From assembly GCF_001598035.1 (NCBI RefSeq), contig NZ_CP014835.1:1051001-1115000 (forward strand): 64,000 bases of DNA, read 5' to 3'. The notes below the pieces were generated by a model. It saw only the letters and a program-made list of their open reading frames with translations. It did not search any database and was not told the origin of the DNA. Numbering within the stretch: the first letter of the stretch is position 1; each line of letters opens with the position of its first letter. The translations under genes were made by a program, and so were the position numbers. The DNA comes from Streptococcus halotolerans. GTDB taxonomy: Bacteria; Bacillota; Bacilli; Lactobacillales; Streptococcaceae. Of this stretch, positions 1-64,000 are shown one piece after another.

Positions 1-493
1 GTTGTAATAATTCATCCCATTCAGGTGAATTTACTAATGCTAAATGGCTTTCAACAGATGACAATAGACGTTGATGGAAGACACGAGTTTGACGTTTCAA
101 ATCTTCTGTCTCAATAGCAACGCGTTTAGCCTCATCAGCGGCGTCACGAAGCATGTCGCTCGCTTTTTGTTTGGATTCTTCTAAAAGAAGTGTCGCTTGA
201 TTGTTAGCGTGTGTCAAAATGTTATCAGACTCTGTACGAGCAGATGCTTTTACTTTATCAGCAGTTTCTTGGGCCAAGATAACTGACTGACTCAATGATT
301 CTTTCATTTCGTCAAAGTAAGCTAACTTTTCTTCAAGCATTTTGATTTTTGCTTCTTGCTCGCGATTTTCACGGGTTAGTTTTTCATAGTCATCAACAAC
401 GATGTCTAAGAATTCATTAACTTCTTCTTCGCTATATCCGCGGAATTTTAGTTTAAACGTTTTATCTTTAATATCAAGTGCTGTAATAGCCAT
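1..493 (-). CDS. divIVA: DivIVA cell-division/polar scaffold protein, C-terminus beyond window
   Basis: The first ~164 residues are visible and the gene continues past the left edge. The N-terminus (MAITALDIKDKTFKLKFRG) is the conserved DivIVA membrane-binding region, followed by SEEEVNEFLD and a long, highly charged coiled coil rich in E, K and A. DivIVA recognises negatively curved membrane at the septum and poles and, in streptococci, organises division and peripheral wall synthesis. The start is supported by a GGGGAGG ribosome site 5 nt upstream of ATG. It lies 11 nt after ylmH and closes the ftsA-ftsZ-ylm operon. High confidence from sequence and context. Confidence 0.95.
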   Translation of the reverse strand, partial: MAITALDIKDKTFKLKFRGYSEEEVNEFLDIVVDDYEKLTRENREQEAKIKMLEEKLAYFDEMKESLSQSVILAQETADKVKASARTESDNILTHANNQATLLLEESKQKASDMLRDAADEAKRVAIETEDLKRQTRVFHQRLLSSVESHLALVNSPEWDELLQ

Positions 494-504
494 TACAACC
501 TCCC

Positions 505-1299
505 CTATTTCTGTCTAATTTTTTTGACGACTAATTTATGTTTTCCTTTCGATGTTACACCATTGTCTGAAATGATACGGCACCTGCCATATCCTCGAAC
601 ACTGAGTAAATCATCAACCAGTACTATTTCAGTCGTTCTCGTCGTTAATTTATGGTTAACTTTTACTTTCTGGGACTGAATCAGCTTTTGGCTGGTTTGT
701 CTCGGTAATTGATGAACTGCTGCAATTACTTTATCCAATCTTAAACTCGCGACAAGATAAAGCTGCTCTTGGCCTTCTTCAAGATATTCGAGCTTCTGAC
801 TAAAGTCAACTTCTTGAAGTTTAACAGGGACCTTAGCAATCTTGCTAACATTTGTTTCAAAATAAGTAACCATTGATTTTTCAAGAAATATTTGTGCATC
901 ATCACCATTAACTAAAATATCACCGAAAATGGAACGTTTAATGCCTAATTGATTAATCAATGTACCCATAATTTGCGAATGGTTGAGGCGATTAAACTTT
1001 TTAGCATATTGGATGTTGAGCAGGCTTATTTCAAAATCATCGACATTTAGTTGATAATAATCTGGAGCAATAATGACCCTATGATACTCCTCGGTAAGAA
1101 TATCACGACTTGAGTAAAATGTCAAAGTTGTTTGAGAAACCAGCTCATTAACAATGACTTCTTGTCTAGGATCAAGAAAATCTGTTAAATACATGCTGTA
1201 AGTATTCTCAACAGAATGAATTATATCTTGAACTTTATCTATAAAGGCATGTTCACTAACATCGTAATGTTGATATAAGTGTTTCGATGGTTTTTCCAT
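505..1299 (-). CDS. ylmH: YlmH, S4-domain RNA-binding protein
   Basis: A 264-residue protein with a C-terminal S4 RNA-binding domain (about residues 185-245, including LRLDKVIAAVHQLPR and a final beta-rich stretch with RGYGRCRI). The N-terminal two thirds match the YlmH family, which is associated with ribosome rescue and with division clusters in Firmicutes. Its ATG shares one base with the ylmG stop (TAATG), implying translational coupling. Role in rescue versus division is known from relatives, not shown here. Confidence 0.9.
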   Translation of the reverse strand: MEKPSKHLYQHYDVSEHAFIDKVQDIIHSVENTYSMYLTDFLDPRQEVIVNELVSQTTLTFYSSRDILTEEYHRVIIAPDYYQLNVDDFEISLLNIQYAKKFNRLNHSQIMGTLINQLGIKRSIFGDILVNGDDAQIFLEKSMVTYFETNVSKIAKVPVKLQEVDFSQKLEYLEEGQEQLYLVASLRLDKVIAAVHQLPRQTSQKLIQSQKVKVNHKLTTRTTEIVLVDDLLSVRGYGRCRIISDNGVTSKGKHKLVVKKIRQK

Positions 1300-1556
1300 T
1301 AGAATAATAGTAAGTATGAAAAGAGTCTAAGTAATAACTGAAGTACCAAGAAAACGGCAACAATGGTAAAATCGATTCCACCGAATTGAAGTCTTAAGCG
1401 TCGAAACGGAGCCAAGGTTGGCTCAACAATTGCAACTAAAACTTGTCCTAGCTTAGTTTGATAGGCTCCTGGAAACCAAGAGAGTAAAGCATAGATTACT
1501 AAAAGTGTCGAATAAACTCGTACGAGTCTAACTAGTATTATATAAACTAAAAACAT
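1299..1556 (-). CDS. ylmG: YggT/YlmG family membrane protein
   Basis: An 85-residue very hydrophobic protein with two membrane segments (about 5-27 and 62-85) joined by a short basic loop containing EPTLAPFRRLRL, the YggT signature. Members are needed for normal nucleoid and septum placement in other bacteria and plastids, with no known enzymatic activity. It sits between sepF (1-nt gap) and ylmH (1-nt overlap) in the division operon. Length is normal for the family. Confidence 0.9.
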   Translation of the reverse strand: MFLVYIILVRLVRVYSTLLVIYALLSWFPGAYQTKLGQVLVAIVEPTLAPFRRLRLQFGGIDFTIVAVFLVLQLLLRLFSYLLLF

Positions 1557-1557
1557 A

Positions 1558-2160
1558 TTAACGTCGTTTCATATCGTAGTCAAAATTAACCTCTTGACCA
1601 GCATTTGGAATTGTCATTTCTTCAATGTCAACAATAACAAATTGTGGTGTCAATAAATACATTGAAGAACCTACTTTTTGAAGATTACCTGATAACACAC
1701 GGCTAGCTCCATCAACAAAGTCTAAGCAACGGCGTGCTTGGGCTTCTAGCATGTATTGAAAGTCAATCAAAACGCATTCATTACCGGCTAGCAAATCAAC
1801 AATTTCTGTTGCATCTTCGTATTTACGTGGGTATTTTAAGGCAATAGTTGGTTGGGATGAATTACTCATTTGCTCTTTTCTATATTGTTGTGCGGGAGCA
1901 ACACCGTCGCGATGCGCTTGTTCTGATGGGACAGAATTCACCTGTCTTTGACCGCGCTTTTGTGTTTGCCCTTGCATCGAAGCTGCTGATTGATTAGCTG
2001 CCTGCGATGGTCGTTCTTGTGATACATTACTCGTTTGTGCGGATAAACCTCGTTTTTGTTCTTGTTGAGGCAATGCTTGCTCAAACTCTTCTACATCACT
2101 AACTTCATCTGTAGCAAAGTATAAAGTTATTTTTTCAATCGTATCTTTAAAAAATGCCAT
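1558..2160 (-). CDS. sepF: SepF, FtsZ membrane anchor
   Basis: A 200-residue protein. The N-terminal [16 protein letters not shown] is the amphipathic membrane-targeting helix, residues ~25-100 are a Q/S-rich disordered linker, and ~105-190 form the SepF core ([46 protein letters not shown]). SepF polymerises and bundles FtsZ filaments at the membrane, partly overlapping with FtsA. It lies 9 nt downstream of yggS and 1 nt upstream of ylmG. Confidence 0.95.
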
Positions 2161-2169
2161 ATGTCTCTC

Positions 2170-2838
2170 CTATTGAAAGAAAGCTGTACCAATTCGAACA
2201 AATGTTGCACCATGTTTGATAGCGATGAGATAGTCACCACTCATTCCCATGCTCAAGTCTGTCATCGGCATATTCTTTATATTTTTAGCTTTAATATCTT
2301 CTTTTAATTGGTAAGTTTCTTCAAACAAAATGTCTAATTCCGCCTGACTCGCTTTTAGCGGAGCCATTGTCATCAATCCAACGAGATTAATATTAGGTAA
2401 CTCTGCTAATTCCAGTAAGGCTTGTTCGATCTCACTCTTTAGAAAACCATGCTTACTAGGTTCTTCTGATAAATTAACCTGAAGGAAACAATTGATCGGA
2501 TGATCTGCTCGCTTATTAATCTCCTTAGCCAATTTTACTGAATCCAAGGCGTGAAAATAATCCACTAGATTAATCACATCTTTAACTTTTCGGCGTTGAA
2601 GGCTACCAATTAAATGCCAAGTAACTGACTGATCTGCCAACGCATGGTATTTATCCAAAAATTTGTCAACACGGTTCTCACCAATATGTCTAACACCCGT
2701 GTCAACCAACTGATGAGCTACTTCTGCTTCGACATATTTTGTTACTGCAATAACATTAACTTCCTGAGTGTTATTGGAAGACTCAATGGCATCTGCTACA
2801 CTGCTGAAAATCTTTGTTTTATTGTTTGCTAAATCCAT
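2170..2838 (-). CDS. YggS/YlmE-type PLP homeostasis protein
   Basis: A 222-residue alanine-racemase-like TIM barrel of the YggS/PROSC family. Visible signatures are VIAVTKYVEAE (lysine that binds pyridoxal phosphate), HIGENRVDKFLDKY, WHLIGSLQRRKVK and LSMGMSGDY with VRIGTAFF near the end. The family buffers free pyridoxal phosphate and has no proven catalytic reaction. It is the gene between ftsZ (6-nt gap) and sepF, the standard position in Gram-positive division clusters. Confidence 0.92.
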   Translation of the reverse strand: MDLANNKTKIFSSVADAIESSNNTQEVNVIAVTKYVEAEVAHQLVDTGVRHIGENRVDKFLDKYHALADQSVTWHLIGSLQRRKVKDVINLVDYFHALDSVKLAKEINKRADHPINCFLQVNLSEEPSKHGFLKSEIEQALLELAELPNINLVGLMTMAPLKASQAELDILFEETYQLKEDIKAKNIKNMPMTDLSMGMSGDYLIAIKHGATFVRIGTAFFQ

Positions 2839-2844
2839 CGCATT

Positions 2845-4176
<1,332 letters not shown>

Positions 4177-4185
4177 TCACTTTTT

Positions 4186-5556
4186 TTAATCAAACATACT
4201 GCCGAAGATTCCTCGAACTCTATCTCCAATATTTTGTTTAGGTTCGCGTGGCTTAGGCGCTTCTTGGATGTTCTCATCTTGATCAAAATGATCTGGTTCA
4301 TTCAACGAAAAATCATTTTGAATAGGTTGTTGTATTTGTTTTGGTATCGTATCATTTGGACCAATATCAATAGGTTTACGGCGAAGGATTTCTTCTCCCG
4401 TAACTGCTAACTGAGCGATAATATCGACATCAGTTAACGTGCCAACGTACTCAACCAAACCAATGACATTCGCAAACATCGGGTTACGGATACCAACTTG
4501 ATGTGGCACAAAAAGTTTTACTTTAGTTCCAAACACTTCTTGTGCTATCTCAACGACACCAGGAAGAATTGCGCCACCTCCAACGATGACAATTCCACCA
4601 GGAAGTTCAAGCAAGCGACCACGTTCCAAATCTTGCTTTACCCGCTCTAAGACATGCTTTATGCGAGCTGAGATAATCTCTGCAAGATATTTTTCGGTAA
4701 CATCAACCGGTGTATCGCTTCCCACAACTTCAACTTGAACACTATCTGTTGCGCTTGCTTCTTTAACATTGGCATTACCAAAATTAAACTTCAAGGCTTC
4801 TGCAATTTGTAGCGACGTTTTTAAGACTTTTGAAATGTCTTTAGTGACGTATTCTCCACCCTCTGGATAGATGTTGGTGTATTGAAGTTCCTGAGCTCGC
4901 ATTGAAGCAACAGTCGTTTGACCACCACCCATATCAATGACAGTCGCACCAAATTCGCGTTCTCCTTCATTAAGAACTGACTTGGTCATTGCCAATGGAG
5001 AAATGATGATATTTTCAACTGTAATGCCTGCACGCTCAACCGTTTTACGAAGATTATGCAAGATTGTGGTTGGACCTGTGTAAAGAAGGCCACGCATCTC
5101 AAGGCGAATCCCCATCATCCCACGCGGATCGCGGATGCCTTGGAAACTATCAACTATGAACTCCTCAGGAACTAAAGAAATCACCTCACGTTCTGGGGTG
5201 ATGCTTTTAGTTAATGCCGATTTTACAACACTTTCAACATCTTCGTCTTTTATTTCTTTTGACTCGCTAGTAACAGGAATCATTCCTTGTGTAGGTTCAA
5301 TTTGCAAAAGATTTGCTGGCAAACCAACATTTATTTTTTCGATTGAAATTCCTGATTTTTCTTCTGCTTGTTCAATTGCTAATTTAATTTCTTTTGCTGC
5401 TGCATCGATGTCAACGATAATACCATCTTTCACACCGGAGCTTTTAACATTGCTAACACCGATGACATTCATTTCACCATCAATGTATTCTGCAACGAGT
5501 ACTTTAATCGAGCTAGTACCAATGTCTAAGCCCGTAAAAAAGCCGTTTCTTGCCAT
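4186..5556 (-). CDS. ftsA: FtsA, actin-like division protein
   Basis: FtsA tethers FtsZ to the membrane and recruits the divisome. I place the start at 5556 (MARNGFFTGLDIGTSSIK), giving 456 residues, because GAGAGG lies 7 nt upstream; an in-frame ATG eight codons earlier has no such site. Seen: actin-type phosphate loop GLDIGTSSIKV, the second nucleotide motif VIDMGGGQTTV at ~208, GGIVIVGGGAILPG at ~330 and the C-terminal amphipathic membrane helix GDRVRGIFGSMFD. A strong hairpin separates it from divIB, so ftsA probably has its own promoter; a TATAAT lies at 5628-5633. Confidence 0.95.
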   Translation of the reverse strand: MARNGFFTGLDIGTSSIKVLVAEYIDGEMNVIGVSNVKSSGVKDGIIVDIDAAAKEIKLAIEQAEEKSGISIEKINVGLPANLLQIEPTQGMIPVTSESKEIKDEDVESVVKSALTKSITPEREVISLVPEEFIVDSFQGIRDPRGMMGIRLEMRGLLYTGPTTILHNLRKTVERAGITVENIIISPLAMTKSVLNEGEREFGATVIDMGGGQTTVASMRAQELQYTNIYPEGGEYVTKDISKVLKTSLQIAEALKFNFGNANVKEASATDSVQVEVVGSDTPVDVTEKYLAEIISARIKHVLERVKQDLERGRLLELPGGIVIVGGGAILPGVVEIAQEVFGTKVKLFVPHQVGIRNPMFANVIGLVEYVGTLTDVDIIAQLAVTGEEILRRKPIDIGPNDTIPKQIQQPIQNDFSLNEPDHFDQDENIQEAPKPREPKQNIGDRVRGIFGSMFD

Positions 5557-5638
5557 TACCCAACCTCTCATTCTTTCCATTACTTACTATTCTAAAAACC
5601 ACACAAGGGCGGAATTATTCAAAGCATATTATATCATA

Positions 5639-5672
5639 AAAAAGCACAAAATGAATAGATTTTGTGCTTTTT
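5639..5672. terminator. Terminator between divIB and ftsA
   Basis: A perfect 14-bp stem (AAAAAGCACAAAAT pairing with its complement) with a 6-nt loop, A-rich on one side and T-rich on the other, so it can act in both directions. It ends the murD-murG-divIB transcript. The ftsA promoter must lie at or downstream of it. Confidence 0.85.
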
Positions 5673-5711
5673 GTTATAGAAATGTAAACAAGTAAAATCA
5701 GTTTTCAACCA

Positions 5712-6806
5712 TTATTGCACCGCGGTTTCAGCTTCTTGTTCTGGAGCCTCTTCAACTTCTCGATTCTCAGATGGTGTTGGAGGATTTTCTTCAGCATTAG
5801 CATTCTCTGTTGGTGTCTCACTTGACGCTTGACTCGGCGCTTCTTCAGAGGTATCTGCCGTTTCATTTGTAACATAAATGCCAACTTCCATGTCAATAAC
5901 ACTTGGCACTTCTAGTTTAGTGCTTATTTGAGAATAGTAGGGCATGCGTTCTTTAATCTTAGAAAGTGGCACAATAACTGTATTGCCATCGTACATCGTT
6001 AACTTTACCAAATCATCTGTTGATTTGGAAGCTTCCTTTGAAACGGATTGAATATTTCGCCGAATTCTTTTAGACAAAGTATTTCTCGCCTCGATGAATT
6101 CTTTAACCTCTTTTTGAGTATCTAGATTAACATTCAAATACGTCGCTGGTAATTTTTGAACGTTTTCTTTGACTACTATACCACTTGATAAAATGGGGTA
6201 ATAGGAATCCTTTTCCTGACGATATGCTATAATCCGATCTTCTGTGACCTTAATGTTAAAATGATTTGGCAATTCAAAGGTCATCTTAGCCCTCTTAACC
6301 CAAGGGTCTTTTTTTACAATCGCTTTTTCGATCTGGTGCCGGTTTACAAAGACACTGGTTAAATAATCATCTTTTCGAATACCAGAGGCTTTCATAATAG
6401 CAGCCGTATTCGTAAAGCGATGTCCAGAGACAGTGACATTTTTTGTTGTACTCAAGGGACTAATCATAAAGCTCGAGAACAATAGCACAATGATTCCTAA
6501 CAAAACCACTGTGATGAAGCGATTAAGATGTGGATTTTTTTGTCTAACTTTTTTGGGTTTAGGTTCTTTTTTCTTCTTTTCTTTTCGTTTCTTGCGTTTT
6601 TTAGATTTGGGTTCTTGCTCTTTTTCCTCTGATTTATCCCCTAAAAATTGAGAACGCCTAAGCTCTTGGAGGCGCTTTTCAGCTTCTTCCTGCTCAGCTT
6701 TATCTTGCTCTTTTTTCTTTAAAAATTCTTGATTGCGTTTTTGCCACTCGGTTAAAACCGGCTCTTTTGTTTCAGAATCTTTAGTTGTTTCCTTATCTTT
6801 TGTCAT
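5712..6806 (-). CDS. divIB: DivIB/FtsQ, divisome membrane protein
   Basis: A 364-residue bitopic protein. Residues 1-~95 are a highly charged K/E-rich cytoplasmic tail. One membrane segment (FITVVLLGIIVLLFSSFMI) is followed by a POTRA domain (KNVTVSGHRFTNTAAIMKASGI), the beta domain, and an E/P/T-rich disordered tail after ~310. DivIB forms a complex with DivIC and FtsL to regulate septal synthesis. It lies 4 nt after murG and ends at a strong terminator, as in other streptococci where murD, murG and divIB are co-transcribed. Confidence 0.93.
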   Translation of the reverse strand: MTKDKETTKDSETKEPVLTEWQKRNQEFLKKKEQDKAEQEEAEKRLQELRRSQFLGDKSEEKEQEPKSKKRKKRKEKKKKEPKPKKVRQKNPHLNRFITVVLLGIIVLLFSSFMISPLSTTKNVTVSGHRFTNTAAIMKASGIRKDDYLTSVFVNRHQIEKAIVKKDPWVKRAKMTFELPNHFNIKVTEDRIIAYRQEKDSYYPILSSGIVVKENVQKLPATYLNVNLDTQKEVKEFIEARNTLSKRIRRNIQSVSKEASKSTDDLVKLTMYDGNTVIVPLSKIKERMPYYSQISTKLEVPSVIDMEVGIYVTNETADTSEEAPSQASSETPTENANAEENPPTPSENREVEEAPEQEAETAVQ

Positions 6807-6810
6807 CTTT

Positions 6811-7887
6811 TTATCCCTTTGCCTTCTTGATAGATTCTGTCAATTCATGATAGAAGGCTTGTTGAGATGTCAACTCTTGACTATTTTTCATAGCTTCTTC
6901 AAAGTTAGAAGCATGCTCCAGTAACTCTTGGATTTTCTGGTTTAAACTCTCCAAACTCAATTCTTCTTCTGCGAGCTGAAGGGCGTAACCTCTCTTTTGA
7001 AAATAAGCAGCATTTTCTAATTGATCGCCACGACTGGCTTCTTTTCCAAGTGGAATAATTAAATGCAATTTCTGAAGAGCTACTAGTTCAAATATCGTAT
7101 TTGAGCCTCCTCGAGTAACGACTAAATCAGCTAAATTCATCAGTGGTTGGTATAAATCTGTAACGTAATCGACACGGTATACATTTTTGTCTAAGCTATT
7201 TAAGTCAGAATCTCCAGAGATATTGATGATATTGTAGTGTGTTGTTAATTCAGCTAAGTGCTCAGTGATAAAATCATTAAATACTTTGGCACCAGCTGAT
7301 CCGCCAACAAAAAGAAGCGTCTTTTTAGAATCATCAAACTGCTCCTTGATATCTTCAACCATCTGATCATATTGAACCGAATAAGGTTCAACCTTAGTGA
7401 TGGCACCAATATGTTCTGCTTTTGTTAAAGCAGCATCCTGTTCAAAAGTGGTATACATTTTTGTCGCAAACTTGTAAGCAATTTTATTTGCTAGCCCCAT
7501 TGATAAATCAGATTCATGAATAAAAACAGGAACCCCTAGCAATTTAGCAGCAATAACTGGTGGCACAGAGACAAACCCACCTTTGGAAAAGAGGGCTTCT
7601 GGCCTTATTTTGACAATAGTAACGAGAGATTGTAGGACACCAAAGCCAACTTTAAAAACATCCCATAAGTTTTGCCAGGAGAAATAGCGTCTTAATTTTC
7701 CAGTTGCAATAGCATGAAATGTTACTTCCTCATCCAAACGTTGGATTTCCTCGTATTCAATCCCATGTTTGTCTCCAAGATAATGAATTTCCCATCCATC
7801 TTGGATTAATTTAGGAATCAACAATAAATTAAGCGTGACATGCCCCACTGTACCGCCACCTGTTAAAACAATTTTGTGTTTACTCAT
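6811..7887 (-). CDS. murG: MurG, lipid II synthase
   Basis: UDP-GlcNAc:undecaprenyl-pyrophosphoryl-MurNAc-pentapeptide transferase, which makes lipid II on the cytoplasmic membrane face. The 358-residue protein has the N-terminal loop [14 protein letters not shown] (one position differs from the GGGTGGH form common in other phyla), [12 protein letters not shown], the central [10 protein letters not shown] and the donor-site [13 protein letters not shown]. The start overlaps the murD stop by 8 nt, implying coupling. Confidence 0.95.
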
Positions 7888-9244
7888 AAGTAGCCCCTTT
7901 CAAGGAGTCAACTGTTAACAAAAATTCATCTCCACGAACTTCAAAATTCTTATACATATCCCAGCTAGCATTAGCAGGGCTTAGCAATACAGTGTCACCA
8001 GCCTCAGCCAACTCGTAAGCTTTTCTTGTCGCATCGGCAACGTCTTTAGCATATTCTACCGGAACATTGGCTGCTTTTGCTATTTCAGCTAGCTTATCTG
8101 CTGTTTCGCCAAGAACAACCATTGCTTTTAGATTAGTGATATGAGACGAAAGTTCCTCAAAACCATTCCCACGATCTAAACCACCTGCTATCAAAATCAA
8201 ATCTTTATTATCAAAACCTGACAAGGCCTTTTGCGTTGCCAAAATGTTAGTCGATTTGGAATCATTGAAGAAAGAAACCCCTCTAACTGAGCCGGCATCT
8301 TGCAAGCGGTGTTTCACACCCCCAAAAGTTGAAAGGGTTTCTTGGATAACGTGATTTGAAATATCTGACAACTTTGCAACTGCAATTGTGGCTAGAGCAT
8401 TTTCAATATTATGTTCTCCTGGTACACCAAGGTCTTTAGCTGCCATGACCAGCTCGCCTTGATAAAATAACTGACCTTCTTTGAGATAAGCCCCATCAAC
8501 CTCTTCAATTGTTGAAAAAGGGATGACAGTAGCCTTTGTTTGTTTCGCTAACTGATCTGTAATGCTTTGGTTGGCATTAAGAACAATATAATCAGAAGCC
8601 GTCATATGATTTTGGATATTCCATTTAGCAGCCACATAGTCTTCAAAAGTACCATGGTAATCCAAATGCGTTGGTTCAAGATTAGTAATGACAGCGATAT
8701 GCGGTTTAAAAGAATTTACCCCCATCAACTGAAAAGAAGATAATTCCATAATCAAGGTATCATTGGCACTGGCCTCCACTACCACTTCTGATGCTGGAAA
8801 ACCGATATTACCAGCTAAAAGACCTGATTGACCAGCATGGTTAAACACCTCAGCAATCATGGTTGTTGTAGTTGTCTTACCATTTGAACCAGTTATCCCA
8901 ACGATGGGAGCATCAGAAACAAGGCTAGCTAACTCTATCTCTGTCCAAATTGGGATTTGTTTCTCACTGGCCTTAACAACCATTGGATTAGTGTAGGGGA
9001 TTCCAGGATTTTTAACCATCAAGGCGAAGTCTTCATCCAGTAGTTCCAAAGGATGACTTCCGCAAACAACCTTGATTCCCTCTTCTAGTAAGGCTTGTGC
9101 AGAAGGGTTTTCATCAAATGGTTTTCCATCGTTAACAGTCACAATGGCACCTAATTTTGCTAAAAGTCTAGCTGCTGCTTGGCCAGACCTAGCTAGACCT
9201 AAAACGAGAACTTTTTTATTTTCAAAATTTGAGATAGTTTTCAT
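7880..9244 (-). CDS. murD: MurD, UDP-MurNAc-L-Ala:D-Glu ligase
   Basis: ATP-dependent ligase that adds D-glutamate to UDP-MurNAc-L-alanine in the cytoplasm. The 454-residue protein shows the Rossmann-type N-terminus [14 protein letters not shown], the Mur-ligase P-loop [15 protein letters not shown] at ~115, [18 protein letters not shown], and the C-terminal domain with [15 protein letters not shown] and [12 protein letters not shown]. It is the first gene of the murD-murG-divIB unit; upstream is ~180 nt of intergenic DNA. Confidence 0.95.
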
Positions 9245-9387
9245 ATTATTATAAAACCTGTCAGTCTGTTGATAGTTACTGCATTTATCACAACTGTCTA
9301 TTTCCTTTTTTCATTCAATACTATTGTCTTATTTTACCCTTTATCAAGGCATTTTTCAAGAAGACTAGTTTTCTCGGATCGCTCAGC

Positions 9388-9424
9388 AAAAAAGAAACAC
9401 CCAACATAGGTTAGGCGCTTTCTC
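9388..9424 (-). terminator. Terminator after the DUF3165 gene
   Basis: On the minus strand an imperfect GC-containing stem (GAAAGCGCCTAAC with GTTGGGTGTTTC) around a 4-nt loop is followed by TTTTTT. It lies immediately after the stop of the small membrane gene and upstream of murD, so murD starts a separate transcript. Confidence 0.75.
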
Positions 9425-9700
9425 TTATTTTTCTTTTTTGAAAGGTAGGCGAATCTGAAATGGTCTAGAAGACAAGCGGACCACATCTCTAATCGCTAAA
9501 AAACCAAAAACAAGCATGATGGCTATGATGTAAACTTCACCTGGAGACCTAATAAGCTTCATGAAGCTCATGCCTGCTAAGATAAGTAACAGAGCCATCA
9601 CAATCATAAACCCAATAGAATTAATGGTGCTGCGAATAGTTTTGGGAGCCATGAAGAAATAGTAAAGAACTATGGCAAGTAATACTAATAAATAAAACAT
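9425..9700 (-). CDS. DUF3165-type small membrane protein
   Basis: A small integral membrane protein with three or four hydrophobic segments (MFYLLVLLAIVLYYFF, SIGFMIVMALLLILAG, VYIIAIMLVFGFLAI) and a basic C-terminus ending PFKKEK. I use the ATG at 9700 (91 residues) because AGGAGG directly precedes it, though only 3 nt away; a TTG nine codons upstream has no ribosome site. It resembles the streptococcal DUF3165 family, whose function is unknown. It sits 37 nt downstream of typA. Confidence 0.75.
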   Translation of the reverse strand: MFYLLVLLAIVLYYFFMAPKTIRSTINSIGFMIVMALLLILAGMSFMKLIRSPGEVYIIAIMLVFGFLAIRDVVRLSSRPFQIRLPFKKEK

Positions 9701-9737
9701 GTTCCTCCTTACTATCTTACCTTTCAATCACTGATTC

Positions 9738-11579
9738 TTATTCAGCTGACTTTTTCTTTTTGTTAGCTTTGTCACGCGCAGCCTTGTTCAAAATTTGTTT
9801 ACGCAAACGAATCGATTCTGGCGTAACTTCCATGTACTCATCGTAATCCAAGAACTCGATAGATTCTTCAAGAGTCAAAATACGTGGTGTTTTGATAACA
9901 GACGTTTGATCTTTTGTTGCCGAACGGACATTGGTCATTTGTTTAGCAGTTGTGATGTTAACGCCAAGATCATTTTCGCGAGCATTTTCCCCGATGATCA
10001 TTCCTTCGTAGACTTCAGTTCCTGGATTGACAAAGATAGTACCGCGTTCTTCAATACGCATGATTGAGTAAGTCGTTGCTTTACCAGCGTCAATGGAAAC
10101 AAGAGCACCACGGTGGCGTCCACCGATTTCGCCTGGAATCAATGGTAGGTATTGGTCAAAGGTATGATTCATGATACCGTAACCACGTGTCATTGAAAGG
10201 AATTCTGTTGAAAATCCAATCAAACCACGAGCGGGAATTAAGAAAATCAGACGCGTTTGTCCATTACCAACCATCGTCATATCAAGCATATCACCTTTAC
10301 GTTCTGACAAAGCTTGGATGATGGCACCTTGGTATTCTTCTGGTGTGTCAATTTGAACACGTTCAAATGGTTCGCATTGAACACCATCAATTTCTTTGAT
10401 AATAACTTCAGGTTTTGATACTTGGAGTTCGTAACCTTCACGACGCATGGTTTCGATAAGAATAGACAAATGCAATTCACCACGACCTGATACGATCCAT
10501 TTATCTGGTGAGTCAGTTGCTTCAACACGAAGCGACACGTCTGTCTGAAGTTCAGCCAATAAACGTTCTTCCACTTTACGCGATGTCACATGTTTACCTT
10601 CGCGGCCGGCAAACGGTGAATTATTAGCCAAGAAAGTCATTTGAAGGGTCGGCTCATCAATTCGAAGGATTGGAAGGGGCTCAATGGCATCTTGCGGTGT
10701 GACTGTTTCACCGACGAAGATATCTTCCATACCTGAAACAGCAATCAAATCACCTGCTTTAGCTTCTTGAATTTCACGGCGTTCGAGACCGAAAAATCCA
10801 AATAGTTTCGTAACACGGAAGTTTTTAGTTGAACCATCAAGTTTTGAGAGGGTAACTTGGTCACCAACTCTTACAGTCCCACGAAAGACACGCCCAATAC
10901 CGATACGACCGACAAAATCGTTGTAATCAAGAAGAGATACTTGGAATTGAAGTGGCTCATCTGAGTTATCAACCGGAGCTGGAATATGTTCGATAATCGT
11001 ATCAAAGATTGGCGCCATTGAAGCTTCTTGATCAGCAGGATTATCAGACATCGACGAGGTTCCATTAATAGCTGAAGCGTAAACCACTGGGAAGTCCAAT
11101 TGATCATCATCTGCACCTAGTTCAATGAACAGTTCAAGAACTTCATCAACAACTTCTGCTGGTCGAGCCGATGGTTTGTCGATTTTATTAACAACAACGA
11201 TTGGAATGAGGTCTTGCTCAAGAGCTTTTTTCAACACAAATCGTGTCTGAGGCATAGTACCTTCGTAAGCATCGACAACTAGAACGACTCCGTCAACCAT
11301 TTTCATGATACGTTCCACTTCGCCGCCAAAGTCCGCGTGTCCAGGAGTATCCATAATATTAATACGCGTCTCTTTGTAAGCAACCGCTGTATTTTTAGCT
11401 AAAATGGTAATCCCACGTTCCTTCTCAATATCATTGGAATCCATTGCACGCTCTTCAAGCTCTTTACGAGCATCTAGTGTGTGTGATTGCTTCAAAAGCT
11501 CATCAACAAGGGTGGTTTTACCATGGTCAACGTGGGCTATAATGGCAACGTTGCGGATATCTGTTCTTAAATTTGTCAT
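9738..11579 (-). CDS. typA: TypA/BipA ribosome-associated GTPase
   Basis: A 613-residue translational GTPase involved in ribosome assembly and stress adaptation. Seen: G1 [16 protein letters not shown]2 area [12 protein letters not shown]3 [15 protein letters not shown]4 [10 protein letters not shown], then domains II, III and V and the BipA C-terminal domain ([18 protein letters not shown]). The start is set at 11579 ([10 protein letters not shown]) because GAGGAAAAC precedes it; upstream in-frame codons lack a ribosome site and are not family-like. A terminator separates it from asnA upstream. Confidence 0.95.
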
Positions 11580-11693
11580 GTTTTCCTCTATAATGTGTTT
11601 TATTAACTGTACAAGTATATCACAAAAATGTTTAAAAAGCTGAATCAAGTCAAGTGTAAATGTTTTCACTTCTATTTATGATAATGTCCTCGA

Positions 11694-11729
11694 AAAAACT
11701 CCATAAGTTACATGACCTTACAGAGTTTT
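11694..11729 (-). terminator. Terminator after asnA
   Basis: On the minus strand AAACTC-tg-TAAG pairs with CTTA-tg-GAGTTT around a 9-nt loop, followed by a T run. It lies between the asnA stop and the typA promoter region. Confidence 0.7.
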
Positions 11730-11739
11730 GAGTTTTCAT

Positions 11740-12732
11740 TTACAAAATATGTTCAAAAGCATTACGAACATCTGTCGGCCAAACGCTTGATTGAACTTCA
11801 CCGATATGTTGTTTACGAAGTAAAAACATTACCAAGCGAGACTGACCGATACCCCCTCCAATAGTCAATGGGAAATCACCATTGAGTAGTGATTGGTGCC
11901 AATCGTATTGCAGACGTTCTTCATCACCTGTAATGGCCACTTGTTTTTGAAGGGCTTCTTGGTCAACACGAATGCCCATAGAAGACAATTCAAAAGCTGC
12001 TCCGAGTTGATCATTCCAGACCAGAATGTCCCCATTTAAACCTTTGTAATTTCCTTCAGACGCTGATGTCCAGTCATCGTAGTCTGGCGCACGCCCATCA
12101 TGAGGTTGACCATCACTGAGTTCTCCGCCAATCCCAATCAAAAAGACAGCACGGTGTTTCTTAGTAATAGCATTTTCACGTTCTTTTGGAGTCATAAAAG
12201 GATACTCTTTGACCAAGTCTTCAGAGTGGACAAAAGTGATCTTTTTAGGAAGAATGGACTCAATGTCATAACGGGCTTCGACAGCCAACTCTGTCAATCG
12301 AATAGCCTTATAAATCTGCTCAACGGTTTCTTTCAAATAAGCTAAATTCCGCTGTCCACTGGGAATAACCTTTTCCCAATCCCATTGATCCACAAACACA
12401 GAATGGGTAGGGTCAAGGGAATCTTCGTCTGGTCGAAGAGCCTTCATATGGACAAAAAGCCCCTCACCTTCACCAAAGTTAAAGCGAGCCAGTGTGTGAC
12501 GTTTCCATTTAGCAAGAGAATGGACAACTTCATACTCATCGTCAGGAATCAATTTCACGTTAACACGAACCGCATTTTCAATACCGGATAAATTATCCTG
12601 CATGCCGTCTCCCACACGGCTTAAAATCGGACCTTGTACTTCAACAACATCAAGTTTATCCTTCAGATACTGCGTAAATGTATTTTTGACAAAAGAAATC
12701 TCTTCTTGTTGATGAATGAAACTTTTCTGCAT
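11740..12732 (-). CDS. asnA: AsnA, aspartate-ammonia ligase
   Basis: Ammonia-dependent asparagine synthetase, a class II aminoacyl-tRNA-synthetase-like fold; makes asparagine from aspartate, ATP and ammonia. The 330-residue length is normal. Family features seen include [50 protein letters not shown] and the C-terminal [23 protein letters not shown] lies 6-7 nt before ATG. It stands alone between two terminators. Confidence 0.96.
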
Positions 12733-12812
12733 ACCATTCTCCTTACTTTTTTGATAATGAGAGTATTGTACTACTTTTCACGAAAAATATCATCAGAATT
12801 TTGACATTTAAC

Positions 12813-12843
12813 AAAAAAAGAGCTAATCATGCAGCTCTTTTTC
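12813..12843 (-). terminator. Terminator after the rhodanese gene
   Basis: A stem of AAAAAGAGCT with AGCTCTTTTT around an ~8-nt loop with T tails, just downstream of the rhodanese-like gene. It marks the end of the yqgQ-glcK-rhodanese operon. Confidence 0.8.
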
Positions 12844-12856
12844 CGAAAATACTTTA

Positions 12857-13231
12857 TTATTTTACCTTACCATCCCAGCCATCAAAGCCATTTTCCAATA
12901 CATAAACTCGCTCGAACCCTGCTTTTTTAAGTATATTGGCTACTCTAGGAATCAAAGCACCACGGTTGTCGTCATAGATGAGAACCGGTTTTTCTTTAGT
13001 CAAGGCTCCAAGTGATGCTTCAAATTGTTGAAAAGGAAAGTTACGTGCTCCCAGAATGTGTTTTTGATGGAAGCGACTAGGTTCACGAATATCAATCAGC
13101 TGACCAACTCGCATAAGCTGCGCAAATTCTGCATTATCCACAAAAGTTGCTGCTTTTTTCAAACGGAAATAATTCCAAGCAGAATAAGCAAGAATCACTA
13201 GGCTGACGGCAATTAAAATAATCCAAAACAT
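12857..13231 (-). CDS. Membrane-anchored rhodanese-like protein without catalytic cysteine
   Basis: A 124-residue protein with one N-terminal membrane anchor (FWIILIAVSLVILAYSAW) and a rhodanese fold (VGQLIDIREPSRFHQKHILGARNFPF, then VLIYDDNRGALIPRVA, then VLENGFDGWDGK). The active-site loop that normally begins with cysteine reads DDNRG, and the whole protein contains no cysteine, so sulfur transfer is not expected. It is the last gene of the yqgQ-glcK-rhodanese operon, 19 nt after glcK. Function unknown; possibly a phosphate- or partner-binding relic. Confidence 0.85.
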   Translation of the reverse strand: MFWIILIAVSLVILAYSAWNYFRLKKAATFVDNAEFAQLMRVGQLIDIREPSRFHQKHILGARNFPFQQFEASLGALTKEKPVLIYDDNRGALIPRVANILKKAGFERVYVLENGFDGWDGKVK

Positions 13232-13250
13232 TATTTACACAACCTCTTCC

Positions 13251-14216
13251 TTAGTTCTCAGTTCTTGCTAAGCTTGCTGCTCCAATAATTCCAGCATCAT
13301 TTCCCAACTCAGCCAATTTAATTTGCGTTGACTGACGGACTTGAGGGAAAGTGTACTTCTTAAAGTTAGCTTCGACACGGCTACGTAGGAATTCACCAGC
13401 TGCAGAAACACCTCCACCAATAACGATTGAATCAGGATTCAAAAGGTTGGCAATATTAGCAGCTGCTAGACCAAGATAGAAGCAGACTTTATCAACAACA
13501 CTATTGGCAAAGTTATCACCTTTTTGAGCTTCTTCAAAAATATCTTTACTTGACACATTCTCACCATTATCAATAGCTGCCTTAATAGGTGAGTCACCCT
13601 CATAGCCTTCTGCTAAACGGCGAGCCACACGAACCACACCGGTAGCTGAAGCAACCGTTTCAAGGCAGCCGATAGTGCCGCAAGTACACTCAAAACCAGT
13701 ATCAGGCTCAACAACCATGTGACCAATCTCACCACCAGCACCAGCGACACCATGGATAAGATTTCCATCAGCAATAACGCCACCACCGACGCCAGTTCCT
13801 AGTGTCACGAAAACCACATCTGGATGGTTAGCACCAGCACCTACCCAACGTTCCCCAAGAGCAGCAACGTTAGCATCATTATCAATGGCAAAAGCAATAC
13901 CGGTTTCTTTTTCGATAATAGAACCCACTTCTTGAGTTTCCTTCCAGTTAAGGTTAAAGGCTCCTGTAACCGTTTTTTTATCACGATCAACTGCACCAGG
14001 TGATCCCATGCCAATACCCACAAAATCCTCACTCGTTAGTCCATACAGGTCCAAACGGTGCTTGATTGAAGCCACAATATCTGGGACGATGTGTTTGCCA
14101 TCTTCAAGAACATTAGTTTCAATCGCCCATTTTTCTTGGACTTCTCCCGCTTCTGTCAAAATGCCAAATTTGATCGTTGTGCCACCAAGGTCAATACCTA
14201 ATAATTTTTTACTCAT
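13251..14216 (-). CDS. glcK: Glucokinase, ROK family
   Basis: A 321-residue ATP-dependent glucose kinase. Seen: N-terminal phosphate loop LLGIDLGGTTIKFG, the ROK signature with zinc ligands ECTCGTIGCLE at ~176, the catalytic segment DNDANVAALGE at ~105 and GGEIGHM. It supplies glucose-6-phosphate from internally released or non-PTS glucose. The start overlaps the yqgQ stop by 8 nt. A possible catabolite-control site lies upstream of yqgQ. Confidence 0.93.
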   Translation of the reverse strand: MSKKLLGIDLGGTTIKFGILTEAGEVQEKWAIETNVLEDGKHIVPDIVASIKHRLDLYGLTSEDFVGIGMGSPGAVDRDKKTVTGAFNLNWKETQEVGSIIEKETGIAFAIDNDANVAALGERWVGAGANHPDVVFVTLGTGVGGGVIADGNLIHGVAGAGGEIGHMVVEPDTGFECTCGTIGCLETVASATGVVRVARRLAEGYEGDSPIKAAIDNGENVSSKDIFEEAQKGDNFANSVVDKVCFYLGLAAANIANLLNPDSIVIGGGVSAAGEFLRSRVEANFKKYTFPQVRQSTQIKLAELGNDAGIIGAASLARTEN

Positions 14217-14421
14217 TTTTCGCTTCCTTTTCTAGTTCTAAACGGTGCTCTCGCCTTAAAACCAACTCAGCTTGCAAATATTGGTCGCGTGCAATCAGAC
14301 CATTATCATGGAGTCTAGCCAATTCTAATTTCATGAGTTCGATATCAAAAAGACGCTTGCCGACATAAACATATATCCCAAATTGTTTAAGTAATTGTTG
14401 AACATCGTAAAGAGTTTTCAT
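14209..14421 (-). CDS. yqgQ: YqgQ (DUF910) small protein
   Basis: A 70-residue helical protein of the YqgQ/DUF910 family, recognised by MKTLYDVQQLLKQFGIYVYVG and a charged C-terminal helix. These are nearly always encoded immediately before glucokinase in Firmicutes; the function is unknown. The N-terminus matches the family, so the ATG at 14421 is secure, yet there is no ribosome site: the 6 nt before it (TTTTCT) directly follow a -10 element. This suggests a leaderless mRNA. Confidence 0.88.
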   Translation of the reverse strand: MKTLYDVQQLLKQFGIYVYVGKRLFDIELMKLELARLHDNGLIARDQYLQAELVLRREHRLELEKEAKNE

Positions 14422-14427
14422 AGAAAA

Positions 14428-14456
14428 ATTTTAGCAAAATTAAGCATTTTTTTCAA
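14428..14456 (-). promoter_or_regulatory. Promoter of yqgQ-glcK, predicted leaderless
   Basis: On the minus strand TTGAAA (14451-14456), a 17-nt spacer and TAAAAT (14428-14433) form a good sigma-A promoter. The -10 ends 6 nt before the ATG, which puts the expected first transcribed base at or beside the start codon. Confidence 0.6.
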
Positions 14457-14463
14457 GCTTTTT

Positions 14464-14477
14464 TGCAATCGTTTGCA
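14464..14477 (-). promoter_or_regulatory. Possible CcpA (cre) site upstream of yqgQ-glcK
   Basis: TGCAATCGTTTGCA is a near-perfect palindrome with the central CG of cre sites. It differs from the usual consensus at the two W positions. It lies just upstream of the -35 of a glucose-kinase operon, which fits carbon control. Similarity only. Confidence 0.35.
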
Positions 14478-15289
14478 CTTTCGTTCGCCAAAAAATGGCT
14501 ACTAATTAACTCTCCTTTAAACGAACAACGAGAAGAATGTATTCACTTCAGCCATAAGGCATGTGTTTACCTGTCTAAAATTAGTCAAACAACGCTGTCT
14601 GTTAGGGAGTGATGCCTTATCCATCGTTGTACCTTTCGACAATCAAATCAGATCTAGTTAGATCGATTTGATAAACTTTGGGTCTATTCCACATCAGTGT
14701 CGCCCAGTCTGATTGTGATTGAGTATTGCAGCCAAATGAAAGACAAACCATACACTTGCAACATGAAAAGCAAGGCCATGAACTGCCAACTCTTTCTCCC
14801 TATTCGCCTAAGTTTAATACCATCAAGAAAACGTATGCTCACACTAAAAACGAAAACGACGATCGCAAGTAACTTCAACTAAGTCACATAGGATTGCCGC
14901 CCTGCATCGTCTCATTCAGATCATGTATTACCTCATAAAGCTTTATTTTAAAATAGAAAGTAAACTGTTGATTTTGCATACTTTTTTTGAAAAAACAGCT
15001 GATACTATCCTCTCAGGGAAGCGACATTAAACTTTTTTCTAAAAAAATCCCTTGCGGCACTAGACAAACGATAGAAAAACTACCTCAGAAAAGTACGACC
15101 ATTTGGTTATACCTTTCTTGAGGTAGTTTTGTTCTATTCTTATTTCACACGAGCATACAATCATCAAGAGATCAAGAAAACCATAACAAGCTTACACCTC
15201 TGAAATCGAGGAACAAGGCTCTGTCTTAAAGCGTGATGATATTATTGTCTACTTAGTAAGAAACCTCTCCTAAGAGCGCTCGCTCCTTC
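14478..15289. other. Non-coding tract between yqgQ and dpr
   Basis: About 800 bp without a convincing gene. Short open frames on both strands (for example around 14684-14882) have no ribosome site, no family resemblance and overlap each other, so they look like chance. The right half holds a large hairpin (15076-15130) that has a relative at 61731-61783. The composition resembles other decayed tracts in this window. Confidence 0.6.
15076..15130. repeat. Long hairpin element, copy 1
   Basis: AAAACTACCTCAGAAAAGTA pairs imperfectly with a downstream arm at 15109-15130 ending GAGGTAGTTTT, followed by GTTCTATTCTT. The same layout, including the internal AGAAAAGTA/TACCTTTCT and the trailing CTATTCTT, recurs at 61731-61783. 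It may act as a terminator for decayed neighbouring genes. Confidence 0.6.
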
Positions 15290-15751
15290 TTATAATCCAG
15301 TAGGACGACCAAGTTCTGCTTGTAACATCCATAATGTTTTTTGAACAGTATCCTGAGCATCTGAAAAAATGCCATTTGATGGATCGTCTCCTTCTTTGTC
15401 ACTGGCATCTAAACCTTCTTGGAAGAGGTCTGAAAGATAAGAATAAACATCAGCTAACTTCTCTAAACGTTCTGCCATAGATTTATCGTAAGATCCCACT
15501 TCTTCAGTTAATTTAGAATGGTCATCAAATTCTTTCAACGTAGAGTATGGGGCACCACCAATAGTGATTAAGCGCTCGCTCATAATATCAAGAATGTCAT
15601 TCAAGTCATCCATCAACTCATCCATTTTAGGATGTAAATGGAAAAAGCCAGGTCCGCGCATGTACCAGTGTGTTTGGTGAACAATTGATGCTGCTTTTGA
15701 AAGATCTGCAACGGCTTGATTAAGAACTGCTTGTGTTTTTTCGTATACCAT
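15290..15751 (-). CDS. dpr: Dpr, Dps-like iron-storage peroxide-resistance protein
   Basis: A 153-residue ferritin-like protein that assembles into a 12-mer, oxidises Fe2+ and stores it, protecting catalase-negative streptococci from peroxide. Seen: the ferroxidase-centre residues [26 protein letters not shown] (His and Asp/Glu ligands) and [11 protein letters not shown]. It is somewhat shorter at the N-terminus than the ~170-residue streptococcal Dprs, with no DNA-binding tail. RBS AAAGGAGG. The promoter has a PerR-type box between its -35 and -10. Confidence 0.93.
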
Positions 15752-15782
15752 CTAAAAGGCCTCCTTTATTAGTTCTAACTCT

Positions 15783-15811
15783 ATTTTAGAATCATTCTAA
15801 ATAAAAGTCAA
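15783..15811 (-). promoter_or_regulatory. dpr promoter with PerR-type operator
   Basis: On the minus strand TTGACT (15806-15811), 17 nt, TAAAAT (15783-15788). The spacer carries TTAGAATGATTCTAA (15786-15800), a perfect 7-1-7 inverted repeat close to the PerR box TTATAATNATTATAA. PerR control of dpr is established in streptococci; binding here is inferred. Confidence 0.75.
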
Positions 15812-15830
15812 GCAAATAACTGTTTTTATT

Positions 15831-15838
15831 TTCGAATA
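15831..15838 (+). promoter_or_regulatory. Candidate competence (cin/com) box for comC/pilD
   Basis: TTCGAATA follows a T-rich stretch and differs by one base from the ComX (SigX) box TACGAATA. It ends 7 nt before the prepilin peptidase ATG. No sigma-A promoter is obvious, and this peptidase is a late competence gene in relatives. Confidence 0.55.
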
Positions 15839-15845
15839 ATAAAGT

Positions 15846-16499
15846 ATGACTATCTTAATCTTTTTTATCGGTGCTACACTCGGTTCTTTTATTGGACTGG
15901 TCCTTGACCGTTTTCCTGAACAATCCATTATCTCGCCTTCCAGTCACTGCTTTTCTTGCCATACCCGCCTAAAGTGGTATGATCTCCTTCCTATCCTCTC
16001 TCAACTGCTAAGCAAGAGTCGCTGTCGCTATTGTCAGACAAGGCTACCTATCCATTATGCGGTTATCGAAACAAGCTACGGTCTACTGGCCTTATTGCTT
16101 TTTTGGCAAATCCTAACTGCTAGTCAAGCTATGTTATTGGCGACCAGCATCTGTTTATCTCTTTACGATCTCAAATCACATTCCTTTCCTTTCATCATCT
16201 GGTTAATGGTTTTTCTTCCTATGGCAGTCACAAACCATTGGCAGCCTGTCACAACCGTTTTTATCCTTCTAGGGATTTTGGCAGATATCCAAGATATTAA
16301 AATGGGTAGCGGTGATTTTCTCTACCTTGCTCTACTCTCTTTAACAATGTCTTTTCAAGCTATTTTATGGATTATTCAAATAGCCTCACTTTTAGGGATT
16401 TTGATATTGATGACTAAAAAAGATAGAGAACTAGCATTTGTTCCCTACCTCAGTTTGTCTTATATGATTGTGTTAGTCTTCCATTACACCAGCTTGTAA
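15846..16499 (+). CDS. comC: Type 4 prepilin peptidase (competence pseudopilin processing)
   Basis: A 217-residue membrane aspartyl protease (A24) that cleaves and may N-methylate ComG pseudopilins. Seen: N-terminal segment IGATLGSFIGLVLDRFPEQ, the zinc-binding CFSC...CRYC pairs at ~35-60, the first catalytic aspartate in SLYDLKSHSFP and the second in the GSGDFLYL motif, with about six membrane segments. The only family-like start is 15846; there is no good ribosome site. Its 3' end overlaps the convergent ABC gene by 27 bp. Confidence 0.88.
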   Translation: MTILIFFIGATLGSFIGLVLDRFPEQSIISPSSHCFSCHTRLKWYDLLPILSQLLSKSRCRYCQTRLPIHYAVIETSYGLLALLLFWQILTASQAMLLATSICLSLYDLKSHSFPFIIWLMVFLPMAVTNHWQPVTTVFILLGILADIQDIKMGSGDFLYLALLSLTMSFQAILWIIQIASLLGILILMTKKDRELAFVPYLSLSYMIVLVFHYTSL

Positions 16500-18218
16500 T
16501 TGATACATTTTCTGGTAGGTCCCTCCAAGAGCAAGGAGTTCTTCGTGACGACCACTTTCAATGATACGACCTTTGTCTAAAACATAGATGCAATCTGCAT
16601 CTTGGATAGTTGATAAACGGTGAGCGATAGCAATGGTTGTTCGACCTTGTCGCATCTTCTCAAGAGAATGTTGCACTAAAATTTCAGTTTCAGAGTCAAT
16701 ATTGGCAGTGGCCTCATCTAAGATTAGCACTTTAGGTTGGGCGGCAACTGTTCTTGCAAATGCCAGAAGTTGGCGTTGACCTGTTGAAAAGCCAGAGCCG
16801 CGTTCAGCAACGGCGTGGTCGTATTGGTCTGGTAGTTTTTGAATAAAGTGGTCCGCATCTACAAACTCTGCCGCCGCTTTGATTTCTTCGTCTGTTAGAT
16901 CCTTATACATAGCAATATTGGATTTAATATCCCCATGGTATAAGAAAGGATCCTGTAAAACGAGACCAACATTATTTCTTAACTCATGAGCGGGGTAATT
17001 ACGAATGTCAATGCCATCAACTAACACTTGACCGGATTGAAACTCATAAAAACGCATGAAAACGTTAATAATTGACGATTTGCCAGAACCAGTCGGACCA
17101 ACAAAGGCAATGGTTTCCCCCTTGTTCACTTTAAAGGAAATATCCTTGAGAATCTGATGTTTCCCATCGTATGAGAAAGAAACATTCTTAAATTCAATAT
17201 TTCCGTCAATCATCTGAATATCCTGTGCATTCTGCTTAGGTTCATAGCCATTCTCATCAATGAGTTCGAAAACACGACTAGCAGATACCATGGAAGTCTG
17301 TAGGACCGAGAAATTTTGTGTCACTTCGATCAGCGGATCAAAGAGACGATTGATATATTGTATAAAGGCATACATCATACCTGCTGTAATACCAAGTTCA
17401 TTCCCTCGGTAGCCGAAGTAAGCCATCAAAACAGCGTAGGCCAAAAGTTTTAAAAGACTCATCGCTGGGCGCAAGAAGAGACTATCTAGCGACATTGACC
17501 GCCTTGAATACTCAAAATGCTGGTCGTTGATAGCATCGAATTCTTCTTGCAAGCGCACTTCTTGACCAAAAGCCTGGATGATGCGGATCCCTTCGATGCT
17601 TTCAGATAACTTGGAATTAATGTCGCTCAAAAAGGCACGTGTTTTAGCAATAATGACCACCGAACGCTTGCGGTAAAGATTTACCAAAATAAAGATAAGA
17701 GGTAAAAAGAGAACAACAAATCCTGTTAAACGCACATCCAGCGTTAGCATGGTGTAAAGCGTTACTGTAAAAATGAAAATGGCAGAAATAAAGCTAGATA
17801 GGATTCCTGAGAACATCTCGCTGACAGCTTCAGTATCATTGGTGATACGAGACACAATAGTACCTGCTGGTGTCTGATCAAAATAAGACATGCCTAATCT
17901 TTCCATGTTAGAAAAAGCATCGCGACGAATATCGCGTACAATACTATATGATACCCGCGCAAAGAAATAGTTCCCCAAATACTGAATAAGCGTCTGCAAA
18001 AGATACATACCATAATAACCAACCAAAACCATAACAGCAACACCTGTTACATTGGAAAGGTACTGGTCAATAAAATGCGAGGCAACTAAAGGGATCAAGC
18101 TCTTAACCACTGACGTTAGTAATAGTAAGACTAGGGCTAAGATTGTCCATAATTTATAAGGCTTCAAATAGCCGATTAATCGTTTAAAAACTTGCCATTG
18201 TTGACCTTTAGATGTCAT
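16473..18218 (-). CDS. ABC exporter, membrane-ATPase fusion, second half of heterodimer
   Basis: A 581-residue half-transporter: six membrane segments (~15-300), then a nucleotide-binding domain with Walker A GPTGSGKSS, Q-loop LVLQDPFLY, signature FSTGQRQ (differs from LSGGQ) and Walker B VLILDEATANID with the catalytic glutamate present. Its start overlaps the stop of the upstream partner by 11 nt. The pair forms a heterodimeric multidrug/lipid-type exporter; the substrate is unknown. Related pairs in streptococci include PatAB and SatAB, but I cannot assign it to either. Confidence 0.88.
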   Translation of the reverse strand: MTSKGQQWQVFKRLIGYLKPYKLWTILALVLLLLTSVVKSLIPLVASHFIDQYLSNVTGVAVMVLVGYYGMYLLQTLIQYLGNYFFARVSYSIVRDIRRDAFSNMERLGMSYFDQTPAGTIVSRITNDTEAVSEMFSGILSSFISAIFIFTVTLYTMLTLDVRLTGFVVLFLPLIFILVNLYRKRSVVIIAKTRAFLSDINSKLSESIEGIRIIQAFGQEVRLQEEFDAINDQHFEYSRRSMSLDSLFLRPAMSLLKLLAYAVLMAYFGYRGNELGITAGMMYAFIQYINRLFDPLIEVTQNFSVLQTSMVSASRVFELIDENGYEPKQNAQDIQMIDGNIEFKNVSFSYDGKHQILKDISFKVNKGETIAFVGPTGSGKSSIINVFMRFYEFQSGQVLVDGIDIRNYPAHELRNNVGLVLQDPFLYHGDIKSNIAMYKDLTDEEIKAAAEFVDADHFIQKLPDQYDHAVAERGSGFSTGQRQLLAFARTVAAQPKVLILDEATANIDSETEILVQHSLEKMRQGRTTIAIAHRLSTIQDADCIYVLDKGRIIESGRHEELLALGGTYQKMYQLQAGVMED

Positions 18219-19998
18219 ACCCCACCTCCTCTTCTACTGCTTCAGCTAATTGCTGGGATTCATAAGTTCTTGCATACCAACCCTTTTGTGCCAAGAGTTC
18301 TTCATGGTTTCCTCGCTCAATGATATGCCCATCTTGCATTACCAAGATAAGATCTGCATGTACGACTGCTGAGAGACGATGCGCAGAAATAATAGTTGTC
18401 TTATCCTGACGACTGGCTTTCAGATTTTCGATAATGCTGTGTTCTGTTCGAGCATCCACTGCTGATAGCGAATCATCTAAAATCAAAATCTCAGGATCCA
18501 AAATCATCGCACGACTCATGGCAATACGCTGTCTTTGACCGCCTGAAAGCGATACCCCTTTTTCTCCAATTAGAGTATCAAAGCCTTCTGGCATGGCCTT
18601 AATATCGTCGTAAACATGTGATAGTTGTGTGGCACGCTCTACTCTATCAATGCCTAATTTGATATCCCCAAAGCGGACATTATTGATAATACTTGTTGCA
18701 AATAACATTTGATCTTGGGGAACGTACCCTGTCAATCGACGCAGATCAGCTAAGTGATAATCCTTGATATTATTTCCATCCAAGATAATCCGACCTTCTG
18801 TCACGTCATGCTCTCGCAGAAGTAACTTGATGAGGGTTGTTTTACCTGAGCCCGTCTGACCAACTAAGCCTAAGGTTTGGCCTTTTTTCAAAGTGAAATG
18901 AATATCTTCTAAGGTTGTATAAGAAGCATCGTCATAATCAAAATGATTGATATCAAAGGTAATATCCCCGTTCTGGATACTAGGCAGAGGATTTTCTGGG
19001 TTTTGAACATCTGATTGTTGATTCAAGAGATGTTCGATACGATCGTAAGACACTGTCCCACGTTGTACCATATTAAACAAAAAACCAATCGCCATCAAAG
19101 GCCATACCAACATATCAAGGTAAGTAATAAAGGTCACCAAATTACCAACCGTAACCTGTCCTTTCGATACCATAACAGAACCCATGACCAAAGTAAGGGT
19201 GTAGGAGGCTCCAATAAACAAAAGAACTAGTGGATCAAAGAGAACATCGTATTTTTTAGTGTACATGTTCTTTTTAAAAGTCATTTCATTAGTCTCTTGG
19301 AATGACGCTAACTCTTCAGCTTGATAACCAAAAGACTTGGTTACTTTGATTCCTGAAACACTTTCTTGAACCTTGTTATTGAGTTCTGAGAAAGCTGCTT
19401 GGGATTGCCCAAAAGCTTTATGCGTTTTTCGGCCAAGTCGACTAGTGGCATAAGCCATGAATGGTAGGGGGATGATCGCCACTATGGTCATTTGCCATGA
19501 AATACTTAAAAACATGGTGAGAAGAGTCACTGCTGCTGTAACAGAGGCGTCAACAGCAGACATAACGCCACCACCTGCTAAACGTGTCAAAGCATTGATA
19601 TCATTGGTCGCATGAGCCATCAAGTCACCTGTCCGGTATTTTTGGTAAAAAGAAGGTGACATGCGTGTGAAATGCTCAAAAAGACGTGATCGCATAATTT
19701 GTCCTAGTCGGTAGGAAGTCCCTAAAATGTACATGCGCCAAACATATCGTAAAGCATACATACCCACCGCTGCTAAAACTAATAGAAAGAGATTCCACAA
19801 AAGTACCGTTTCTTCTAAGCTCTGCGTTGTAATATTATCAATGACCCTCCCCATAATCATTGGGGGAATTAAGTTGAGCACTGAAACCAACATCAAGGAA
19901 GTAATTCCAATCAGATAGGCTTTTTTCTCAAGCTTAAAAAACCATCCTAACCTAACCAAAATATTCTTTGGTCTATCTTTTTTCTCTGTATTATTCAT
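18208..19998 (-). CDS. ABC exporter, membrane-ATPase fusion, first half of heterodimer
   Basis: The start is placed at 19998 (MNNTEKKDRPK, 596 residues) because AAGGAGAG sits directly upstream; 22 earlier in-frame codons have no ribosome site. Six membrane segments (~35-310) are followed by an ATPase domain with Walker A GQTGSGKTT, signature LSGGQRQR and Walker B ILILDDSLSAVD. The catalytic glutamate after Walker B is an aspartate, so this subunit carries the degenerate ATP site typical of heterodimeric exporters. Translationally coupled to the downstream partner. Confidence 0.88.
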   Translation of the reverse strand: MNNTEKKDRPKNILVRLGWFFKLEKKAYLIGITSLMLVSVLNLIPPMIMGRVIDNITTQSLEETVLLWNLFLLVLAAVGMYALRYVWRMYILGTSYRLGQIMRSRLFEHFTRMSPSFYQKYRTGDLMAHATNDINALTRLAGGGVMSAVDASVTAAVTLLTMFLSISWQMTIVAIIPLPFMAYATSRLGRKTHKAFGQSQAAFSELNNKVQESVSGIKVTKSFGYQAEELASFQETNEMTFKKNMYTKKYDVLFDPLVLLFIGASYTLTLVMGSVMVSKGQVTVGNLVTFITYLDMLVWPLMAIGFLFNMVQRGTVSYDRIEHLLNQQSDVQNPENPLPSIQNGDITFDINHFDYDDASYTTLEDIHFTLKKGQTLGLVGQTGSGKTTLIKLLLREHDVTEGRIILDGNNIKDYHLADLRRLTGYVPQDQMLFATSIINNVRFGDIKLGIDRVERATQLSHVYDDIKAMPEGFDTLIGEKGVSLSGGQRQRIAMSRAMILDPEILILDDSLSAVDARTEHSIIENLKASRQDKTTIISAHRLSAVVHADLILVMQDGHIIERGNHEELLAQKGWYARTYESQQLAEAVEEEVGYDI

Positions 19999-20263
19999 AA
20001 CTCTCCTTTTCGTCCATAGGAAAAGGGAGTGGATTGAGCTCAATAATGTCGAGCATATGTCCACTTCCCATCTTTACGTTAGATTTGATTCTATTTAAGG
20101 AATCTTTCGACAAGTACTTCACGGTTTACTCAACAACAGCAGACAAAAGTAGCACAAATCCTTTTGATAACGATCACACCTTCTCTCGAGTGTAGGGGCT
20201 TAGTGAGAAGGAAGGCTCCTTTTACCATCATTATAGCCTTTTTAGTCATTAAATGTTAGCAAA

Positions 20264-20788
20264 TCAATCTATAGGATACTTGCTTGACAACCATTTTCGC
20301 TTTACCCACTTGACGGTAAGATAGGCTAAAAATACTCCCAAGGCATTTGTCCACAAATCATCCACTTCAAAAACGCGATTGACATCAAATAACAGGTCTA
20401 AAACAAGCTGGGTCGTTTCAATAAAGATACTCATCCCAAATCCCAACAGGAGAGATTTTTGTGGGGTTGACCATCTGTTCCAAAGCAGATGAACACAAAT
20501 CCCCAAAGGATAGAGTAAAAAAATATTGGCTACATTTTGCCCGACAACCCAAACTTTTTCTCGCAGTGTTTCCAACTCATTAAAAGTTACAAAAGAGTTA
20601 AAGGGAACAAGGAGTAATCTCAGGCGACCAAGATAAATGATATTAGGGGTGGTAACGCCAGATATTGATGATTGAGGCCCAAAACACATAACGCCAATTA
20701 ACCCTGCGTAAAGCACCAATGCCAGAAAAACAGGCTTACGATAGTTTTTATGCAATTGAGCTTTTTCGTTAAACACATTTCCTAACAC
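20264..20788 (-). CDS. VanZ-like membrane protein
   Basis: A 174-residue protein with four to five membrane segments and the VanZ-family motif NIFLLYPLGICVHLLW, then FGMSIFIETTQLVLD...RVFEVDDLWTNALGVFLAYL. Family members give low-level glycopeptide resistance in some backgrounds, but most chromosomal ones have no known role. It lies 12 nt after yutD. In related streptococci a VanZ-type gene also precedes this ABC pair. Confidence 0.82.
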   Translation of the reverse strand: MLGNVFNEKAQLHKNYRKPVFLALVLYAGLIGVMCFGPQSSISGVTTPNIIYLGRLRLLLVPFNSFVTFNELETLREKVWVVGQNVANIFLLYPLGICVHLLWNRWSTPQKSLLLGFGMSIFIETTQLVLDLLFDVNRVFEVDDLWTNALGVFLAYLTVKWVKRKWLSSKYPID

Positions 20789-20800
20789 TGTTCTATCACC

Positions 20801-21478
20801 CTAACTTTTCTTGCGGATAGTAAAATGCTGATGTTGTCCACCTGCTTTGTCAGAAGCTTTAGCAGGATTGTCTCTTTTTTGCTTTTGACTTTGCGTTTTT
20901 GGTCGACGTTTTCGACTTGAAAAATGCTCATTGTCATTGGAAAGTTCTGATCGTTTAGAGTTATTTTTAGATGATGTTACTTTTCGAGATTTCTCGGTCT
21001 CTTTTTGGGAAGTAGGGTTAGTCGTTGTGACTTTAGTTGATTTGCGTTTACGACTACGTTTTCGCTTAGAAACTTTTTCTTCTTCAAAAGCTATTTCCAC
21101 AGGTTGCTCATTCTCCAAAATGAAATAAGCGCACCCAAAGGCACAGTATTCTTTCAGATAATCATCAATTCTAGATAATCGACTAGATCTTCGGACATTA
21201 TGATTATCTCTAAAAAAACCTTTAATCCGTAACTGATCACTCGCCCAATCACCGACAAGGTAATCATATTTTAAAAGAATCTCTGAGAAACGTTGCCCAA
21301 AAGTTTCTGAGTTAAAGGCATCCTTATTATTTTGAACCAGCTTAAAATGAATAGCGCCATCTTCACTCTTGACCATATCCCCAAAATGAAGAAAACTAGG
21401 TCCTGGAAATTTATTATAATTGAATTGTTCTGGTAACACTTCTTTTCGCAAGGCAAATCCTTTCTTGTTATCAGCCAA
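20801..21478 (-). CDS. yutD: YutD family (DUF1027) protein with basic tail
   Basis: A 225-residue protein. Residues 1-~125 form the YutD/DUF1027 domain (FNYNKFPGPSFLHFGD, LLKYDYLVGDWASDQLRIKGFF, YLKEYCAFGCAYFIL). Residues ~130-225 are a low-complexity K/R/S/T tail, typical of the streptococcal forms and suggestive of nucleic-acid or ribosome contact. The function is unknown. The gene starts a short unit with the VanZ-like gene. Confidence 0.82.
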   Translation of the reverse strand: MADNKKGFALRKEVLPEQFNYNKFPGPSFLHFGDMVKSEDGAIHFKLVQNNKDAFNSETFGQRFSEILLKYDYLVGDWASDQLRIKGFFRDNHNVRRSSRLSRIDDYLKEYCAFGCAYFILENEQPVEIAFEEEKVSKRKRSRKRKSTKVTTTNPTSQKETEKSRKVTSSKNNSKRSELSNDNEHFSSRKRRPKTQSQKQKRDNPAKASDKAGGQHQHFTIRKKS

Positions 21479-21573
21479 ATTGGTTTTTGTAAACCTTTTT
21501 AGCTATTTCTCTGTTGATGTAATCCTTTCTATTATACACTATTTAGCCTTGTTTGTACCTCTTGACACATCAT

Positions 21574-21600
21574 AAAAAAGCAGACCACAGCCTGCTTTTA
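21574..21600 (-). terminator. Terminator after the 21.6-22.8 kb membrane-protein gene
   Basis: On the minus strand AAAAGCAG pairs with CTGCTTTT around a 10-nt loop, followed by T residues. It begins directly at the stop codon of the upstream gene and insulates yutD. Confidence 0.8.
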
Positions 21601-22809
21601 CTAAGACTCATCTTGATCTGAGTATTTCTGAACAAGGTAGTATTCTCCGTCATTTTCTATAAAATCGAGAGTCACATAGCTTAGCTTACCATCCTCAGAA
21701 TCATAATCACTATAGGTGACATTTAACATTTTTGAGACACCATCTCCATAGTTAGAGAGATGAACAAAGGCATCTTTTGGATCTCCATATTTCTTCTGAA
21801 TATGACTCCACTTGCTTCCACCTTTTCCTGTTTCATAATCACCCTGCATTAACTTGTCATACTCTGCCTTAGTCCAATTTGATTTGTAATTGTGATTAAG
21901 CTTAACCGCTTCGCTGATCCCGTAAGCACTGCCACTAGATAAAATAAAGCGCCCATCGTATTGTTTTTCAAAACGAAGACGCGTTTCCTTACGGTTAACG
22001 CCACTTCCTGATTTGTAAGTCAAGGTCAGAGCATTTCCTGAAACTTCAGCATCATTTGCCTTACCATGGTTTTTGATGATTTCCTTTAAGCTAGTACCTT
22101 CTTTATTATCATAACCAGCAAATGTTAAAGCTGTAAAATCCTTTTCAGTCCAAGCAAACGACGCTTTTTTGTCAATATAATCATTAACGTCTGTGCTATC
22201 TGCTTCATCACCCTTATCAGAATGATCAAGAGCATCATCTTTATTCATTTCTTGGCTGTTTCTTTGGTCGAGAGCAGCAAGTTGCTTTTCTTGATAATGA
22301 TGAAACATCAATGCCCCCAATGAAGAAAGAAGAACAAGTCCAGCCACCACTGTTGCTACAATAGATAAGAGCTTTCCTGATTTCTTAAGATTTAAGAAGA
22401 GAACCACTCCAGCAAAACTAAGATTTAAAACAGAGAGCACCAAGAAAATGACAACAAAGGGCGTCAGCCAAGCCGCCAATAGTAAACTCAATGACAAGAC
22501 CAATGATACAATCGCTAAAATGATACCAAGTTTACCAGCTGATTGCATGGGTTCATTTGTTACTTGACTGGCTTCTGGAACTTGCCAATCAAAATCAGTT
22601 ACGGATTGCTGAGACTTCGTTGTCTCTACTCTTTTGTTCTGAACAGAAGTCGCTGTCTCTGAATCCCCTTGGCCCTGATGAAAACCAGCAATACGCAACA
22701 TCTGAGATGGGTCAAATCCCCCTTCTTTCGCTGCCATAAATTCATCTGACGTTGGTTTACGTCCCACAACCGTCTCAAATAGTCTTACCCACTCTTCTTT
22801 TGTAGCCAT
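21601..22809 (-). CDS. Unrecognised membrane protein with extracellular domain
   Basis: The start at 22809 (MATKEEWVRLFETVVGRKP) is chosen for AAGGAGG 6 nt upstream; it gives 402 residues. Residues 1-~85 are soluble and Q/S/T-rich; ~90-170 contain three membrane segments (LGIILAIVSLVLSLSLLLAAW, FVVIFLVLSVLNLSFAGVV, LLSIVATVVAGLVLLSSLG). The rest is a charged, D/E/K-rich outer region with two related segments (around FTALTFAGYDNKEGTSLKE and the later AEYDKLMQGDYETGKGGS), which looks like a tandem pair of lipoprotein-type domains. No enzyme motif. Conserved-looking, function unknown. Confidence 0.75.
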   Translation of the reverse strand: MATKEEWVRLFETVVGRKPTSDEFMAAKEGGFDPSQMLRIAGFHQGQGDSETATSVQNKRVETTKSQQSVTDFDWQVPEASQVTNEPMQSAGKLGIILAIVSLVLSLSLLLAAWLTPFVVIFLVLSVLNLSFAGVVLFLNLKKSGKLLSIVATVVAGLVLLSSLGALMFHHYQEKQLAALDQRNSQEMNKDDALDHSDKGDEADSTDVNDYIDKKASFAWTEKDFTALTFAGYDNKEGTSLKEIIKNHGKANDAEVSGNALTLTYKSGSGVNRKETRLRFEKQYDGRFILSSGSAYGISEAVKLNHNYKSNWTKAEYDKLMQGDYETGKGGSKWSHIQKKYGDPKDAFVHLSNYGDGVSKMLNVTYSDYDSEDGKLSYVTLDFIENDGEYYLVQKYSDQDES

Positions 22810-22894
22810 AAGAGCCTCCTTTACCATTTTATACATTCTACCATGATTAAAATCGTTTTCATAGGTTTGTCATCACATTCAAGCACAATTATGG

Positions 22895-22900
22895 TATAAT
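22895..22900 (+). promoter_or_regulatory. Extended -10 promoter of the cyclophilin gene
   Basis: TGGTATAAT (TGn plus TATAAT) lies 32 nt upstream of the cyclophilin start codon. No strong -35 at 17 nt is visible, which fits an extended -10 promoter. Confidence 0.55.
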
Positions 22901-22932
22901 TTCACTAATTCATTTGTTAAATAGAGGTTACT

Positions 22933-23733
22933 ATGAAAAAATTATTGCTAATCAGTTTAGTTGGTCTTATTTTTTTAACAGGTTGTGACAAGGTGGAACG
23001 AACCCTCAAAGGCGATGATTATGTCAATCAAAAAAAGTCACTTCAACAAGCCAAAGAAGCCAATACTAAATATCAAAAAGATATTCAAAAAGCCTTGAAA
23101 TCAGATCAAGATGCCTTTCCCCAGTTATCTGATAAGGTAGCCAAAGATGAGAGTCAAGTCATTTTATCCACAAGTCTGGGAGATATTAATATCAAACTGT
23201 TCCCTAAATATGCGCCGCTAGCTGTGGAAAACTTTATCACTCACGCTAAAGAAGGTTACTATGATGGCTTAACCTTCCACAGGGTTATTAAAGAGTTTAT
23301 GATTCAAGCAGGTGATCCAAATGGCGATGGTACTGGAGGCCAATCTATTTGGAACGGGAAAGACTCTAACATTGACTCAGGTACTGGTTTTAAAAATGAA
23401 ATCACACCCTTCCTCTACAATCTTAGAGGTGCGCTTTCTATGGCTAATGCTGGGTCAGATCGTACTAACGGCAGCCAATTTTTCATCAATCAAAATCCTA
23501 AGAACCAAGCCAACCAAGTCAAAGAAGGTGATTACCCTACGCCAATTATCGATGCCTACAAAGATGGGGGAAACTTGAGCTTGGATGGTAAGTATACTGT
23601 CTTTGGCCAAGTCATTTCTGGTATGGATATTGTGGACAAGATTGCCGCAGTCGAAACTGGTGATAGGGACAAACCAAAAGAAAAGGTTACCATTAACAAA
23701 ATTACGGTTAAACAAGAAGCCAAAAGCAAGTGA
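22933..23733 (+). CDS. Cyclophilin-type peptidyl-prolyl isomerase lipoprotein
   Basis: A 266-residue secreted foldase. The signal peptide MKKLLLISLVGLIFLTGC ends in the lipobox LTGC, so it is anchored outside the membrane. The cyclophilin domain (~75-260) carries FHRVIKEFMIQAGDPNGDGTGG, RGALSMANAGSDRTNGSQFFI and YTVFGQVISGMDIVDKI, including the catalytic arginine and phenylalanine. In S. pyogenes an equivalent gene also lies at the end of the metal-transporter locus. RBS AGAGG. It converges on the metal permease gene. Confidence 0.93.
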   Translation: MKKLLLISLVGLIFLTGCDKVERTLKGDDYVNQKKSLQQAKEANTKYQKDIQKALKSDQDAFPQLSDKVAKDESQVILSTSLGDINIKLFPKYAPLAVENFITHAKEGYYDGLTFHRVIKEFMIQAGDPNGDGTGGQSIWNGKDSNIDSGTGFKNEITPFLYNLRGALSMANAGSDRTNGSQFFINQNPKNQANQVKEGDYPTPIIDAYKDGGNLSLDGKYTVFGQVISGMDIVDKIAAVETGDRDKPKEKVTINKITVKQEAKSK

Positions 23734-23844
23734 TAGCCGTTAACACTCAATGAAAATCGATATAGGATTGACTCACTAAAGCCTAAATATAAGGCAAGAT
23801 CATCAGACATATCAAACTTTTTACTTTTGAAATAAATTCTCATC

Positions 23845-23895
23845 AAAAAACACAGGCAGAAGATGCACTAACACCATCTTCTGCCTGTGTTTTTT
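23845..23895. terminator. Bidirectional terminator between cyclophilin and metal-permease genes
   Basis: A perfect 21-bp stem with a 9-nt loop and A/T runs on both sides. It serves the two convergent transcripts. Confidence 0.92.
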
Positions 23896-24742
23896 AGATT
23901 GGTTTTCTCTTTGAAATGAGAACCACGATGTTTTTAACTAATAAAAGAACTAGAAAACTAATCAGAGCTACTACTGCTGAAATACCAGAAACGGTCACAT
24001 CAAGCAGCATTCCCAAGTAATATCCCAAACTAGCCAATAGAATGGATGAAAGGAGACTAAGCATCGTAAAAGTCAGAAAAGTCTGCGACCATAGGCTAGC
24101 TATCATGGCAGGAGCAACCAAAAAGCTAATGACTGTGATTGAGCCCAAACTATCAAAAGCAGCCACAATCGTCAAAGAAACCAGAAAGGTCAGAGACATT
24201 TTCAGCAGTCCAAGATTGACTCCCACCAACCTAGCCTGTGTTTTATCGAATAAATAAAGAGACAAACGTCGAAAGTATAGGAAATAAAAGAGTGCTAGAA
24301 AAATTAAAAGTAAACTCCCCCTCAATAAGGCAACCGGTAAATCAACTCCCAAAAGTTGGCTTCTCACAAATGGCGTAAAAAGAACTTCTCCCATCAAGAC
24401 CACATCTAAATCCAAATGAACATTTCTAGCAAATAAAGAAATCAGCATAACTCCCAGTGCGAAAAAGAATGTAAAAACTAAACCTGTCGCTGCATCTTGG
24501 GCGACTTTTTGACTATGAATGGCTTCAATCATAACAATCGTCAGTACCCCAAATACACTGGCACCAATCAATAGCAAGGGAGAATTTAAATCTTGTGTCA
24601 GAAAGAATCCCAACACAATTCCCAAAAGAACTGAGTGTGACAAAGCATCTGCAAGCATACTTTGATTGCTGATCACTAAAATGTTACCAATCAAACTGCA
24701 AGACATAGCAGTAACAATCATTATTAAAAGCACTTCAGACAC
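23894..24742 (-). CDS. Metal ABC transporter, second permease
   Basis: An ABC-3 family integral membrane subunit (about eight segments) with the conserved LADALSHSVLLGIVLGF and FLVAPAMIASLW motifs. I choose the GTG at 24742 (282 residues): AAAGGAG lies 7 nt upstream and GTGTCTGA overlaps the stop of the first permease by 8 nt. An ATG at 24784 would give a longer overlap without a ribosome site. Two distinct permeases suggest a TroCD/MntCD-type pore rather than the single-permease MtsC/PsaC arrangement. Confidence 0.88.
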   Translation of the reverse strand: MSEVLLIMIVTAMSCSLIGNILVISNQSMLADALSHSVLLGIVLGFFLTQDLNSPLLLIGASVFGVLTIVMIEAIHSQKVAQDAATGLVFTFFFALGVMLISLFARNVHLDLDVVLMGEVLFTPFVRSQLLGVDLPVALLRGSLLLIFLALFYFLYFRRLSLYLFDKTQARLVGVNLGLLKMSLTFLVSLTIVAAFDSLGSITVISFLVAPAMIASLWSQTFLTFTMLSLLSSILLASLGYYLGMLLDVTVSGISAVVALISFLVLLLVKNIVVLISKRKPI

Positions 24743-25595
24743 GCCGATTCTCCTTTCGAATATGGGTAGACCAGAAAAAAGCAATCCCTAAGCAGCACAT
24801 CATGCAAACAATAATGGCCGGTCCCGTAGACATTCCACGAATACTAGAACTCATTAAACTTCCCAAAAAGGCAGAGGCCATTGCCATCAGACTTCCTAAA
24901 ACTAAGGTTTGCTTATAGGTTTTGCCTAACAATAGACCAAAAATACTCGGTGCAATGAGGAAACTGCTCATCAAGATAGCACCGACTACTTTCAAACCAA
25001 CGGCAATCAAAGCTGTCATCAATATAACTTGACCTCCTTTAATCAACGATAGAGGTAGGCCACTCATTTGGGCAAACCCTTCATCGAAAAGGTAAAGCGT
25101 TAGACGTTGGAAAAAACAAGCGAATAGTCCTAATGCCACAAGGGAAACTCCCAGAATCAAATAAATATCTGATTTTTGAATAAAGGCAGCCTGCCCAAAT
25201 AAATAAGTCTGAAGCCCAGCCTGAGAAGCATTCTGATAATGATGATTCCCCTGAAGAAGATTCTTCAAGACCATCCCTAATCCAAAAAACGAAGCTGATA
25301 CCAAGGATAAGGCATTAACGAAGCTCTGCCCACCATAAGTATTAATAACGTAAATCAGACTGTAAGAGAGAAGACCTGTCAGCATGGCTCCCAACATCAG
25401 AAGTAAAGGATTGCGTGATTCAAAAACCATAAAGGCTAAGATGACCCCTGGGTAAGACGCATGACCAATGGCATCTCCAATAAGGCTTTGGCGCTTCAGG
25501 ACGCTAAGCGAGCCCAGCAAGCAAGAGGCGAGTGCAAAAACCGATGTTCCAAAGGCTACGGTCAAAAAAGAATAGTCCGTCAAAACAGCTAACAT
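24735..25595 (-). CDS. Metal ABC transporter, first permease
   Basis: A 286-residue ABC-3 permease with about eight membrane segments. Family motifs are SLIGDAIGHASYPGVILAF and SSFLIAPSIFGLLLGKT. It is predicted to pair with the following permease to form the Mn/Zn/Fe translocation path. It begins 1 nt after the ATPase gene and overlaps the next gene by 8 nt. Confidence 0.9.
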   Translation of the reverse strand: MLAVLTDYSFLTVAFGTSVFALASCLLGSLSVLKRQSLIGDAIGHASYPGVILAFMVFESRNPLLLMLGAMLTGLLSYSLIYVINTYGGQSFVNALSLVSASFFGLGMVLKNLLQGNHHYQNASQAGLQTYLFGQAAFIQKSDIYLILGVSLVALGLFACFFQRLTLYLFDEGFAQMSGLPLSLIKGGQVILMTALIAVGLKVVGAILMSSFLIAPSIFGLLLGKTYKQTLVLGSLMAMASAFLGSLMSSSIRGMSTGPAIIVCMMCCLGIAFFWSTHIRKENRRV

Positions 25596-25596
25596 C

Positions 25597-26355
25597 TCAA
25601 TCCCCCTTACGCCTTGTCAAGAATGGCGATTGTGACAAAACTTGATAAGTTGCTTGGTAATTTTCTTCTGTCAAGACTTGGTTGATAGTCCCCTGAGCAA
25701 TTGTTTTTTTGTTGAGCCAAACAAGGTAATCAAAATAAGTTGCCACACTTTGAAGATCATGGTGAATAACGACCGAGGTCTTCTTCTCCTTTTGAAAATC
25801 GCGAAGAATATCCATAATCTTCTGTTCTGTCTTGATATCGACACCAGCCAGTGGCTCATCCATTAGATACAAGTCAGCTTCTTGAGCCAGCGCTCTAGCT
25901 AAAAAAACCCGCTGTCTCTGTCCACCAGATAGTTGGTCGATTTGGCGTTTTTGAAAATCTAGCAAATCCATTTTTTCTAGAGCAGCTAAGGTTGCTTCCT
26001 TATCTTTTTTCCCTGGTTTCTTAAACCAATTATCAATCAAAGAATAGCGTCCCATCAAAACTATATCAAAAACCCTTGCTGGAAATTGCCAGTTCACTTG
26101 ACTCGCCTGGGGAATATAAGCTACTTTTCGAGCTAACCACTGGGGAGAAGGTTGGTCATTGCCGAGTAGGGAAATATGACCAGTTTGAGCCTTCTCCAAT
26201 TGGAGAAGACTCTTAAATAAAGTGGACTTCCCAGCCCCATTGGGACCAACAATAGCCGCACGACTCCCCTTAGGAATCTCTAAATTTAGATGAGATAGGG
26301 CTTGATTTGATTGATAAGATACGGATAAATCCTTAATTTGAATAGCTGTTTCCAT
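25597..26355 (-). CDS. Metal ABC transporter, ATP-binding subunit
   Basis: A 252-residue ATPase with Walker A GPNGAGKST, Q-loop YIPQASQVNW, signature LSGGQRQR, Walker B LYLMDEPLAGVD and the switch histidine in VVIHHDL. These are typical of Mn/Zn/Fe importers. It lies 143 nt after the binding-protein gene; a hairpin in that gap could reduce read-through, giving less ATPase than binding protein. Confidence 0.93.
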   Translation of the reverse strand: METAIQIKDLSVSYQSNQALSHLNLEIPKGSRAAIVGPNGAGKSTLFKSLLQLEKAQTGHISLLGNDQPSPQWLARKVAYIPQASQVNWQFPARVFDIVLMGRYSLIDNWFKKPGKKDKEATLAALEKMDLLDFQKRQIDQLSGGQRQRVFLARALAQEADLYLMDEPLAGVDIKTEQKIMDILRDFQKEKKTSVVIHHDLQSVATYFDYLVWLNKKTIAQGTINQVLTEENYQATYQVLSQSPFLTRRKGD

Positions 26356-26462
26356 AATAGTTAGTTACTCTTTTCAGAGTGCCCTTCCTTTCTAAAGAGT
26401 TATTGAGATAAGAGAATGGTACCACTTATCGTTGGGAGATAGGTCTCAAGTGTCATGACAAT

Positions 26463-26491
26463 TTGAGAGGAAACGTTAATTTTCCCCTCAA
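26463..26491 (-). promoter_or_regulatory. Hairpin between binding-protein and ATPase genes
   Basis: TTGAGGGGAAA pairs with TTTCCTCTCAA (one G-T pair) around a 7-nt loop, just after the lipoprotein stop. There is no strong T run, so it is more likely a read-through attenuator or mRNA stabiliser than a full terminator. Confidence 0.5.
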
Positions 26492-26498
26492 TCGCTTT

Positions 26499-27437
26499 TT
26501 ATTTCAGTGAGTCAACAATAAGCTTAGTATTGTGCTTGTACATGTCAATATAGCTGTCACCATCTTGACCTTCTGGTGCTAATGAATCTGAAAATAGTTC
26601 TTTACCTTCACCTGAAACAACATCTACTTTACCACCTTTAGCAGCAACTGCTTCTTGTAGTTTTTTCATACGTTCTGGATTTGTTGTTGATTCAGTGAAA
26701 ATAGCTTTGATATGATGTTTATTGATCAAGTTGACCGTTTCCATCATGTCACTGTTAGCGACTTCGGAATCGGTGCTAACCCCCTGTGGTGCATACAAGG
26801 TAAAGTCGTAACGACGGGCAAAATAGTTAAAGGCATCGTGTGGTGTAACCAAGTAGCGACTTTCTTTTGGAATAACGGACAAGGCATCCTTATTCCATTG
26901 ATCCAATTTATCTAAGTCAGCAAGGTATTTTTTAGTATTTTTAGCAATTTCTTTTTGATGCTCCGGTAGCAATGACTTCAATTCTTCGGAAGCTTCCTTG
27001 ACTGCTTTTTGGTACAAGTTAATATCAAACCAGAAGTGAGGATCCACGACTTCTTTGCCATCTTCATCCATGGTACCAATATCTTTTTTGGTAAAGTTTT
27101 TTGTCACAGCTGTTCCTTTTCGTTCCAAGGCATCCACCATTTTCCCTTCAAAGTGTAAACCATGATACAAGACCAAATCAGCTTTTTGTAATTTTTTTAA
27201 ATCACTTGACTTGGCAACATAAAGATGTGGGTCTTCACCAGCCGGTATAATTAACTCACGTTTGACATAATTACCCGCTAACTGTTTGACCATATCATTT
27301 AGAAATGACGTGGTAACGGTAACAACTGGCTTATCATGCTTAGCATTTGACGCTTGACTACTCTCTTTAGAGCCACAAGCTGTCAAACCAACAAGAACTA
27401 ACAGTAAGAGTGATAGGCATTTTAGTATTTTCTTCAT
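26499..27437 (-). CDS. Metal-binding lipoprotein of TroA/MntA type
   Basis: A 312-residue solute-binding lipoprotein (signal peptide with lipobox LTAC at residues 18-21). Cluster A-I family ligands are visible: a histidine in GEDPHLY (~73), a second in DPHFWFD (~135), a glutamate in FTESTTNP (~236) and an aspartate in GDSYIDMY near the end. PQGVSTDSEV and the ligand spacing look closer to TroA/MntA proteins than to the MtsA/PsaA type usual beside this regulator. Manganese is the likely main substrate, but iron or zinc cannot be excluded. First gene of the four-gene operon. Confidence 0.88.
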   Translation of the reverse strand: MKKILKCLSLLLLVLVGLTACGSKESSQASNAKHDKPVVTVTTSFLNDMVKQLAGNYVKRELIIPAGEDPHLYVAKSSDLKKLQKADLVLYHGLHFEGKMVDALERKGTAVTKNFTKKDIGTMDEDGKEVVDPHFWFDINLYQKAVKEASEELKSLLPEHQKEIAKNTKKYLADLDKLDQWNKDALSVIPKESRYLVTPHDAFNYFARRYDFTLYAPQGVSTDSEVANSDMMETVNLINKHHIKAIFTESTTNPERMKKLQEAVAAKGGKVDVVSGEGKELFSDSLAPEGQDGDSYIDMYKHNTKLIVDSLK

Positions 27438-27467
27438 CTGAAAACTCCTTAAATAGGTTTATAAAAT

Positions 27468-27487
27468 AAATTAGGTATACTTAATTT
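27468..27487 (-). promoter_or_regulatory. Candidate DtxR-family operator of the metal transporter
   Basis: A 20-bp palindrome, AAATTAGGTATACTTAATTT, with one mismatch, lying downstream of the predicted -35 (TTGACA, 27518-27523 on the minus strand). It resembles operators of streptococcal ScaR/SloR/MtsR-type metal regulators. Confidence 0.65.
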
Positions 27488-27534
27488 TATAAATAGACTA
27501 ACCTTTTATTTTTATCTTGTCAACAATTTTCCGT

Positions 27535-27555
27535 AAATTTTGCTATACTTAATTT
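27535..27555 (+). promoter_or_regulatory. Second half-palindrome at the regulator promoter
   Basis: TATACTTAATTT, identical to one arm of the operator at 27468-27487, overlaps a TATACT -10-like sequence just before the regulator gene. The opposite arm is imperfect. It suggests autoregulation by the same metal regulator. Confidence 0.45.
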
Positions 27556-27581
27556 AGGATATGAATTAAGAAAGTAATATT

Positions 27582-28250
27582 ATGACTCCAAATAAAGAAG
27601 ATTACCTCAAACGCATTTATGAATTGAGTGAGCACAACGCTAAGATTACCAACAAAGAAATTGCCGCACAGATGGACGTTTCGCCGCCTGCTGTATCTGA
27701 AATGATCAAAAAAATGATCCATGAAAACTGGATCACAAGGGACAAACAAAAAGGATATCTCGTTACTGAAAAAGGAATGGTTCTGATTTCTAGTCTCTAT
27801 CGAAAGCATCGCTTAATCGAGTTATTTTTAATCAAAGATTTAGGCTACTCTGAAAAAGAAGTACATGAAGAAGCTGAAATTTTAGAACACAGCGTTTCTG
27901 ATAAGTTTATCGATCGTTTAGAGAAAATTCTTGATTTTCCTGAGACTTGCCCGCATGGAGGGAGTATTCCTCGAAAAAATGAATGTCTCAATGAAACCTA
28001 TACTAACTGCTTAACAGATGTCACAGAACTTGGCTGCTATAGTTTAAAACGTTATCATGATCATGCTGACTTATTAAATTACTTAGAAGAACATAACTTT
28101 CACTTATTAGATTCATTCGAACTGATTGAAATTGATGATTACACCAAAACGATGACCATCATATCTGAAAAATGGTCCTTAACACTTCCCCAAATCGTTT
28201 GTCAGGAACTTTTTGTCGAGAAGCATCTCGATTCAGCAAAACCCAACTAA
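27582..28250 (+). CDS. mtsR: DtxR-family metal-dependent repressor (MtsR/SloR-like)
   Basis: A 222-residue regulator. The N-terminal winged helix (residues 1-~70, MTPNKEDYLKRIYELSE, NKEIAAQMDVSPPAVSEMIKKM) and the dimerisation/metal domain (HRLIELFLIKDLGYSEKEVHEEAEILEHSVSD, with Glu/His ligands, then CPHGGSIP) are clear, followed by a C-terminal SH3-like domain. It is divergent from the metal ABC operon. The location matches mtsR of pyogenic streptococci, with mtnN originally beyond it. Symbol by analogy. Confidence 0.88.
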   Translation: MTPNKEDYLKRIYELSEHNAKITNKEIAAQMDVSPPAVSEMIKKMIHENWITRDKQKGYLVTEKGMVLISSLYRKHRLIELFLIKDLGYSEKEVHEEAEILEHSVSDKFIDRLEKILDFPETCPHGGSIPRKNECLNETYTNCLTDVTELGCYSLKRYHDHADLLNYLEEHNFHLLDSFELIEIDDYTKTMTIISEKWSLTLPQIVCQELFVEKHLDSAKPN

Positions 28251-28327
28251 CTAGTATTATAGGGATTACCTAGACCACTTACGCTCCAAACCCATTGACT
28301 ACATGAGGTACTTGATACTATTAAAAA

Positions 28328-29718
28328 GGCTCTATAATTTCTGTAGTGGGTAAATTCCCATCGGAGATTATGGAGTCTTTTTGAATATAGCAAAAAAGTC
28401 CCATATAACTTATAATGAAAAGCAACCAAACCACTCATTAGAAAGACTTATATGGAACAACTAGATGATATCAAAGGTTCACTCGACATTAAAGACCCTA
28501 ACATCACTTTTGAAAAGCAATTTGACAAGTTCTTCACTCACAGAGAATACCGTGCCCTGTTTGTCAAGGAAAAATGACAAAGTACGATTTCCAAAAGCCT
28601 TGCAAAATTCCCTATTTGGAAATGGCGGGTTGTAAAGTACTGATTCGTCTCAAAAAGCGTCGCTTCAAATGTCAAGCGTGTGGGAAAATGGCTGTCGCTA
28701 AGACCTCTCTAGTCAGAGAAAATCATCAGATTCCCAACATCATTAACCACAAAATCACCGACAAACTCATGAGCCGTGAAGCAATGACAAAAATCGCTGA
28801 AGACCTGTCTGTTTCTGTCTCAACCGTCTATCGGCAACTCAACCGCTTTGAGTGCAAGACCGATTTAACCTGGTTACCTGAGAACATGTCCTGGGATGAG
28901 TATGCTTTCAAGAAGGGAAAGCTGAGCTTTATTGCCCAAGATTTCGATGCTAACAAGATTATCGCTATCCTTGATGGGCGGACGCAAGCTGTCATCAGAA
29001 ATCATTTCATGCGGTATTCTCACAAGGTGCGCTGTCGTGTCAAAGTCATCACCATGGATATGTTTAGTCCCTATTATGACATCGCTAAGACACTATTTCC
29101 TAAGGCGAAGATTGTACTTGATAGGTTCCACATTGTTCCACATTTATCTCGTGCCATGAACCGTTTCCGTATCCAAATCATGAACCAATTTGAGCGTCAA
29201 TCTCACGACTATAAGGCCTTAAAACGTTACTGGAAACTCATCCAACAAGACAGTCTAAAACTCAATGATAAACGATTTTATCGTCCGACTTTTCGCATGC
29301 ACTTGACCGATCAGGAGATTGTGCAAACGTCTTTTGGGCCACTCTGATGAACGACGCCACCACTATGACCTCTTCCAATGCCTTCTCTTTCATTTCCAAG
29401 AAAAGCAGGAGAAACACTTCTTTGAACTCATTTCTGATACCATCAAAACAGGTCCATCCCATCTTCAAGACCGTCTTGTCAACCTTTCTAAAAGACAAAG
29501 AGAAGATTATTAATGCCTTGAAACTACCTTATTCCAACGCTAAACTAGAGGCGACCAACAACCTTATTAAAGTCATTAAGCGAAATGCTTTTGGCTTTAG
29601 GAAGATGAAAACTTCAAAAAACGGATTTATCTTGCTTTGAATACAACAAAAGAGAAGACCAAACTGGTCCTCTCTCGGTGTTAACTATAAGTCAACCCAC
29701 TACAGTTGACAAAGAGCC
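28328..29718 (+). mobile_element. ISL3-family element, decayed copy 1
   Basis: 1391 bp with imperfect terminal repeats (GGCTCT...CTGTAGTGGGT at both ends). It is flanked by a perfect 8-bp duplication ATTAAAAA (28320-28327 and 29719-29726), the usual ISL3 target size. Compared with copy 2 (39279-40696) it has an internal deletion of ~28 bp near 28555 and single-base indels near 29324, 29445 and 29605. It inserted at the A-tract of the terminator downstream of mtsR. Confidence 0.93.
28452..29684 (+). pseudogene. Transposase of ISL3 copy 1, frameshifted
   Basis: Reads as the same transposase as 39403-40662 but broken. The zinc-finger segment CPDCQGKM is largely deleted, frame is lost again where GTGCAAACG replaces GTGCAACG, and twice more later. 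The longest intact piece covers 28574-29347. Not expected to be active unless supplied in trans by copy 2. Confidence 0.92.
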
Positions 29719-29721
29719 ATT

Positions 29722-29759
29722 AAAAAAACTTTGAACATTTTGCCGTTCAAAGTTTTTTT
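29722..29759. terminator. Terminator, probably the original mtsR terminator
   Basis: A perfect 15-bp stem AAAAAAACTTTGAAC with an 8-nt loop and T run. The ISL3 insertion split it from mtsR: the element's target duplication ends in this A-tract. Without the element it would lie ~75 bp after the mtsR stop. Confidence 0.85.
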
Positions 29760-29987
29760 AGAAATCAAAGCAGCTAATTAAAAGAACAATACATCATCAT
29801 TTTTCATTTCTTATTATGGGCCTATAGCCACGTCATTTTGTTGCCCATTATACCTAAAACCTACCAAATGCGCATGCGAGGAAGTGTTGATAATTGGACG
29901 AGTCTTTTTACCATTTGACAATCCTAGAAAAACAGCTGTCACCAATCTAGAAAGTAAAAAACATTGCACCAGCGACGACTAGACAAA

Positions 29988-30006
29988 CGCTTGGGAACAG
30001 CGGAAG
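29988..30006 (+). repeat. TRD-start repeat (AWEQRK site), inverted copy
   Basis: CGCTTGGGAACAGCGGAAG, opposite in orientation to the copies at 31962-31980, 34188-34206 and 34809-34827. With flanking bases it matches the second-TRD site of hsdS (34188-34206) best, over about 22 bp. Confidence 0.85.
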
Positions 30007-30445
30007 TTTGGAGATTTAGCTAAAATAAGACGTGGCTTAACTTACAAGCCTAACGATGTTTCAGATAATGGCATTCGTGTTTTAAGGTCCTCAAACATAA
30101 ATGAAGATACTTTTGTCATCAGAGATGATGATGTTTTCGTAAATCCAACAGCGGTTAATATTACTTCTGTCAAAGAAAAGGATATTTTAATTACTTCTGC
30201 AAATGGTTCTAGTCGTTTAGTTGGAAAACATGCACTAATACAAAATGTTGAGCAAGAAATGGTTCACGGTGGATTTATGCTAATTGCAACTGCAAAAAAT
30301 CCCTACTTTGTGAATACTCTCATGAGTTCGGCTTGGTATGATAAATTTATAAATTCCTATGTTTTAGGTGGGAATGGTGCTATTGGCAATTTAAGCAAAA
30401 AAGATCTAGAAGAACAGATTGTTTCTGTTCCAAGCAACCCAGCCG

Positions 30446-30511
30446 AACAAACCTTCATCGGTACCTTCTTCTCCACCCTTGACACCCTCATCACCCTTCA
30501 TCAGCGTGAGT
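30446..30511 (+). repeat. TRD-end repeat (TFFSTLD..LITLHQR site), inverted copy
   Basis: About 65 bp encoding IGTFFSTLDTLITLHQRE, inverted relative to copies at 31499-31562, 33715-33780 and 34304-34370. The last ~20 bp match the end of TRD1 of hsdS most closely. Confidence 0.8.
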
Positions 30512-30534
30512 AAAATTTGCTAAAAATTTAGCAG

Positions 30535-31467
30535 TTAACTTAGGTTTGATAGCGACCGCATAACCAAGTCAATATCTTGATTTTCTAATTCTTGAATGAT
30601 GTGTAGATAAGTTTTTTGAGTAGTCGTCATACTTGCGTGCCCAAGCCTCCTAGCGACACTTGCAATAGATACTCCACCGAACAATAATAAGGACGCATGC
30701 GTATGACGTAGTCCATGTATAGAAATTATTGGGATATTTGATTTCTCGCATAATCGTGTCAGCACACCATTTACAGTAGAATTATAAATTTTCTTAGAAG
30801 AGGGCACAAAAATGGGCTGGTTTTCTGGCAGATTTTTGACTAATTCAGAAAACTGGATGACAGTCTGCCAATCAATCTGAATTTTTCGAATAGAGGAACG
30901 ATTTTTAGTTGGTAAAAACCCCCCTTTTCCCTTATAATCCCAAGTTTTTGAAATAGATAACATTTGGTGAGAGAAATCAAAATCTTTGGGAGTTAATGCA
31001 AGTGCTTCTGAAAATCGCATACCTGTTTTTGCTACAAGTAGAATAAACCAATCCCAATTTATTTGATTACCTAAATGAAGATTCGTAAGTAATGTATGCA
31101 GTTCAAATTGATTTAAATATTTTATTTTTTTCTCACGTGGTGTTTTCCCTTTTATAATGGCTTTTCTGGTTGGATCTCGATCGATGAGACCTTCATCCAC
31201 GGCATCTAATATTGCCCCTTTTAGTTGATGATGAAAATCCATAGTAGTTTGACGTTCATGCTCTTGTGCATAATCATTAAGAAGTTGTTGGTAGGATATT
31301 CGTGTTAATTCTTGGATGGTTAAATGCGGAACCAATAAGACTAACCATTTATGAGTCATTAAATATTTTGCCATCGTTACATTTCGAATTGCTCCTTCTT
31401 TATAAATTGTTATCCATTTCTTATAATACACATGAAACAAATCATTTTTTGTAATTTCATTCAGCAT
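30535..31467 (-). CDS. Tyrosine recombinase of the hsdS locus
   Basis: A 310-residue tyrosine integrase. The catalytic set is visible: Arg in TGMRFSEALAL (~155), His-x-x-Arg in HGLRHTHASLL (~262), GHASMTTTQKTYLH with the second His and the nucleophile Tyr (~290). The N-terminal SAM-like DNA-binding domain is present. It resembles the CreX/PsrA-type enzymes that switch hsdS alleles in S. pneumoniae-type loci. The start overlaps the silent hsdS cassette by 7 nt; GGAGG lies 6 nt upstream. It stands between two oppositely oriented cassettes. Confidence 0.92.
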   Translation of the reverse strand: MLNEITKNDLFHVYYKKWITIYKEGAIRNVTMAKYLMTHKWLVLLVPHLTIQELTRISYQQLLNDYAQEHERQTTMDFHHQLKGAILDAVDEGLIDRDPTRKAIIKGKTPREKKIKYLNQFELHTLLTNLHLGNQINWDWFILLVAKTGMRFSEALALTPKDFDFSHQMLSISKTWDYKGKGGFLPTKNRSSIRKIQIDWQTVIQFSELVKNLPENQPIFVPSSKKIYNSTVNGVLTRLCEKSNIPIISIHGLRHTHASLLLFGGVSIASVARRLGHASMTTTQKTYLHIIQELENQDIDLVMRSLSNLS

Positions 31468-31498
31468 TTTTTTCCTCCATAAATAAAATTAGGCTGAT

Positions 31499-31562
31499 AC
31501 TCACGCTGATGAAGGGTGATGAGGGAGTCAAGAGTGGAGAAGAAAGTGCCAATGGTGGTTTG
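31499..31562 (-). repeat. TRD-end repeat, copy in truncated cassette
   Basis: Encodes TIGTFFSTLDSLITLHQRE on the minus strand; direct relative to hsdS copies and inverted relative to 30446-30511. Confidence 0.8.
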
Positions 31563-31961
31563 CTCTTCTTGAAATTTTGGGAAGAAAAAATCTGCTGTGG
31601 ATACTTGGCTCCAATCTGAACGTGGCATTTTCGTACCAGTAGATAAGTTAGATACAGTTTGATATTTCGACGTTTGTATTAAAGTATAAATATATTGTTG
31701 ACTAACTTTACTAGATCGCAGTACCCACCAGTCACCAACAGCAATTCCTCTAAAATCTGCTAAAAGCCAGTTTTTAAGATATGGACGAAGCTTTCCAAAT
31801 AATATATCCCCCACCTCAAATAATATACCTTTCTTATTACTACTCTTTAAATATATATTCTTATTCAATTGACCTTGACCAGAAATAATATCTTCATACT
31901 CTACACGTGGCAGCCCTGCTTTCCCACTTGTTTGTGATACTCTTTCCACCACTTCCCTCAA

Positions 31962-31980
31962 CTTCCGCTGTTCCCAAGCG
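31962..31980 (-). repeat. TRD-start repeat, copy in truncated cassette
   Basis: CGCTTGGGAACAGCGGAAG on the minus strand. The preceding bases (TTTACTTT) also match the first-TRD site of hsdS, so the original allele was probably cut here. Confidence 0.85.
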
Positions 31981-31985
31981 AAAGT

Positions 31986-32018
31986 AAAAGGAGCAAGAAA
32001 TCTTTTCTTGCTCCTTTT
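31986..32018. terminator. Terminator after hsdM
   Basis: A perfect 15-bp stem (AAAAGGAGCAAGAAA) with a 3-nt loop and T-rich tails on both strands, 9 nt after the hsdM stop. It insulates the active hsd operon from the downstream cassette. Confidence 0.88.
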
Positions 32019-32026
32019 GACGCTCC

Positions 32027-33646
32027 TTATTTCCCAAATAAATTGATAAATTTTGTCAATTCTTCTTGTGCTTCATCTGTTGTACCCTTAAGTGAGCCTA
32101 GGAGCTTGAATAACTCACGGGAAGATTGCTCGATTTCTGCTTGTACCTGTTGTAACTCCTGCGCTACTTCTGATAATGGTGGTAGTTCCTCCTCTTCAAA
32201 GGTATCAACATAACGCGGAATGTTTAAGTTATAATCATTTTCTTTGATTTCATCAAGCGTTGCGACATGTGCATATTTTTCAACATCTTCTCGGTTGCGA
32301 TAAATCTCAATTATCTTGTCGATATTTTCGCTTGATAGCTTGTTTTGATTTTTTCCTTTTTCAAACTCTCTAGACGCGTCAATAAACAGAATATCCTTCT
32401 TATTACCACGCGCTTCTCGTCCTTTAAAGACTAGGACACAGGTTGGGATACTGGTTCCGTAAAAGAGGTTAGCTGGTAAGCCAATCACGGCATCCAGCAA
32501 ATTTTCATGGATGATATTTTTACGAATTTTCCCTTCTGATGCACCACGAAACAGCACCCCATGTGGCAAAACAATAGCCATTGTCCCTGTTTTTTCTAAG
32601 TGATATAAACCATGCAAGATAAAGGCATAGTCTGCTTTTGAGGCTGGGGCTACACCAAAGCCTTTAAAGCGTGTATCCTTCTCACGATCGATATTTTTAA
32701 TATCCCATTTTTGAGAGTAAGGAGGATTAGCCACGACTGCATCAAATTTCAAAGGGATTTGGACGCCATTTTTTTCCGCAAAAGGCCAGTCAGCATCTAA
32801 GGTATCTGCACGCTTGAGAGTCATATTTCGGTAATTGACTCCGTGCATCATCAAGTTCATGCGCGCCAAATTATAGGTTGTCGTGTTTCGCTCCTGTCCA
32901 TAAAAATTGACTGATCCATTCTCACTTCCGTGTGGCAATTCTTTTTGAACCGTTAGAAGAAGCGAACCAGATCCCATTGTTGGGTCATAGACATGGAATT
33001 GTTCGTCTGATTGTCCGGCATCCATGGTGACTAATTTTGCCAGAATTTTGCTGACTTCATGAGGGGTATAGAACTCTCCCCCTTTTTTTCCAGCATTGGC
33101 AGCAAATTGTCCAATCAAGTACTCATAGACATCTCCTAGAATGTCTTTTCCTGACTCATCTTTAAAATCAAATTCATGAATCATCAAAACAATGTCGTTT
33201 AGGGCTTTCGCACGCTCATTTGTAGAAGACCCCAGACGAGTATCTCCTAGATTGACATCTGAAAAAACATTCGCAAAATCATCCGCTGCTACTGGATTGC
33301 GCTTGGCGTTCATATTGAAGGAATCAAACATATCTTGAAAATCACTAGCTTTGATTTTATGATGTTCGATTTTTGAGACCATTTTCTCCCAAATATAATC
33401 TGGATCGATGGCATAGCCAATGCCTCGTGAGATTTCTTCAAGATACTCTTCTTTTTCCTCGGCATCTGTGACTTCATAAAATTCTTCTAAATGATTTGTC
33501 TTCAAATAGTCGTCTTGATTTTCTGATAGATAACGATAGAACATAAAGGGAAGAATATAGTTCTTGTATTCGCTTGCGTCCATGGTTCCACGCAATTTAT
33601 TGGCCATTCCCCATAATTTTGATGTAATTTCATTCGCATTTGCCAT
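32027..33646 (-). CDS. hsdM: HsdM, type I adenine-N6 methyltransferase subunit
   Basis: A 539-residue DNA methyltransferase. The N-terminal HsdM domain (LRGTMDASEYKNYILPFMFYRYLS) is followed by the catalytic domain with SAM-binding DPTMGSGSLLL (~215) and the catalytic motif FDAVVANPPYSQKW (NPPY, ~305), then TCVLVFKGREARGNKKDILFI and a C-terminal coiled helix that contacts HsdS. It lies 16 nt after hsdS with RBS AAGGAAAGGA and shares its transcript, so operon order is hsdR-hsdS-hsdM. Confidence 0.96.
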   Translation of the reverse strand: MANANEITSKLWGMANKLRGTMDASEYKNYILPFMFYRYLSENQDDYLKTNHLEEFYEVTDAEEKEEYLEEISRGIGYAIDPDYIWEKMVSKIEHHKIKASDFQDMFDSFNMNAKRNPVAADDFANVFSDVNLGDTRLGSSTNERAKALNDIVLMIHEFDFKDESGKDILGDVYEYLIGQFAANAGKKGGEFYTPHEVSKILAKLVTMDAGQSDEQFHVYDPTMGSGSLLLTVQKELPHGSENGSVNFYGQERNTTTYNLARMNLMMHGVNYRNMTLKRADTLDADWPFAEKNGVQIPLKFDAVVANPPYSQKWDIKNIDREKDTRFKGFGVAPASKADYAFILHGLYHLEKTGTMAIVLPHGVLFRGASEGKIRKNIIHENLLDAVIGLPANLFYGTSIPTCVLVFKGREARGNKKDILFIDASREFEKGKNQNKLSSENIDKIIEIYRNREDVEKYAHVATLDEIKENDYNLNIPRYVDTFEEEELPPLSEVAQELQQVQAEIEQSSRELFKLLGSLKGTTDEAQEELTKFINLFGK

Positions 33647-33662
33647 AATTTATTTCCTTTCC

Positions 33663-34880
33663 TTAAATAAACATTTGTTTTAAGAGTGTTTTTTTCAATT
33701 TTTTCAGCAATTCACACTTACGTTGATGAAGGGTGATGAGGGAGTCAAGAGTGGAGAAGAAAGTGCCAATGGTGGTTTGTTCTGGAAGAGCAGGATAAAA
33801 AATGGGAATTAATTTTAAATCTGATGAATTTATCGCTGGATAGCTTGTTCCAGTACAATTATCCAAAACAATTCTTACAAATTTTTCTAACTGAACTGCA
33901 GATAATAAAAAATAACTATTGCCTTTCGGACGCAATTGAGCATAACCTGTTGAAAACACAAAATCATCATCATTTAAGTTAAATAAATAATTATTTTTTT
34001 GATACGGACGAACAGTTTGATAAAAAACATCTCCTTTTTTAGCAACTCGTTGGGCTCTTGAAGGCGCCAATTCTTTTATTACTTCCTTATAAGAAACTAA
34101 TTCTGTTCCTATAACAGACTCCAAATCTACATATTTAAAAATACTTGGTACATCTGATTTGGGATTTAGTTCCGCCACCTCCCCCAACTTCCGCTGTTCC
34201 CAAGCGTCCGTAAATCCATCAAAACGAAACTCTGGCGTTACCTCACCATTTTTAGGAAACATCTTTTGTAAGAAAATTCGTTTTATATCACCCAAACGGT
34301 CACACTCACGCTGATGAAGGGTGATGAGATTGTCGAGGGTGGAGAAGAAAGTGCCGATGGTGGTTTGTTCAGCTGGATTGCTTGGAATTTTTAAACCAAT
34401 TTTTTCAATAGCTTTACTATTTAAAGATGGTAAAGCTCCTGTTTGTGCAAACTTAGGCAAGTGAATAGTTTCAAAAATAGTTTTGGCAAAATAGGTGTCC
34501 CAAGATTTAGCCAATATGTAAGCCATCGTATTATTATCAATTAAAAAATCGTTTAAAACTAATCGTTTGCGATTTAACAATAACGCCGCACCTACTTTGG
34601 CAAATATAATTGCAGGTGTAGTTTTTATAACCTTCCACTTATTATTTTTAATCTGTTCTTCCGTAACATAATGATTAGCTATTTGCATGACTAACTCATT
34701 TCCATTTAAATTCATATCTGAAACTTTATAGAAAGGAATACCAAATTTTCCGCCTTGTTCATGTTCAGGAAAGCCTATGCCTGAGACAGTTTCCCCTATC
34801 TCCCCCAACTTCCGCTGTTCCCAAGCGGAAGTAAATCCTTTAAAACGAATCAAAGGTTCTTTGTTTATTTTTTCATTCAT
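33663..34880 (-). CDS. hsdS: HsdS, type I specificity subunit (intact, expressed copy)
   Basis: The start at 34880 (MNEKINKEPLIRFKGFTSAWEQRKLGE) follows AAAAGGAGAG; an earlier GTG at 34934 lacks a site. The 405-residue protein has two TRDs: TRD1 (~25-170) between AWEQRKLGEIGE and TIGTFFSTLDNLITLHQRE, a spacer helix (CDRLGDIKRIFLQKMFPKNGEVTPEFRFDG, split here: CDRLGDIKR...), and TRD2 (~225-385) between AWEQRKLGEVAEL and TIGTFFSTLDSLITLHQRK. The bipartite target depends on both TRDs. Repeats at the four TRD borders match two silent cassettes. Confidence 0.95.
   Translation of the reverse strand: MNEKINKEPLIRFKGFTSAWEQRKLGEIGETVSGIGFPEHEQGGKFGIPFYKVSDMNLNGNELVMQIANHYVTEEQIKNNKWKVIKTTPAIIFAKVGAALLLNRKRLVLNDFLIDNNTMAYILAKSWDTYFAKTIFETIHLPKFAQTGALPSLNSKAIEKIGLKIPSNPAEQTTIGTFFSTLDNLITLHQRECDRLGDIKRIFLQKMFPKNGEVTPEFRFDGFTDAWEQRKLGEVAELNPKSDVPSIFKYVDLESVIGTELVSYKEVIKELAPSRAQRVAKKGDVFYQTVRPYQKNNYLFNLNDDDFVFSTGYAQLRPKGNSYFLLSAVQLEKFVRIVLDNCTGTSYPAINSSDLKLIPIFYPALPEQTTIGTFFSTLDSLITLHQRKCELLKKLKKTLLKQMFI
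33715..33780 (-). repeat. TRD-end repeat of hsdS TRD2
   Basis: Encodes TIGTFFSTLDSLITLHQRK. It differs from the TRD1 copy at several third-codon positions and in the last codons, so recombination there would leave detectable junctions. Confidence 0.8.
34188..34206 (-). repeat. TRD-start repeat of hsdS TRD2
   Basis: CGCTTGGGAACAGCGGAAG on the minus strand, preceded by AC as in the inverted cassette at 29988-30006. Confidence 0.85.
34304..34370 (-). repeat. TRD-end repeat of hsdS TRD1
   Basis: Encodes TIGTFFSTLDNLITLHQRE; its last ~20 bp equal the end of the inverted cassette. Confidence 0.8.
34809..34827 (-). repeat. TRD-start repeat of hsdS TRD1
   Basis: CGCTTGGGAACAGCGGAAG on the minus strand, 53 nt inside the hsdS coding region; flanking bases resemble the truncated cassette at 31962-31980. 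Confidence 0.85.
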
Positions 34881-34945
34881 CTTGCTCTCCTTTTGTATAT
34901 TTTTCATTTCAACATCGTTTCCATGTTTTTCCACACAAATATTCC

Positions 34946-37900
34946 TTATTCTCCCTGCTTAATTTTATCCGCCATATCATAAAATGCCTTGCGTAACTCA
35001 ATACGGTATCTCACCCAAGATAATTGAGCGACTAGCTCTTCAGCAATCTCCTTGTAATCTGCACGCGCTTCATTCATAAGAGCCGTAAGCTCTCCTTGCC
35101 TATCCATATCTTCTTGACCTAACTGGTGTTTGCTAATCAATTTCATCAGTTCCCGAGGATTTGTACTATTGTCCAAACCCCACTTCCGAATAAAATCTGT
35201 CACTAGCTTGAGATGACTCTCTTTTTGAACTTTCTCCATAGCTGCATTCATCGTCTCAACATCACGAGGAGCAGGATAAGTATCAAAAACGAAACTTCCA
35301 TCAAAAATCTTATCAACGAAATGGCGCACTTTGGCTTTTTCTTTCTCATTGTCAGATTTAGCAATTTCAACCTGAATTTCTTGATGTGTATGACTGGCTT
35401 TTTCCATCTGATTCGCATGAATTTCATCTGCCATTTTGGCAATCAAGTCTACCAAATAATCATAATTGATTGTAACATCATGAATATGAACCATAGCTAG
35501 GCTTACTTGAGAAATATCAACATTGTCCCGTTTAGCACGTCTTTCTTTTAATTCTCCAGCAATAACCGTCGTGAGCCTCACTTCTTGTTCATGCGTTATT
35601 CCAATCCGCTGGTAAAACATTTCTGGGTCTTCATATGCTGAAATTTTTTGCCCTTCTTCATCTTCTGTGTATTGTTTTAGCTGACTGAGCAAGCGATTAT
35701 ACTCTTTCAACTCTTCAAATACTTCATCTTGCGCTTTTTCACTCGGCGGCAACTCCATGAAAGTATTGGTTAAGGTAGATAAGTTTTGAACAACCTTTTG
35801 CATCTTTGTTTGAACAGTATTAAAGGGCTTTGAAATAATCTGTGCGTCTTCATTGCCTTTTTTTAGGTCATCGAGGGATAATTGCTCATCGGCAGAAGAA
35901 CGGTTGGAATAAATGGCAAAGGCCTTATTCATTTCATATTCATTTTGCTTTGGCCAACGATAGTTCACCACATTTCCCCATGGCTTATCAACCAAATTGT
36001 GCATGCGATTGGTCCTAGAATAAGCCTGAATGAGATTTCCGCCTTTTAATGTCCGATCCACATATAAGGTATTCATCTCTGGAGCATCAAATCCTGTTAA
36101 GAGCTGATCTACGACAATCGCAAGATCCAAATACTTCCCATCATCTGCCGTTTTATTTAACCTTCGAGCCAAATCTTCCGTATACTGCTTGACACTGGTC
36201 ATGTCAAAAGCCGTTCCAAACAGCTGATTGTAGGCCTTGATTGCACGATGAAGATTTTCATTTGTTTTCAATTGATTCGCCCCATTGGATGTATCTGCTG
36301 AAAAACTAATAGCTACTTTTAACTTGTCCTCATCTGCCTTTGTAGCATTGACAGCCGCAAACCGATCAAAATATTCCATAGCACGAGGGGTGCTGGCTCT
36401 ATTGCCACCAACATGCACGGTGAAAAGAGCATTGTATTTACGGTTATTAGATCGCTCCTTCCAATGTTCAAAAATATCTTTTACGACTAAATCAACATGC
36501 TCCGGACTATCATCATAGACACTTGCACGAATCCGATCATCTATCTCTTCTTCTGTCGGATTTTCAGGCGCCTCAATCGTTTCCTTAAATTCTACATTAA
36601 AGCCCAATACATTTTTATCAGCGATCGCTTCCTTAATCGTATAGGCATGCAGAAGTTCGCCAAAAATAGTAGGTGTTTCAGGAAATTTTGGAGTGCCTGT
36701 ATAACCAACCCAAGCAGCATGAGGGAAGGCTCTACGAATGGATTCCAGCATTCCTTCATTGTCACTTCCGTCTCCAGTAGAACGATGTGCTTCATCCACA
36801 ATGAATAAGATATGGTCTGACAAAGGCTTAAATCGCTCTTTTGCAACATAACGCGACATTTTTTGGATACTGGTCACGATGATATTCTTATCACTCTTTT
36901 GGGTCAACTTTCGATGTAAGTCGGCTATATTGGCTGTATCACTGATCACACCTGTCTTTCCCTCAAAGCCTGACACAGGATCATACGCTTGATAAGCATC
37001 CACTGTTTGATTGGTAAGAGCAATCCGATCGACCAAAAAGATGACTTTATGGACATTTGATAAGCGGCTCGCAAGCCATGCTGTTTTAAAACTGGTAATG
37101 GTTTTTCCCGAACCAGTTGTATGCCAGATGTACCCTAGCTTACCATCGTCATATTGGAAATCAAAGGCACGCACCTTATCAAGCACTCGCTTGGTCGCAT
37201 ACACTTGGTAAGGACGCATTACCTTGATACTTTCCTTATTTTTGGTGCCATCAAGTACCATATAGCGGGTTGATAGCTCATGAGCCATTGGAATGGATAG
37301 AACCTTGTCAGCAAAAACCTTCCAATCTCCCACACGATGAGCATCTTCTTCATTTTGCCAATGAAAAGCGAAAGCACGATTGAACTTATCTAAAGTCGTA
37401 TTGGCCATATAACGAATTTCATGAGGCGTCATCGCAATGAGGATTTGCAGAGTAGAAAAGATATCACTATACTGCTTTTCAGCAATATACTGCTCCATTT
37501 GATTTAAGGCTTCCGTTACACTATGTAATGCTTTTTTCAGTTCAATTTGAATAATAGGAAGGCCGTTTATGAGCAGAGTAACATCAAAACGGCGATTTAG
37601 TTTTCCATCAACGACCTTTGGTCGTTCAATCTGATTGACGACTTGATAAACAGTATTGCCACCACCGACTTGAGCTTGATCAAAAACTGTTAGAAAGACA
37701 TGCTTCCCGTTATCTAGATCAATTTCAATTTCTGAAACACCATTAACTCCATATAGGAATTGTCCCGCTTTATATGGCGTATCAATATCTGATATTACTT
37801 TTTTTACTTGATTGAATTCTGTAACGGTTAGCGGTTCATCCAAACGAGCCTTATTATTTTGCTCAAGAATTCGTTTGAAATTGTCCCATAAATCATCTGT

Positions 37901-38002
37901 TGTCTTAATCGTTTTCTTATACTCCCACTGTTTTACTCCTCCAATTTTTGTCAAATAATCAATGACTTCCATCTCAAACGCTAATTCAGACTGACTTTTC
38001 AT
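34946..38002 (-). CDS. hsdR: HsdR, type I restriction endonuclease/translocase subunit
   Basis: A 1018-residue motor and nuclease subunit. Seen: the N-terminal PD-(D/E)xK nuclease region (VTLLINGLPIIQIELKKA, ~145-160), helicase Walker A YIWHTTGSGKTITSF (~295), DEAH box FIVDEAHRS (~405), motif III GYTGTP (~435), and C-terminal helicase motifs VDQLLTGFDAP and YSRTNRMH. It cuts DNA after ATP-driven translocation when bound to the HsdM-HsdS core. Its start lies 4 nt after the half-HsdS gene; hsdS follows. Confidence 0.96.
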   Translation of the reverse strand: MKSQSELAFEMEVIDYLTKIGGVKQWEYKKTIKTTDDLWDNFKRILEQNNKARLDEPLTVTEFNQVKKVISDIDTPYKAGQFLYGVNGVSEIEIDLDNGKHVFLTVFDQAQVGGGNTVYQVVNQIERPKVVDGKLNRRFDVTLLINGLPIIQIELKKALHSVTEALNQMEQYIAEKQYSDIFSTLQILIAMTPHEIRYMANTTLDKFNRAFAFHWQNEEDAHRVGDWKVFADKVLSIPMAHELSTRYMVLDGTKNKESIKVMRPYQVYATKRVLDKVRAFDFQYDDGKLGYIWHTTGSGKTITSFKTAWLASRLSNVHKVIFLVDRIALTNQTVDAYQAYDPVSGFEGKTGVISDTANIADLHRKLTQKSDKNIIVTSIQKMSRYVAKERFKPLSDHILFIVDEAHRSTGDGSDNEGMLESIRRAFPHAAWVGYTGTPKFPETPTIFGELLHAYTIKEAIADKNVLGFNVEFKETIEAPENPTEEEIDDRIRASVYDDSPEHVDLVVKDIFEHWKERSNNRKYNALFTVHVGGNRASTPRAMEYFDRFAAVNATKADEDKLKVAISFSADTSNGANQLKTNENLHRAIKAYNQLFGTAFDMTSVKQYTEDLARRLNKTADDGKYLDLAIVVDQLLTGFDAPEMNTLYVDRTLKGGNLIQAYSRTNRMHNLVDKPWGNVVNYRWPKQNEYEMNKAFAIYSNRSSADEQLSLDDLKKGNEDAQIISKPFNTVQTKMQKVVQNLSTLTNTFMELPPSEKAQDEVFEELKEYNRLLSQLKQYTEDEEGQKISAYEDPEMFYQRIGITHEQEVRLTTVIAGELKERRAKRDNVDISQVSLAMVHIHDVTINYDYLVDLIAKMADEIHANQMEKASHTHQEIQVEIAKSDNEKEKAKVRHFVDKIFDGSFVFDTYPAPRDVETMNAAMEKVQKESHLKLVTDFIRKWGLDNSTNPRELMKLISKHQLGQEDMDRQGELTALMNEARADYKEIAEELVAQLSWVRYRIELRKAFYDMADKIKQGE

Positions 38003-38006
38003 ATGG

Positions 38007-38582
38007 CTATCTCTCCTTTATACTTTCTTCTATCACTTGAGAAACAATAGTCTCGGTTAATACTGCATATCGCTTCAAGTAAGTTTTTAATCTTAGAGTC
38101 TCACTGTAAGCTTCTCCTATTTTAATTTGTTCTTCCAAATCAACTACTGGAATCATTAATTGATTTAACAGTTTAACGGAAAGACGTAAAATGGAAGCTC
38201 CTTGAAGATCTCTTTCTTTTTGACGTTGCACCTCGCTGTATGAGTTAAAAAGATAAAGAAAATAAAGTTTATCTAACTTATCTCCTTTAAATTCTACTTT
38301 TATAAAATTAAGTGTAGGCACTTTTCCTTCATTTGATGCACTAACAATAGCTGCCTTCTGCAGAGAATTACTAATGATAACATCTCCTTGTCGAAGAGAC
38401 AACTTATCTGAAACATCATCTACAGTCTTTTTGCTAACCAAATCCGCTTCAAAGCTATAATCTTTCTCAAATGCTTCTTGATCATAGTAATGAAAGATGT
38501 TACTACCATATTGCCTCTTAGCTCTTGTTGGATTGACCCCCGCCACAAACGATACAAAATCACTCATTTGCCTTTTTTCCAT
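38007..38582 (-). CDS. Half-length HsdS-like protein with one TRD
   Basis: The start is set at 38582 (MEKRQMSDFVSFVAG) because GGAG lies 6 nt upstream; a GTG four codons earlier is possible. The 191-residue protein has one S-subunit TRD fold: VAGVNPTRAKRQYG, LRQGDVIISNSLQKAAIVS (the common GDIL-like motif), FNSYSEVQRQKERDLQGASILRLS and QLMIPVVDLEEQIKIGEAYSETLRLK. It lacks a second TRD and the AWEQ/TFFSTLD repeats, so it is not a shuffling cassette. It is first in the hsd operon. It may assist or modulate the complex; function not established. Confidence 0.75.
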   Translation of the reverse strand: MEKRQMSDFVSFVAGVNPTRAKRQYGSNIFHYYDQEAFEKDYSFEADLVSKKTVDDVSDKLSLRQGDVIISNSLQKAAIVSASNEGKVPTLNFIKVEFKGDKLDKLYFLYLFNSYSEVQRQKERDLQGASILRLSVKLLNQLMIPVVDLEEQIKIGEAYSETLRLKTYLKRYAVLTETIVSQVIEESIKER

Positions 38583-39278
38583 ATTTTTCTCCACGTTTTT
38601 CTGTAATATGATTATATTCTACTAGTTTAAAGGTGTTTTGTCAATATTTTTTTGTAATATATATATATTACTAGATAAACTTGAGAATTTTTAGAAAGTA
38701 CAGTCTAACTTCTCATGGTAAACGCTTTATCTTCTATACTATCTTCAACATAATATTGCAAAAACAGATGTCTAAAATGTCATTATTATGGATTTGGATG
38801 AAGTGAAAAACACGTTCTAAAATAGTGTCTCTAAATGAAAATCAAACGTAGACAAGGCGACACCGACACAGATAGAACTGAAGTTCATCCAATCAAATCA
38901 ACAGCGTCTTCATTTAATTACCGAAGAGTATAAGCTCATCACAGTAAGATAGCTACTATTATTTATTGTTTTTAACATCAAAAAAAAGAGAACCAATTAG
39001 ATTCTCTTACCATTACGATTGTCAAACATCTTTTACAGTTAAGTCTTACATTTTCAAGTTCTCCACCATATTGAGGACTTGTTTACGTTATAAAAAGAGT
39101 CAAGAAGAGCTCTAACAAAGAAAGGAACAGACTTCGTTCTTTGATTGCTGAACCCAGGCTAAAGTAATCTACTAGATTCTTTTAGCCCACTTTCAGTTGA
39201 TGATGCCTTCTTCGGAGCTTAAAAAGCGAATGTCATAACAAGCAAATACTGCGTCAACTTGATTACACTAAAATAAGT
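38583..39278. other. Non-coding tract upstream of the hsd operon
   Basis: About 700 bp with no convincing gene. It must hold the hsd operon promoter at the left; an AT-rich stretch with TATATATATT at ~38660 lies there. It contains a BOX-like repeat (38833-38932) and a small hairpin AAGAGAA/TTCTCTT (38986-39009). The rest resembles decayed sequence. Confidence 0.6.
38833..38932 (+). repeat. BOX-like dispersed repeat, copy 1
   Basis: Starts AAATGAAAATCAAACGTAGA, includes AAGGCGACACCGAC and GATAGAACTGAAGTTCATC, and ends GAAGAGTATA. Opposite-strand copies lie at 45601-45716 and 55662-55768. The layout (ATGAAAATC start, AAGGCGACGC core, GAAGAGTATA end) resembles streptococcal BOX elements. Confidence 0.65.
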
Positions 39279-40696
39279 GGCTCTATAATTTCTGTAGTGG
39301 GTAAATTCTTCTCGGAGATTATGGAGTCTTTTTGAATATAGCAAAAAAGTCCCATATGACTTATAATGAAGAGCAACCAAACCACTCATTAGAAAGACTC
39401 ATATGGAACAATTAGATTATATCAAAGAGTCGCTTGACATTAAAGACCCTAACATCACTTTTGAAAAGACATTTGACAAGTTCTTCACTCACAGAGAGTA
39501 TCATGCCAAGTTAGATTATGATGCCCCGCAATGCCCTGATTGTCAAGGAAAAATGACAAAGTACGATTTCCAAAAGCCTTGCAAAATTCCCTATCTGGAA
39601 ATGGCGGGTTGTAAAGTACTGATTCGTCTCAAAAAGCGTCGCTTCAAATGTCAAGCGTGTGGGAAAATGGCTGTCGCTAAGACCTCTCTAGTCAGAGAAA
39701 ATCATCAGATTCCCAACATCATTAACCACAAAATCACCGACAAACTCATGAGCCGTGAAGCAATGACAAAAATCGCTGAAGACCTGTCTATCTCTGTGTC
39801 AACTGTCTATCGGCAACTCAACCGCTTTGAGTGCAAGACCGATTTAACCTGGTTACCTGAGAACATGTCCTGGGATGAGTATGCTTTCAAGAAGGGAAAG
39901 ATGAGCTTTATTGCCCAAGATTTCGATGCTAACAAGATTATCGCTATCCTTGATGGGCGGACGCAAGCTGTCATCAGAAATCATTTCATGCGGTATTCTC
40001 ACAAGGTGCGCAGTCGTGTCAAAGTCATCACCATGGATATGTTTAGTCCCTATTATGACATCGCTAAGCAACTGTTTCCTAAGGCGAAGATTGTTCTCGA
40101 TAGGTTCCACATTGTTCAACAGTTATCTCGTGCTATGAACCGTCTCCGTATCCAAATCATGAACCAATTTGAGCGTCAATCTCACGACTATAAGGCCTTG
40201 AAACGTTACTGGAAACTCATCCAACAAGATAGTCGTAACCTAAACGATAAACGGTTTTATCGTCCAACTTTTCGCATGCACTTGACCAATCAAGAGATTG
40301 TGCAACGTCTTTTGAACTACTCTGATGAGCTACGTCACCACTATGAACTCTTCCAATGCCTTCTCTTTCATTTCCAAGAAAAGCAGGAGAAACACTTCTT
40401 TGAACTCATTTCTGATACCATCAAACAGGTCCATCCCATCTTCAAGACCGTCTTGTCAACCTTTCTAAAAGACAAAGAGAAGATTATTAATGCTCTGAAA
40501 CTACCTTATTCCAATGCCAAACTAGAGGCCACCAACAACCTTATTAAAGTCATTAAGCGAAATGCTTTTGGCTTTAGGAACTTCGAAAACTTCAAAAAAC
40601 GGATTTATCTTGCTTTGAACACAACAAAAGAGAAGACCAAACTGGTCCTCTCTCGGTGTTAGCTATAAGTCAACCCACTACAGTTGACAAAGAGCC
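39279..40696 (+). mobile_element. ISL3-family element, intact copy 2
   Basis: 1418 bp with the same imperfect terminal repeats as copy 1 (GGCTCT...CTGTAGTGGGT). It is flanked by a perfect 8-bp duplication AAATAAGT (39271-39278 and 40697-40704). It encodes one complete transposase. The insertion abuts the stem of the mtnN terminator. Confidence 0.95.
39403..40662 (+). CDS. ISL3-family transposase, intact
   Basis: A 419-residue transposase with an N-terminal zinc finger (CPDCQGKM...RRFKCQACGKMA), a helix-turn-helix (MTKIAEDLSISVSTVYRQL, ~130) and the DDE domain: first Asp in SWDEYAFKKG, second in VITMDMFSPYYDIAKQLFPKAKIVLDRFHIV, catalytic Glu in SNAKLEATNNLIKVIKR. It is about the normal ISL3 length and appears active. 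Resembles IS1167/IS1193-type enzymes of streptococci. Confidence 0.95.
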   Translation: MEQLDYIKESLDIKDPNITFEKTFDKFFTHREYHAKLDYDAPQCPDCQGKMTKYDFQKPCKIPYLEMAGCKVLIRLKKRRFKCQACGKMAVAKTSLVRENHQIPNIINHKITDKLMSREAMTKIAEDLSISVSTVYRQLNRFECKTDLTWLPENMSWDEYAFKKGKMSFIAQDFDANKIIAILDGRTQAVIRNHFMRYSHKVRSRVKVITMDMFSPYYDIAKQLFPKAKIVLDRFHIVQQLSRAMNRLRIQIMNQFERQSHDYKALKRYWKLIQQDSRNLNDKRFYRPTFRMHLTNQEIVQRLLNYSDELRHHYELFQCLLFHFQEKQEKHFFELISDTIKQVHPIFKTVLSTFLKDKEKIINALKLPYSNAKLEATNNLIKVIKRNAFGFRNFENFKKRIYLALNTTKEKTKLVLSRC

Positions 40697-40703
40697 AAAT
40701 AAG

Positions 40704-40736
40704 TTAAAGAGGATGGCTCGAACTCAACCTCTTTAA
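40704..40736 (-). terminator. Terminator after mtnN
   Basis: TTAAAGAGG pairs with CCTCTTTAA around a 15-nt loop, starting 1 nt after the mtnN stop. The ISL3 copy 2 target duplication touches its distal arm. Confidence 0.75.
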
Positions 40737-40737
40737 T

Positions 40738-41427
40738 TTACAATTTCTCAAGAAATGACATCAATACTTCAGCTGATTTCTTTCCTGCTTCAATGATAAA
40801 GTCATCAAAGGTGATATTGGCGTCGTGTGCCGCTGTATCGCTCATAGAACGAACGACAATAAAGGGTTTCCCACAGGCTGCGGCGGCTTGAGCAATAGCA
40901 GCCCCTTCCATCTCAACAGCTAACACTTCAGGAAAGTGACCTTTAATAACAGCCACCTTATCATTACCAGCGATAAAGCTATCACCAGTGGCAATCAAGC
41001 CAACCTGAGCATTGACGTCAGCTTGCTTTAGTACCTCTTTAAAAACCGATACAAATTGACCATCAGACTCATAATAAAGGGGCTGCATGGACATTTGTCC
41101 ATAATCATAGCCAAAAGCTGTCAAATCGACATCATGATAACTCAACCTATCAGCTACAACCACATCGCCAATAGCCAGGCCATGTGCCACTGCCCCAGCT
41201 GACCCTGTATTAATGACAGCATCTACCTGAAAGTGATCCACCAAGATAGCTACTGACATAGCTGACATAACTTTTCCGACACCTGATTGAACCAAGACTA
41301 GGCCATGATTTCCAAGACGTCCAGTGTAATAGGTATTTCCTAGAACGTCTTTTTCAGATTTATCCACAAGTTTTTCCACCAAAAGGCGCAATTCCTGCTC
41401 CATAGCGGCAATAATTCCAATTTTCAT
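40738..41427 (-). CDS. mtnN: MTA/SAH nucleosidase (Pfs/MtnN)
   Basis: A 229-residue 5'-methylthioadenosine/S-adenosylhomocysteine nucleosidase. It recycles SAM by-products and gives S-ribosylhomocysteine, the AI-2 precursor. Seen: MKIGIIAAMEQELRLLV with the catalytic Glu, VINTGSAGAVAHGLAIGDVVVAD, EVLAVEMEGAAIAQAA (purine/ribose-binding Met-Glu) and VVRSMSDTAAHDA with the catalytic Asp. It follows macP by 9 nt in the NUDIX-macP-mtnN unit. Confidence 0.95.
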   Translation of the reverse strand: MKIGIIAAMEQELRLLVEKLVDKSEKDVLGNTYYTGRLGNHGLVLVQSGVGKVMSAMSVAILVDHFQVDAVINTGSAGAVAHGLAIGDVVVADRLSYHDVDLTAFGYDYGQMSMQPLYYESDGQFVSVFKEVLKQADVNAQVGLIATGDSFIAGNDKVAVIKGHFPEVLAVEMEGAAIAQAAAACGKPFIVVRSMSDTAAHDANITFDDFIIEAGKKSAEVLMSFLEKL

Positions 41428-41436
41428 AAATACTTT

Positions 41437-41733
41437 CTATAAATAAAAGATAGCTGCCAACAAGAGGGCAAAGAGCAGAATGACAATCAAAAGAATGCGA
41501 TTGATTTTAGCTTGAAAAGCATTTCTTTTGGCATTCTCAATCCGACGACTCTTGATAACCGGCTTATCCTTCTTAGAGGAAAAGAACCCCTTTTTTGTGG
41601 GAGGTTCAATGGTCTTCTCTGTTGAAATGACCCTTGTCTCCTGACCATCAAAGTCATCATCATAGAGATCATCAAAATCTTCACCGCGGTTGGCACGGTC
41701 AATGATTTCATCTGTTAATAACGGTTTTCCCAT
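41437..41733 (-). CDS. macP: MacP, phosphoprotein activator of PBP2a
   Basis: A 98-residue bitopic protein: acidic cytoplasmic N-terminus beginning MGKPLLTDEIIDRANRGEDF, a threonine in TEKTIEPPTKKG (a StkP-type phosphorylation region in relatives), the conserved KSRRIENAKRNAFQAKIN and a C-terminal membrane segment (ILLIVILLFALLLAAIFYL). In S. pneumoniae MacP activates the bifunctional synthase PBP2a. The MGKPLLTDE and RRIENAKRN motifs and the position between NUDIX and mtnN support the assignment. Confidence 0.88.
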   Translation of the reverse strand: MGKPLLTDEIIDRANRGEDFDDLYDDDFDGQETRVISTEKTIEPPTKKGFFSSKKDKPVIKSRRIENAKRNAFQAKINRILLIVILLFALLLAAIFYL

Positions 41734-41739
41734 AACTGA

Positions 41740-42288
41740 TTATTTCCTCACATGAAGTCCATAATATTGTAAAGCAATAATGGTTTTAGCGTCTTGGATT
41801 TGCCCAGAAGCTACCATTGCCATACACTCGTCGTAACTGAGTTCCAAAATCTCAAGAACTTCATCATCATCTTGAGGAAGTGGATTTGGTACCTTTGTTA
41901 AATGATTTGCCAAATACAGTTTGATTTTTTCGTTGCAAAAGCCTATCGCTGTGTAAAATTCGTACAAGAAAGTTAAGTCACCGGCATAGCCAGTTTCTTC
42001 TTCCAACTCACGCGCGGCAGCCTCTTTTTCAGAACCTGTTTCTCCAATTTCCAATTTTCCAGCTGGAATCTCATAAGAAATACTTTCAATCGCCTTGCGA
42101 TATTGCTTGACCAAGATAATCTTGTCTTCTGGAGTGACTGCAAGCGTCGCTACGGCTCCCTTGTGAAATACCAATTCACGTTTAGACTGTCCTAAACCAT
42201 TAGGCAATGCGACATCATCAACTGCTACGGTAAAGATATGTCCTTCAAAAACCATTTCACGCTTTAGCGTTTTTTCTTCAAAATCCAT
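41740..42288 (-). CDS. NUDIX hydrolase (ADP-ribose pyrophosphatase type)
   Basis: A 182-residue protein with a complete Nudix box: GKLEIGETGSEKEAAARELEEETGY (G-x5-E-x7-REL-x-EE-x-G pattern, read across two segments), plus GAVATLAVTPEDKIILVKQYR upstream. It resembles ADP-ribose/ADP-sugar pyrophosphatases. RBS GAGG 8 nt before the ATG. First gene of the unit with macP and mtnN; glmU lies upstream across a repeat. Confidence 0.9.
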   Translation of the reverse strand: MDFEEKTLKREMVFEGHIFTVAVDDVALPNGLGQSKRELVFHKGAVATLAVTPEDKIILVKQYRKAIESISYEIPAGKLEIGETGSEKEAAARELEEETGYAGDLTFLYEFYTAIGFCNEKIKLYLANHLTKVPNPLPQDDDEVLEILELSYDECMAMVASGQIQDAKTIIALQYYGLHVRK

Positions 42289-42322
42289 AATAAATCCTCA
42301 AAACCACTTTCTATAATCACAT

Positions 42323-42405
42323 AAATTAACTTTCAGAATAAGAAACCGAGATGTGGCCAGCACTCGAGTACGACAAGTCGAAAGCGAGGCTCTATCAAAG
42401 TTAAT
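42323..42405. repeat. MITE-like repeat, copy A
   Basis: 83 bp with near-terminal inverted repeats AATTAACTTT / AAAGTTAATT. Inside are CCGAGATGTGGCCAGCAC and AAGTCGAAAGCGAGG; the right flank CAAAAGACTATA is also shared with copy B (45477-45558). It lies between glmU and the NUDIX gene, no coding capacity. Confidence 0.65.
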
Positions 42406-42420
42406 TCAAAAGACTATAAC

Positions 42421-43848
<1,428 letters not shown>

Positions 43849-43931
43849 TTAAACGATAATTATTATAGCATAATTAAAGGATATACAAAAGCCAAGCTAC
43901 TAGTCTTGGCTAAATAGGCTATTAATGAATA

Positions 43932-44900
43932 CTATGACGTCATGCTTTCTGCTGCAGCTTCTAGAACTGTCATCACGGATAGGCTGTGAGCTAAGGCTTT
44001 TTTCGCCTGATCCCTATTTCTATTAGCTAGCATCTTTTCAAAGGCAACAAATTCTGCATGCATACGATGGTGATTGCTATTATGATTCATCACTTCGGGC
44101 TCTTGACCATTCAGGGCAAGACTAATTTCTGGCATAGTATTTGTGGCACCAAGCACCGCCATAGAACCCTGGTTTCCTTGGATAGTCGACTTAATGTCGG
44201 CACTACAATCTTTAGCACCAATACAAACTGCCTTGAATTTCCCATAATCAAGCACCAAAATGCCTGAGGTATCCACACCTCTCTCCATGTTTGGCAAATA
44301 CTCAACCCGCTCAGGTTGTCCAAATAGACCAACAACAAAATGAATGTTGTAGATATTAAGATCACGCAGAGCCCCGCCACCTTTGGCTGGATCAAACGCT
44401 GGAGCGATTTCTCCACGCTTAAAGGCGTCATAGCGTGATGAATATTGAGAGTAATTACAATTCACAATCTTGATCTCACCCAGCTGATCGAGCTCATTTT
44501 TGATATAGGTGAAATTCTCTAAATATTGATTCGTAATAGCTTCCAGTAAGAAAAGTCCTTTCTCTTCTGCTAGAGCAATCAGGTCTTTTAATTCTGCCAA
44601 ACGCAAGGTAAATGGTTTTTCACAGATAACATGTTTACCCGCTTCAAGTGCTTTCTTGGCATAGTCATAATGCAAATGGTTAGGAAGTCCAACATAAACC
44701 GTATCCACGTCTGAATTGCTCAGTATATCATCGTAATCGCTGCTTGCCTGAGGAATATCATAGGTTTCTGCTAAATCACGCGCTGTTTCAATAGACCTCG
44801 GTGTCGACATAATAGCTTCTAAGCTAATCCCCTCAATCTCTCTTAAGACTGGTAAAACCTCCTTGACAATCATACCAGTGCCTAATAATGCTAATTTCAT
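43932..44900 (-). CDS. Gfo/Idh/MocA-family oxidoreductase
   Basis: A 322-residue NAD(P)-dependent oxidoreductase. Seen: Rossmann start LALLGTGMIVKEVLP, DTVYVGLPNHLHYDYAKKAL, the family signature HVICEKPFTLRLAEL (EKP lysine, ~93) and the GGGALRDLNIYNIHF segment holding the catalytic region. The substrate is probably a sugar or inositol derivative but cannot be inferred. It stands alone, facing a 900-bp non-coding tract upstream. Confidence 0.88.
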   Translation of the reverse strand: MKLALLGTGMIVKEVLPVLREIEGISLEAIMSTPRSIETARDLAETYDIPQASSDYDDILSNSDVDTVYVGLPNHLHYDYAKKALEAGKHVICEKPFTLRLAELKDLIALAEEKGLFLLEAITNQYLENFTYIKNELDQLGEIKIVNCNYSQYSSRYDAFKRGEIAPAFDPAKGGGALRDLNIYNIHFVVGLFGQPERVEYLPNMERGVDTSGILVLDYGKFKAVCIGAKDCSADIKSTIQGNQGSMAVLGATNTMPEISLALNGQEPEVMNHNSNHHRMHAEFVAFEKMLANRNRDQAKKALAHSLSVMTVLEAAAESMTS

Positions 44901-45476
44901 AAACTAATACTATCCTTTCTGGAAACCTTTTCTTCTTTTCATTTTACCAGTAATTCCCCCATAAATCCACCTGTCTTACACTATCCAAAAATAAGTTCGA
45001 TAAACGTTAAAACCAGATCAATCAACAGGAACTTTATCGCTACTATACGAGCTAGCTACTGGAAGTACAAGGATGACTCAAACATCTGAGCAGCTTGTCC
45101 CTCATCAACACACCCTAAAAATTAACATTAGGATAGGCAAGGCCGATGTAAGTAGACTGGAAATTCATTTAATCACATCAAGAAAATTGTTAAAGAATGC
45201 AAAGCTAACTGTGTGCAGAAGAAAAACTCTCCGAAAAGTTGTCACACAACACGTTTGAAAGTCTTATTAGGAGATAAATAAGATGATGAAGCATCAGGCA
45301 GGCATCAAGAATCTCTGCCAGCAACATCAGAAAACCACTCACCAGCCTCTAAAAAACGATTTTCATTGACGCTATACCAGAAAACAAGCCAGTTCAAAAA
45401 TGGAAAGTCGGTAGTGCCCAACATTGGTAGACCTTAAACTCAAAAAAACAAGCAAACTAGCCGATATATTCGAATG

Positions 45477-45558
45477 AATTAACTTTGAAACAAAGAACTG
45501 AGATGCGGACAGCACCTGAGTAGGGCAAGGCGAAAGTGACGATGTCTCAACTTTAATT
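45477..45558. repeat. MITE-like repeat, copy B
   Basis: 82 bp sharing with copy A the start AATTAACTTT, the core GAGATG.GG.CAGCAC, the AAG.CGAAAG segment and the end CTTTAATTCAAAAGACTATA. Ends are inverted repeats AATTAACTTTGA / TCAACTTTAATT. Confidence 0.65.
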
Positions 45559-45600
45559 CAAAAGACTATATAATGCTCGCTTACTTTGAGATAAACAAAT

Positions 45601-45716
45601 GATACTCTTTAAACCTCAAAGGCAGACCTTGTTGACTTGATTTGATGACCTTCAAACTGCAATTCTATCTGCATCGGCGTCTCCTAATCTGCTCTTGAGT
45701 TTCGTTGAATATCAGT
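45601..45716 (-). repeat. BOX-like dispersed repeat, copy 2
   Basis: Read on the minus strand it runs from CTGATATTCAACGAAACTC through GACGCCGATGCAGATAGAA and TCATCAAATCAAGTCAACA to AAAGAGTATC. It matches copies 1 and 3 along most of its length and has a short internal insertion. Confidence 0.65.
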
Positions 45717-45754
45717 TAATGATCTTTTTCTTCTTGAGCATTTTGTCAAAACTA

Positions 45755-45800
45755 AAAAAGACAAGCATCAAAACTGACGGTTGTCTTTTTGTTGAACATT
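45755..45800 (-). terminator. Terminator after the ASCH gene
   Basis: On the minus strand AAAAAGACAACCGTCAG pairs with a downstream GATG...TTGTCTTTTT segment around a loop containing TTTTGATGC, ending in a T run. It lies ~20 nt after the ASCH-protein stop. Confidence 0.65.
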
Positions 45801-45817
45801 TTCGATTCCGTTTTTCC

Positions 45818-46261
45818 TTACTTTTTAGGGTAAACGACTTTAAATTCCTCTAAAACGATTTTAGAGTTTTCATTAAATGCTAGGTTCGCTTCGGCTAACC
45901 ACTCGCTGAACAAGGCTTCATGGACTTTCCGCCAATAGGCTAAACTCTTATCACCTTCGCCTTCTTTGAAAGCATGCTCTTTGGAGACATCTTTGAAAGG
46001 AAGAACTGAAACTTTAGTGACCTCAATGACACAAACCGCCTCGTCCTGACTATCTAGGATAATATCATAAGTTCCAGCTTCTGGAAGTGGCTCATTATCA
46101 ACTTCATACAAATCAAAAGCCGATGCTGTCGCTGTTTTTGTACCTTCCAAAACCAAGTTTGCGAGTAAATCTGGTTCAGCACCAAAGGCCCAAGCATCCA
46201 TTTCATCCCCAATACTAGGATTCATTTGTTGGTATTTTTGCCACATTTCCAATGCTTTCAT
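45818..46261 (-). CDS. ASCH-domain protein
   Basis: A 147-residue protein with an ASCH (PUA-like) RNA-binding fold: WAFGAEPDLLANLVLEGTKTATASAF (the conserved GxKxxT region), YDIILDSQDEAVCVIEVTKVSVLPF and the C-terminal WRKVHEALFSEWLAE. ASCH proteins are linked to RNA processing or amidohydrolase activity on N4-acetylcytidine, but the substrate here is unknown. RBS AAAAGGAGA 6 nt before the ATG. Monocistronic. Confidence 0.85.
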   Translation of the reverse strand: MKALEMWQKYQQMNPSIGDEMDAWAFGAEPDLLANLVLEGTKTATASAFDLYEVDNEPLPEAGTYDIILDSQDEAVCVIEVTKVSVLPFKDVSKEHAFKEGEGDKSLAYWRKVHEALFSEWLAEANLAFNENSKIVLEEFKVVYPKK

Positions 46262-46560
46262 CTTGTTCTCCTTTTTAATTGACCAATACGGTTTTAGTCA
46301 TGTCTCAAAACAACTCAATCGTTCTCTTATCTTACCAATGTTCCTACTCCAACAGTTTAACATAAGCCATATCAAGTTGCTCGATACTTTCAACTTTACT
46401 TGTTTCTTTACCACTATTAGATAGAAAACTTTCGTCTTTTTGATGCTAAAGCCCTACTAGGATAGTTTCTTAATATCGGTTGTCAAATCCTTCCTCTATC
46501 CAAAAGGATAAAAAAGATAACTCCTAGCCTGTAACATTAGAAACAACTCTAAGTGCCAGT
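46262..46560. other. Intergenic tract between ASCH and SDR genes
   Basis: About 300 bp with no gene. It carries the ASCH promoter near 46262-46330. No repeat or RNA element recognised. Confidence 0.5.
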
Positions 46561-47262
46561 TTATTTCAAACTCCACCCTCCATCGATTTTGACGATTTCG
46601 CCCTGCATGGATGCCAGTTTCCCTGAGGCTAGCATGAGGGTTAATTCAGCAATTTCAGCTGGTTGTGTCCATCTACCAATAGGTGTTGCTTGAGCCACCC
46701 AATCAGCCAAGCCTCCAGGTTTAAAATCCGCTGCCGTCATCGCAGTTTTCACTGCACCAGGAGCTATTCCAAAAATCTGAATGCCATCCTTGGCATAATC
46801 CAAAGCCAGTTGGCGGGTGAAACCAGCTAGGGCGTGCTTTGAGGAGGTGTAGGCCGCACCACCGCCACCGGCCATAAAGCTAGCGATGGAACACATATTG
46901 ATGATAATCCCTGATTTTCTTTCGACCATTTTTGTCAAATAGTGGCGAGTTAGGTTAACTGCTGCAAAAAAATTAGTCTCCATTACCTCTTGTAACTCCT
47001 CTTCAGAAGTATCTAACAAGGGTTTGTAATCATCCAAGATTCCTGCTGTGTTACATAGGATATCTACTTGTGGAACCTGTTCATAGAGCGCAGCCAGATT
47101 ATCTCTCAAGTCCATTTGGAAAAACTGAAAACGATGATGAAATAAGTCAGGCTTTGCTGACTTATCGACACCATAAACCGCGTAGCCCTTTTCCAAAAAA
47201 AGACTTGCTTGGGCTTGACCGATTCCTGATGCTACACCTGTGACAAGAACGGCTTTAGTCAT
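46561..47262 (-). CDS. Short-chain dehydrogenase/reductase
   Basis: The start at 47262 (MTKAVLVTGVASGIGQAQ) gives 233 residues; a longer frame has no family resemblance. Seen: cofactor loop TGVASGIGQ, NTAGILDDY (NAG-type motif), catalytic Ser in NMCSIASF and YTSSKHALAGF (YxxxK). It resembles 3-oxoacyl-ACP reductase-like SDRs but position and length do not fix the substrate. Its start overlaps the DUF2829 gene by 8 nt. Confidence 0.88.
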   Translation of the reverse strand: MTKAVLVTGVASGIGQAQASLFLEKGYAVYGVDKSAKPDLFHHRFQFFQMDLRDNLAALYEQVPQVDILCNTAGILDDYKPLLDTSEEELQEVMETNFFAAVNLTRHYLTKMVERKSGIIINMCSIASFMAGGGGAAYTSSKHALAGFTRQLALDYAKDGIQIFGIAPGAVKTAMTAADFKPGGLADWVAQATPIGRWTQPAEIAELTLMLASGKLASMQGEIVKIDGGWSLK

Positions 47263-47491
47263 GCACTTCAATCCAATCTTCAGCAAGAACATCACAAGGC
47301 GTCGGACTCCACATGCTAAAGCCTTCTCCATCACCAGTCACATTGATGAGAAAATAAGGTGTCGCTTCCAGTTTTTGACCGTTCACTTCAATGGTATCAA
47401 AGAGTTGCACATAGTTTTCAGCACCTCCCCAACCGGTGCGAACGTATTTTTTCTTTGCTTTTAATCCTGGTAATATTTCGTCAAATGTCAT
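47255..47491 (-). CDS. DUF2829 (Tad2-type) small protein
   Basis: The start at 47491 (MTFDEILPGLKAKKKYVRTGW) follows AAGGAGAAAACC; it gives 78 residues. The family features are the N-terminal helix, KKYVRTGWGGAENYVQL, PYFLINVTGDGEGFSMWSPTPCDVLAEDWIEV (the W-P-S/T-x-x-D-x-LAEDW motif). DUF2829 includes Tad2, which sequesters the Thoeris signal gcADPR in phages, and many chromosomal homologues of unknown role. It overlaps the SDR gene and so is probably co-expressed with it. Confidence 0.85.
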   Translation of the reverse strand: MTFDEILPGLKAKKKYVRTGWGGAENYVQLFDTIEVNGQKLEATPYFLINVTGDGEGFSMWSPTPCDVLAEDWIEVHD

Positions 47492-47650
47492 GGTTTTCTC
47501 CTTACAATATGCTAAGGTCATTCTATCATAATTTCCAAGTAAGAGCACAATGCTTTGTATTAGCATCGTATTTTTATCATGAATTTCTATTTATTCTATG
47601 ATAAGATAAGAATGCTAAATAAGATTTAATGGTTAAAAGGGGAGTGTTCA

Positions 47651-48289
47651 ATGACTAGGAAAAATAAGCGTTTAAGCAAGTTTACCCACAAACAATTCAG
47701 AAAGAAACTCTTTATTGCAAGTACTTTTCTATTCCTATCACTCGCTGCTATCTTTATCCTTCGTTACTCTAAAAACAATCTCCAAGGAACCTGGTCCAGT
47801 CCTTACATCAGTCAACTGTTAGAAAAAAAACTTAACCAAAATTTATCCAAATGGGCACAGGATGAGCAGGTTAATGACTACATCACCGATATTTCTACAA
47901 CCGTTACAATCTCCAATGCGCAAGGGCGTTTTATCGTCACCTGTGAACTCGATCGTGAAGCTCTGGCAAAAAAGTTATCCCAACAAAGTAGTCAACATCA
48001 AAGCATAAGCGATTGGTATCAACTAGTTGATCAAACGCTTGCTAAAAACGTAGCCTCACTGGATGGCACTTATAACCCACAGTCAGCCCAACTAACCATA
48101 CCACTCTTTCAGACAGATCTTGACCCTTTGTTTCATAACATGTCCATTACCAAGGTTAATACGCCTAAAGTAACAAACGATCAGTTTCAAAAAGGAGACA
48201 CCCTCACCTATGAAGTTGTGGATCATGGTCAACAGTTAGTGTTTAAGTCCAAACACCATGAACACAGTATTGTTTTTAATAAAGAATAA
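47651..48289 (+). CDS. Unrecognised membrane-anchored protein
   Basis: A 212-residue protein: basic N-terminus (KNKRLSKFTHKQFRKKL), one membrane segment (FIASTFLFLSLAAIFILRY) and an extracellular domain rich in Q, S and T with no known motif. RBS AAGGGGAG. Reads as a bitopic or secreted protein of streptococci; no enzyme signature. It is transcribed alone, divergently from the DUF2829-SDR pair, and followed by a terminator. Confidence 0.72.
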   Translation: MTRKNKRLSKFTHKQFRKKLFIASTFLFLSLAAIFILRYSKNNLQGTWSSPYISQLLEKKLNQNLSKWAQDEQVNDYITDISTTVTISNAQGRFIVTCELDREALAKKLSQQSSQHQSISDWYQLVDQTLAKNVASLDGTYNPQSAQLTIPLFQTDLDPLFHNMSITKVNTPKVTNDQFQKGDTLTYEVVDHGQQLVFKSKHHEHSIVFNKE

Positions 48290-48318
48290 AAGGCTGAGGA
48301 AACTCCAGCCTTTTAAAT
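48289..48318 (+). terminator. Terminator after the membrane-anchored protein gene
   Basis: AAAAGGCTGAG pairs with CTCCAGCCTTTT around a short loop and ends in T residues, directly after the stop codon. Confidence 0.85.
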
Positions 48319-48340
48319 GTGCCAAATAAATGGCTCACAA

Positions 48341-48410
48341 TCAATGAAAATCACAATCAGAGCAGTCAACATCAACAGAGGTAGAACTAAAACTCATCAA
48401 ACCAACTTGG
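48341..48410 (+). repeat. Decayed BOX-like fragment
   Basis: CAATGAAAATCACAATCAG, then GTAGAACT and CTCATCAAACCAACTTGG, which match the start and the GATAGAACTGAAGTTCATC core of BOX-like copy 1. The central segment is degraded. Confidence 0.4.
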
Positions 48411-48446
48411 TTTGGCTTTCATATTCAAAACCTATCGAATGTCTTA

Positions 48447-49271
48447 TCACTTGCCGATCTCTTTGATACTTCTATAGCTGACAACATAGAACACCAACAT
48501 TCCTAAAACTAAGGCGCAAAGAGGTATCCAAGTGGACCACAATTCGCCACTAAGTATTCTCATGGCTATTAATTTCTTAATCACACCTAATAGTAAAAAT
48601 GCTAAAATCGGGAAGGTGGCAGCCCTGATTGCTCTTTTCTTCAGGGATAAGAGGAGCACCACTATACTGGTCACGATGACAAATACCCAATCAACTACTT
48701 CTGGAAATGTAAGATAAATCCCCTTATCTCCAACGATATCAGGTAAGCGGAAAATAACATTAAAGAGTATAATTGATCCAACAACGATCAAGCCCATAAT
48801 CACCTTAGACTGTTTTTCTTTGAAAAGAAATTTTGGTAACACTGTAAACACTATCCAGCAAATCAGCGAAGCATTGATACAAGACGCCACGAACATCAAT
48901 AATTCCAATTGAAAATGACCTGTCTCTGAAAATAAAACAAGGATTTCAATACCAAATAAGATAAATACCGCACTAAAATAAATACTTGCTATGTCCTTAA
49001 TAGCGACTTTTGGAGCATTCTTTAACAGCTGGTCTGCCATTTCCTTAGAATCCGTTCCGAAGAAGTCCATCGCCGATAAACCATCCTTTTCTGCCACTTT
49101 AAGATCACTAGCCATAACATAAAGCTGTTCCAAAATAGTTTTTTCATCTTTGAAGAAGGATTTTAAGATCATATACTCTTGAATAGTCTTAAAATAACGT
49201 TTATTTTCAGGTGTCAAGCTGTCTATAATGCTATTCGTTTTATCTCTTAATACCTGTTTTTCATTTTTCAT
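48447..49271 (-). CDS. DUF1129/DUF1700-like multi-pass membrane protein under PadR
   Basis: The ATG at 49271 is preferred: AAAGGAG is 6 nt from it, and 3 nt from the ATG at 49274. Residues 1-~90 are soluble and helical (KRYFKTIQEYMILKSFFKDEKTILEQLY); the rest has about six membrane segments. It resembles proteins paired with PadR regulators, whose function is unknown. It overlaps the padR-like gene by 11-14 nt. Confidence 0.75.
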   Translation of the reverse strand: MKNEKQVLRDKTNSIIDSLTPENKRYFKTIQEYMILKSFFKDEKTILEQLYVMASDLKVAEKDGLSAMDFFGTDSKEMADQLLKNAPKVAIKDIASIYFSAVFILFGIEILVLFSETGHFQLELLMFVASCINASLICWIVFTVLPKFLFKEKQSKVIMGLIVVGSIILFNVIFRLPDIVGDKGIYLTFPEVVDWVFVIVTSIVVLLLSLKKRAIRAATFPILAFLLLGVIKKLIAMRILSGELWSTWIPLCALVLGMLVFYVVSYRSIKEIGK

Positions 49272-49593
49272 CATGCGCTCCTTTCTGAAGCTGTCCCACT
49301 TTTTCTACAAGACTAGACCATTCCTGCCAAAACTCTGTCAGATAAGTTTCTCCGTCTCGTGTGATGGTAAAATACTTACGGTCCGGTCCATCTGATGATG
49401 GCTTTATCCGACCTTTGATATAGTCTTTTTTTTCCAACTTTTGAAGGAGTGGATAGACTGTTCCACCAACCATATTTTCAAAACCTGATTGTCTCAACTT
49501 TTGGACTAATTCATAGCCATAAATTTCATTTTGAGAAATAATCTCTAGTACACACCCATCCAAAACTCCCTTTAATAACTGCGTTTGTCTCAC
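49261..49593 (-). CDS. PadR-family transcriptional regulator
   Basis: A 110-residue winged-helix regulator: LLKGVLDGCVLEIISQNEIYGYELVQKL, GGTVYPLLQKLEKKDYIKGRIKPSSDGPDRKYFTIT (the YPLLxxLE and RKYYxLT PadR signatures) and a C-terminal dimer helix. It is the second gene of a three-gene unit with the 48-residue protein (49609-49755) and the downstream membrane protein. PadR proteins of this type are usually local repressors of membrane stress or drug-response genes. Confidence 0.92.
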   Translation of the reverse strand: MRQTQLLKGVLDGCVLEIISQNEIYGYELVQKLRQSGFENMVGGTVYPLLQKLEKKDYIKGRIKPSSDGPDRKYFTITRDGETYLTEFWQEWSSLVEKVGQLQKGAHDEK

Positions 49594-49608
49594 ATACGTT
49601 CTCCACTT

Positions 49609-49755
49609 TTACTCATTATCATCTGAAAAGATTCCTATTAGGTAACATAGACCTATGATTGCCATTGGTAAACCAATATACCATATCTTAATGATAACTC
49701 CTAAAATAATGGCATTCACAAGAAAAACCATCCCAATTATCTGATTTGTTTTCAT
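49609..49755 (-). CDS. 48-residue membrane protein
   Basis: An unannotated small gene. ATG at 49755, preceded by AGGGGGTC; 48 residues (MKTNQIIGMVFLVNAIILG... then a basic turn IIKIWY and GLPMAIIGLCYLIGIFSDDNE), stop TAA. Two membrane segments (about 6-22 and 28-43) and a charged tail make it look like a real product. It lies 15 nt before padR and so heads that operon. No relative recognised. Confidence 0.7.
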   Translation of the reverse strand: MKTNQIIGMVFLVNAIILGVIIKIWYIGLPMAIIGLCYLIGIFSDDNE

Positions 49756-49850
49756 AAAGACCCCCTAGTTTGTTTTACTTACTAGTCAACAAGTTAATTA
49801 TAATACTTTTTGACTACTTTGTAAAACAAACTAGCCTTTTCTAAACTAAA

Positions 49851-49912
49851 AAAGAGACTGGGACAAAAATCGATCATTCGGAAGAATGCGATTTCATCAT
49901 CTCAGTCTCTTT
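49851..49912. terminator. Long hairpin downstream of the MurM/MurN-type gene
   Basis: AAAGAGACTG at one end pairs with CAGTCTCTTT at the other; the inner part (AAATCG with CGATTT, ATTC with GAAT) also pairs. It begins 4 nt after the stop of the 49916-51151 gene. The AAAGAGACTGGGACAAAAATC motif is common downstream of streptococcal genes. Confidence 0.7.
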
Positions 49913-49915
49913 AGC

Positions 49916-51151
49916 TTATGAGCGTCCTAACAGTTTTTTGACAGCATCAATAGCTTTTTTCTTGAATGGATTTGGATAATACCTGAATGTCCCCATTTTA
50001 CGAACAATGTAACCATTAAAATTCTGTTTGAAACGAAGGACACCATCACTGCCATCAAACACCCCTTGAATACCTAGGAAATTGTAAGTTGGAATACCAC
50101 GTTTAATAGCTTCCAACATGACATGTTCTTGCAGAGCTACAGGAGCGTAAAATTTATTAAACTCAGTATAAGAACCACTAAAAAGATAAATGGCCTCACG
50201 CTCCGTGTATACAAAGAGACTCCCTGCCATAACAACATCTTCCGATCCATGCTCTGCGATCAAATCTTTAGCTTCTAAAATCCGCTTTTCAAAAGTCTCA
50301 GCTTGTGCCTGATACTCTTTTTTCATATTTTGATATTTTCGAGAATCAGGATTAGTAGTTAATTTGTCTTCTAAATCAGCTAACCTAGCGGATAAACTTC
50401 CGAGATCTTTTTGAAGATTTGCCAAATAATCTTGGAAATTAATTTCTGCCACCATGAATTCGCAATTGTCACCGAAAGCATCATAAAAATCTTCGTAATA
50501 GTCCAAAGGTTTATCCGAATACTCACGACGTTCAGATGTTGACGATGTAATCTCTTTGAAAATGGAGAGTTCTGAACGCTCTAACTGACGCAATTTAATG
50601 CCAAATGATGCTACTTTATTAGCTAAGGGTTTTCCTTTTTTAGAAAAAGATTTGCGCAAAGTCTGTGGCGTAATACCCTCTAAACTCTTTACGTATAGCC
50701 AATCTGGCTCACCAGTAGAATAACCTGTCCGCAAACCATCATGACTAAATCCTAGGCTTGTTAACATTTCTAACAATTCTTTATGCTCATCTCCAACCGG
50801 CTCTCCATCACTGGTAAAAGTTTGGTAGGTATCATAAGGTTTAATGATCAACTCCAGAGCTCCATTTTTCTTAGCAAAGTCTTGTAAGTCTTTGTAGAAG
50901 GCTTTCAAATAGGTCCAGTCACTACTTGCAGGCCCTGTATTCATCTCCATGTGCTGACCTCCAGCCATGGCTTTACTGTATAAAATCCCTGCTACTTGAA
51001 TACCTCCGTCAGCCTCAAAGCCCATAAAACGAGTTAAAAATCCTCGCTTACTAAGAAGCTCTGCCATTTCCAAAGACTGCGTAAATGAAATCTCTGAAAA
51101 ATGCGATAAGGCATTGCTATATTGTTCTTTACTTAATTCTACTAATACCAT
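49916..51151 (-). CDS. MurM/MurN-type FemX aminoacyltransferase
   Basis: A 411-residue enzyme of the Fem family, which adds amino acids from aminoacyl-tRNA to lipid II, building the interpeptide bridge. Seen: two GNAT-like domains (LSKRGFLTRFMGFEADGG; YTEFNKFYAPVALQEHVMLEAIKRGIPTYNFLGIQG near the end) with a helical coiled-coil arm at ~250-310 (LQKDLGSLSARLADLEDKL). It is closer to MurN/FemB-type length. Which residue it adds is not readable. One gene here, whereas pairs occur in many streptococci. Confidence 0.85.
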   Translation of the reverse strand: MVLVELSKEQYSNALSHFSEISFTQSLEMAELLSKRGFLTRFMGFEADGGIQVAGILYSKAMAGGQHMEMNTGPASSDWTYLKAFYKDLQDFAKKNGALELIIKPYDTYQTFTSDGEPVGDEHKELLEMLTSLGFSHDGLRTGYSTGEPDWLYVKSLEGITPQTLRKSFSKKGKPLANKVASFGIKLRQLERSELSIFKEITSSTSERREYSDKPLDYYEDFYDAFGDNCEFMVAEINFQDYLANLQKDLGSLSARLADLEDKLTTNPDSRKYQNMKKEYQAQAETFEKRILEAKDLIAEHGSEDVVMAGSLFVYTEREAIYLFSGSYTEFNKFYAPVALQEHVMLEAIKRGIPTYNFLGIQGVFDGSDGVLRFKQNFNGYIVRKMGTFRYYPNPFKKKAIDAVKKLLGRS

Positions 51152-51555
51152 GTTAAATCCTTCTCTATAATGTTTCCTTATTATTATAACAAAAATGAGA
51201 CCAAGACAAGGCTCCTAATCAACCGAAACATTCCAAACCTCTTATCATCACGCCCACAAAGTCCGCAAAAGAGGTTATGGTTTGGAAAAATCAAACAAAC
51301 AGTTAGAAAGGAGCAGCATCTTTCCATATTCAAAGGCAATCAGGAACCATCCACTTGACATTCCTCCTATTGTCTTTAATCAGTTATGACCTCATTCCCA
51401 ACAAAAAGAGGTCTAGCGATCCCAAATATTGATACATGAATAATCTTATCACGGCACAGATGTTATCATTATTATTTAAACCTTTGCCAGAACTAGCAAA
51501 CACTTACGATTATTAGCAATAAAAAACACGAGGAGCTCCTCTTGTTTTTTAGTTA
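51152..51555. other. Intergenic tract between the Fem-type gene and metG
   Basis: About 400 bp. It has the promoter region of the Fem-type gene and the metG terminator at the right. A 62-codon frame at 51170-51358 has no ribosome site and no resemblance. Otherwise nothing seen. Confidence 0.5.
51521..51550. terminator. Terminator after metG
   Basis: AAAAAACACG AGGAG CTCCT CTTGTTTTTT: a stem with almost no loop and A/T tails, 6 nt after the metG stop. Works in either direction. Confidence 0.85.
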
Positions 51556-53613
51556 TTAACCAATGACACTACCATTTGGCACACTGTCATCAACGGTCAA
51601 GACAGTCAATTGGTCATCGTACTCAGCTGAAAGAATCATACCTTGACTGATGTATTTTTTCATCATTTTGCGTGGTTTTAAGTTGGCAACGATTTGCAAC
51701 TTCTTACCTACGAGTTCTTGTTCATTCGGATAATATTTAGCGATACCAGAAAGAATTTGACGATCCTCACCATCTCCAGCATCCAAACGGAAGCGAAGCA
51801 ATTTATCAGATCCCTCTACCTTTTCCACTTCCTTCACTTCAGCGACACGGATTTCAAGCGCCTCAAAAGTATCAAATTTGATTTCATCCTTTTGAGATTT
51901 GAGTTCTACCTTTTCTGGAATCCATTCTTTTTCTGCTGCCGGTTTGCCAGCATTCATTTGATCCTTGATGTAGTTAATCTCCATTTCCATATCAAGACGT
52001 GGGAAAATGGGTGTTCCTTTTGCAATCACTTGAGCACCACTTGGCAGTCCTGAAAGTTCAAGATTTTCAAGATCGAAATCATTTCCCAAACCAAGTTGTT
52101 CCATAATAGCGTTTGATGTTTGCATCATAAATGGTTGAAGGAGATGAGCGACTACGCGTAAGCTAGCTGCCAGATGTGCCATGACAGCCGCCAAACGTGC
52201 CTTATCGCCATCTTCTTTAGCCAAGACCCAAGGGGCTGTTTCATCGATATACTTGTTGGTACGAGAGATAATATTCCAAACGGCTTCTAAAGCTCTTGGA
52301 TAATCTACGGCGTCCATATTTTGATGATAGAGTTTGATATTGTCAGCTACAAAGTCAGCCAAGTCAGCATCAAATGCTGTCACGTTTTCTTTGTAATCAG
52401 GAATGCTACCACCAAAGTATTTGTTAATCATCGCAACCGTACGGTTAAGAAGGTTACCAAGGTCATTTGCCAATTCATAGTTAATCCGCCCAACATAATC
52501 CTCTGGTGTGAACGTTCCATCAGATCCAACAGGGAGACTGCGCATCAGATAGTAGCGCAACGGATCAAGGCCAAAACGTTCTACCAACATTTCTGGATAA
52601 ACGACATTACCTTTTGATTTAGACATTTTCCCATCTTGCATAACAAACCAACCATGGGCTACCAAACGATTTGGCAATGGTAACTCAAGCGCCATCAGAA
52701 TGATTGGCCAGTAAATAGAGTGGAAACGTAAGATATCCTTACCAACCATGTGATTAACTTCTGGATTTACAGTAAAGTCCCAAGTCTTACCTGCCTCATC
52801 CGTCCATGATTTAGTGACAGTATCCGCCAACCAGAATTGCTCAAAGTTCGCTGAATCAGCTTGACCATAACCAAGGGCTGTTGCATAGTTGAGAAGAGCG
52901 TCAATCCAAACGTAAACAACATGTTTAGGATTTGAAGGCACTTGAACGCCCCAAGTAAAGGTTGTACGTGAAACGGCAAGATCTTCTAAACCAGGCTCGA
53001 TAAAGTTTTTTAACATTTCATTCATGCGACCATTGGGACTGATAAAATCAGGATTAGCCTTGTAAAAAGCAACCAATTTATCAGCATATTTGCTAAGCTT
53101 GAAGAAATATGATTCTTCAGAAACTAGCTCCACTTCATGCCCAGATGGCGCCACACCACCGACAACGTTGCCCTCATCGTCACGATAAACTTCTGCTAAT
53201 TGACTTTCTGTGAAGAACTCCTCATCAGAAACAGAGTACCATCCCTGATATTCTCCAAGATAAATATCTCCTTGTTCCAAAAGGCGTTCAAAAACCTGCG
53301 CCACCACTTCCTCATGATAATCGTCAGTTGTACGGATGAATTTATCATACGAAATATCAAGTAAATGCCACAATTCTTTAACGCCGACAGCCATGCCATC
53401 AACATAATCTTGAGGAGTAATACCTGCTTCTTCAGCCTTAGACTGGATTTTTTGGCCATGTTCATCCAGACCTGTTAGGTAAAACACATCATTATTCATC
53501 ATGCGTTTGTAACGTGCTAAAACGTCACAAGCAATGGTTGTATAAGCAGAACCGATATGTAATTTCCCAGATGGGTAATAGATCGGTGTTGTAATATAAA
53601 ATGATTTGGTCAT
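51556..53613 (-). CDS. metG: Methionyl-tRNA synthetase
   Basis: A 685-residue class I synthetase with HIGH-type HIGS (residue ~20), the KMSKS loop ([15 protein letters not shown], ~310) and an appended C-terminal EMAP/Trbp111-like tRNA-binding domain ([26 protein letters not shown] and [15 protein letters not shown], ~575-685). It is the two-domain form usual in Firmicutes. No T-box or leader is evident upstream, only ~300 nt of AT-rich DNA. Confidence 0.97.
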
Positions 53614-53921
53614 TATTTAATATCCTTTCCGTGCAAATGAGACACGACTATTGTAACACTTGATTATAGCATATTTTCATATCAGATTTCAAAGAAATGA
53701 CAACTGTCAGACAGAATTAAAATCCGTAAGAGCGGCATGCATCTGCCATAAGAGTTCATGAAAAGTATGGCTTTTTTGATGCTGTCACTGACACAACCGG
53801 TCAAAAAGAGGACAAACATTATCATATAAGCAACGTTTGTCAAATGAAGCCTCTCTTCAAAAACTGAGCGAATCTCAAACCACTAATCATTGAGCAATCC
53901 CATCTAAACCTTACAATAAGA
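53614..53921. other. Intergenic tract upstream of metG
   Basis: About 300 bp without a gene. It carries the metG promoter near 53640-53670. I looked for a T-box-type leader (conserved TGGN box) and did not find one. Confidence 0.5.
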
Positions 53922-55589
53922 CTATTCCTTAGTTTCTTCTACTTCTTTAGGATTTATCTCAACACGATTAAGGTAATTGTCTTTTCCGAGCTCACCTTTA
54001 AAGCTATCCCCTACGGTTAGGAACGGTAAGTCATCCAAGTTTTTGCTAGAAGCCTTGATTTTATAGATATTACCATCTGAAGATACATAATAAACGGTTG
54101 TCCCTGAAATGATTTGACTCGCTAGATGATCCACCTGACCTGAGATTACTGTTATTTTCTTTCCAGTATTCCCAATAGTGGCCAATCGGTCTGTATCCAC
54201 ATCTGTAAATTGTGATAAAAGGCTGACCATATCATTGTTAACCGTCACTTGTTGGTAATCTTCAGCATCTACCAAAGCATAAGATTTCACTAAACCAGCG
54301 TCATCTTTGAGAGACACTAGATAGAAAGCTTTTCCATCAAGTTTTACTAAAGTTGGTGCTGTCGCCTGATATTTTTTCTCCTGTACTTCACCTTCAGCAG
54401 AAGCTTGAGCAGCTGATTCCGTTGCAGAAGCTAACTTGTAGTTGGTCACTTGGCGTGTACGCATGTTGACTAAGATAAATCCTAGATTTGATGAATCGGC
54501 TGTTACGGAAGTAATACCTGTATAAAGGTAAATATCACCATCAATAGCGATATAATTATACAAATCAGTCGTCTCCTTAACACCTGTCTGACTAAACAAG
54601 GTATTGAAGAAGCCATCCTGATAAGTGTAATGATCATCAACACGCATCATAACATTTTCAGCTGAATAAACCCTATCAACCCATTTAGGAATATCTTTCA
54701 ATTCATAAAATCGACTCTTACCAGTCACCGCATCCATAAGTACCATACCACTAGGGTCTTGAGACATCAAACCAAACCTAGGTTTGAAAGTCGTCGCCAC
54801 ATAATAAGGATGACCTTCGTCATTAACCTCAAAGGAAGGATCTGCAAAAATTTTCGTTGGAAACTGCAATCTTAAATGACGCTTGGTATCCCTAAAGAGA
54901 TATTCTGAGTCTGAATAACGCATGGCTTCCTCTAAACGAACCAATTGCGCCTTACCTGTTGTCTGGTTGACCTTGACGTAGTAATCAATCCCTTGCTTGC
55001 GATTAGATAACCACTTCCAAAAACTCTTGTATTCCAATGGTGAGACACGAAACGGCTGATTACCTATCGTAATCTGACGGTAAGCATCTGAAATGCCAAA
55101 CTGCGATACCTTGTCAATTGTACCAAGATAAGTATCGCCAATTTTCTTAGCAGACTTACGATCCAAAAGAGCCAAGGTTGATAAATCTGTCTCGGGAAAA
55201 TCCTTCTCAAAAGAAGCATTTTTAACAGAAATCACATTGGCATAACTTCGCGCTCTAAAAACACGTGACTGGGTCACATTTAAAAGGAAAATACCAGCAA
55301 AGATAGCAATAGTCCCAAGCAGTAACCATTTAAATGCTCTAGTTAATTTAGGAATTGGTGTTATGGCAAATCGTACACCTCCTTTAAATGACTTTTGACC
55401 AAGGTTTGCTCTTTTTAGCCAGTCATCTTTGGGAAATTTGGCAAGATAAGCCAAAGCAACGGCTAACCAAGCACCTAATATTAAAAATATCCAAAACGCT
55501 TGACTAAAAATGGACAAGGGCGGTAAATAAAACCAGTACCAAACCGCCATAAACAATAGCCAACATAAGCCTAAAAACTTCTTCTGCAT
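53922..55589 (-). CDS. Unrecognised large membrane protein
   Basis: The start at 55589 (MQKKFLGLCWLLFMAVWYW) follows GGGAGG; 555 residues. Three membrane segments lie at ~1-50 and ~85-105, then a large extracellular region of ~450 residues with repeated beta-type segments (SMYL, IDGDIYLYTG, VYYVSSDGNIYKI), resembling a propeller-like domain, and an acidic C-terminus. No catalytic motif. Its equivalents in other streptococci are of unknown function. Single gene. Confidence 0.75.
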   Translation of the reverse strand: MQKKFLGLCWLLFMAVWYWFYLPPLSIFSQAFWIFLILGAWLAVALAYLAKFPKDDWLKRANLGQKSFKGGVRFAITPIPKLTRAFKWLLLGTIAIFAGIFLLNVTQSRVFRARSYANVISVKNASFEKDFPETDLSTLALLDRKSAKKIGDTYLGTIDKVSQFGISDAYRQITIGNQPFRVSPLEYKSFWKWLSNRKQGIDYYVKVNQTTGKAQLVRLEEAMRYSDSEYLFRDTKRHLRLQFPTKIFADPSFEVNDEGHPYYVATTFKPRFGLMSQDPSGMVLMDAVTGKSRFYELKDIPKWVDRVYSAENVMMRVDDHYTYQDGFFNTLFSQTGVKETTDLYNYIAIDGDIYLYTGITSVTADSSNLGFILVNMRTRQVTNYKLASATESAAQASAEGEVQEKKYQATAPTLVKLDGKAFYLVSLKDDAGLVKSYALVDAEDYQQVTVNNDMVSLLSQFTDVDTDRLATIGNTGKKITVISGQVDHLASQIISGTTVYYVSSDGNIYKIKASSKNLDDLPFLTVGDSFKGELGKDNYLNRVEINPKEVEETKE

Positions 55590-55661
55590 TGCACAACCTC
55601 CCAAATAGAATTGAGTAAATTATATCACAAAATCACTTTGAACAGGCTGTTTCACTGTTAT

Positions 55662-55768
55662 CTTATACTCTTCGACAACCACAAACAGATCTTGTTGACT
55701 TGATTTGATGACCTTCAGTTCTATCGGCATCGACGTCACCTAGTCTGCTTGTAATCGTCATTGCGTAT
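55662..55768 (-). repeat. BOX-like dispersed repeat, copy 3
   Basis: On the minus strand: ATACGCAATGACGATTAC, then GTCGATGCCGATAGAACT, GGTCATCAAATCAAGTC and ending GTCGAAGAGTATAAG. It aligns with copy 1 over most of its length. Confidence 0.65.
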
Positions 55769-56128
55769 GATAACTTGTCCGCGCTAATCTTTACCACTAG
55801 AAGACGGCAAAGATACTAAGACTTCCTCACTAGATTTCCGTTGTGTTAAAGTGGAGGTATCTTGTTAAGCCGTTAGGAGTTTTCACGCTAGAAGACATCA
55901 CAAAACTGACCAAACACTTAGTTTAGAACACATCACTACTTTCTTGTGAAAAAAGGCAAGCTTTTCTAGAAATGAATGTCTATGACTGTTTACCTACTTT
56001 CTATGGAAATGTTCACGAGTGAAACATCCTTTTGGTTCATCTATTTTAGATAACATCTTATCAAGGTATGTGGAACGCTAAACGTCGAATATTGAAAATA
56101 ACATCACTAAAAAATGAGCAGTCAAGAC

Positions 56129-56440
56129 GCAGTATTTGAAATTGATATCAATAAGGCAAAGTCAGACATATCTATTTTGGTCAATAGCAAAAAAAGTCAT
56201 GGCGTCATTATGACCAACGATGCCACCGATTTCACTCAGTTATGAGACTAGGCAATTTGAAAAATAGCTCAAATCCTGAGCTCCTCTTTGAGTTTGAGGC
56301 AAATGGCCTCTATACACGTCATCTTCACGTTCTTCTAATCAGAGCCGTTCACCGTTTTCAGTCTGCCAGTTAAATCAATGACCGTATCGAGATTAATTTG
56401 AGACACTAGGAAACACGGCAACTCTTATACCAGAAAGATC
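56129..56440 (+). pseudogene. IS110-family transposase remnant
   Basis: Broken frames read AVFEIDINKAKSDISILVN, then after a stop and a shift NPELLFEFEANGLYTRHLHVL. These recall the first blocks of IS110-type DEDD transposases (GIDVSK... and ...FEATGVYSRRL). The remaining part is missing or unreadable. No ends found. Confidence 0.45.
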
Positions 56441-56512
56441 CTGTTCAAGCGTCGTCATCACACGACTTCAGTGAAGTCAGACCAATCCAGTATCGTAGCA
56501 TTCTAGAGACAT

Positions 56513-56549
56513 AAAAAAGGCAATCCAATGAAACCACACACGATTGCCT
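56513..56549 (-). terminator. Orphan terminator-like hairpin
   Basis: On the minus strand GAGGCAATC pairs with GATTGCCT around a 15-nt loop, followed by TTTTTT. No gene now ends here; it may be left from the decayed region or read-through insulation of the IS3 insertion. Confidence 0.5.
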
Positions 56550-56648
56550 CTAAGCATCACTTCATCAGAATAATGTATTGAATCGGTTACACTAAACTAG
56601 ACAGAATTTATAAAGTGTTCTAATAGTAATCAAAAACAGGAGAAATGT

Positions 56649-56939
56649 ATGTCTAGAAGAGTACGTCGTCAATTCACTGATGACTTTAAACAACAAATCG
56701 TTGACCTTCACAATGCAGGTATGAAACGTAGCGAAATCATCAAAGAATATGATTTAACCCCCTCAACCTTTGACAAATGGGTGAGACAAGCTAAAACAAC
56801 TGGTTCCTTCAAATCGGTTGATAATCTAACAAATGACCAACGGGAGCTCATAGCTCTTAGAAAACGCAATAAAGAACTCGAAATGCAGCTAGACATCCTA
56901 AAGCAAGCGGCAGTGATTATGGCACAAAAAGGCAAATAA
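56649..56939 (+). CDS. IS3-family transposase OrfA
   Basis: A 96-residue DNA-binding protein: helix-turn-helix (RRQFTDDFKQQIVDLHNAGMKRSEIIKEYDLTPSTFDKWVRQ) and a leucine-zipper-like helix (RKRNKELEMQLDILKQAAVIM). It ends at a CAAAAAGG slippery-type run; orfB is in the -1 frame and open from there (ITANKDKYSISAMCRWL), so an OrfAB fusion is expected. Confidence 0.92.
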   Translation: MSRRVRRQFTDDFKQQIVDLHNAGMKRSEIIKEYDLTPSTFDKWVRQAKTTGSFKSVDNLTNDQRELIALRKRNKELEMQLDILKQAAVIMAQKGK

Positions 56940-56974
56940 TCACTGCTAACAAGGATAAATACAGCATTTCAGCC

Positions 56975-57754
56975 ATGTGTCGTTGGTTGAACCTCCCTCG
57001 TTCTAGCTATTACTACAAAGCCATAGAGCCAGTATCGGAAACTGAGCTTGAAGAAAAAGTTAAGCAGATTTTCCTTGAGAGCAAATCTAGATATGGTGCT
57101 CGAAAGATCAAGAAATGTCTGGAAACAGAAGGAATCCTCTTGTCTCGTCGTCGCATTCGTCGGATCATGAAGCGATGGAATCTCGTATCTGTTTACCAGC
57201 AGACTACCTTCAAGTCGCATTCTAAAGGGAAAAATGAAGCACCCATTCCAAATCGCTTAGCCAGACAATTCAATCAAGAAAGACCACTTGAAGCGATTGT
57301 AACAGACTTGACTTATGTCCGTGTTGGTAAGCGCTGGGCTTATGTTTGCTTGATAATAGACCTCTATAATCGTGAAATCATTGGTCTGTCAGTCGGTTGG
57401 CAGAAGACTGCAGAGCTCGTAAAGCAAGCGATTCAGAGTATCCCTTATGCCCTAACCAAGGTCAATCTTTTCCATTCTGATCGTGGTAAGGAGTTTGATA
57501 ATCAGCTGATTGATGAGGTGTTAGGAGCATTTGGAATTACCCGTTCACTTAGTCAAGCAGGCTGTCCTTATGATAATGCCGTGGCTGAAAGTACTTATCG
57601 TTCCTTTAAAATTGAGTTTATTAATCAAGAAATCTTTCATTCGCTTGAAGAACTAACTCTCAAAACCAAGGACTACGTCCACTGGTGGAATCATCATCGC
57701 ATTCACGGTAGTCTCAACTATCAAACCCCCATGGCTAGGCGAGTGATCGCTTAA
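56975..57754 (+). CDS. IS3-family transposase OrfB (integrase domain)
   Basis: A 259-residue rve-type catalytic domain: first Asp in VTDLTYVRVG, second in FHSDRGKEFDNQ, Glu in NAVAESTYRSFKIEF (DDE, 35-residue spacing between the last two), and HHRIHGSLNYQTP at the end. Probably expressed only as the frameshifted OrfAB fusion; intact. Confidence 0.93.
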   Translation: MCRWLNLPRSSYYYKAIEPVSETELEEKVKQIFLESKSRYGARKIKKCLETEGILLSRRRIRRIMKRWNLVSVYQQTTFKSHSKGKNEAPIPNRLARQFNQERPLEAIVTDLTYVRVGKRWAYVCLIIDLYNREIIGLSVGWQKTAELVKQAIQSIPYALTKVNLFHSDRGKEFDNQLIDEVLGAFGITRSLSQAGCPYDNAVAESTYRSFKIEFINQEIFHSLEELTLKTKDYVHWWNHHRIHGSLNYQTPMARRVIA

Positions 57755-57799
57755 CAAAAACACTTTATAAAAATTGTACAGAAAAGTGTTGCCTTTTCA

Positions 57800-58058
57800 T
57801 ATTAACTCATCATTCATCACAAACGTTACGATTAAAGGTCTACCCAAAATCGATAAAGTTATCCATGCACTATCATTTGATATTTTATCAATAATCCGCT
57901 AAATAAAGTGTTGGTACTGCAAACCTTTCAAACTATCAAATCATAATGAACAAGACAGCAGCCAGTAAATAACCGTTGTATAAACAATAAGTTTTGTCGT
58001 AAGCTTTGATATACTTGGACAAACGGCAAAAAAAGCCCTCAGCGAGGACTTAAACATC
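57800..58058. other. Intergenic tract between IS3 copy 1 and DUF1275 gene
   Basis: About 260 bp, AT-rich; nothing recognised except a weak hairpin near 58035 that may end the DUF1275 transcript. Confidence 0.4.
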
Positions 58059-58766
58059 TTACAATTTTTTTAAAATATTCTTTGGATTATAAAGTGGCCC
58101 TTTTCTCACACCTATCATCAAGTAACCATTTAAAACAACGAGAGGAAGCAAAACAAACACCAAGGATAATTCCCCAAATTGTTTACTAAGGATCGTTGAA
58201 CACATGGCACCTAAGGAAAAAGTAACTAAGATAAATAAAATATTACGACCGTCTTTTCTGACCTTAGTATCTTTTTCAATAAATCCTTTAACCCAGTAAT
58301 AAGCAGCATTTTTGATATTGCCAGTCATCATGACCGTTGCAAATGGGGTACCACGGATCGATTTAAACGTATCAACCTGTAAGGACATAAAAAGTGCCAA
58401 GATGCCAACGATAACATAAGGATGGAAGAACTCCAAGCCCAGCACAGCGATCAACCCTAAAACCGTCAATGTTAAACTCGAAAACAAATGCCAATGAAAT
58501 CGATTTTTAAGAATCCAAGATTTGAAAAAGTAAGTTAAGACTTGTCCAGCCATAAAAACAATAATGGGTATTAAAAACTTAATGGCTTCAATCAAGCTAC
58601 CTTCTGCTAGCCTGATTCCCATCATCAAAAGATTTCCAGTTTGGACACCTGCAAAACGGCCACCCTGAGTTAGATAAGTAAAAGCATTTATAAAGCCACT
58701 AATAAAGGTTACTAAAAAAGCACAGAATATACTTTCGTAGATATGATAAGGTTTCTGTCGAAACAT
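58059..58766 (-). CDS. DUF1275 (YoaK-like) membrane protein
   Basis: The start at 58766 (MFRQKPYHIYESIFCAFLVTF) is used; longer in-frame starts run into the tRNA gene. The 235-residue protein has six membrane segments and the DUF1275 features GFINAFTYLTQGGRFAGVQTGNLLMMGI and the later MTGNIKNAAYYW. Function unknown; related to secondary transporters. It lies 21 nt downstream of tRNA-Ser. Confidence 0.85.
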   Translation of the reverse strand: MFRQKPYHIYESIFCAFLVTFISGFINAFTYLTQGGRFAGVQTGNLLMMGIRLAEGSLIEAIKFLIPIIVFMAGQVLTYFFKSWILKNRFHWHLFSSLTLTVLGLIAVLGLEFFHPYVIVGILALFMSLQVDTFKSIRGTPFATVMMTGNIKNAAYYWVKGFIEKDTKVRKDGRNILFILVTFSLGAMCSTILSKQFGELSLVFVLLPLVVLNGYLMIGVRKGPLYNPKNILKKL

Positions 58767-58787
58767 TGTTCCACTCATTCTAAGATA

Positions 58788-58877
58788 CGGAGGATGTGGG
58801 ATTCGAACCCACGCACGCTTTGACACGTCTGACAGTTTTCGAAACTGTTCCCTTCAGCCTAACTTGGGTAATCCTCC
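58788..58877 (-). tRNA. tRNA-Ser (anticodon CGA)
   Basis: A 90-nt class II tRNA. The acceptor stem GGAGGAT pairs with ATCCTCC; discriminator G; T-arm GTGGGTTCGAATCCCAC; the anticodon stem ACAGT/ACTGT holds loop TTTTCGAAA with CGA; a long variable arm is present, as in serine tRNAs. CCA is not encoded. It reads UCG serine codons. Confidence 0.93.
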
Positions 58878-59137
58878 ATCAAAATTTAAGACCATAATCA
58901 TCTTTGAATAAATAGCACAAAGACAATTATTATCCTTAATAGTTTTACCAAAAGTCTATCTATTCGTCAATACACCAAAAGTCTGATCTTATAATCAGAT
59001 TCCAAAAGCGATTTATCTAGTCACTCATTTACTGTCCATTTAGTTTAATAAAATAGATGAATCATAGGATTAAGACAGCGCTCAAAATACCCAACACCTC
59101 TACTTGTTTTAAAATCCGTAAAAAGTTCCAAGTCATT
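58878..59137. other. Intergenic tract upstream of tRNA-Ser
   Basis: About 260 bp holding the tRNA-Ser promoter region and nothing else I recognise. Confidence 0.4.
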
Positions 59138-59183
59138 TGAAAAGGCAACACTTTTCTGTACAATTTTTATAAAGTGTTTTTTC

Positions 59184-59963
59184 TTAAGCGATCACTCGCC
59201 TAGCCATGGGGGTTTGATAGTTGAGACTGCTGTGAATGCGCTGATGATTCCACCAGTGGACGTAGTCCTTGGTTTTAAGATTTAGTTCTTCAAGCGAATG
59301 AAAGATTTCTTGATTAATAAACTCAACTTTGAAGGAACGATAAGTACTTTCAGCCACGGCATTGTCATAAGGACAGCCTGCTTGACTAAGTGAACGGGTG
59401 ATACCGAATGCTCCTAACACCTCATCAATCAGCTGATTATCAAACTCCTTACCACGATCAGAATGGAAAAGATTGACCTTGGTTAGGGCATAAGGGATAC
59501 TCTGAATCGCTTGCTTTACGAGCTCTGCAGTCTTCTGCCAACCGACTGACAGACCAATGATTTCACGATTATAGAGGTCTATTATTAAGCAAACATAGGC
59601 CCAGCGCTTACCAACACGGACATAAGTCAAGTCTGTTACAATCGCTTCAAGTGGCCTTTTTCGATTGAATTGTCTAGCTAAGCGATTTGGAATGGGTGCT
59701 TCATTTTTCCCTTTAGAATGCGACTTGAAGGTAGTCTGCTGGTAAACAGATACGAGATTCCATCGCTTCATGATCCGACGAATGCGACGACGAGACAAGA
59801 GGATTCCTCCTGTTTCCAGACATTTCTTGATCTTTCGAGCACCATATCTAGATTTGCTCTCAAGGAAAATCTGCTTAACTTTTTCTTCAAGCTCTGTTTC
59901 CGATACTGGCTCTATGGCTTTGTAGTAATAGCTGGAACGAGGGAGGTTCAACCAACGACACAA
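59184..59963 (-). CDS. IS3-family transposase OrfB, copy 2
   Basis: A 259-residue integrase-type transposase differing from the copy 1 OrfB at a handful of residues (for example RKRPLEA for QERPLEA and QRIHSSLNY for HRIHGSLNY). All DDE residues are kept (TDLTYV, HSDRGKEF, VAESTYRSF). Intact and expected to be expressed as an OrfAB fusion. Confidence 0.92.
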   Translation of the reverse strand: MCRWLNLPRSSYYYKAIEPVSETELEEKVKQIFLESKSRYGARKIKKCLETGGILLSRRRIRRIMKRWNLVSVYQQTTFKSHSKGKNEAPIPNRLARQFNRKRPLEAIVTDLTYVRVGKRWAYVCLIIDLYNREIIGLSVGWQKTAELVKQAIQSIPYALTKVNLFHSDRGKEFDNQLIDEVLGAFGITRSLSQAGCPYDNAVAESTYRSFKVEFINQEIFHSLEELNLKTKDYVHWWNHQRIHSSLNYQTPMARRVIA

Positions 59964-59998
59964 GGCTGAAATGCTGTATTTATCCTTGTTAGCAGTGA

Positions 59999-60289
59999 TT
60001 ATTTGCCTTTTTGTGCCATAATCACTGCCGCTTGCTTTAGGATGTCTAGCTGCATTTCGAGTTCTTTATTGCGTTTTCTAAGGGCTATGAGCTCCCGTTG
60101 GTCATTTGTTAGATTATCAACCGATTTGAAGGAACCAGTTGTTTTAGCTTGTCTCACCCATTTGTCAAAGGTTGAGGGGGTTAAATCATATTCTTTGATG
60201 ATTTCGCTACGTTTCATACCTGCATTGTGAAGGTCAACGATTTGTTGTTTAAAGTCATCAGTGAATTGACGACGTACTCTTCTAGACAT
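59999..60289 (-). CDS. IS3-family transposase OrfA, copy 2
   Basis: A 96-residue protein identical to copy 1 OrfA from MSRRVRRQF onward. The start at 60289 has GGAG upstream; an earlier in-frame start is not needed. Same slippery run at its 3' end. Confidence 0.92.
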   Translation of the reverse strand: MSRRVRRQFTDDFKQQIVDLHNAGMKRSEIIKEYDLTPSTFDKWVRQAKTTGSFKSVDNLTNDQRELIALRKRNKELEMQLDILKQAAVIMAQKGK

Positions 60290-60358
60290 AAATTTCTCCT
60301 GTTTTTGATTACTATAGAACACTTTATAAATTCTGTCTAGTTTAGTGTAACCGATTCA

Positions 60359-60662
60359 TTTTCCGTTAGCTTTTTAAGGCATCCGCACCATTCAAACATA
60401 ATGATGGACCTTGTCAATAATTTAAACTTGCATTCAAATCCTTTAAAAAAATGCTAAGATTGCATGAAATGGCATTTGTCTTTTTCAATATTTCGTACCA
60501 TAGAGCAAATCCCACTTCTCGCTATACCAGAGCATTTTTGTTATAATAATAGGCATTGAAAACCAATAGTAAGCATTGCTAACGTCTTAAGCAACCCTGC
60601 TAACCAAACTAACTATTCATTTTCACCAAAAAGCAAGCTACTTATAGGAAAGGATCCACTTC
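60359..60662. other. Intergenic tract upstream of exoA
   Basis: About 300 bp. A TATAAT at 60542-60547 could be the exoA -10, leaving a ~110-nt leader without recognisable structure. No -35 of quality was seen. Confidence 0.4.
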
Positions 60663-61490
60663 ATGAAACTGATTTCCTGGAATATCGATTCACTCAATGC
60701 AGCCTTAACCAGCGATTCGAGCCGCGCCCTTCTATCTCGAGCTGTTATTGAAACACTTGTTAAAGAAGATGCCGACGTCATTGCGATTCAAGAAACTAAA
60801 TTATCGGCAAAAGGACCTACTAAAAAACATTTAGAGATTTTACTAAGTTATTTTCCCAACCATCATAATATTTGGCGCTCCTCAGAAGAGCCTGCTCGTA
60901 AAGGGTATGCTGGGACTATGTTTCTTTATAAAAATAACTTGAACCCAATCGTCAGTTTTCCTCACATCGGGGCACCAACGACAATGGATATTGAAGGACG
61001 TATTATTACGCTTGAATTCGATGACTTTTTTGTCACACAAGTCTATACACCCAATGCTGGCGATGGCTTAAAGCGTCTAAGCGATAGACAGATCTGGGAC
61101 GAAAAATATGCTGATTATTTAGCAGAGCTGGACAAGCAAAAACCTGTTCTCGCCACAGGTGACTATAATGTTGCCCATAAAGAAATCGACCTTGCGAACC
61201 CAGCTTCAAACCGGCGCTCTCCTGGCTTTACAGATGAGGAACGTCAGGGCTTTACTAATCTCCTTGACCGTGGCTTTACAGATACCTTCCGGCACATCCA
61301 TGGTGATATTCCTAACGTTTATAGCTGGTGGGCCCAACGCAGTAAAACCAGTAAAATCAATAACACAGGTTGGAGAATTGACTACTGGTTGACATCTAAT
61401 AGAATCGTTGATAAAGTAACCAAGTCAGAAATGATTTCTTCCGGTACTCGCCAAGACCACACACCAATCGTTTTAGAAATTGATTTATAA
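60663..61490 (+). CDS. exoA: Exodeoxyribonuclease III family, AP endonuclease
   Basis: A 275-residue Mg-dependent phosphoesterase of base-excision repair: start MKLISWNIDSLNAAL (Asn ligand), IAIQETKLS with the metal Glu, VYTPNAGDGLKRLSDRQ, GDYNVAHKEIDL (GDxN), RIDYWLTS and RQDHTPIV with the final catalytic Asp-His. Normal length. RBS AGGAAAGGA 8 nt before ATG. Confidence 0.96.
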   Translation: MKLISWNIDSLNAALTSDSSRALLSRAVIETLVKEDADVIAIQETKLSAKGPTKKHLEILLSYFPNHHNIWRSSEEPARKGYAGTMFLYKNNLNPIVSFPHIGAPTTMDIEGRIITLEFDDFFVTQVYTPNAGDGLKRLSDRQIWDEKYADYLAELDKQKPVLATGDYNVAHKEIDLANPASNRRSPGFTDEERQGFTNLLDRGFTDTFRHIHGDIPNVYSWWAQRSKTSKINNTGWRIDYWLTSNRIVDKVTKSEMISSGTRQDHTPIVLEIDL

Positions 61491-62586
61491 ATCACAACTA
61501 CTTGTTTAACTACGGAGTTAGCCAAGGCTTATAAGACAAAACTCACTACTTTTGACGTTCAGTTTGTCCACGGCAATGCCTGAGTTTTCCTGTTCTTTCT
61601 TGGTTTCTTTACACTGGCACTGGCTTTACTATATTCTGTTTTATGATACTCACCTCATAAACTAGAATGAAATAAAAACAGGACAACTCTGATATATCCT
61701 TAAAATAGTGTATTCATTGGATTTTCGCTAAATACCTCCAGAAAAGTATTGCCTAACTGCGATACCTTTCTGGAGGTATTTTTATCCTATTCTTGTTTGA
61801 TGAAATAATAGGTGCTACCCCACAATACCCATCACAAAATTTGTGCTTTAGTTCTATAGATTTAGCCATTTCGGCCAAGTACCACGACTTTTAAGATAAT
61901 AACTCATGAAGCATCATTCACTAATATTAAATATCGTGCTAACTAGCATATAAATATGATGCTTAAACATCCCAAATCTATCAATAAATTTGATACCTTA
62001 TGACTATACAAGCCCTCTAAACTATGACGATTTCGATATGAAGCTCTAATGACGCTAATAGCTTCACTAAAAGCTATGACAAAGTCTTAGAAACACATTT
62101 AAGTCTTTACAAGAAACTTCCATAATCAGTCTCTGTTGACCATTGAGTTTCAAATAAAAACATCCAGTCCTCATATGATCTCTTATGGTTTGTTAATCAC
62201 TCCATCAAGTGTCTCGAAGCCCCTGGTTTTAGCCTCTCTTTTCGGCGGATCTTTGAGCTATCTCATCAATGTATGCTTGATAATAAGTGACTACTCATTG
62301 ATCTTTTTCATGGATTTAACGCAATTTGTTTCAGTACGCGTGTAACAGTCGAACAGTAATTGCAAAATTGGTGCACAATCTCAGCTTTGGACCATTCTTG
62401 TTTTAACAATAGAAACATGCTTATCAAAGCTTTCTATACCTTACCTTGGTTGTGCAACCTTTAATATATCTAAATAGGCCTTTTTCTGTTGCTCTGCAGT
62501 TTGCAACGCGGCATAAATTATTGTGTTATTGCCCATTTAAGAAACAGCAATTCACGGCGCCACTAGAGCGTCTTTCATTTTATCTA
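61491..62586. other. Long non-coding tract downstream of exoA
   Basis: 1.1 kb without an intact gene. It contains the paired hairpin copy 2 (61731-61783) and AT-rich debris. A 69-codon frame at 62136-62345 has no ribosome site or family resemblance. The stretch is much richer in stop codons than the flanking genes in all frames. Confidence 0.65.
61731..61783. repeat. Long hairpin element, copy 2
   Basis: AATACCTCCAGAAAAGTAT pairs with ATACCTTTCTGGAGGTATTT, followed by TTATCCTATTCTT. The layout and internal sequence match the hairpin at 15076-15130. Could terminate transcription from exoA. Confidence 0.65.
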
Positions 62587-63237
62587 CTAAAACAGGCCAT
62601 CCCATTCAGCGTAAAACTCTTTTAAAAACTCCTCCATAAAAGCATGTCGTTTTTCTGCCAATTGTCTACCTGTCGCTGTATTCATTAAATTCTTTAGCAA
62701 CAATAATTTTTCATAAAAATGTGCAATAGCTGTTGATTCCTGATCACGGTACTCTTCCAGGGTCATCTCGCTACGGATGTTAGTACCAGGAACATGAATA
62801 AGATGCCCTCTACTCCCAGCATATGCCATTGTTCTTGCAATTCCAATGGCACCAATTGCATCCAAACGATCCGCATCTTGGACTACTTGACCTTCTAATG
62901 ATAAAACCTTATCACGATTTAGTCCACCCTTGAATGACATATATTGAACAATGTCTAAAATAGACTGTTTATCATCTCCCGAAACCCCATGATCGTCTAA
63001 CCAGTCCAAAACTTTTTTCAAGCCAGCAGACTCTGACTCATTGAGTTTACCATCTGCTACATCATGCAGTAATGCTGCTAATTCACAAATAAAAAGATTA
63101 GCCTTTTCCTTTTTAGCAATCCCTACAGCTAATTTGCGAACCCGATCAATATGCCACCAATCATGCCCTGAAGAATCAGCACCTAAAACAGCTTTAACAA
63201 AAGATTCTGCTTCACGAATGATACTCGCGTCATCCAT
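62587..63237 (-). CDS. HD-domain phosphohydrolase
   Basis: A 216-residue metal-dependent phosphohydrolase: first His in GHDWWHIDRVRKLA, HD doublet in LLHDVADGK and Asp in DADRLDAIGAIGIART. It resembles YpgQ-type HD hydrolases acting on nucleotides, whose substrate is not fixed here. It lies 10 nt after the DUF1912 gene. Confidence 0.9.
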   Translation of the reverse strand: MDDASIIREAESFVKAVLGADSSGHDWWHIDRVRKLAVGIAKKEKANLFICELAALLHDVADGKLNESESAGLKKVLDWLDDHGVSGDDKQSILDIVQYMSFKGGLNRDKVLSLEGQVVQDADRLDAIGAIGIARTMAYAGSRGHLIHVPGTNIRSEMTLEEYRDQESTAIAHFYEKLLLLKNLMNTATGRQLAEKRHAFMEEFLKEFYAEWDGLF

Positions 63238-63247
63238 CTAATAACTC

Positions 63248-63502
63248 CTAATAAGAACGTTTCCCGAAAATATCATCGGGAATATCATGGAAACCTTTTC
63301 CCTCTTCAAAATTTTGAAATTTTCCTTGAAGAAAGCGGTAAGCATCTAAGCGACTCTCATATCGAATAACGGCTTCCTTAGCACGCAGATCTTCATCCTC
63401 TTCCCAAACCTGTTGACTAGCCTTCATAGCTCCTTCATTAATGACTACCTGGGTGTTGACCCATTCTTTAAAATCATTTAAAAATTGTTCTTCCCTAGAC
63501 AT
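63248..63502 (-). CDS. DUF1912 family small protein
   Basis: An 84-residue acidic, helical protein (EEQFLNDFKEWVNTQVVINEGAMKAS, ESRLDAYRFLQGKFQNFEEGKGFHDIPDDIFG) of the streptococcal DUF1912 family. No known function. It probably co-transcribes with the HD hydrolase downstream. RBS GAGGTAGTTT before ATG. Confidence 0.82.
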   Translation of the reverse strand: MSREEQFLNDFKEWVNTQVVINEGAMKASQQVWEEDEDLRAKEAVIRYESRLDAYRFLQGKFQNFEEGKGFHDIPDDIFGKRSY

Positions 63503-63568
63503 AAACTACCTCAAACTGTTAAATTAATAAAACTATTATATCATGATTAATCGACTAATGATTAAACG

Positions 63569-64000
63569 GGCTCTATAATTTCTGTAGTGGGTAAATTCTC
63601 CTCGGAGATTATGGAGTCTTTTTGAATATAGCAAAAAAGTCCCATATGACTTATAATGAAAAGCAACCAAACCACTCATTAGAAAGACTCATATGGAACA
63701 ATTAGATTATATCAAAGAGTCGCTTGGCATTAAAGACCCTAACATCACTTTTGAAAAGACATTTGACAAGTTCTTCACTCACAGAGAATATCATGCCAAG
63801 TTAGATTATAATGCCCCGCAATGCCCTGATTGTCAAGATAAAATGGCAAAGTACGACTTCCAAAAGCCATGCAAAATTCCCTATCTGGAAATGGCGGGTT
63901 GTAAAGTACTGATTCGTCTCAAAAAGCGTCGCTTCAAATGTCAAGCGTGTGGGAAAATGGCTGTCGCTAAGACCTCTCTCGTCAGAGAAAATCACCAGAT
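63569..64000 (+). mobile_element. ISL3-family element, copy 3, right end beyond window
   Basis: Starts with the same terminal sequence as copies 1 and 2 (GGCTCTATAATTTCTG). The 8 bp before it are ATTAAACG; the matching right duplication would lie outside the window. Confidence 0.92.
63693..64000 (+). CDS. ISL3-family transposase, partial at window end
   Basis: The first 102 codons are open and match the intact copy 2 transposase from its start. A few residues differ (LGIKDP, NAPQCPDCQDKMA). The zinc-finger cysteines are intact. The rest lies beyond the window. Confidence 0.9.
   Translation, partial: MEQLDYIKESLGIKDPNITFEKTFDKFFTHREYHAKLDYNAPQCPDCQDKMAKYDFQKPCKIPYLEMAGCKVLIRLKKRRFKCQACGKMAVAKTSLVRENHQ

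What the first reader, a model, noticed from the sequence alone, without database searches (positions are those of the whole stretch)
29988..34880. Phase-variable type I restriction-modification locus with two silent hsdS cassettes and its own recombinase
Seen: one intact two-TRD hsdS, two start-less single-TRD cassettes (31461-31980 minus; 29988-30513 plus), and a tyrosine recombinase between them. All TRD borders carry the same short repeats (CGCTTGGGAACAGCGGAAG and the TFFSTLD..LITLHQR segment). Known: recombinase-linked inverted hsdS repeats shuffle TRDs and switch genome-wide methylation in S. pneumoniae-type ivr loci. Inferred: this locus can produce several HsdS specificities.
Basis: partly seen in the sequence, partly recalled or inferred. 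Interest (0 to 1): 0.85.

Follow-up and report, generated by a model that had tools for sequence, protein, structure and literature searches.

The report
Self-shuffling restriction-modification specificity locus
A streptococcus carries a bacterial defence system that probably changes which DNA sequence it marks and cuts by swapping spare recognition modules in and out of one gene; such systems are known, but here the methylase gene sits between the working gene and its spares, and the swap points look like DNA sites shared by very distant bacteria.

Summary
In detail: one intact two-TRD hsdS, two start-less single-TRD cassettes facing a tyrosine recombinase, and the same repeats at all four TRD borders. 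Across 107 recombinase-bearing loci the TRD borders are conserved as DNA, not only as protein (TTGGGAACAGCGKAAG at the start, CTTCATCARCGTRAG at the end), and match the recombination sequences published for the inverting hsd locus of Listeria monocytogenes ST8. In 4 relatives a single cassette equals a TRD of the two-TRD hsdS, with identity ending at these borders; two have the window's gene order. Streptococcus cuniculi has the same locus with the recombinase segment inverted, and its hsdS carries a relative of the window's silent C1. The CreX core is absent from the locus. Best reading: recombinase-driven TRD-cassette exchange, probably by paired crossovers that leave hsdM in place; a new variant of a known kind. 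Switching in this strain was not observed and cannot be tested here. Against the site reading: 9 of 258 recombinase-negative streptococci also carry the start site.

The parts
38616..38644 (-). promoter-like site TTGACA-17-TAGAAT ahead of the half-S/hsdR/hsdS/hsdM unit
   Evidence: consensus match only, 11 of 12; 40 such sites in the region, 31.8 expected
38007..38594 (-). half-size HsdS-like ORF (195 aa, one Methylase_S domain), found next to hsdR in relatives
34946..38002 (-). hsdR, 1018 aa, intact
33663..34880 (-). hsdS, 405 aa, two TRDs, the only complete two-TRD specificity gene of the locus
34807..34826 (-). START site, TRD1
   Evidence: DNA-level conservation
34305..34319 (-). END site, TRD1 (CTTCATCAGCGTGAG)
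   Evidence: read; conservation
34186..34205 (-). START site, TRD2
33717..33731 (-). END site, TRD2 (CTTCATCAACGTAAG)
   Evidence: read
32027..33646 (-). hsdM, 539 aa, intact; lies between hsdS and the cassettes
31986..32018 (-). intrinsic-terminator-like hairpin after hsdM; a like sequence is present in S. cuniculi
   Evidence: S. cuniculi sequence
31461..31980 (-). silent TRD cassette C2 (START 31960-31979, END 31500-31514), no start codon
30535..31467 (-). tyrosine recombinase, 310 aa
   Evidence: 97% to S. cuniculi
29988..30513 (+). silent TRD cassette C1, inverted (START 29989-30008, END 30496-30510), no start codon, TAA right after END

Best explanation
This is a complete type I restriction-modification operon (half-S, hsdR, hsdS, hsdM) followed, beyond a terminator-like hairpin, by two silent single-TRD cassettes that point at each other with a tyrosine recombinase gene between them. 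Each of the four TRDs is a cassette bounded by a START site (GCTTGGGAACAGCGGAAGTT, read as AWEQRK) and an END site (CTTCATCARCGTRAG, read as LHQRE/K). The recombinase joins START to START and END to END. Because hsdM lies between hsdS and the cassettes, a specificity change that keeps the enzyme expressed needs both borders of a TRD to be exchanged (a cassette swap or copy), while recombination at the END sites of the two cassettes alone only flips the recombinase segment. Shown: the anatomy, DNA-level conservation of both sites, the flipped segment in S. cuniculi, and identical TRD units in a two-TRD hsdS and in a single cassette of relatives. Inferred: that this recombinase acts on these sites, that exchanges are paired, and that this strain switches (up to 12 ordered pairs of the four TRDs if each can enter either slot).
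For: Anatomy. Synonymous sites: START Q=CAG 160 of 167 (background 0.263), K=AAG 158 of 165 (0.284), E=GAA 182 of 182 (0.747); END L=CTT 105 of 105 (0.217), H=CAT 113 of 113 (0.739), Q=CAG 101 of 112, R=CGT 98 of 113 (0.262); third positions outside the sites lie at 0.32-0.73. Within-locus START 15-mers are identical in 0.754 of 187 pairs versus 0.304 of 13841 between loci; 0 of 2000 permutations. The published inversion repeats of L. monocytogenes ST8, agcttgggaacagcgt and ctatcgctcttcatcagcgtaagttagat, hold the same cores (PMC4783014, passages); an L. innocua locus with a 65% identical recombinase has both sites in inverted pairs. S. cuniculi: segment 30441-31565 inverted at 90.9%, and its hsdS TRD is a 69.7% relative of silent C1. 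In 5 of 44 loci with a two-TRD ORF and a single cassette, a single cassette is identical to a TRD of the ORF over the span compared; borders were read for 5 pairs in 4 of these (L032, L051, L132 twice, L137; not L120) and identity ends at START and END in all 5. L051 and L032 have the window's R-S-M order and their copied cassette has no start codon upstream. R and M lie on one strand in 57 of 57 loci; in 16 of them hsdM or hsdR lies between a two-TRD hsdS and an inverted cassette, and in 0 of 16 is it flipped (counted).
Against: No reads or second assembly of this strain were available, so no alternative state was seen in it; among the 120 HsdS homologues listed none but the window's own exceeds 66% identity, so no reshuffled allele of this hsdS was found. 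The START 16-mer also occurs in 9 of 258 streptococcal genomes without this recombinase, 7 of them in a WEQRK frame, the other 2 with no such frame found. Of the 10 recombinase-carrying genomes with the site, 2 (G232, G247) have it away from the recombinase. L129-L131 keep a START-like motif but no END by my rule; 27 of 107 loci have no mapped TRD, many of them short contigs. The copied cassettes of L132 and L137 have possible start codons upstream, so that they are silent is not certain. Exchange between unlike TRDs can only resolve where copies share homology, so borders at START/END do not by themselves exclude homologous recombination. Identical copies imply copying rather than a reciprocal swap. 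Loci are related, and assemblies show only the major state. Of 9 near-identical L. salivarius plasmids (recombinase 56%) 8 were fetched and all show one configuration.
Confidence: 0.73

Rival explanations
1. Simple pneumococcus-style inversion: hsdS recombines once with the inverted cassette C1 at START or END. hsdM flips with the segment and leaves the operon, so the state is a combined specificity change and ON/OFF switch.
For: hsdS and C1 share inverted repeats at both ends. Inversions at the same cores are described for L. monocytogenes ST8 (PMC4783014, passages). The recombinase segment itself is inverted between the window and S. cuniculi.
Against: 0 of 16 loci with hsdM or hsdR between a two-TRD hsdS and an inverted cassette show the flipped state; R and M are co-oriented in 57 of 57. 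Such states could be transient or selected against.
Confidence: 0.12
2. Excision and reintegration as in the pneumococcal tvr locus: direct repeats between C2 and the hsdS TRDs excise a circle carrying hsdM, which reinserts at another repeat.
For: C2 and both hsdS TRDs lie in direct orientation with identical START sites. tvr works this way (PMC6265443, abstract and passages).
Against: The circle would carry hsdM, and no ORF of 80 aa or more other than the recombinase lies between the cassettes, so no tvrAT-like pair of that size. The orientation count required both R and M, so it cannot show loss of hsdM.
Confidence: 0.08
3. Static relic: the repeats are only conserved HsdS coding motifs and the locus no longer switches.
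For: No alternative state was seen for this strain. Recombinase-negative streptococci carry the same site (9 of 258).
Against: Conservation is at synonymous sites and falls off outside the site. The recombinase ORF is intact and 97% identical to that of S. cuniculi. The recombinase segment differs in orientation between these two close loci.
Confidence: 0.07

Closest known systems
Inverting hsd locus of Listeria monocytogenes ST8/CC8 (PMC4783014) and its CC4/CC5 relatives (Lmo0320I, PMC7662400)
   Same: Tyrosine recombinase beside hsdS; the published ST8 recombination sequences contain the window's START and END cores; an inactive hsdS without proper start codon (stated for CC4).
   Different: [quoted passage not shown] the window has hsdM between hsdS and two single-TRD cassettes.
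Streptococcus cuniculi CCUG 65085 locus (L007)
   Same: Same gene order, same cassette-recombinase-cassette module, a like hairpin after hsdM; recombinase 97% identical.
   Different: Recombinase segment inverted; hsdS has one TRD (209 aa); different TRDs; different chromosomal place.
SsuCC20p of Streptococcus suis (PMC10790761)
   Same: Four TRDs, a locus recombinase required for shuffling, and TRDs that change places, for which the authors speculate on coordinated double recombination.
   Different: Its 14-bp repeat has no exact copy in the window; its hsdS is expressed from downstream of hsdM or of xerD.
Pneumococcal ivr/cod/SpnIII locus (CreX/PsrA)
   Same: Type I R-M with silent TRDs, inverted repeats and a tyrosine recombinase.
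   Different: Recombinase of another branch (25% over a 160-residue alignment), another core site (ATTATGGGAA), order hsdR-hsdM-hsdS.
Pneumococcal tvr/SpnIV locus (PMC6265443)
   Same: TRD units moved by a tyrosine recombinase.
   Different: Excision-reintegration at direct repeats, with tvrAT genes; no such ORF of 80 aa or more here.

Membership tests
Recombinase-linked phase-variable type I R-M systems | complete hsdR, hsdM and hsdS | tested here: met
Recombinase-linked phase-variable type I R-M systems | additional TRDs without start codon, sharing repeats with hsdS | tested here: met
Recombinase-linked phase-variable type I R-M systems | tyrosine recombinase gene in the locus | tested here: met
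Recombinase-linked phase-variable type I R-M systems | alternative configurations in one strain | not testable with these tools
   no reads; only a between-species difference seen
L. monocytogenes ST8-type inverting hsd locus | recombination sequences with the published START and END cores | tested here: met
   START shares gcttgggaacagcg with the published repeat; END shares cttcatcagcgt at 3 of 4 TRDs and reads cttcatcaacgt at TRD2
L. monocytogenes ST8-type inverting hsd locus | two oppositely oriented hsdS genes directly flanking the integrase | tested here: not met
   window order is R-S-M-C2-rec-C1
Pneumococcal ivr (CreX/PsrA) | CreX core ATTATGGGAA in the repeats | tested here: not met
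   no copy in the locus; the only one in the window is at 44239
Pneumococcal ivr (CreX/PsrA) | CreX orthologue | tested here: inconclusive
   recombinase-like ORFs in two of the five 3-kb loci read around CTCTTATTATGGGAA are 25% identical over a 160-residue alignment, which speaks against it; that these ORFs are CreX is inferred from the site, no named CreX sequence was compared
SsuCC20p | 14-bp repeat TAAATCATCATTTA around TRDs | tested here: not met
   no exact match; 2 matches with 2 mismatches in 64 kb, 2.19 expected
tvr/SpnIV | tvrAT toxin-antitoxin pair with the recombinase | tested here: not met
   no ORF of at least 80 aa between C2 and C1 other than the recombinase; shorter ORFs not examined
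tvr/SpnIV | circular intermediates | not testable with these tools
   needs PCR or reads

The most novel reading that the evidence does not exclude
START and END are a shared recombination code: TRDs of type I specificity genes in Firmicutes and Pasteurellaceae are mobile cassettes, integron-like, that one recombinase family inserts into slot 1, slot 2 or silent slots in either orientation and copies between them. The WEQRK and LHQRK protein motifs would then exist because they are the translation of these DNA sites, and separate loci could exchange TRDs between species.
Probability: 0.4. Interest if true: 0.75.

Novelty: new variant of a known kind. Interest (0 to 1): 0.52.

Why it matters
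Specificity switching of type I enzymes rewrites genome-wide methylation and the barrier to phages and foreign DNA. If the two border sites are the recombinase's targets, then loci with this recombinase can be read for their possible specificities from sequence alone, and TRD movement between species can be traced by exact borders. The arrangement with hsdM (or hsdR) between hsdS and its cassettes asks a direct mechanistic question: how TRDs cross an essential gene of the system without flipping it.

Tried and rejected
Near-clonal plasmids of Ligilactobacillus salivarius from badgers were fetched to look for strain-level inversions (8 of the 9 near-identical 213 kb records listed). They hold a different arrangement (one annotated S gene beside the recombinase), all 8 alike, so they show no switching and bear little on this locus. 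The SsuCC20p repeat was sought: no exact match in the window, one match in 1 of 141 loci (L044). The codon-degenerate WEQRK pattern was meant as a codon control, but a single-copy site in many streptococci outside the TTGGG context makes it unusable. The PF01420 control in 20 recombinase-negative genomes returned HsdS types that mostly lack WEQRK, so it is a weak control: in the 30 loci only L162 and L176 show a LHQRK end, and both use CTTCATCAACGTAA, i.e. the same core without this recombinase. tRNA genes were sought between 26000 and 42000 as a landing site; none found.

The composite-transposon idea for the two flanking ISL3-type elements (family name recalled) was dropped: each has its own 8-bp duplication. 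Homologous recombination as sole mechanism was considered: the START stretch shared by all four copies in the window is 20-21 nt, short for RecA (recalled), but the END repeat is longer and this was not tested.

Script faults and dropped rows: one search stopped with an error after its counts and was continued. In one search the comparisons of L125 and L081 did not align and are not used. One search counted cassette C2 twice in the window and in L007 through a one-mismatch site in the end of hsdM; later counts keep one TRD per END. In one search the single-TRD hsdS of L007 is counted as a single cassette, and L138 likewise has no two-TRD ORF by my rule; neither is in the count of 16. L063 was taken out of that count because its inverted cassette lies before hsdR. 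L141 was dropped as a duplicate of L007 before all counts. TRD maps use DNA patterns with up to one mismatch; the codon tests use protein patterns.
Full report
WHAT IS THERE. The hsd unit runs on the minus strand: half-S ORF (38007-38594), hsdR (34946-38002), hsdS (33663-34880), hsdM (32027-33646), all open and matching the expected families. A near-consensus promoter-like site lies at 38644-38616 (consensus match only). After hsdM comes a hairpin with a T-tail (31986-32018; -24.9 kcal/mol, z -5.3, 0 of 200 shuffles as stable). Beyond it lie cassette C2 (minus), the recombinase (minus, its start overlapping the tail of C2) and cassette C1 (plus). Neither cassette has a start codon in frame upstream of its TRD. 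The 20-mer GCTTGGGAACAGCGGAAGTT is present four times, once per TRD start, and nowhere else in the 64 kb within 3 mismatches; shuffles give 0. The end repeats run over about 68 nt, 88-96% identical among the direct copies.

WHERE IT COMES FROM. The genome has 2,182,100 bases in one contig and is a Streptococcus by its nearest named relatives. The neighbouring metal-binding lipoprotein is up to 87% identical to S. pluranimalium and S. hyovaginalis proteins; the species itself is not named by any search. The closest R-M locus found is that of Streptococcus cuniculi CCUG 65085 (L007): recombinase 97%, hsdM block 93.0%, hsdR block 85.7%. Among the 120 HsdS homologues listed (of 7985) none but the window's own exceeds 66% identity, so no reshuffled allele of this very hsdS was found.

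A NATURAL INVERSION. Between the window and S. cuniculi the recombinase segment is inverted: window 30441-31565 aligns to L007 11027-9900 at 90.9%, while hsdM, hsdR and the outer flank of C1 stay in register. The breakpoints fall inside the TRD-end repeats that flank the recombinase; the repeat is too similar to place them more finely. The S. cuniculi hsdS in that assembly has only one TRD (209 aa), and this TRD is a 69.7% relative, over 525 nt, of the window's silent C1. So a TRD type that is silent in one locus stands in the complete hsdS of the other.

THE BORDERS ARE DNA SITES. I examined 107 loci: the window, 80 from a genome scan with the recombinase (the best 80 of 392 that encode a relative) and 26 of the 27 streptococcal regions fetched (one dropped as a duplicate of L007). 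Protein patterns, not DNA patterns, were used here to find TRD starts and ends. Starts: 185 sites in 73 of 107 loci, a few of them false. Ends: 113 sites in 57 of 107 loci. At starts, glutamine is CAG in 160 of 167, lysine AAG in 158 of 165, glutamate GAA in 182 of 182; in the coding sequence just downstream these codons make up 0.263, 0.284 and 0.747 of their amino acids. The residue before the tryptophan varies (A, D, S, P, T, V and others) but its third base is T in 179 of 185. The third base of the arginine codon is less fixed (T in 127, G in 51 of 185). At ends, leucine is CTT in 105 of 105 (background 0.217), histidine CAT in 113 of 113 (0.739), glutamine CAG in 101 of 112 and arginine CGT in 98 of 113 (0.262). 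Third positions on either side lie at 0.32-0.73, highest just before the END core. Recent shared ancestry would keep the neighbours too, so this points to selection on the DNA. Start and end share the half CAGCGT(A/G)AG. Copies within a locus resemble each other more than copies of other loci: identical 15-mers in 0.754 of 187 within-locus pairs against 0.304 of 13841 between-locus pairs, 0 of 2000 permutations.

THE SAME SITES ARE KNOWN TO INVERT. A text search for the two cores, their complements and two peptides returned 19 papers; by title only one concerns such loci, PMC4783014. Its passages give the two recombination sequences of the L. monocytogenes ST8 hsd locus, agcttgggaacagcgt and ctatcgctcttcatcagcgtaagttagat. 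Six ST8 genomes with 61 SNPs and indels in all are co-linear except for a 3.3-kb inversion in this locus, the inversion that the paper assigns to the first repeat, and four variants occur among the ST8 genomes it examined. The first repeat shares gcttgggaacagcg with the window's START, the second holds the window's END core. An L. innocua locus with two S genes around the integrase has a recombinase 65% identical to the window's and both sites in inverted pairs. I did not see in print that these sites are conserved across phyla; of my searches only asked for the sequences, and figures, supplements and subscription papers are not covered.

TRDs MOVE AS EXACT UNITS. Mapping TRDs as START-to-END units (DNA patterns, up to one mismatch each) gives at least one in 80 of 107 loci; 44 have both a two-TRD ORF and a single cassette. 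In 5 of the 44 (L032, L051, L120, L132, L137) a single cassette is identical to a TRD of the two-TRD ORF over the span compared. Borders were read for five pairs in four of them (L132 twice, L051, L137, L032; not L120). On the left, identity runs 2 to 7 nt beyond TGGGAACAGCG; on the right it ends within or just after the END core. In L032 the END copies already differ at their ninth base, which, if the unit moved in one event, puts that crossover upstream of it. L051 (Volucribacter) and L032 (a Clostridiaceae isolate) have the window's R-S-M-cassette-recombinase order and their copied cassette has no start codon upstream; those of L132 and L137 have possible ones. So TRDs do pass hsdM in such loci. 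TRD1 equals TRD2 (99.6-100%) in L060, L081 and L125, and L120 carries the same TRD four times. L124 and L128 hold the same two TRDs (99.0-99.4%) in opposite slots.

HOW IT PROBABLY WORKS HERE. If hsdS recombined once with inverted C1, hsdM would flip and leave the operon. In 57 loci with hsdR, hsdM and recombinase found, R and M lie on the same strand in 57 of 57, whereas the recombinase is opposite to M in 34 and the same in 23; within the R-S-M-recombinase class it is 8 and 7. In 16 loci a gene (hsdM in 6, hsdR in 10) lies between a two-TRD hsdS and an inverted cassette, and in 0 of 16 is it flipped (from; L063, whose inverted cassette lies before hsdR, is not counted). I infer that the productive event exchanges both borders of a TRD, by two crossovers or by copying. 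The identical copies favour a non-reciprocal step in at least some cases. Place-switching of TRDs has been reported for SsuCC20p, where the authors speculate on coordinated double recombination (PMC10790761, abstract, sections 5, 6 and 11, passages). The same paper states that, to its authors' knowledge, in earlier systems only the hsdS directly downstream of hsdM was transcribed and used; in the window the complete hsdS lies upstream of hsdM.

WHAT IT IS NOT. The CreX core published for SpnIII (ATTATGGGAA; PMC6620402, passages) is not in the locus. In 3 streptococcal genomes CTCTTATTATGGGAA occurs in inverted pairs about 1.1 kb apart. The five 3-kb loci read from them hold no START or END site, and recombinase-like ORFs in two of these loci are 25% identical to the window's over a 160-residue alignment; that they are CreX is inferred. 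The SsuCC20p 14-bp repeat has no exact copy in the window. No ORF of 80 aa or more besides the recombinase lies between the cassettes.

RESULTS AGAINST THE READING. START 16-mers occur in 10 of 26 recombinase-carrying and 9 of 258 recombinase-negative streptococcal genomes (Fisher p 3.7e-7): linked but not exclusive, and in 2 of the 10 (G232, G247) the site lies away from the recombinase. In 7 of the 9 negative genomes the site lies in a WEQRK frame, 5 of them with an END-like motif nearby; in the other 2 no such frame was found. In the control loci of recombinase-negative genomes (30 loci) two HsdS ends also use the CTTCATCAACGTAA core. Lost or distant recombinases could explain this, or the sites may be kept for another reason. 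L129-L131 have START-like motifs but no END by my rule. Loci are related, the codon tests treat them as independent, and assemblies report one state. No read data exist here, so switching in this strain is not shown. In the 8 near-clonal L. salivarius plasmid records fetched, the locus did not vary.

VERDICT. The locus is real and intact, and most likely a working TRD-cassette exchanger of the L. monocytogenes ST8 site type, in an arrangement that differs from the described ones I read. Interest lies less in this locus than in the shared sites and in how TRDs cross hsdM.

Noticed in passing
window 38007-38594: Half-size HsdS-like ORF at the head of the operon. tblastn finds a relative in 22 other loci (12, 10, duplicate L141 left out), beside hsdR; its role is unknown.
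   Followed up: partly
window 28328-29718 and 39279-40696: Two ISL3-type transposase elements (family recalled) flank the locus in the same orientation. The left one has a broken transposase frame; each has its own 8-bp duplication (ATTAAAAA; AAATAAGT), so they are separate insertions.
   Followed up: yes
window 29828-30014: About 190 bp outside C1 match (75.5%) the stretch between a response-regulator gene (WalR-like, recalled) and the cassette in S. cuniculi, although that gene is not beside the locus here: the locus seems to have moved with part of its old flank.
   Followed up: partly
L007 13106-13735: The S. cuniculi hsdS has a single TRD (209 aa), which might act as a dimer or be the product of a deletion between TRD borders.
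   Followed up: no
L060, L081, L125: Both slots of hsdS hold the same TRD (99.6-100% identical), which would predict a symmetrical target sequence.
   Followed up: no
L120 5469-11642: The same TRD occurs four times, three of them in tandem on the strand opposite to hsdM.
   Followed up: no
L124 and L128: Two streptococcal species hold the same two TRDs (99.0-99.4%) in swapped slots.
   Followed up: partly
Streptococcus genomes: A single copy of TGGGAACAGCGTAAGTT not preceded by T occurs in many streptococci (for example G008, G032, G117-G123); the gene was not identified.
   Followed up: no
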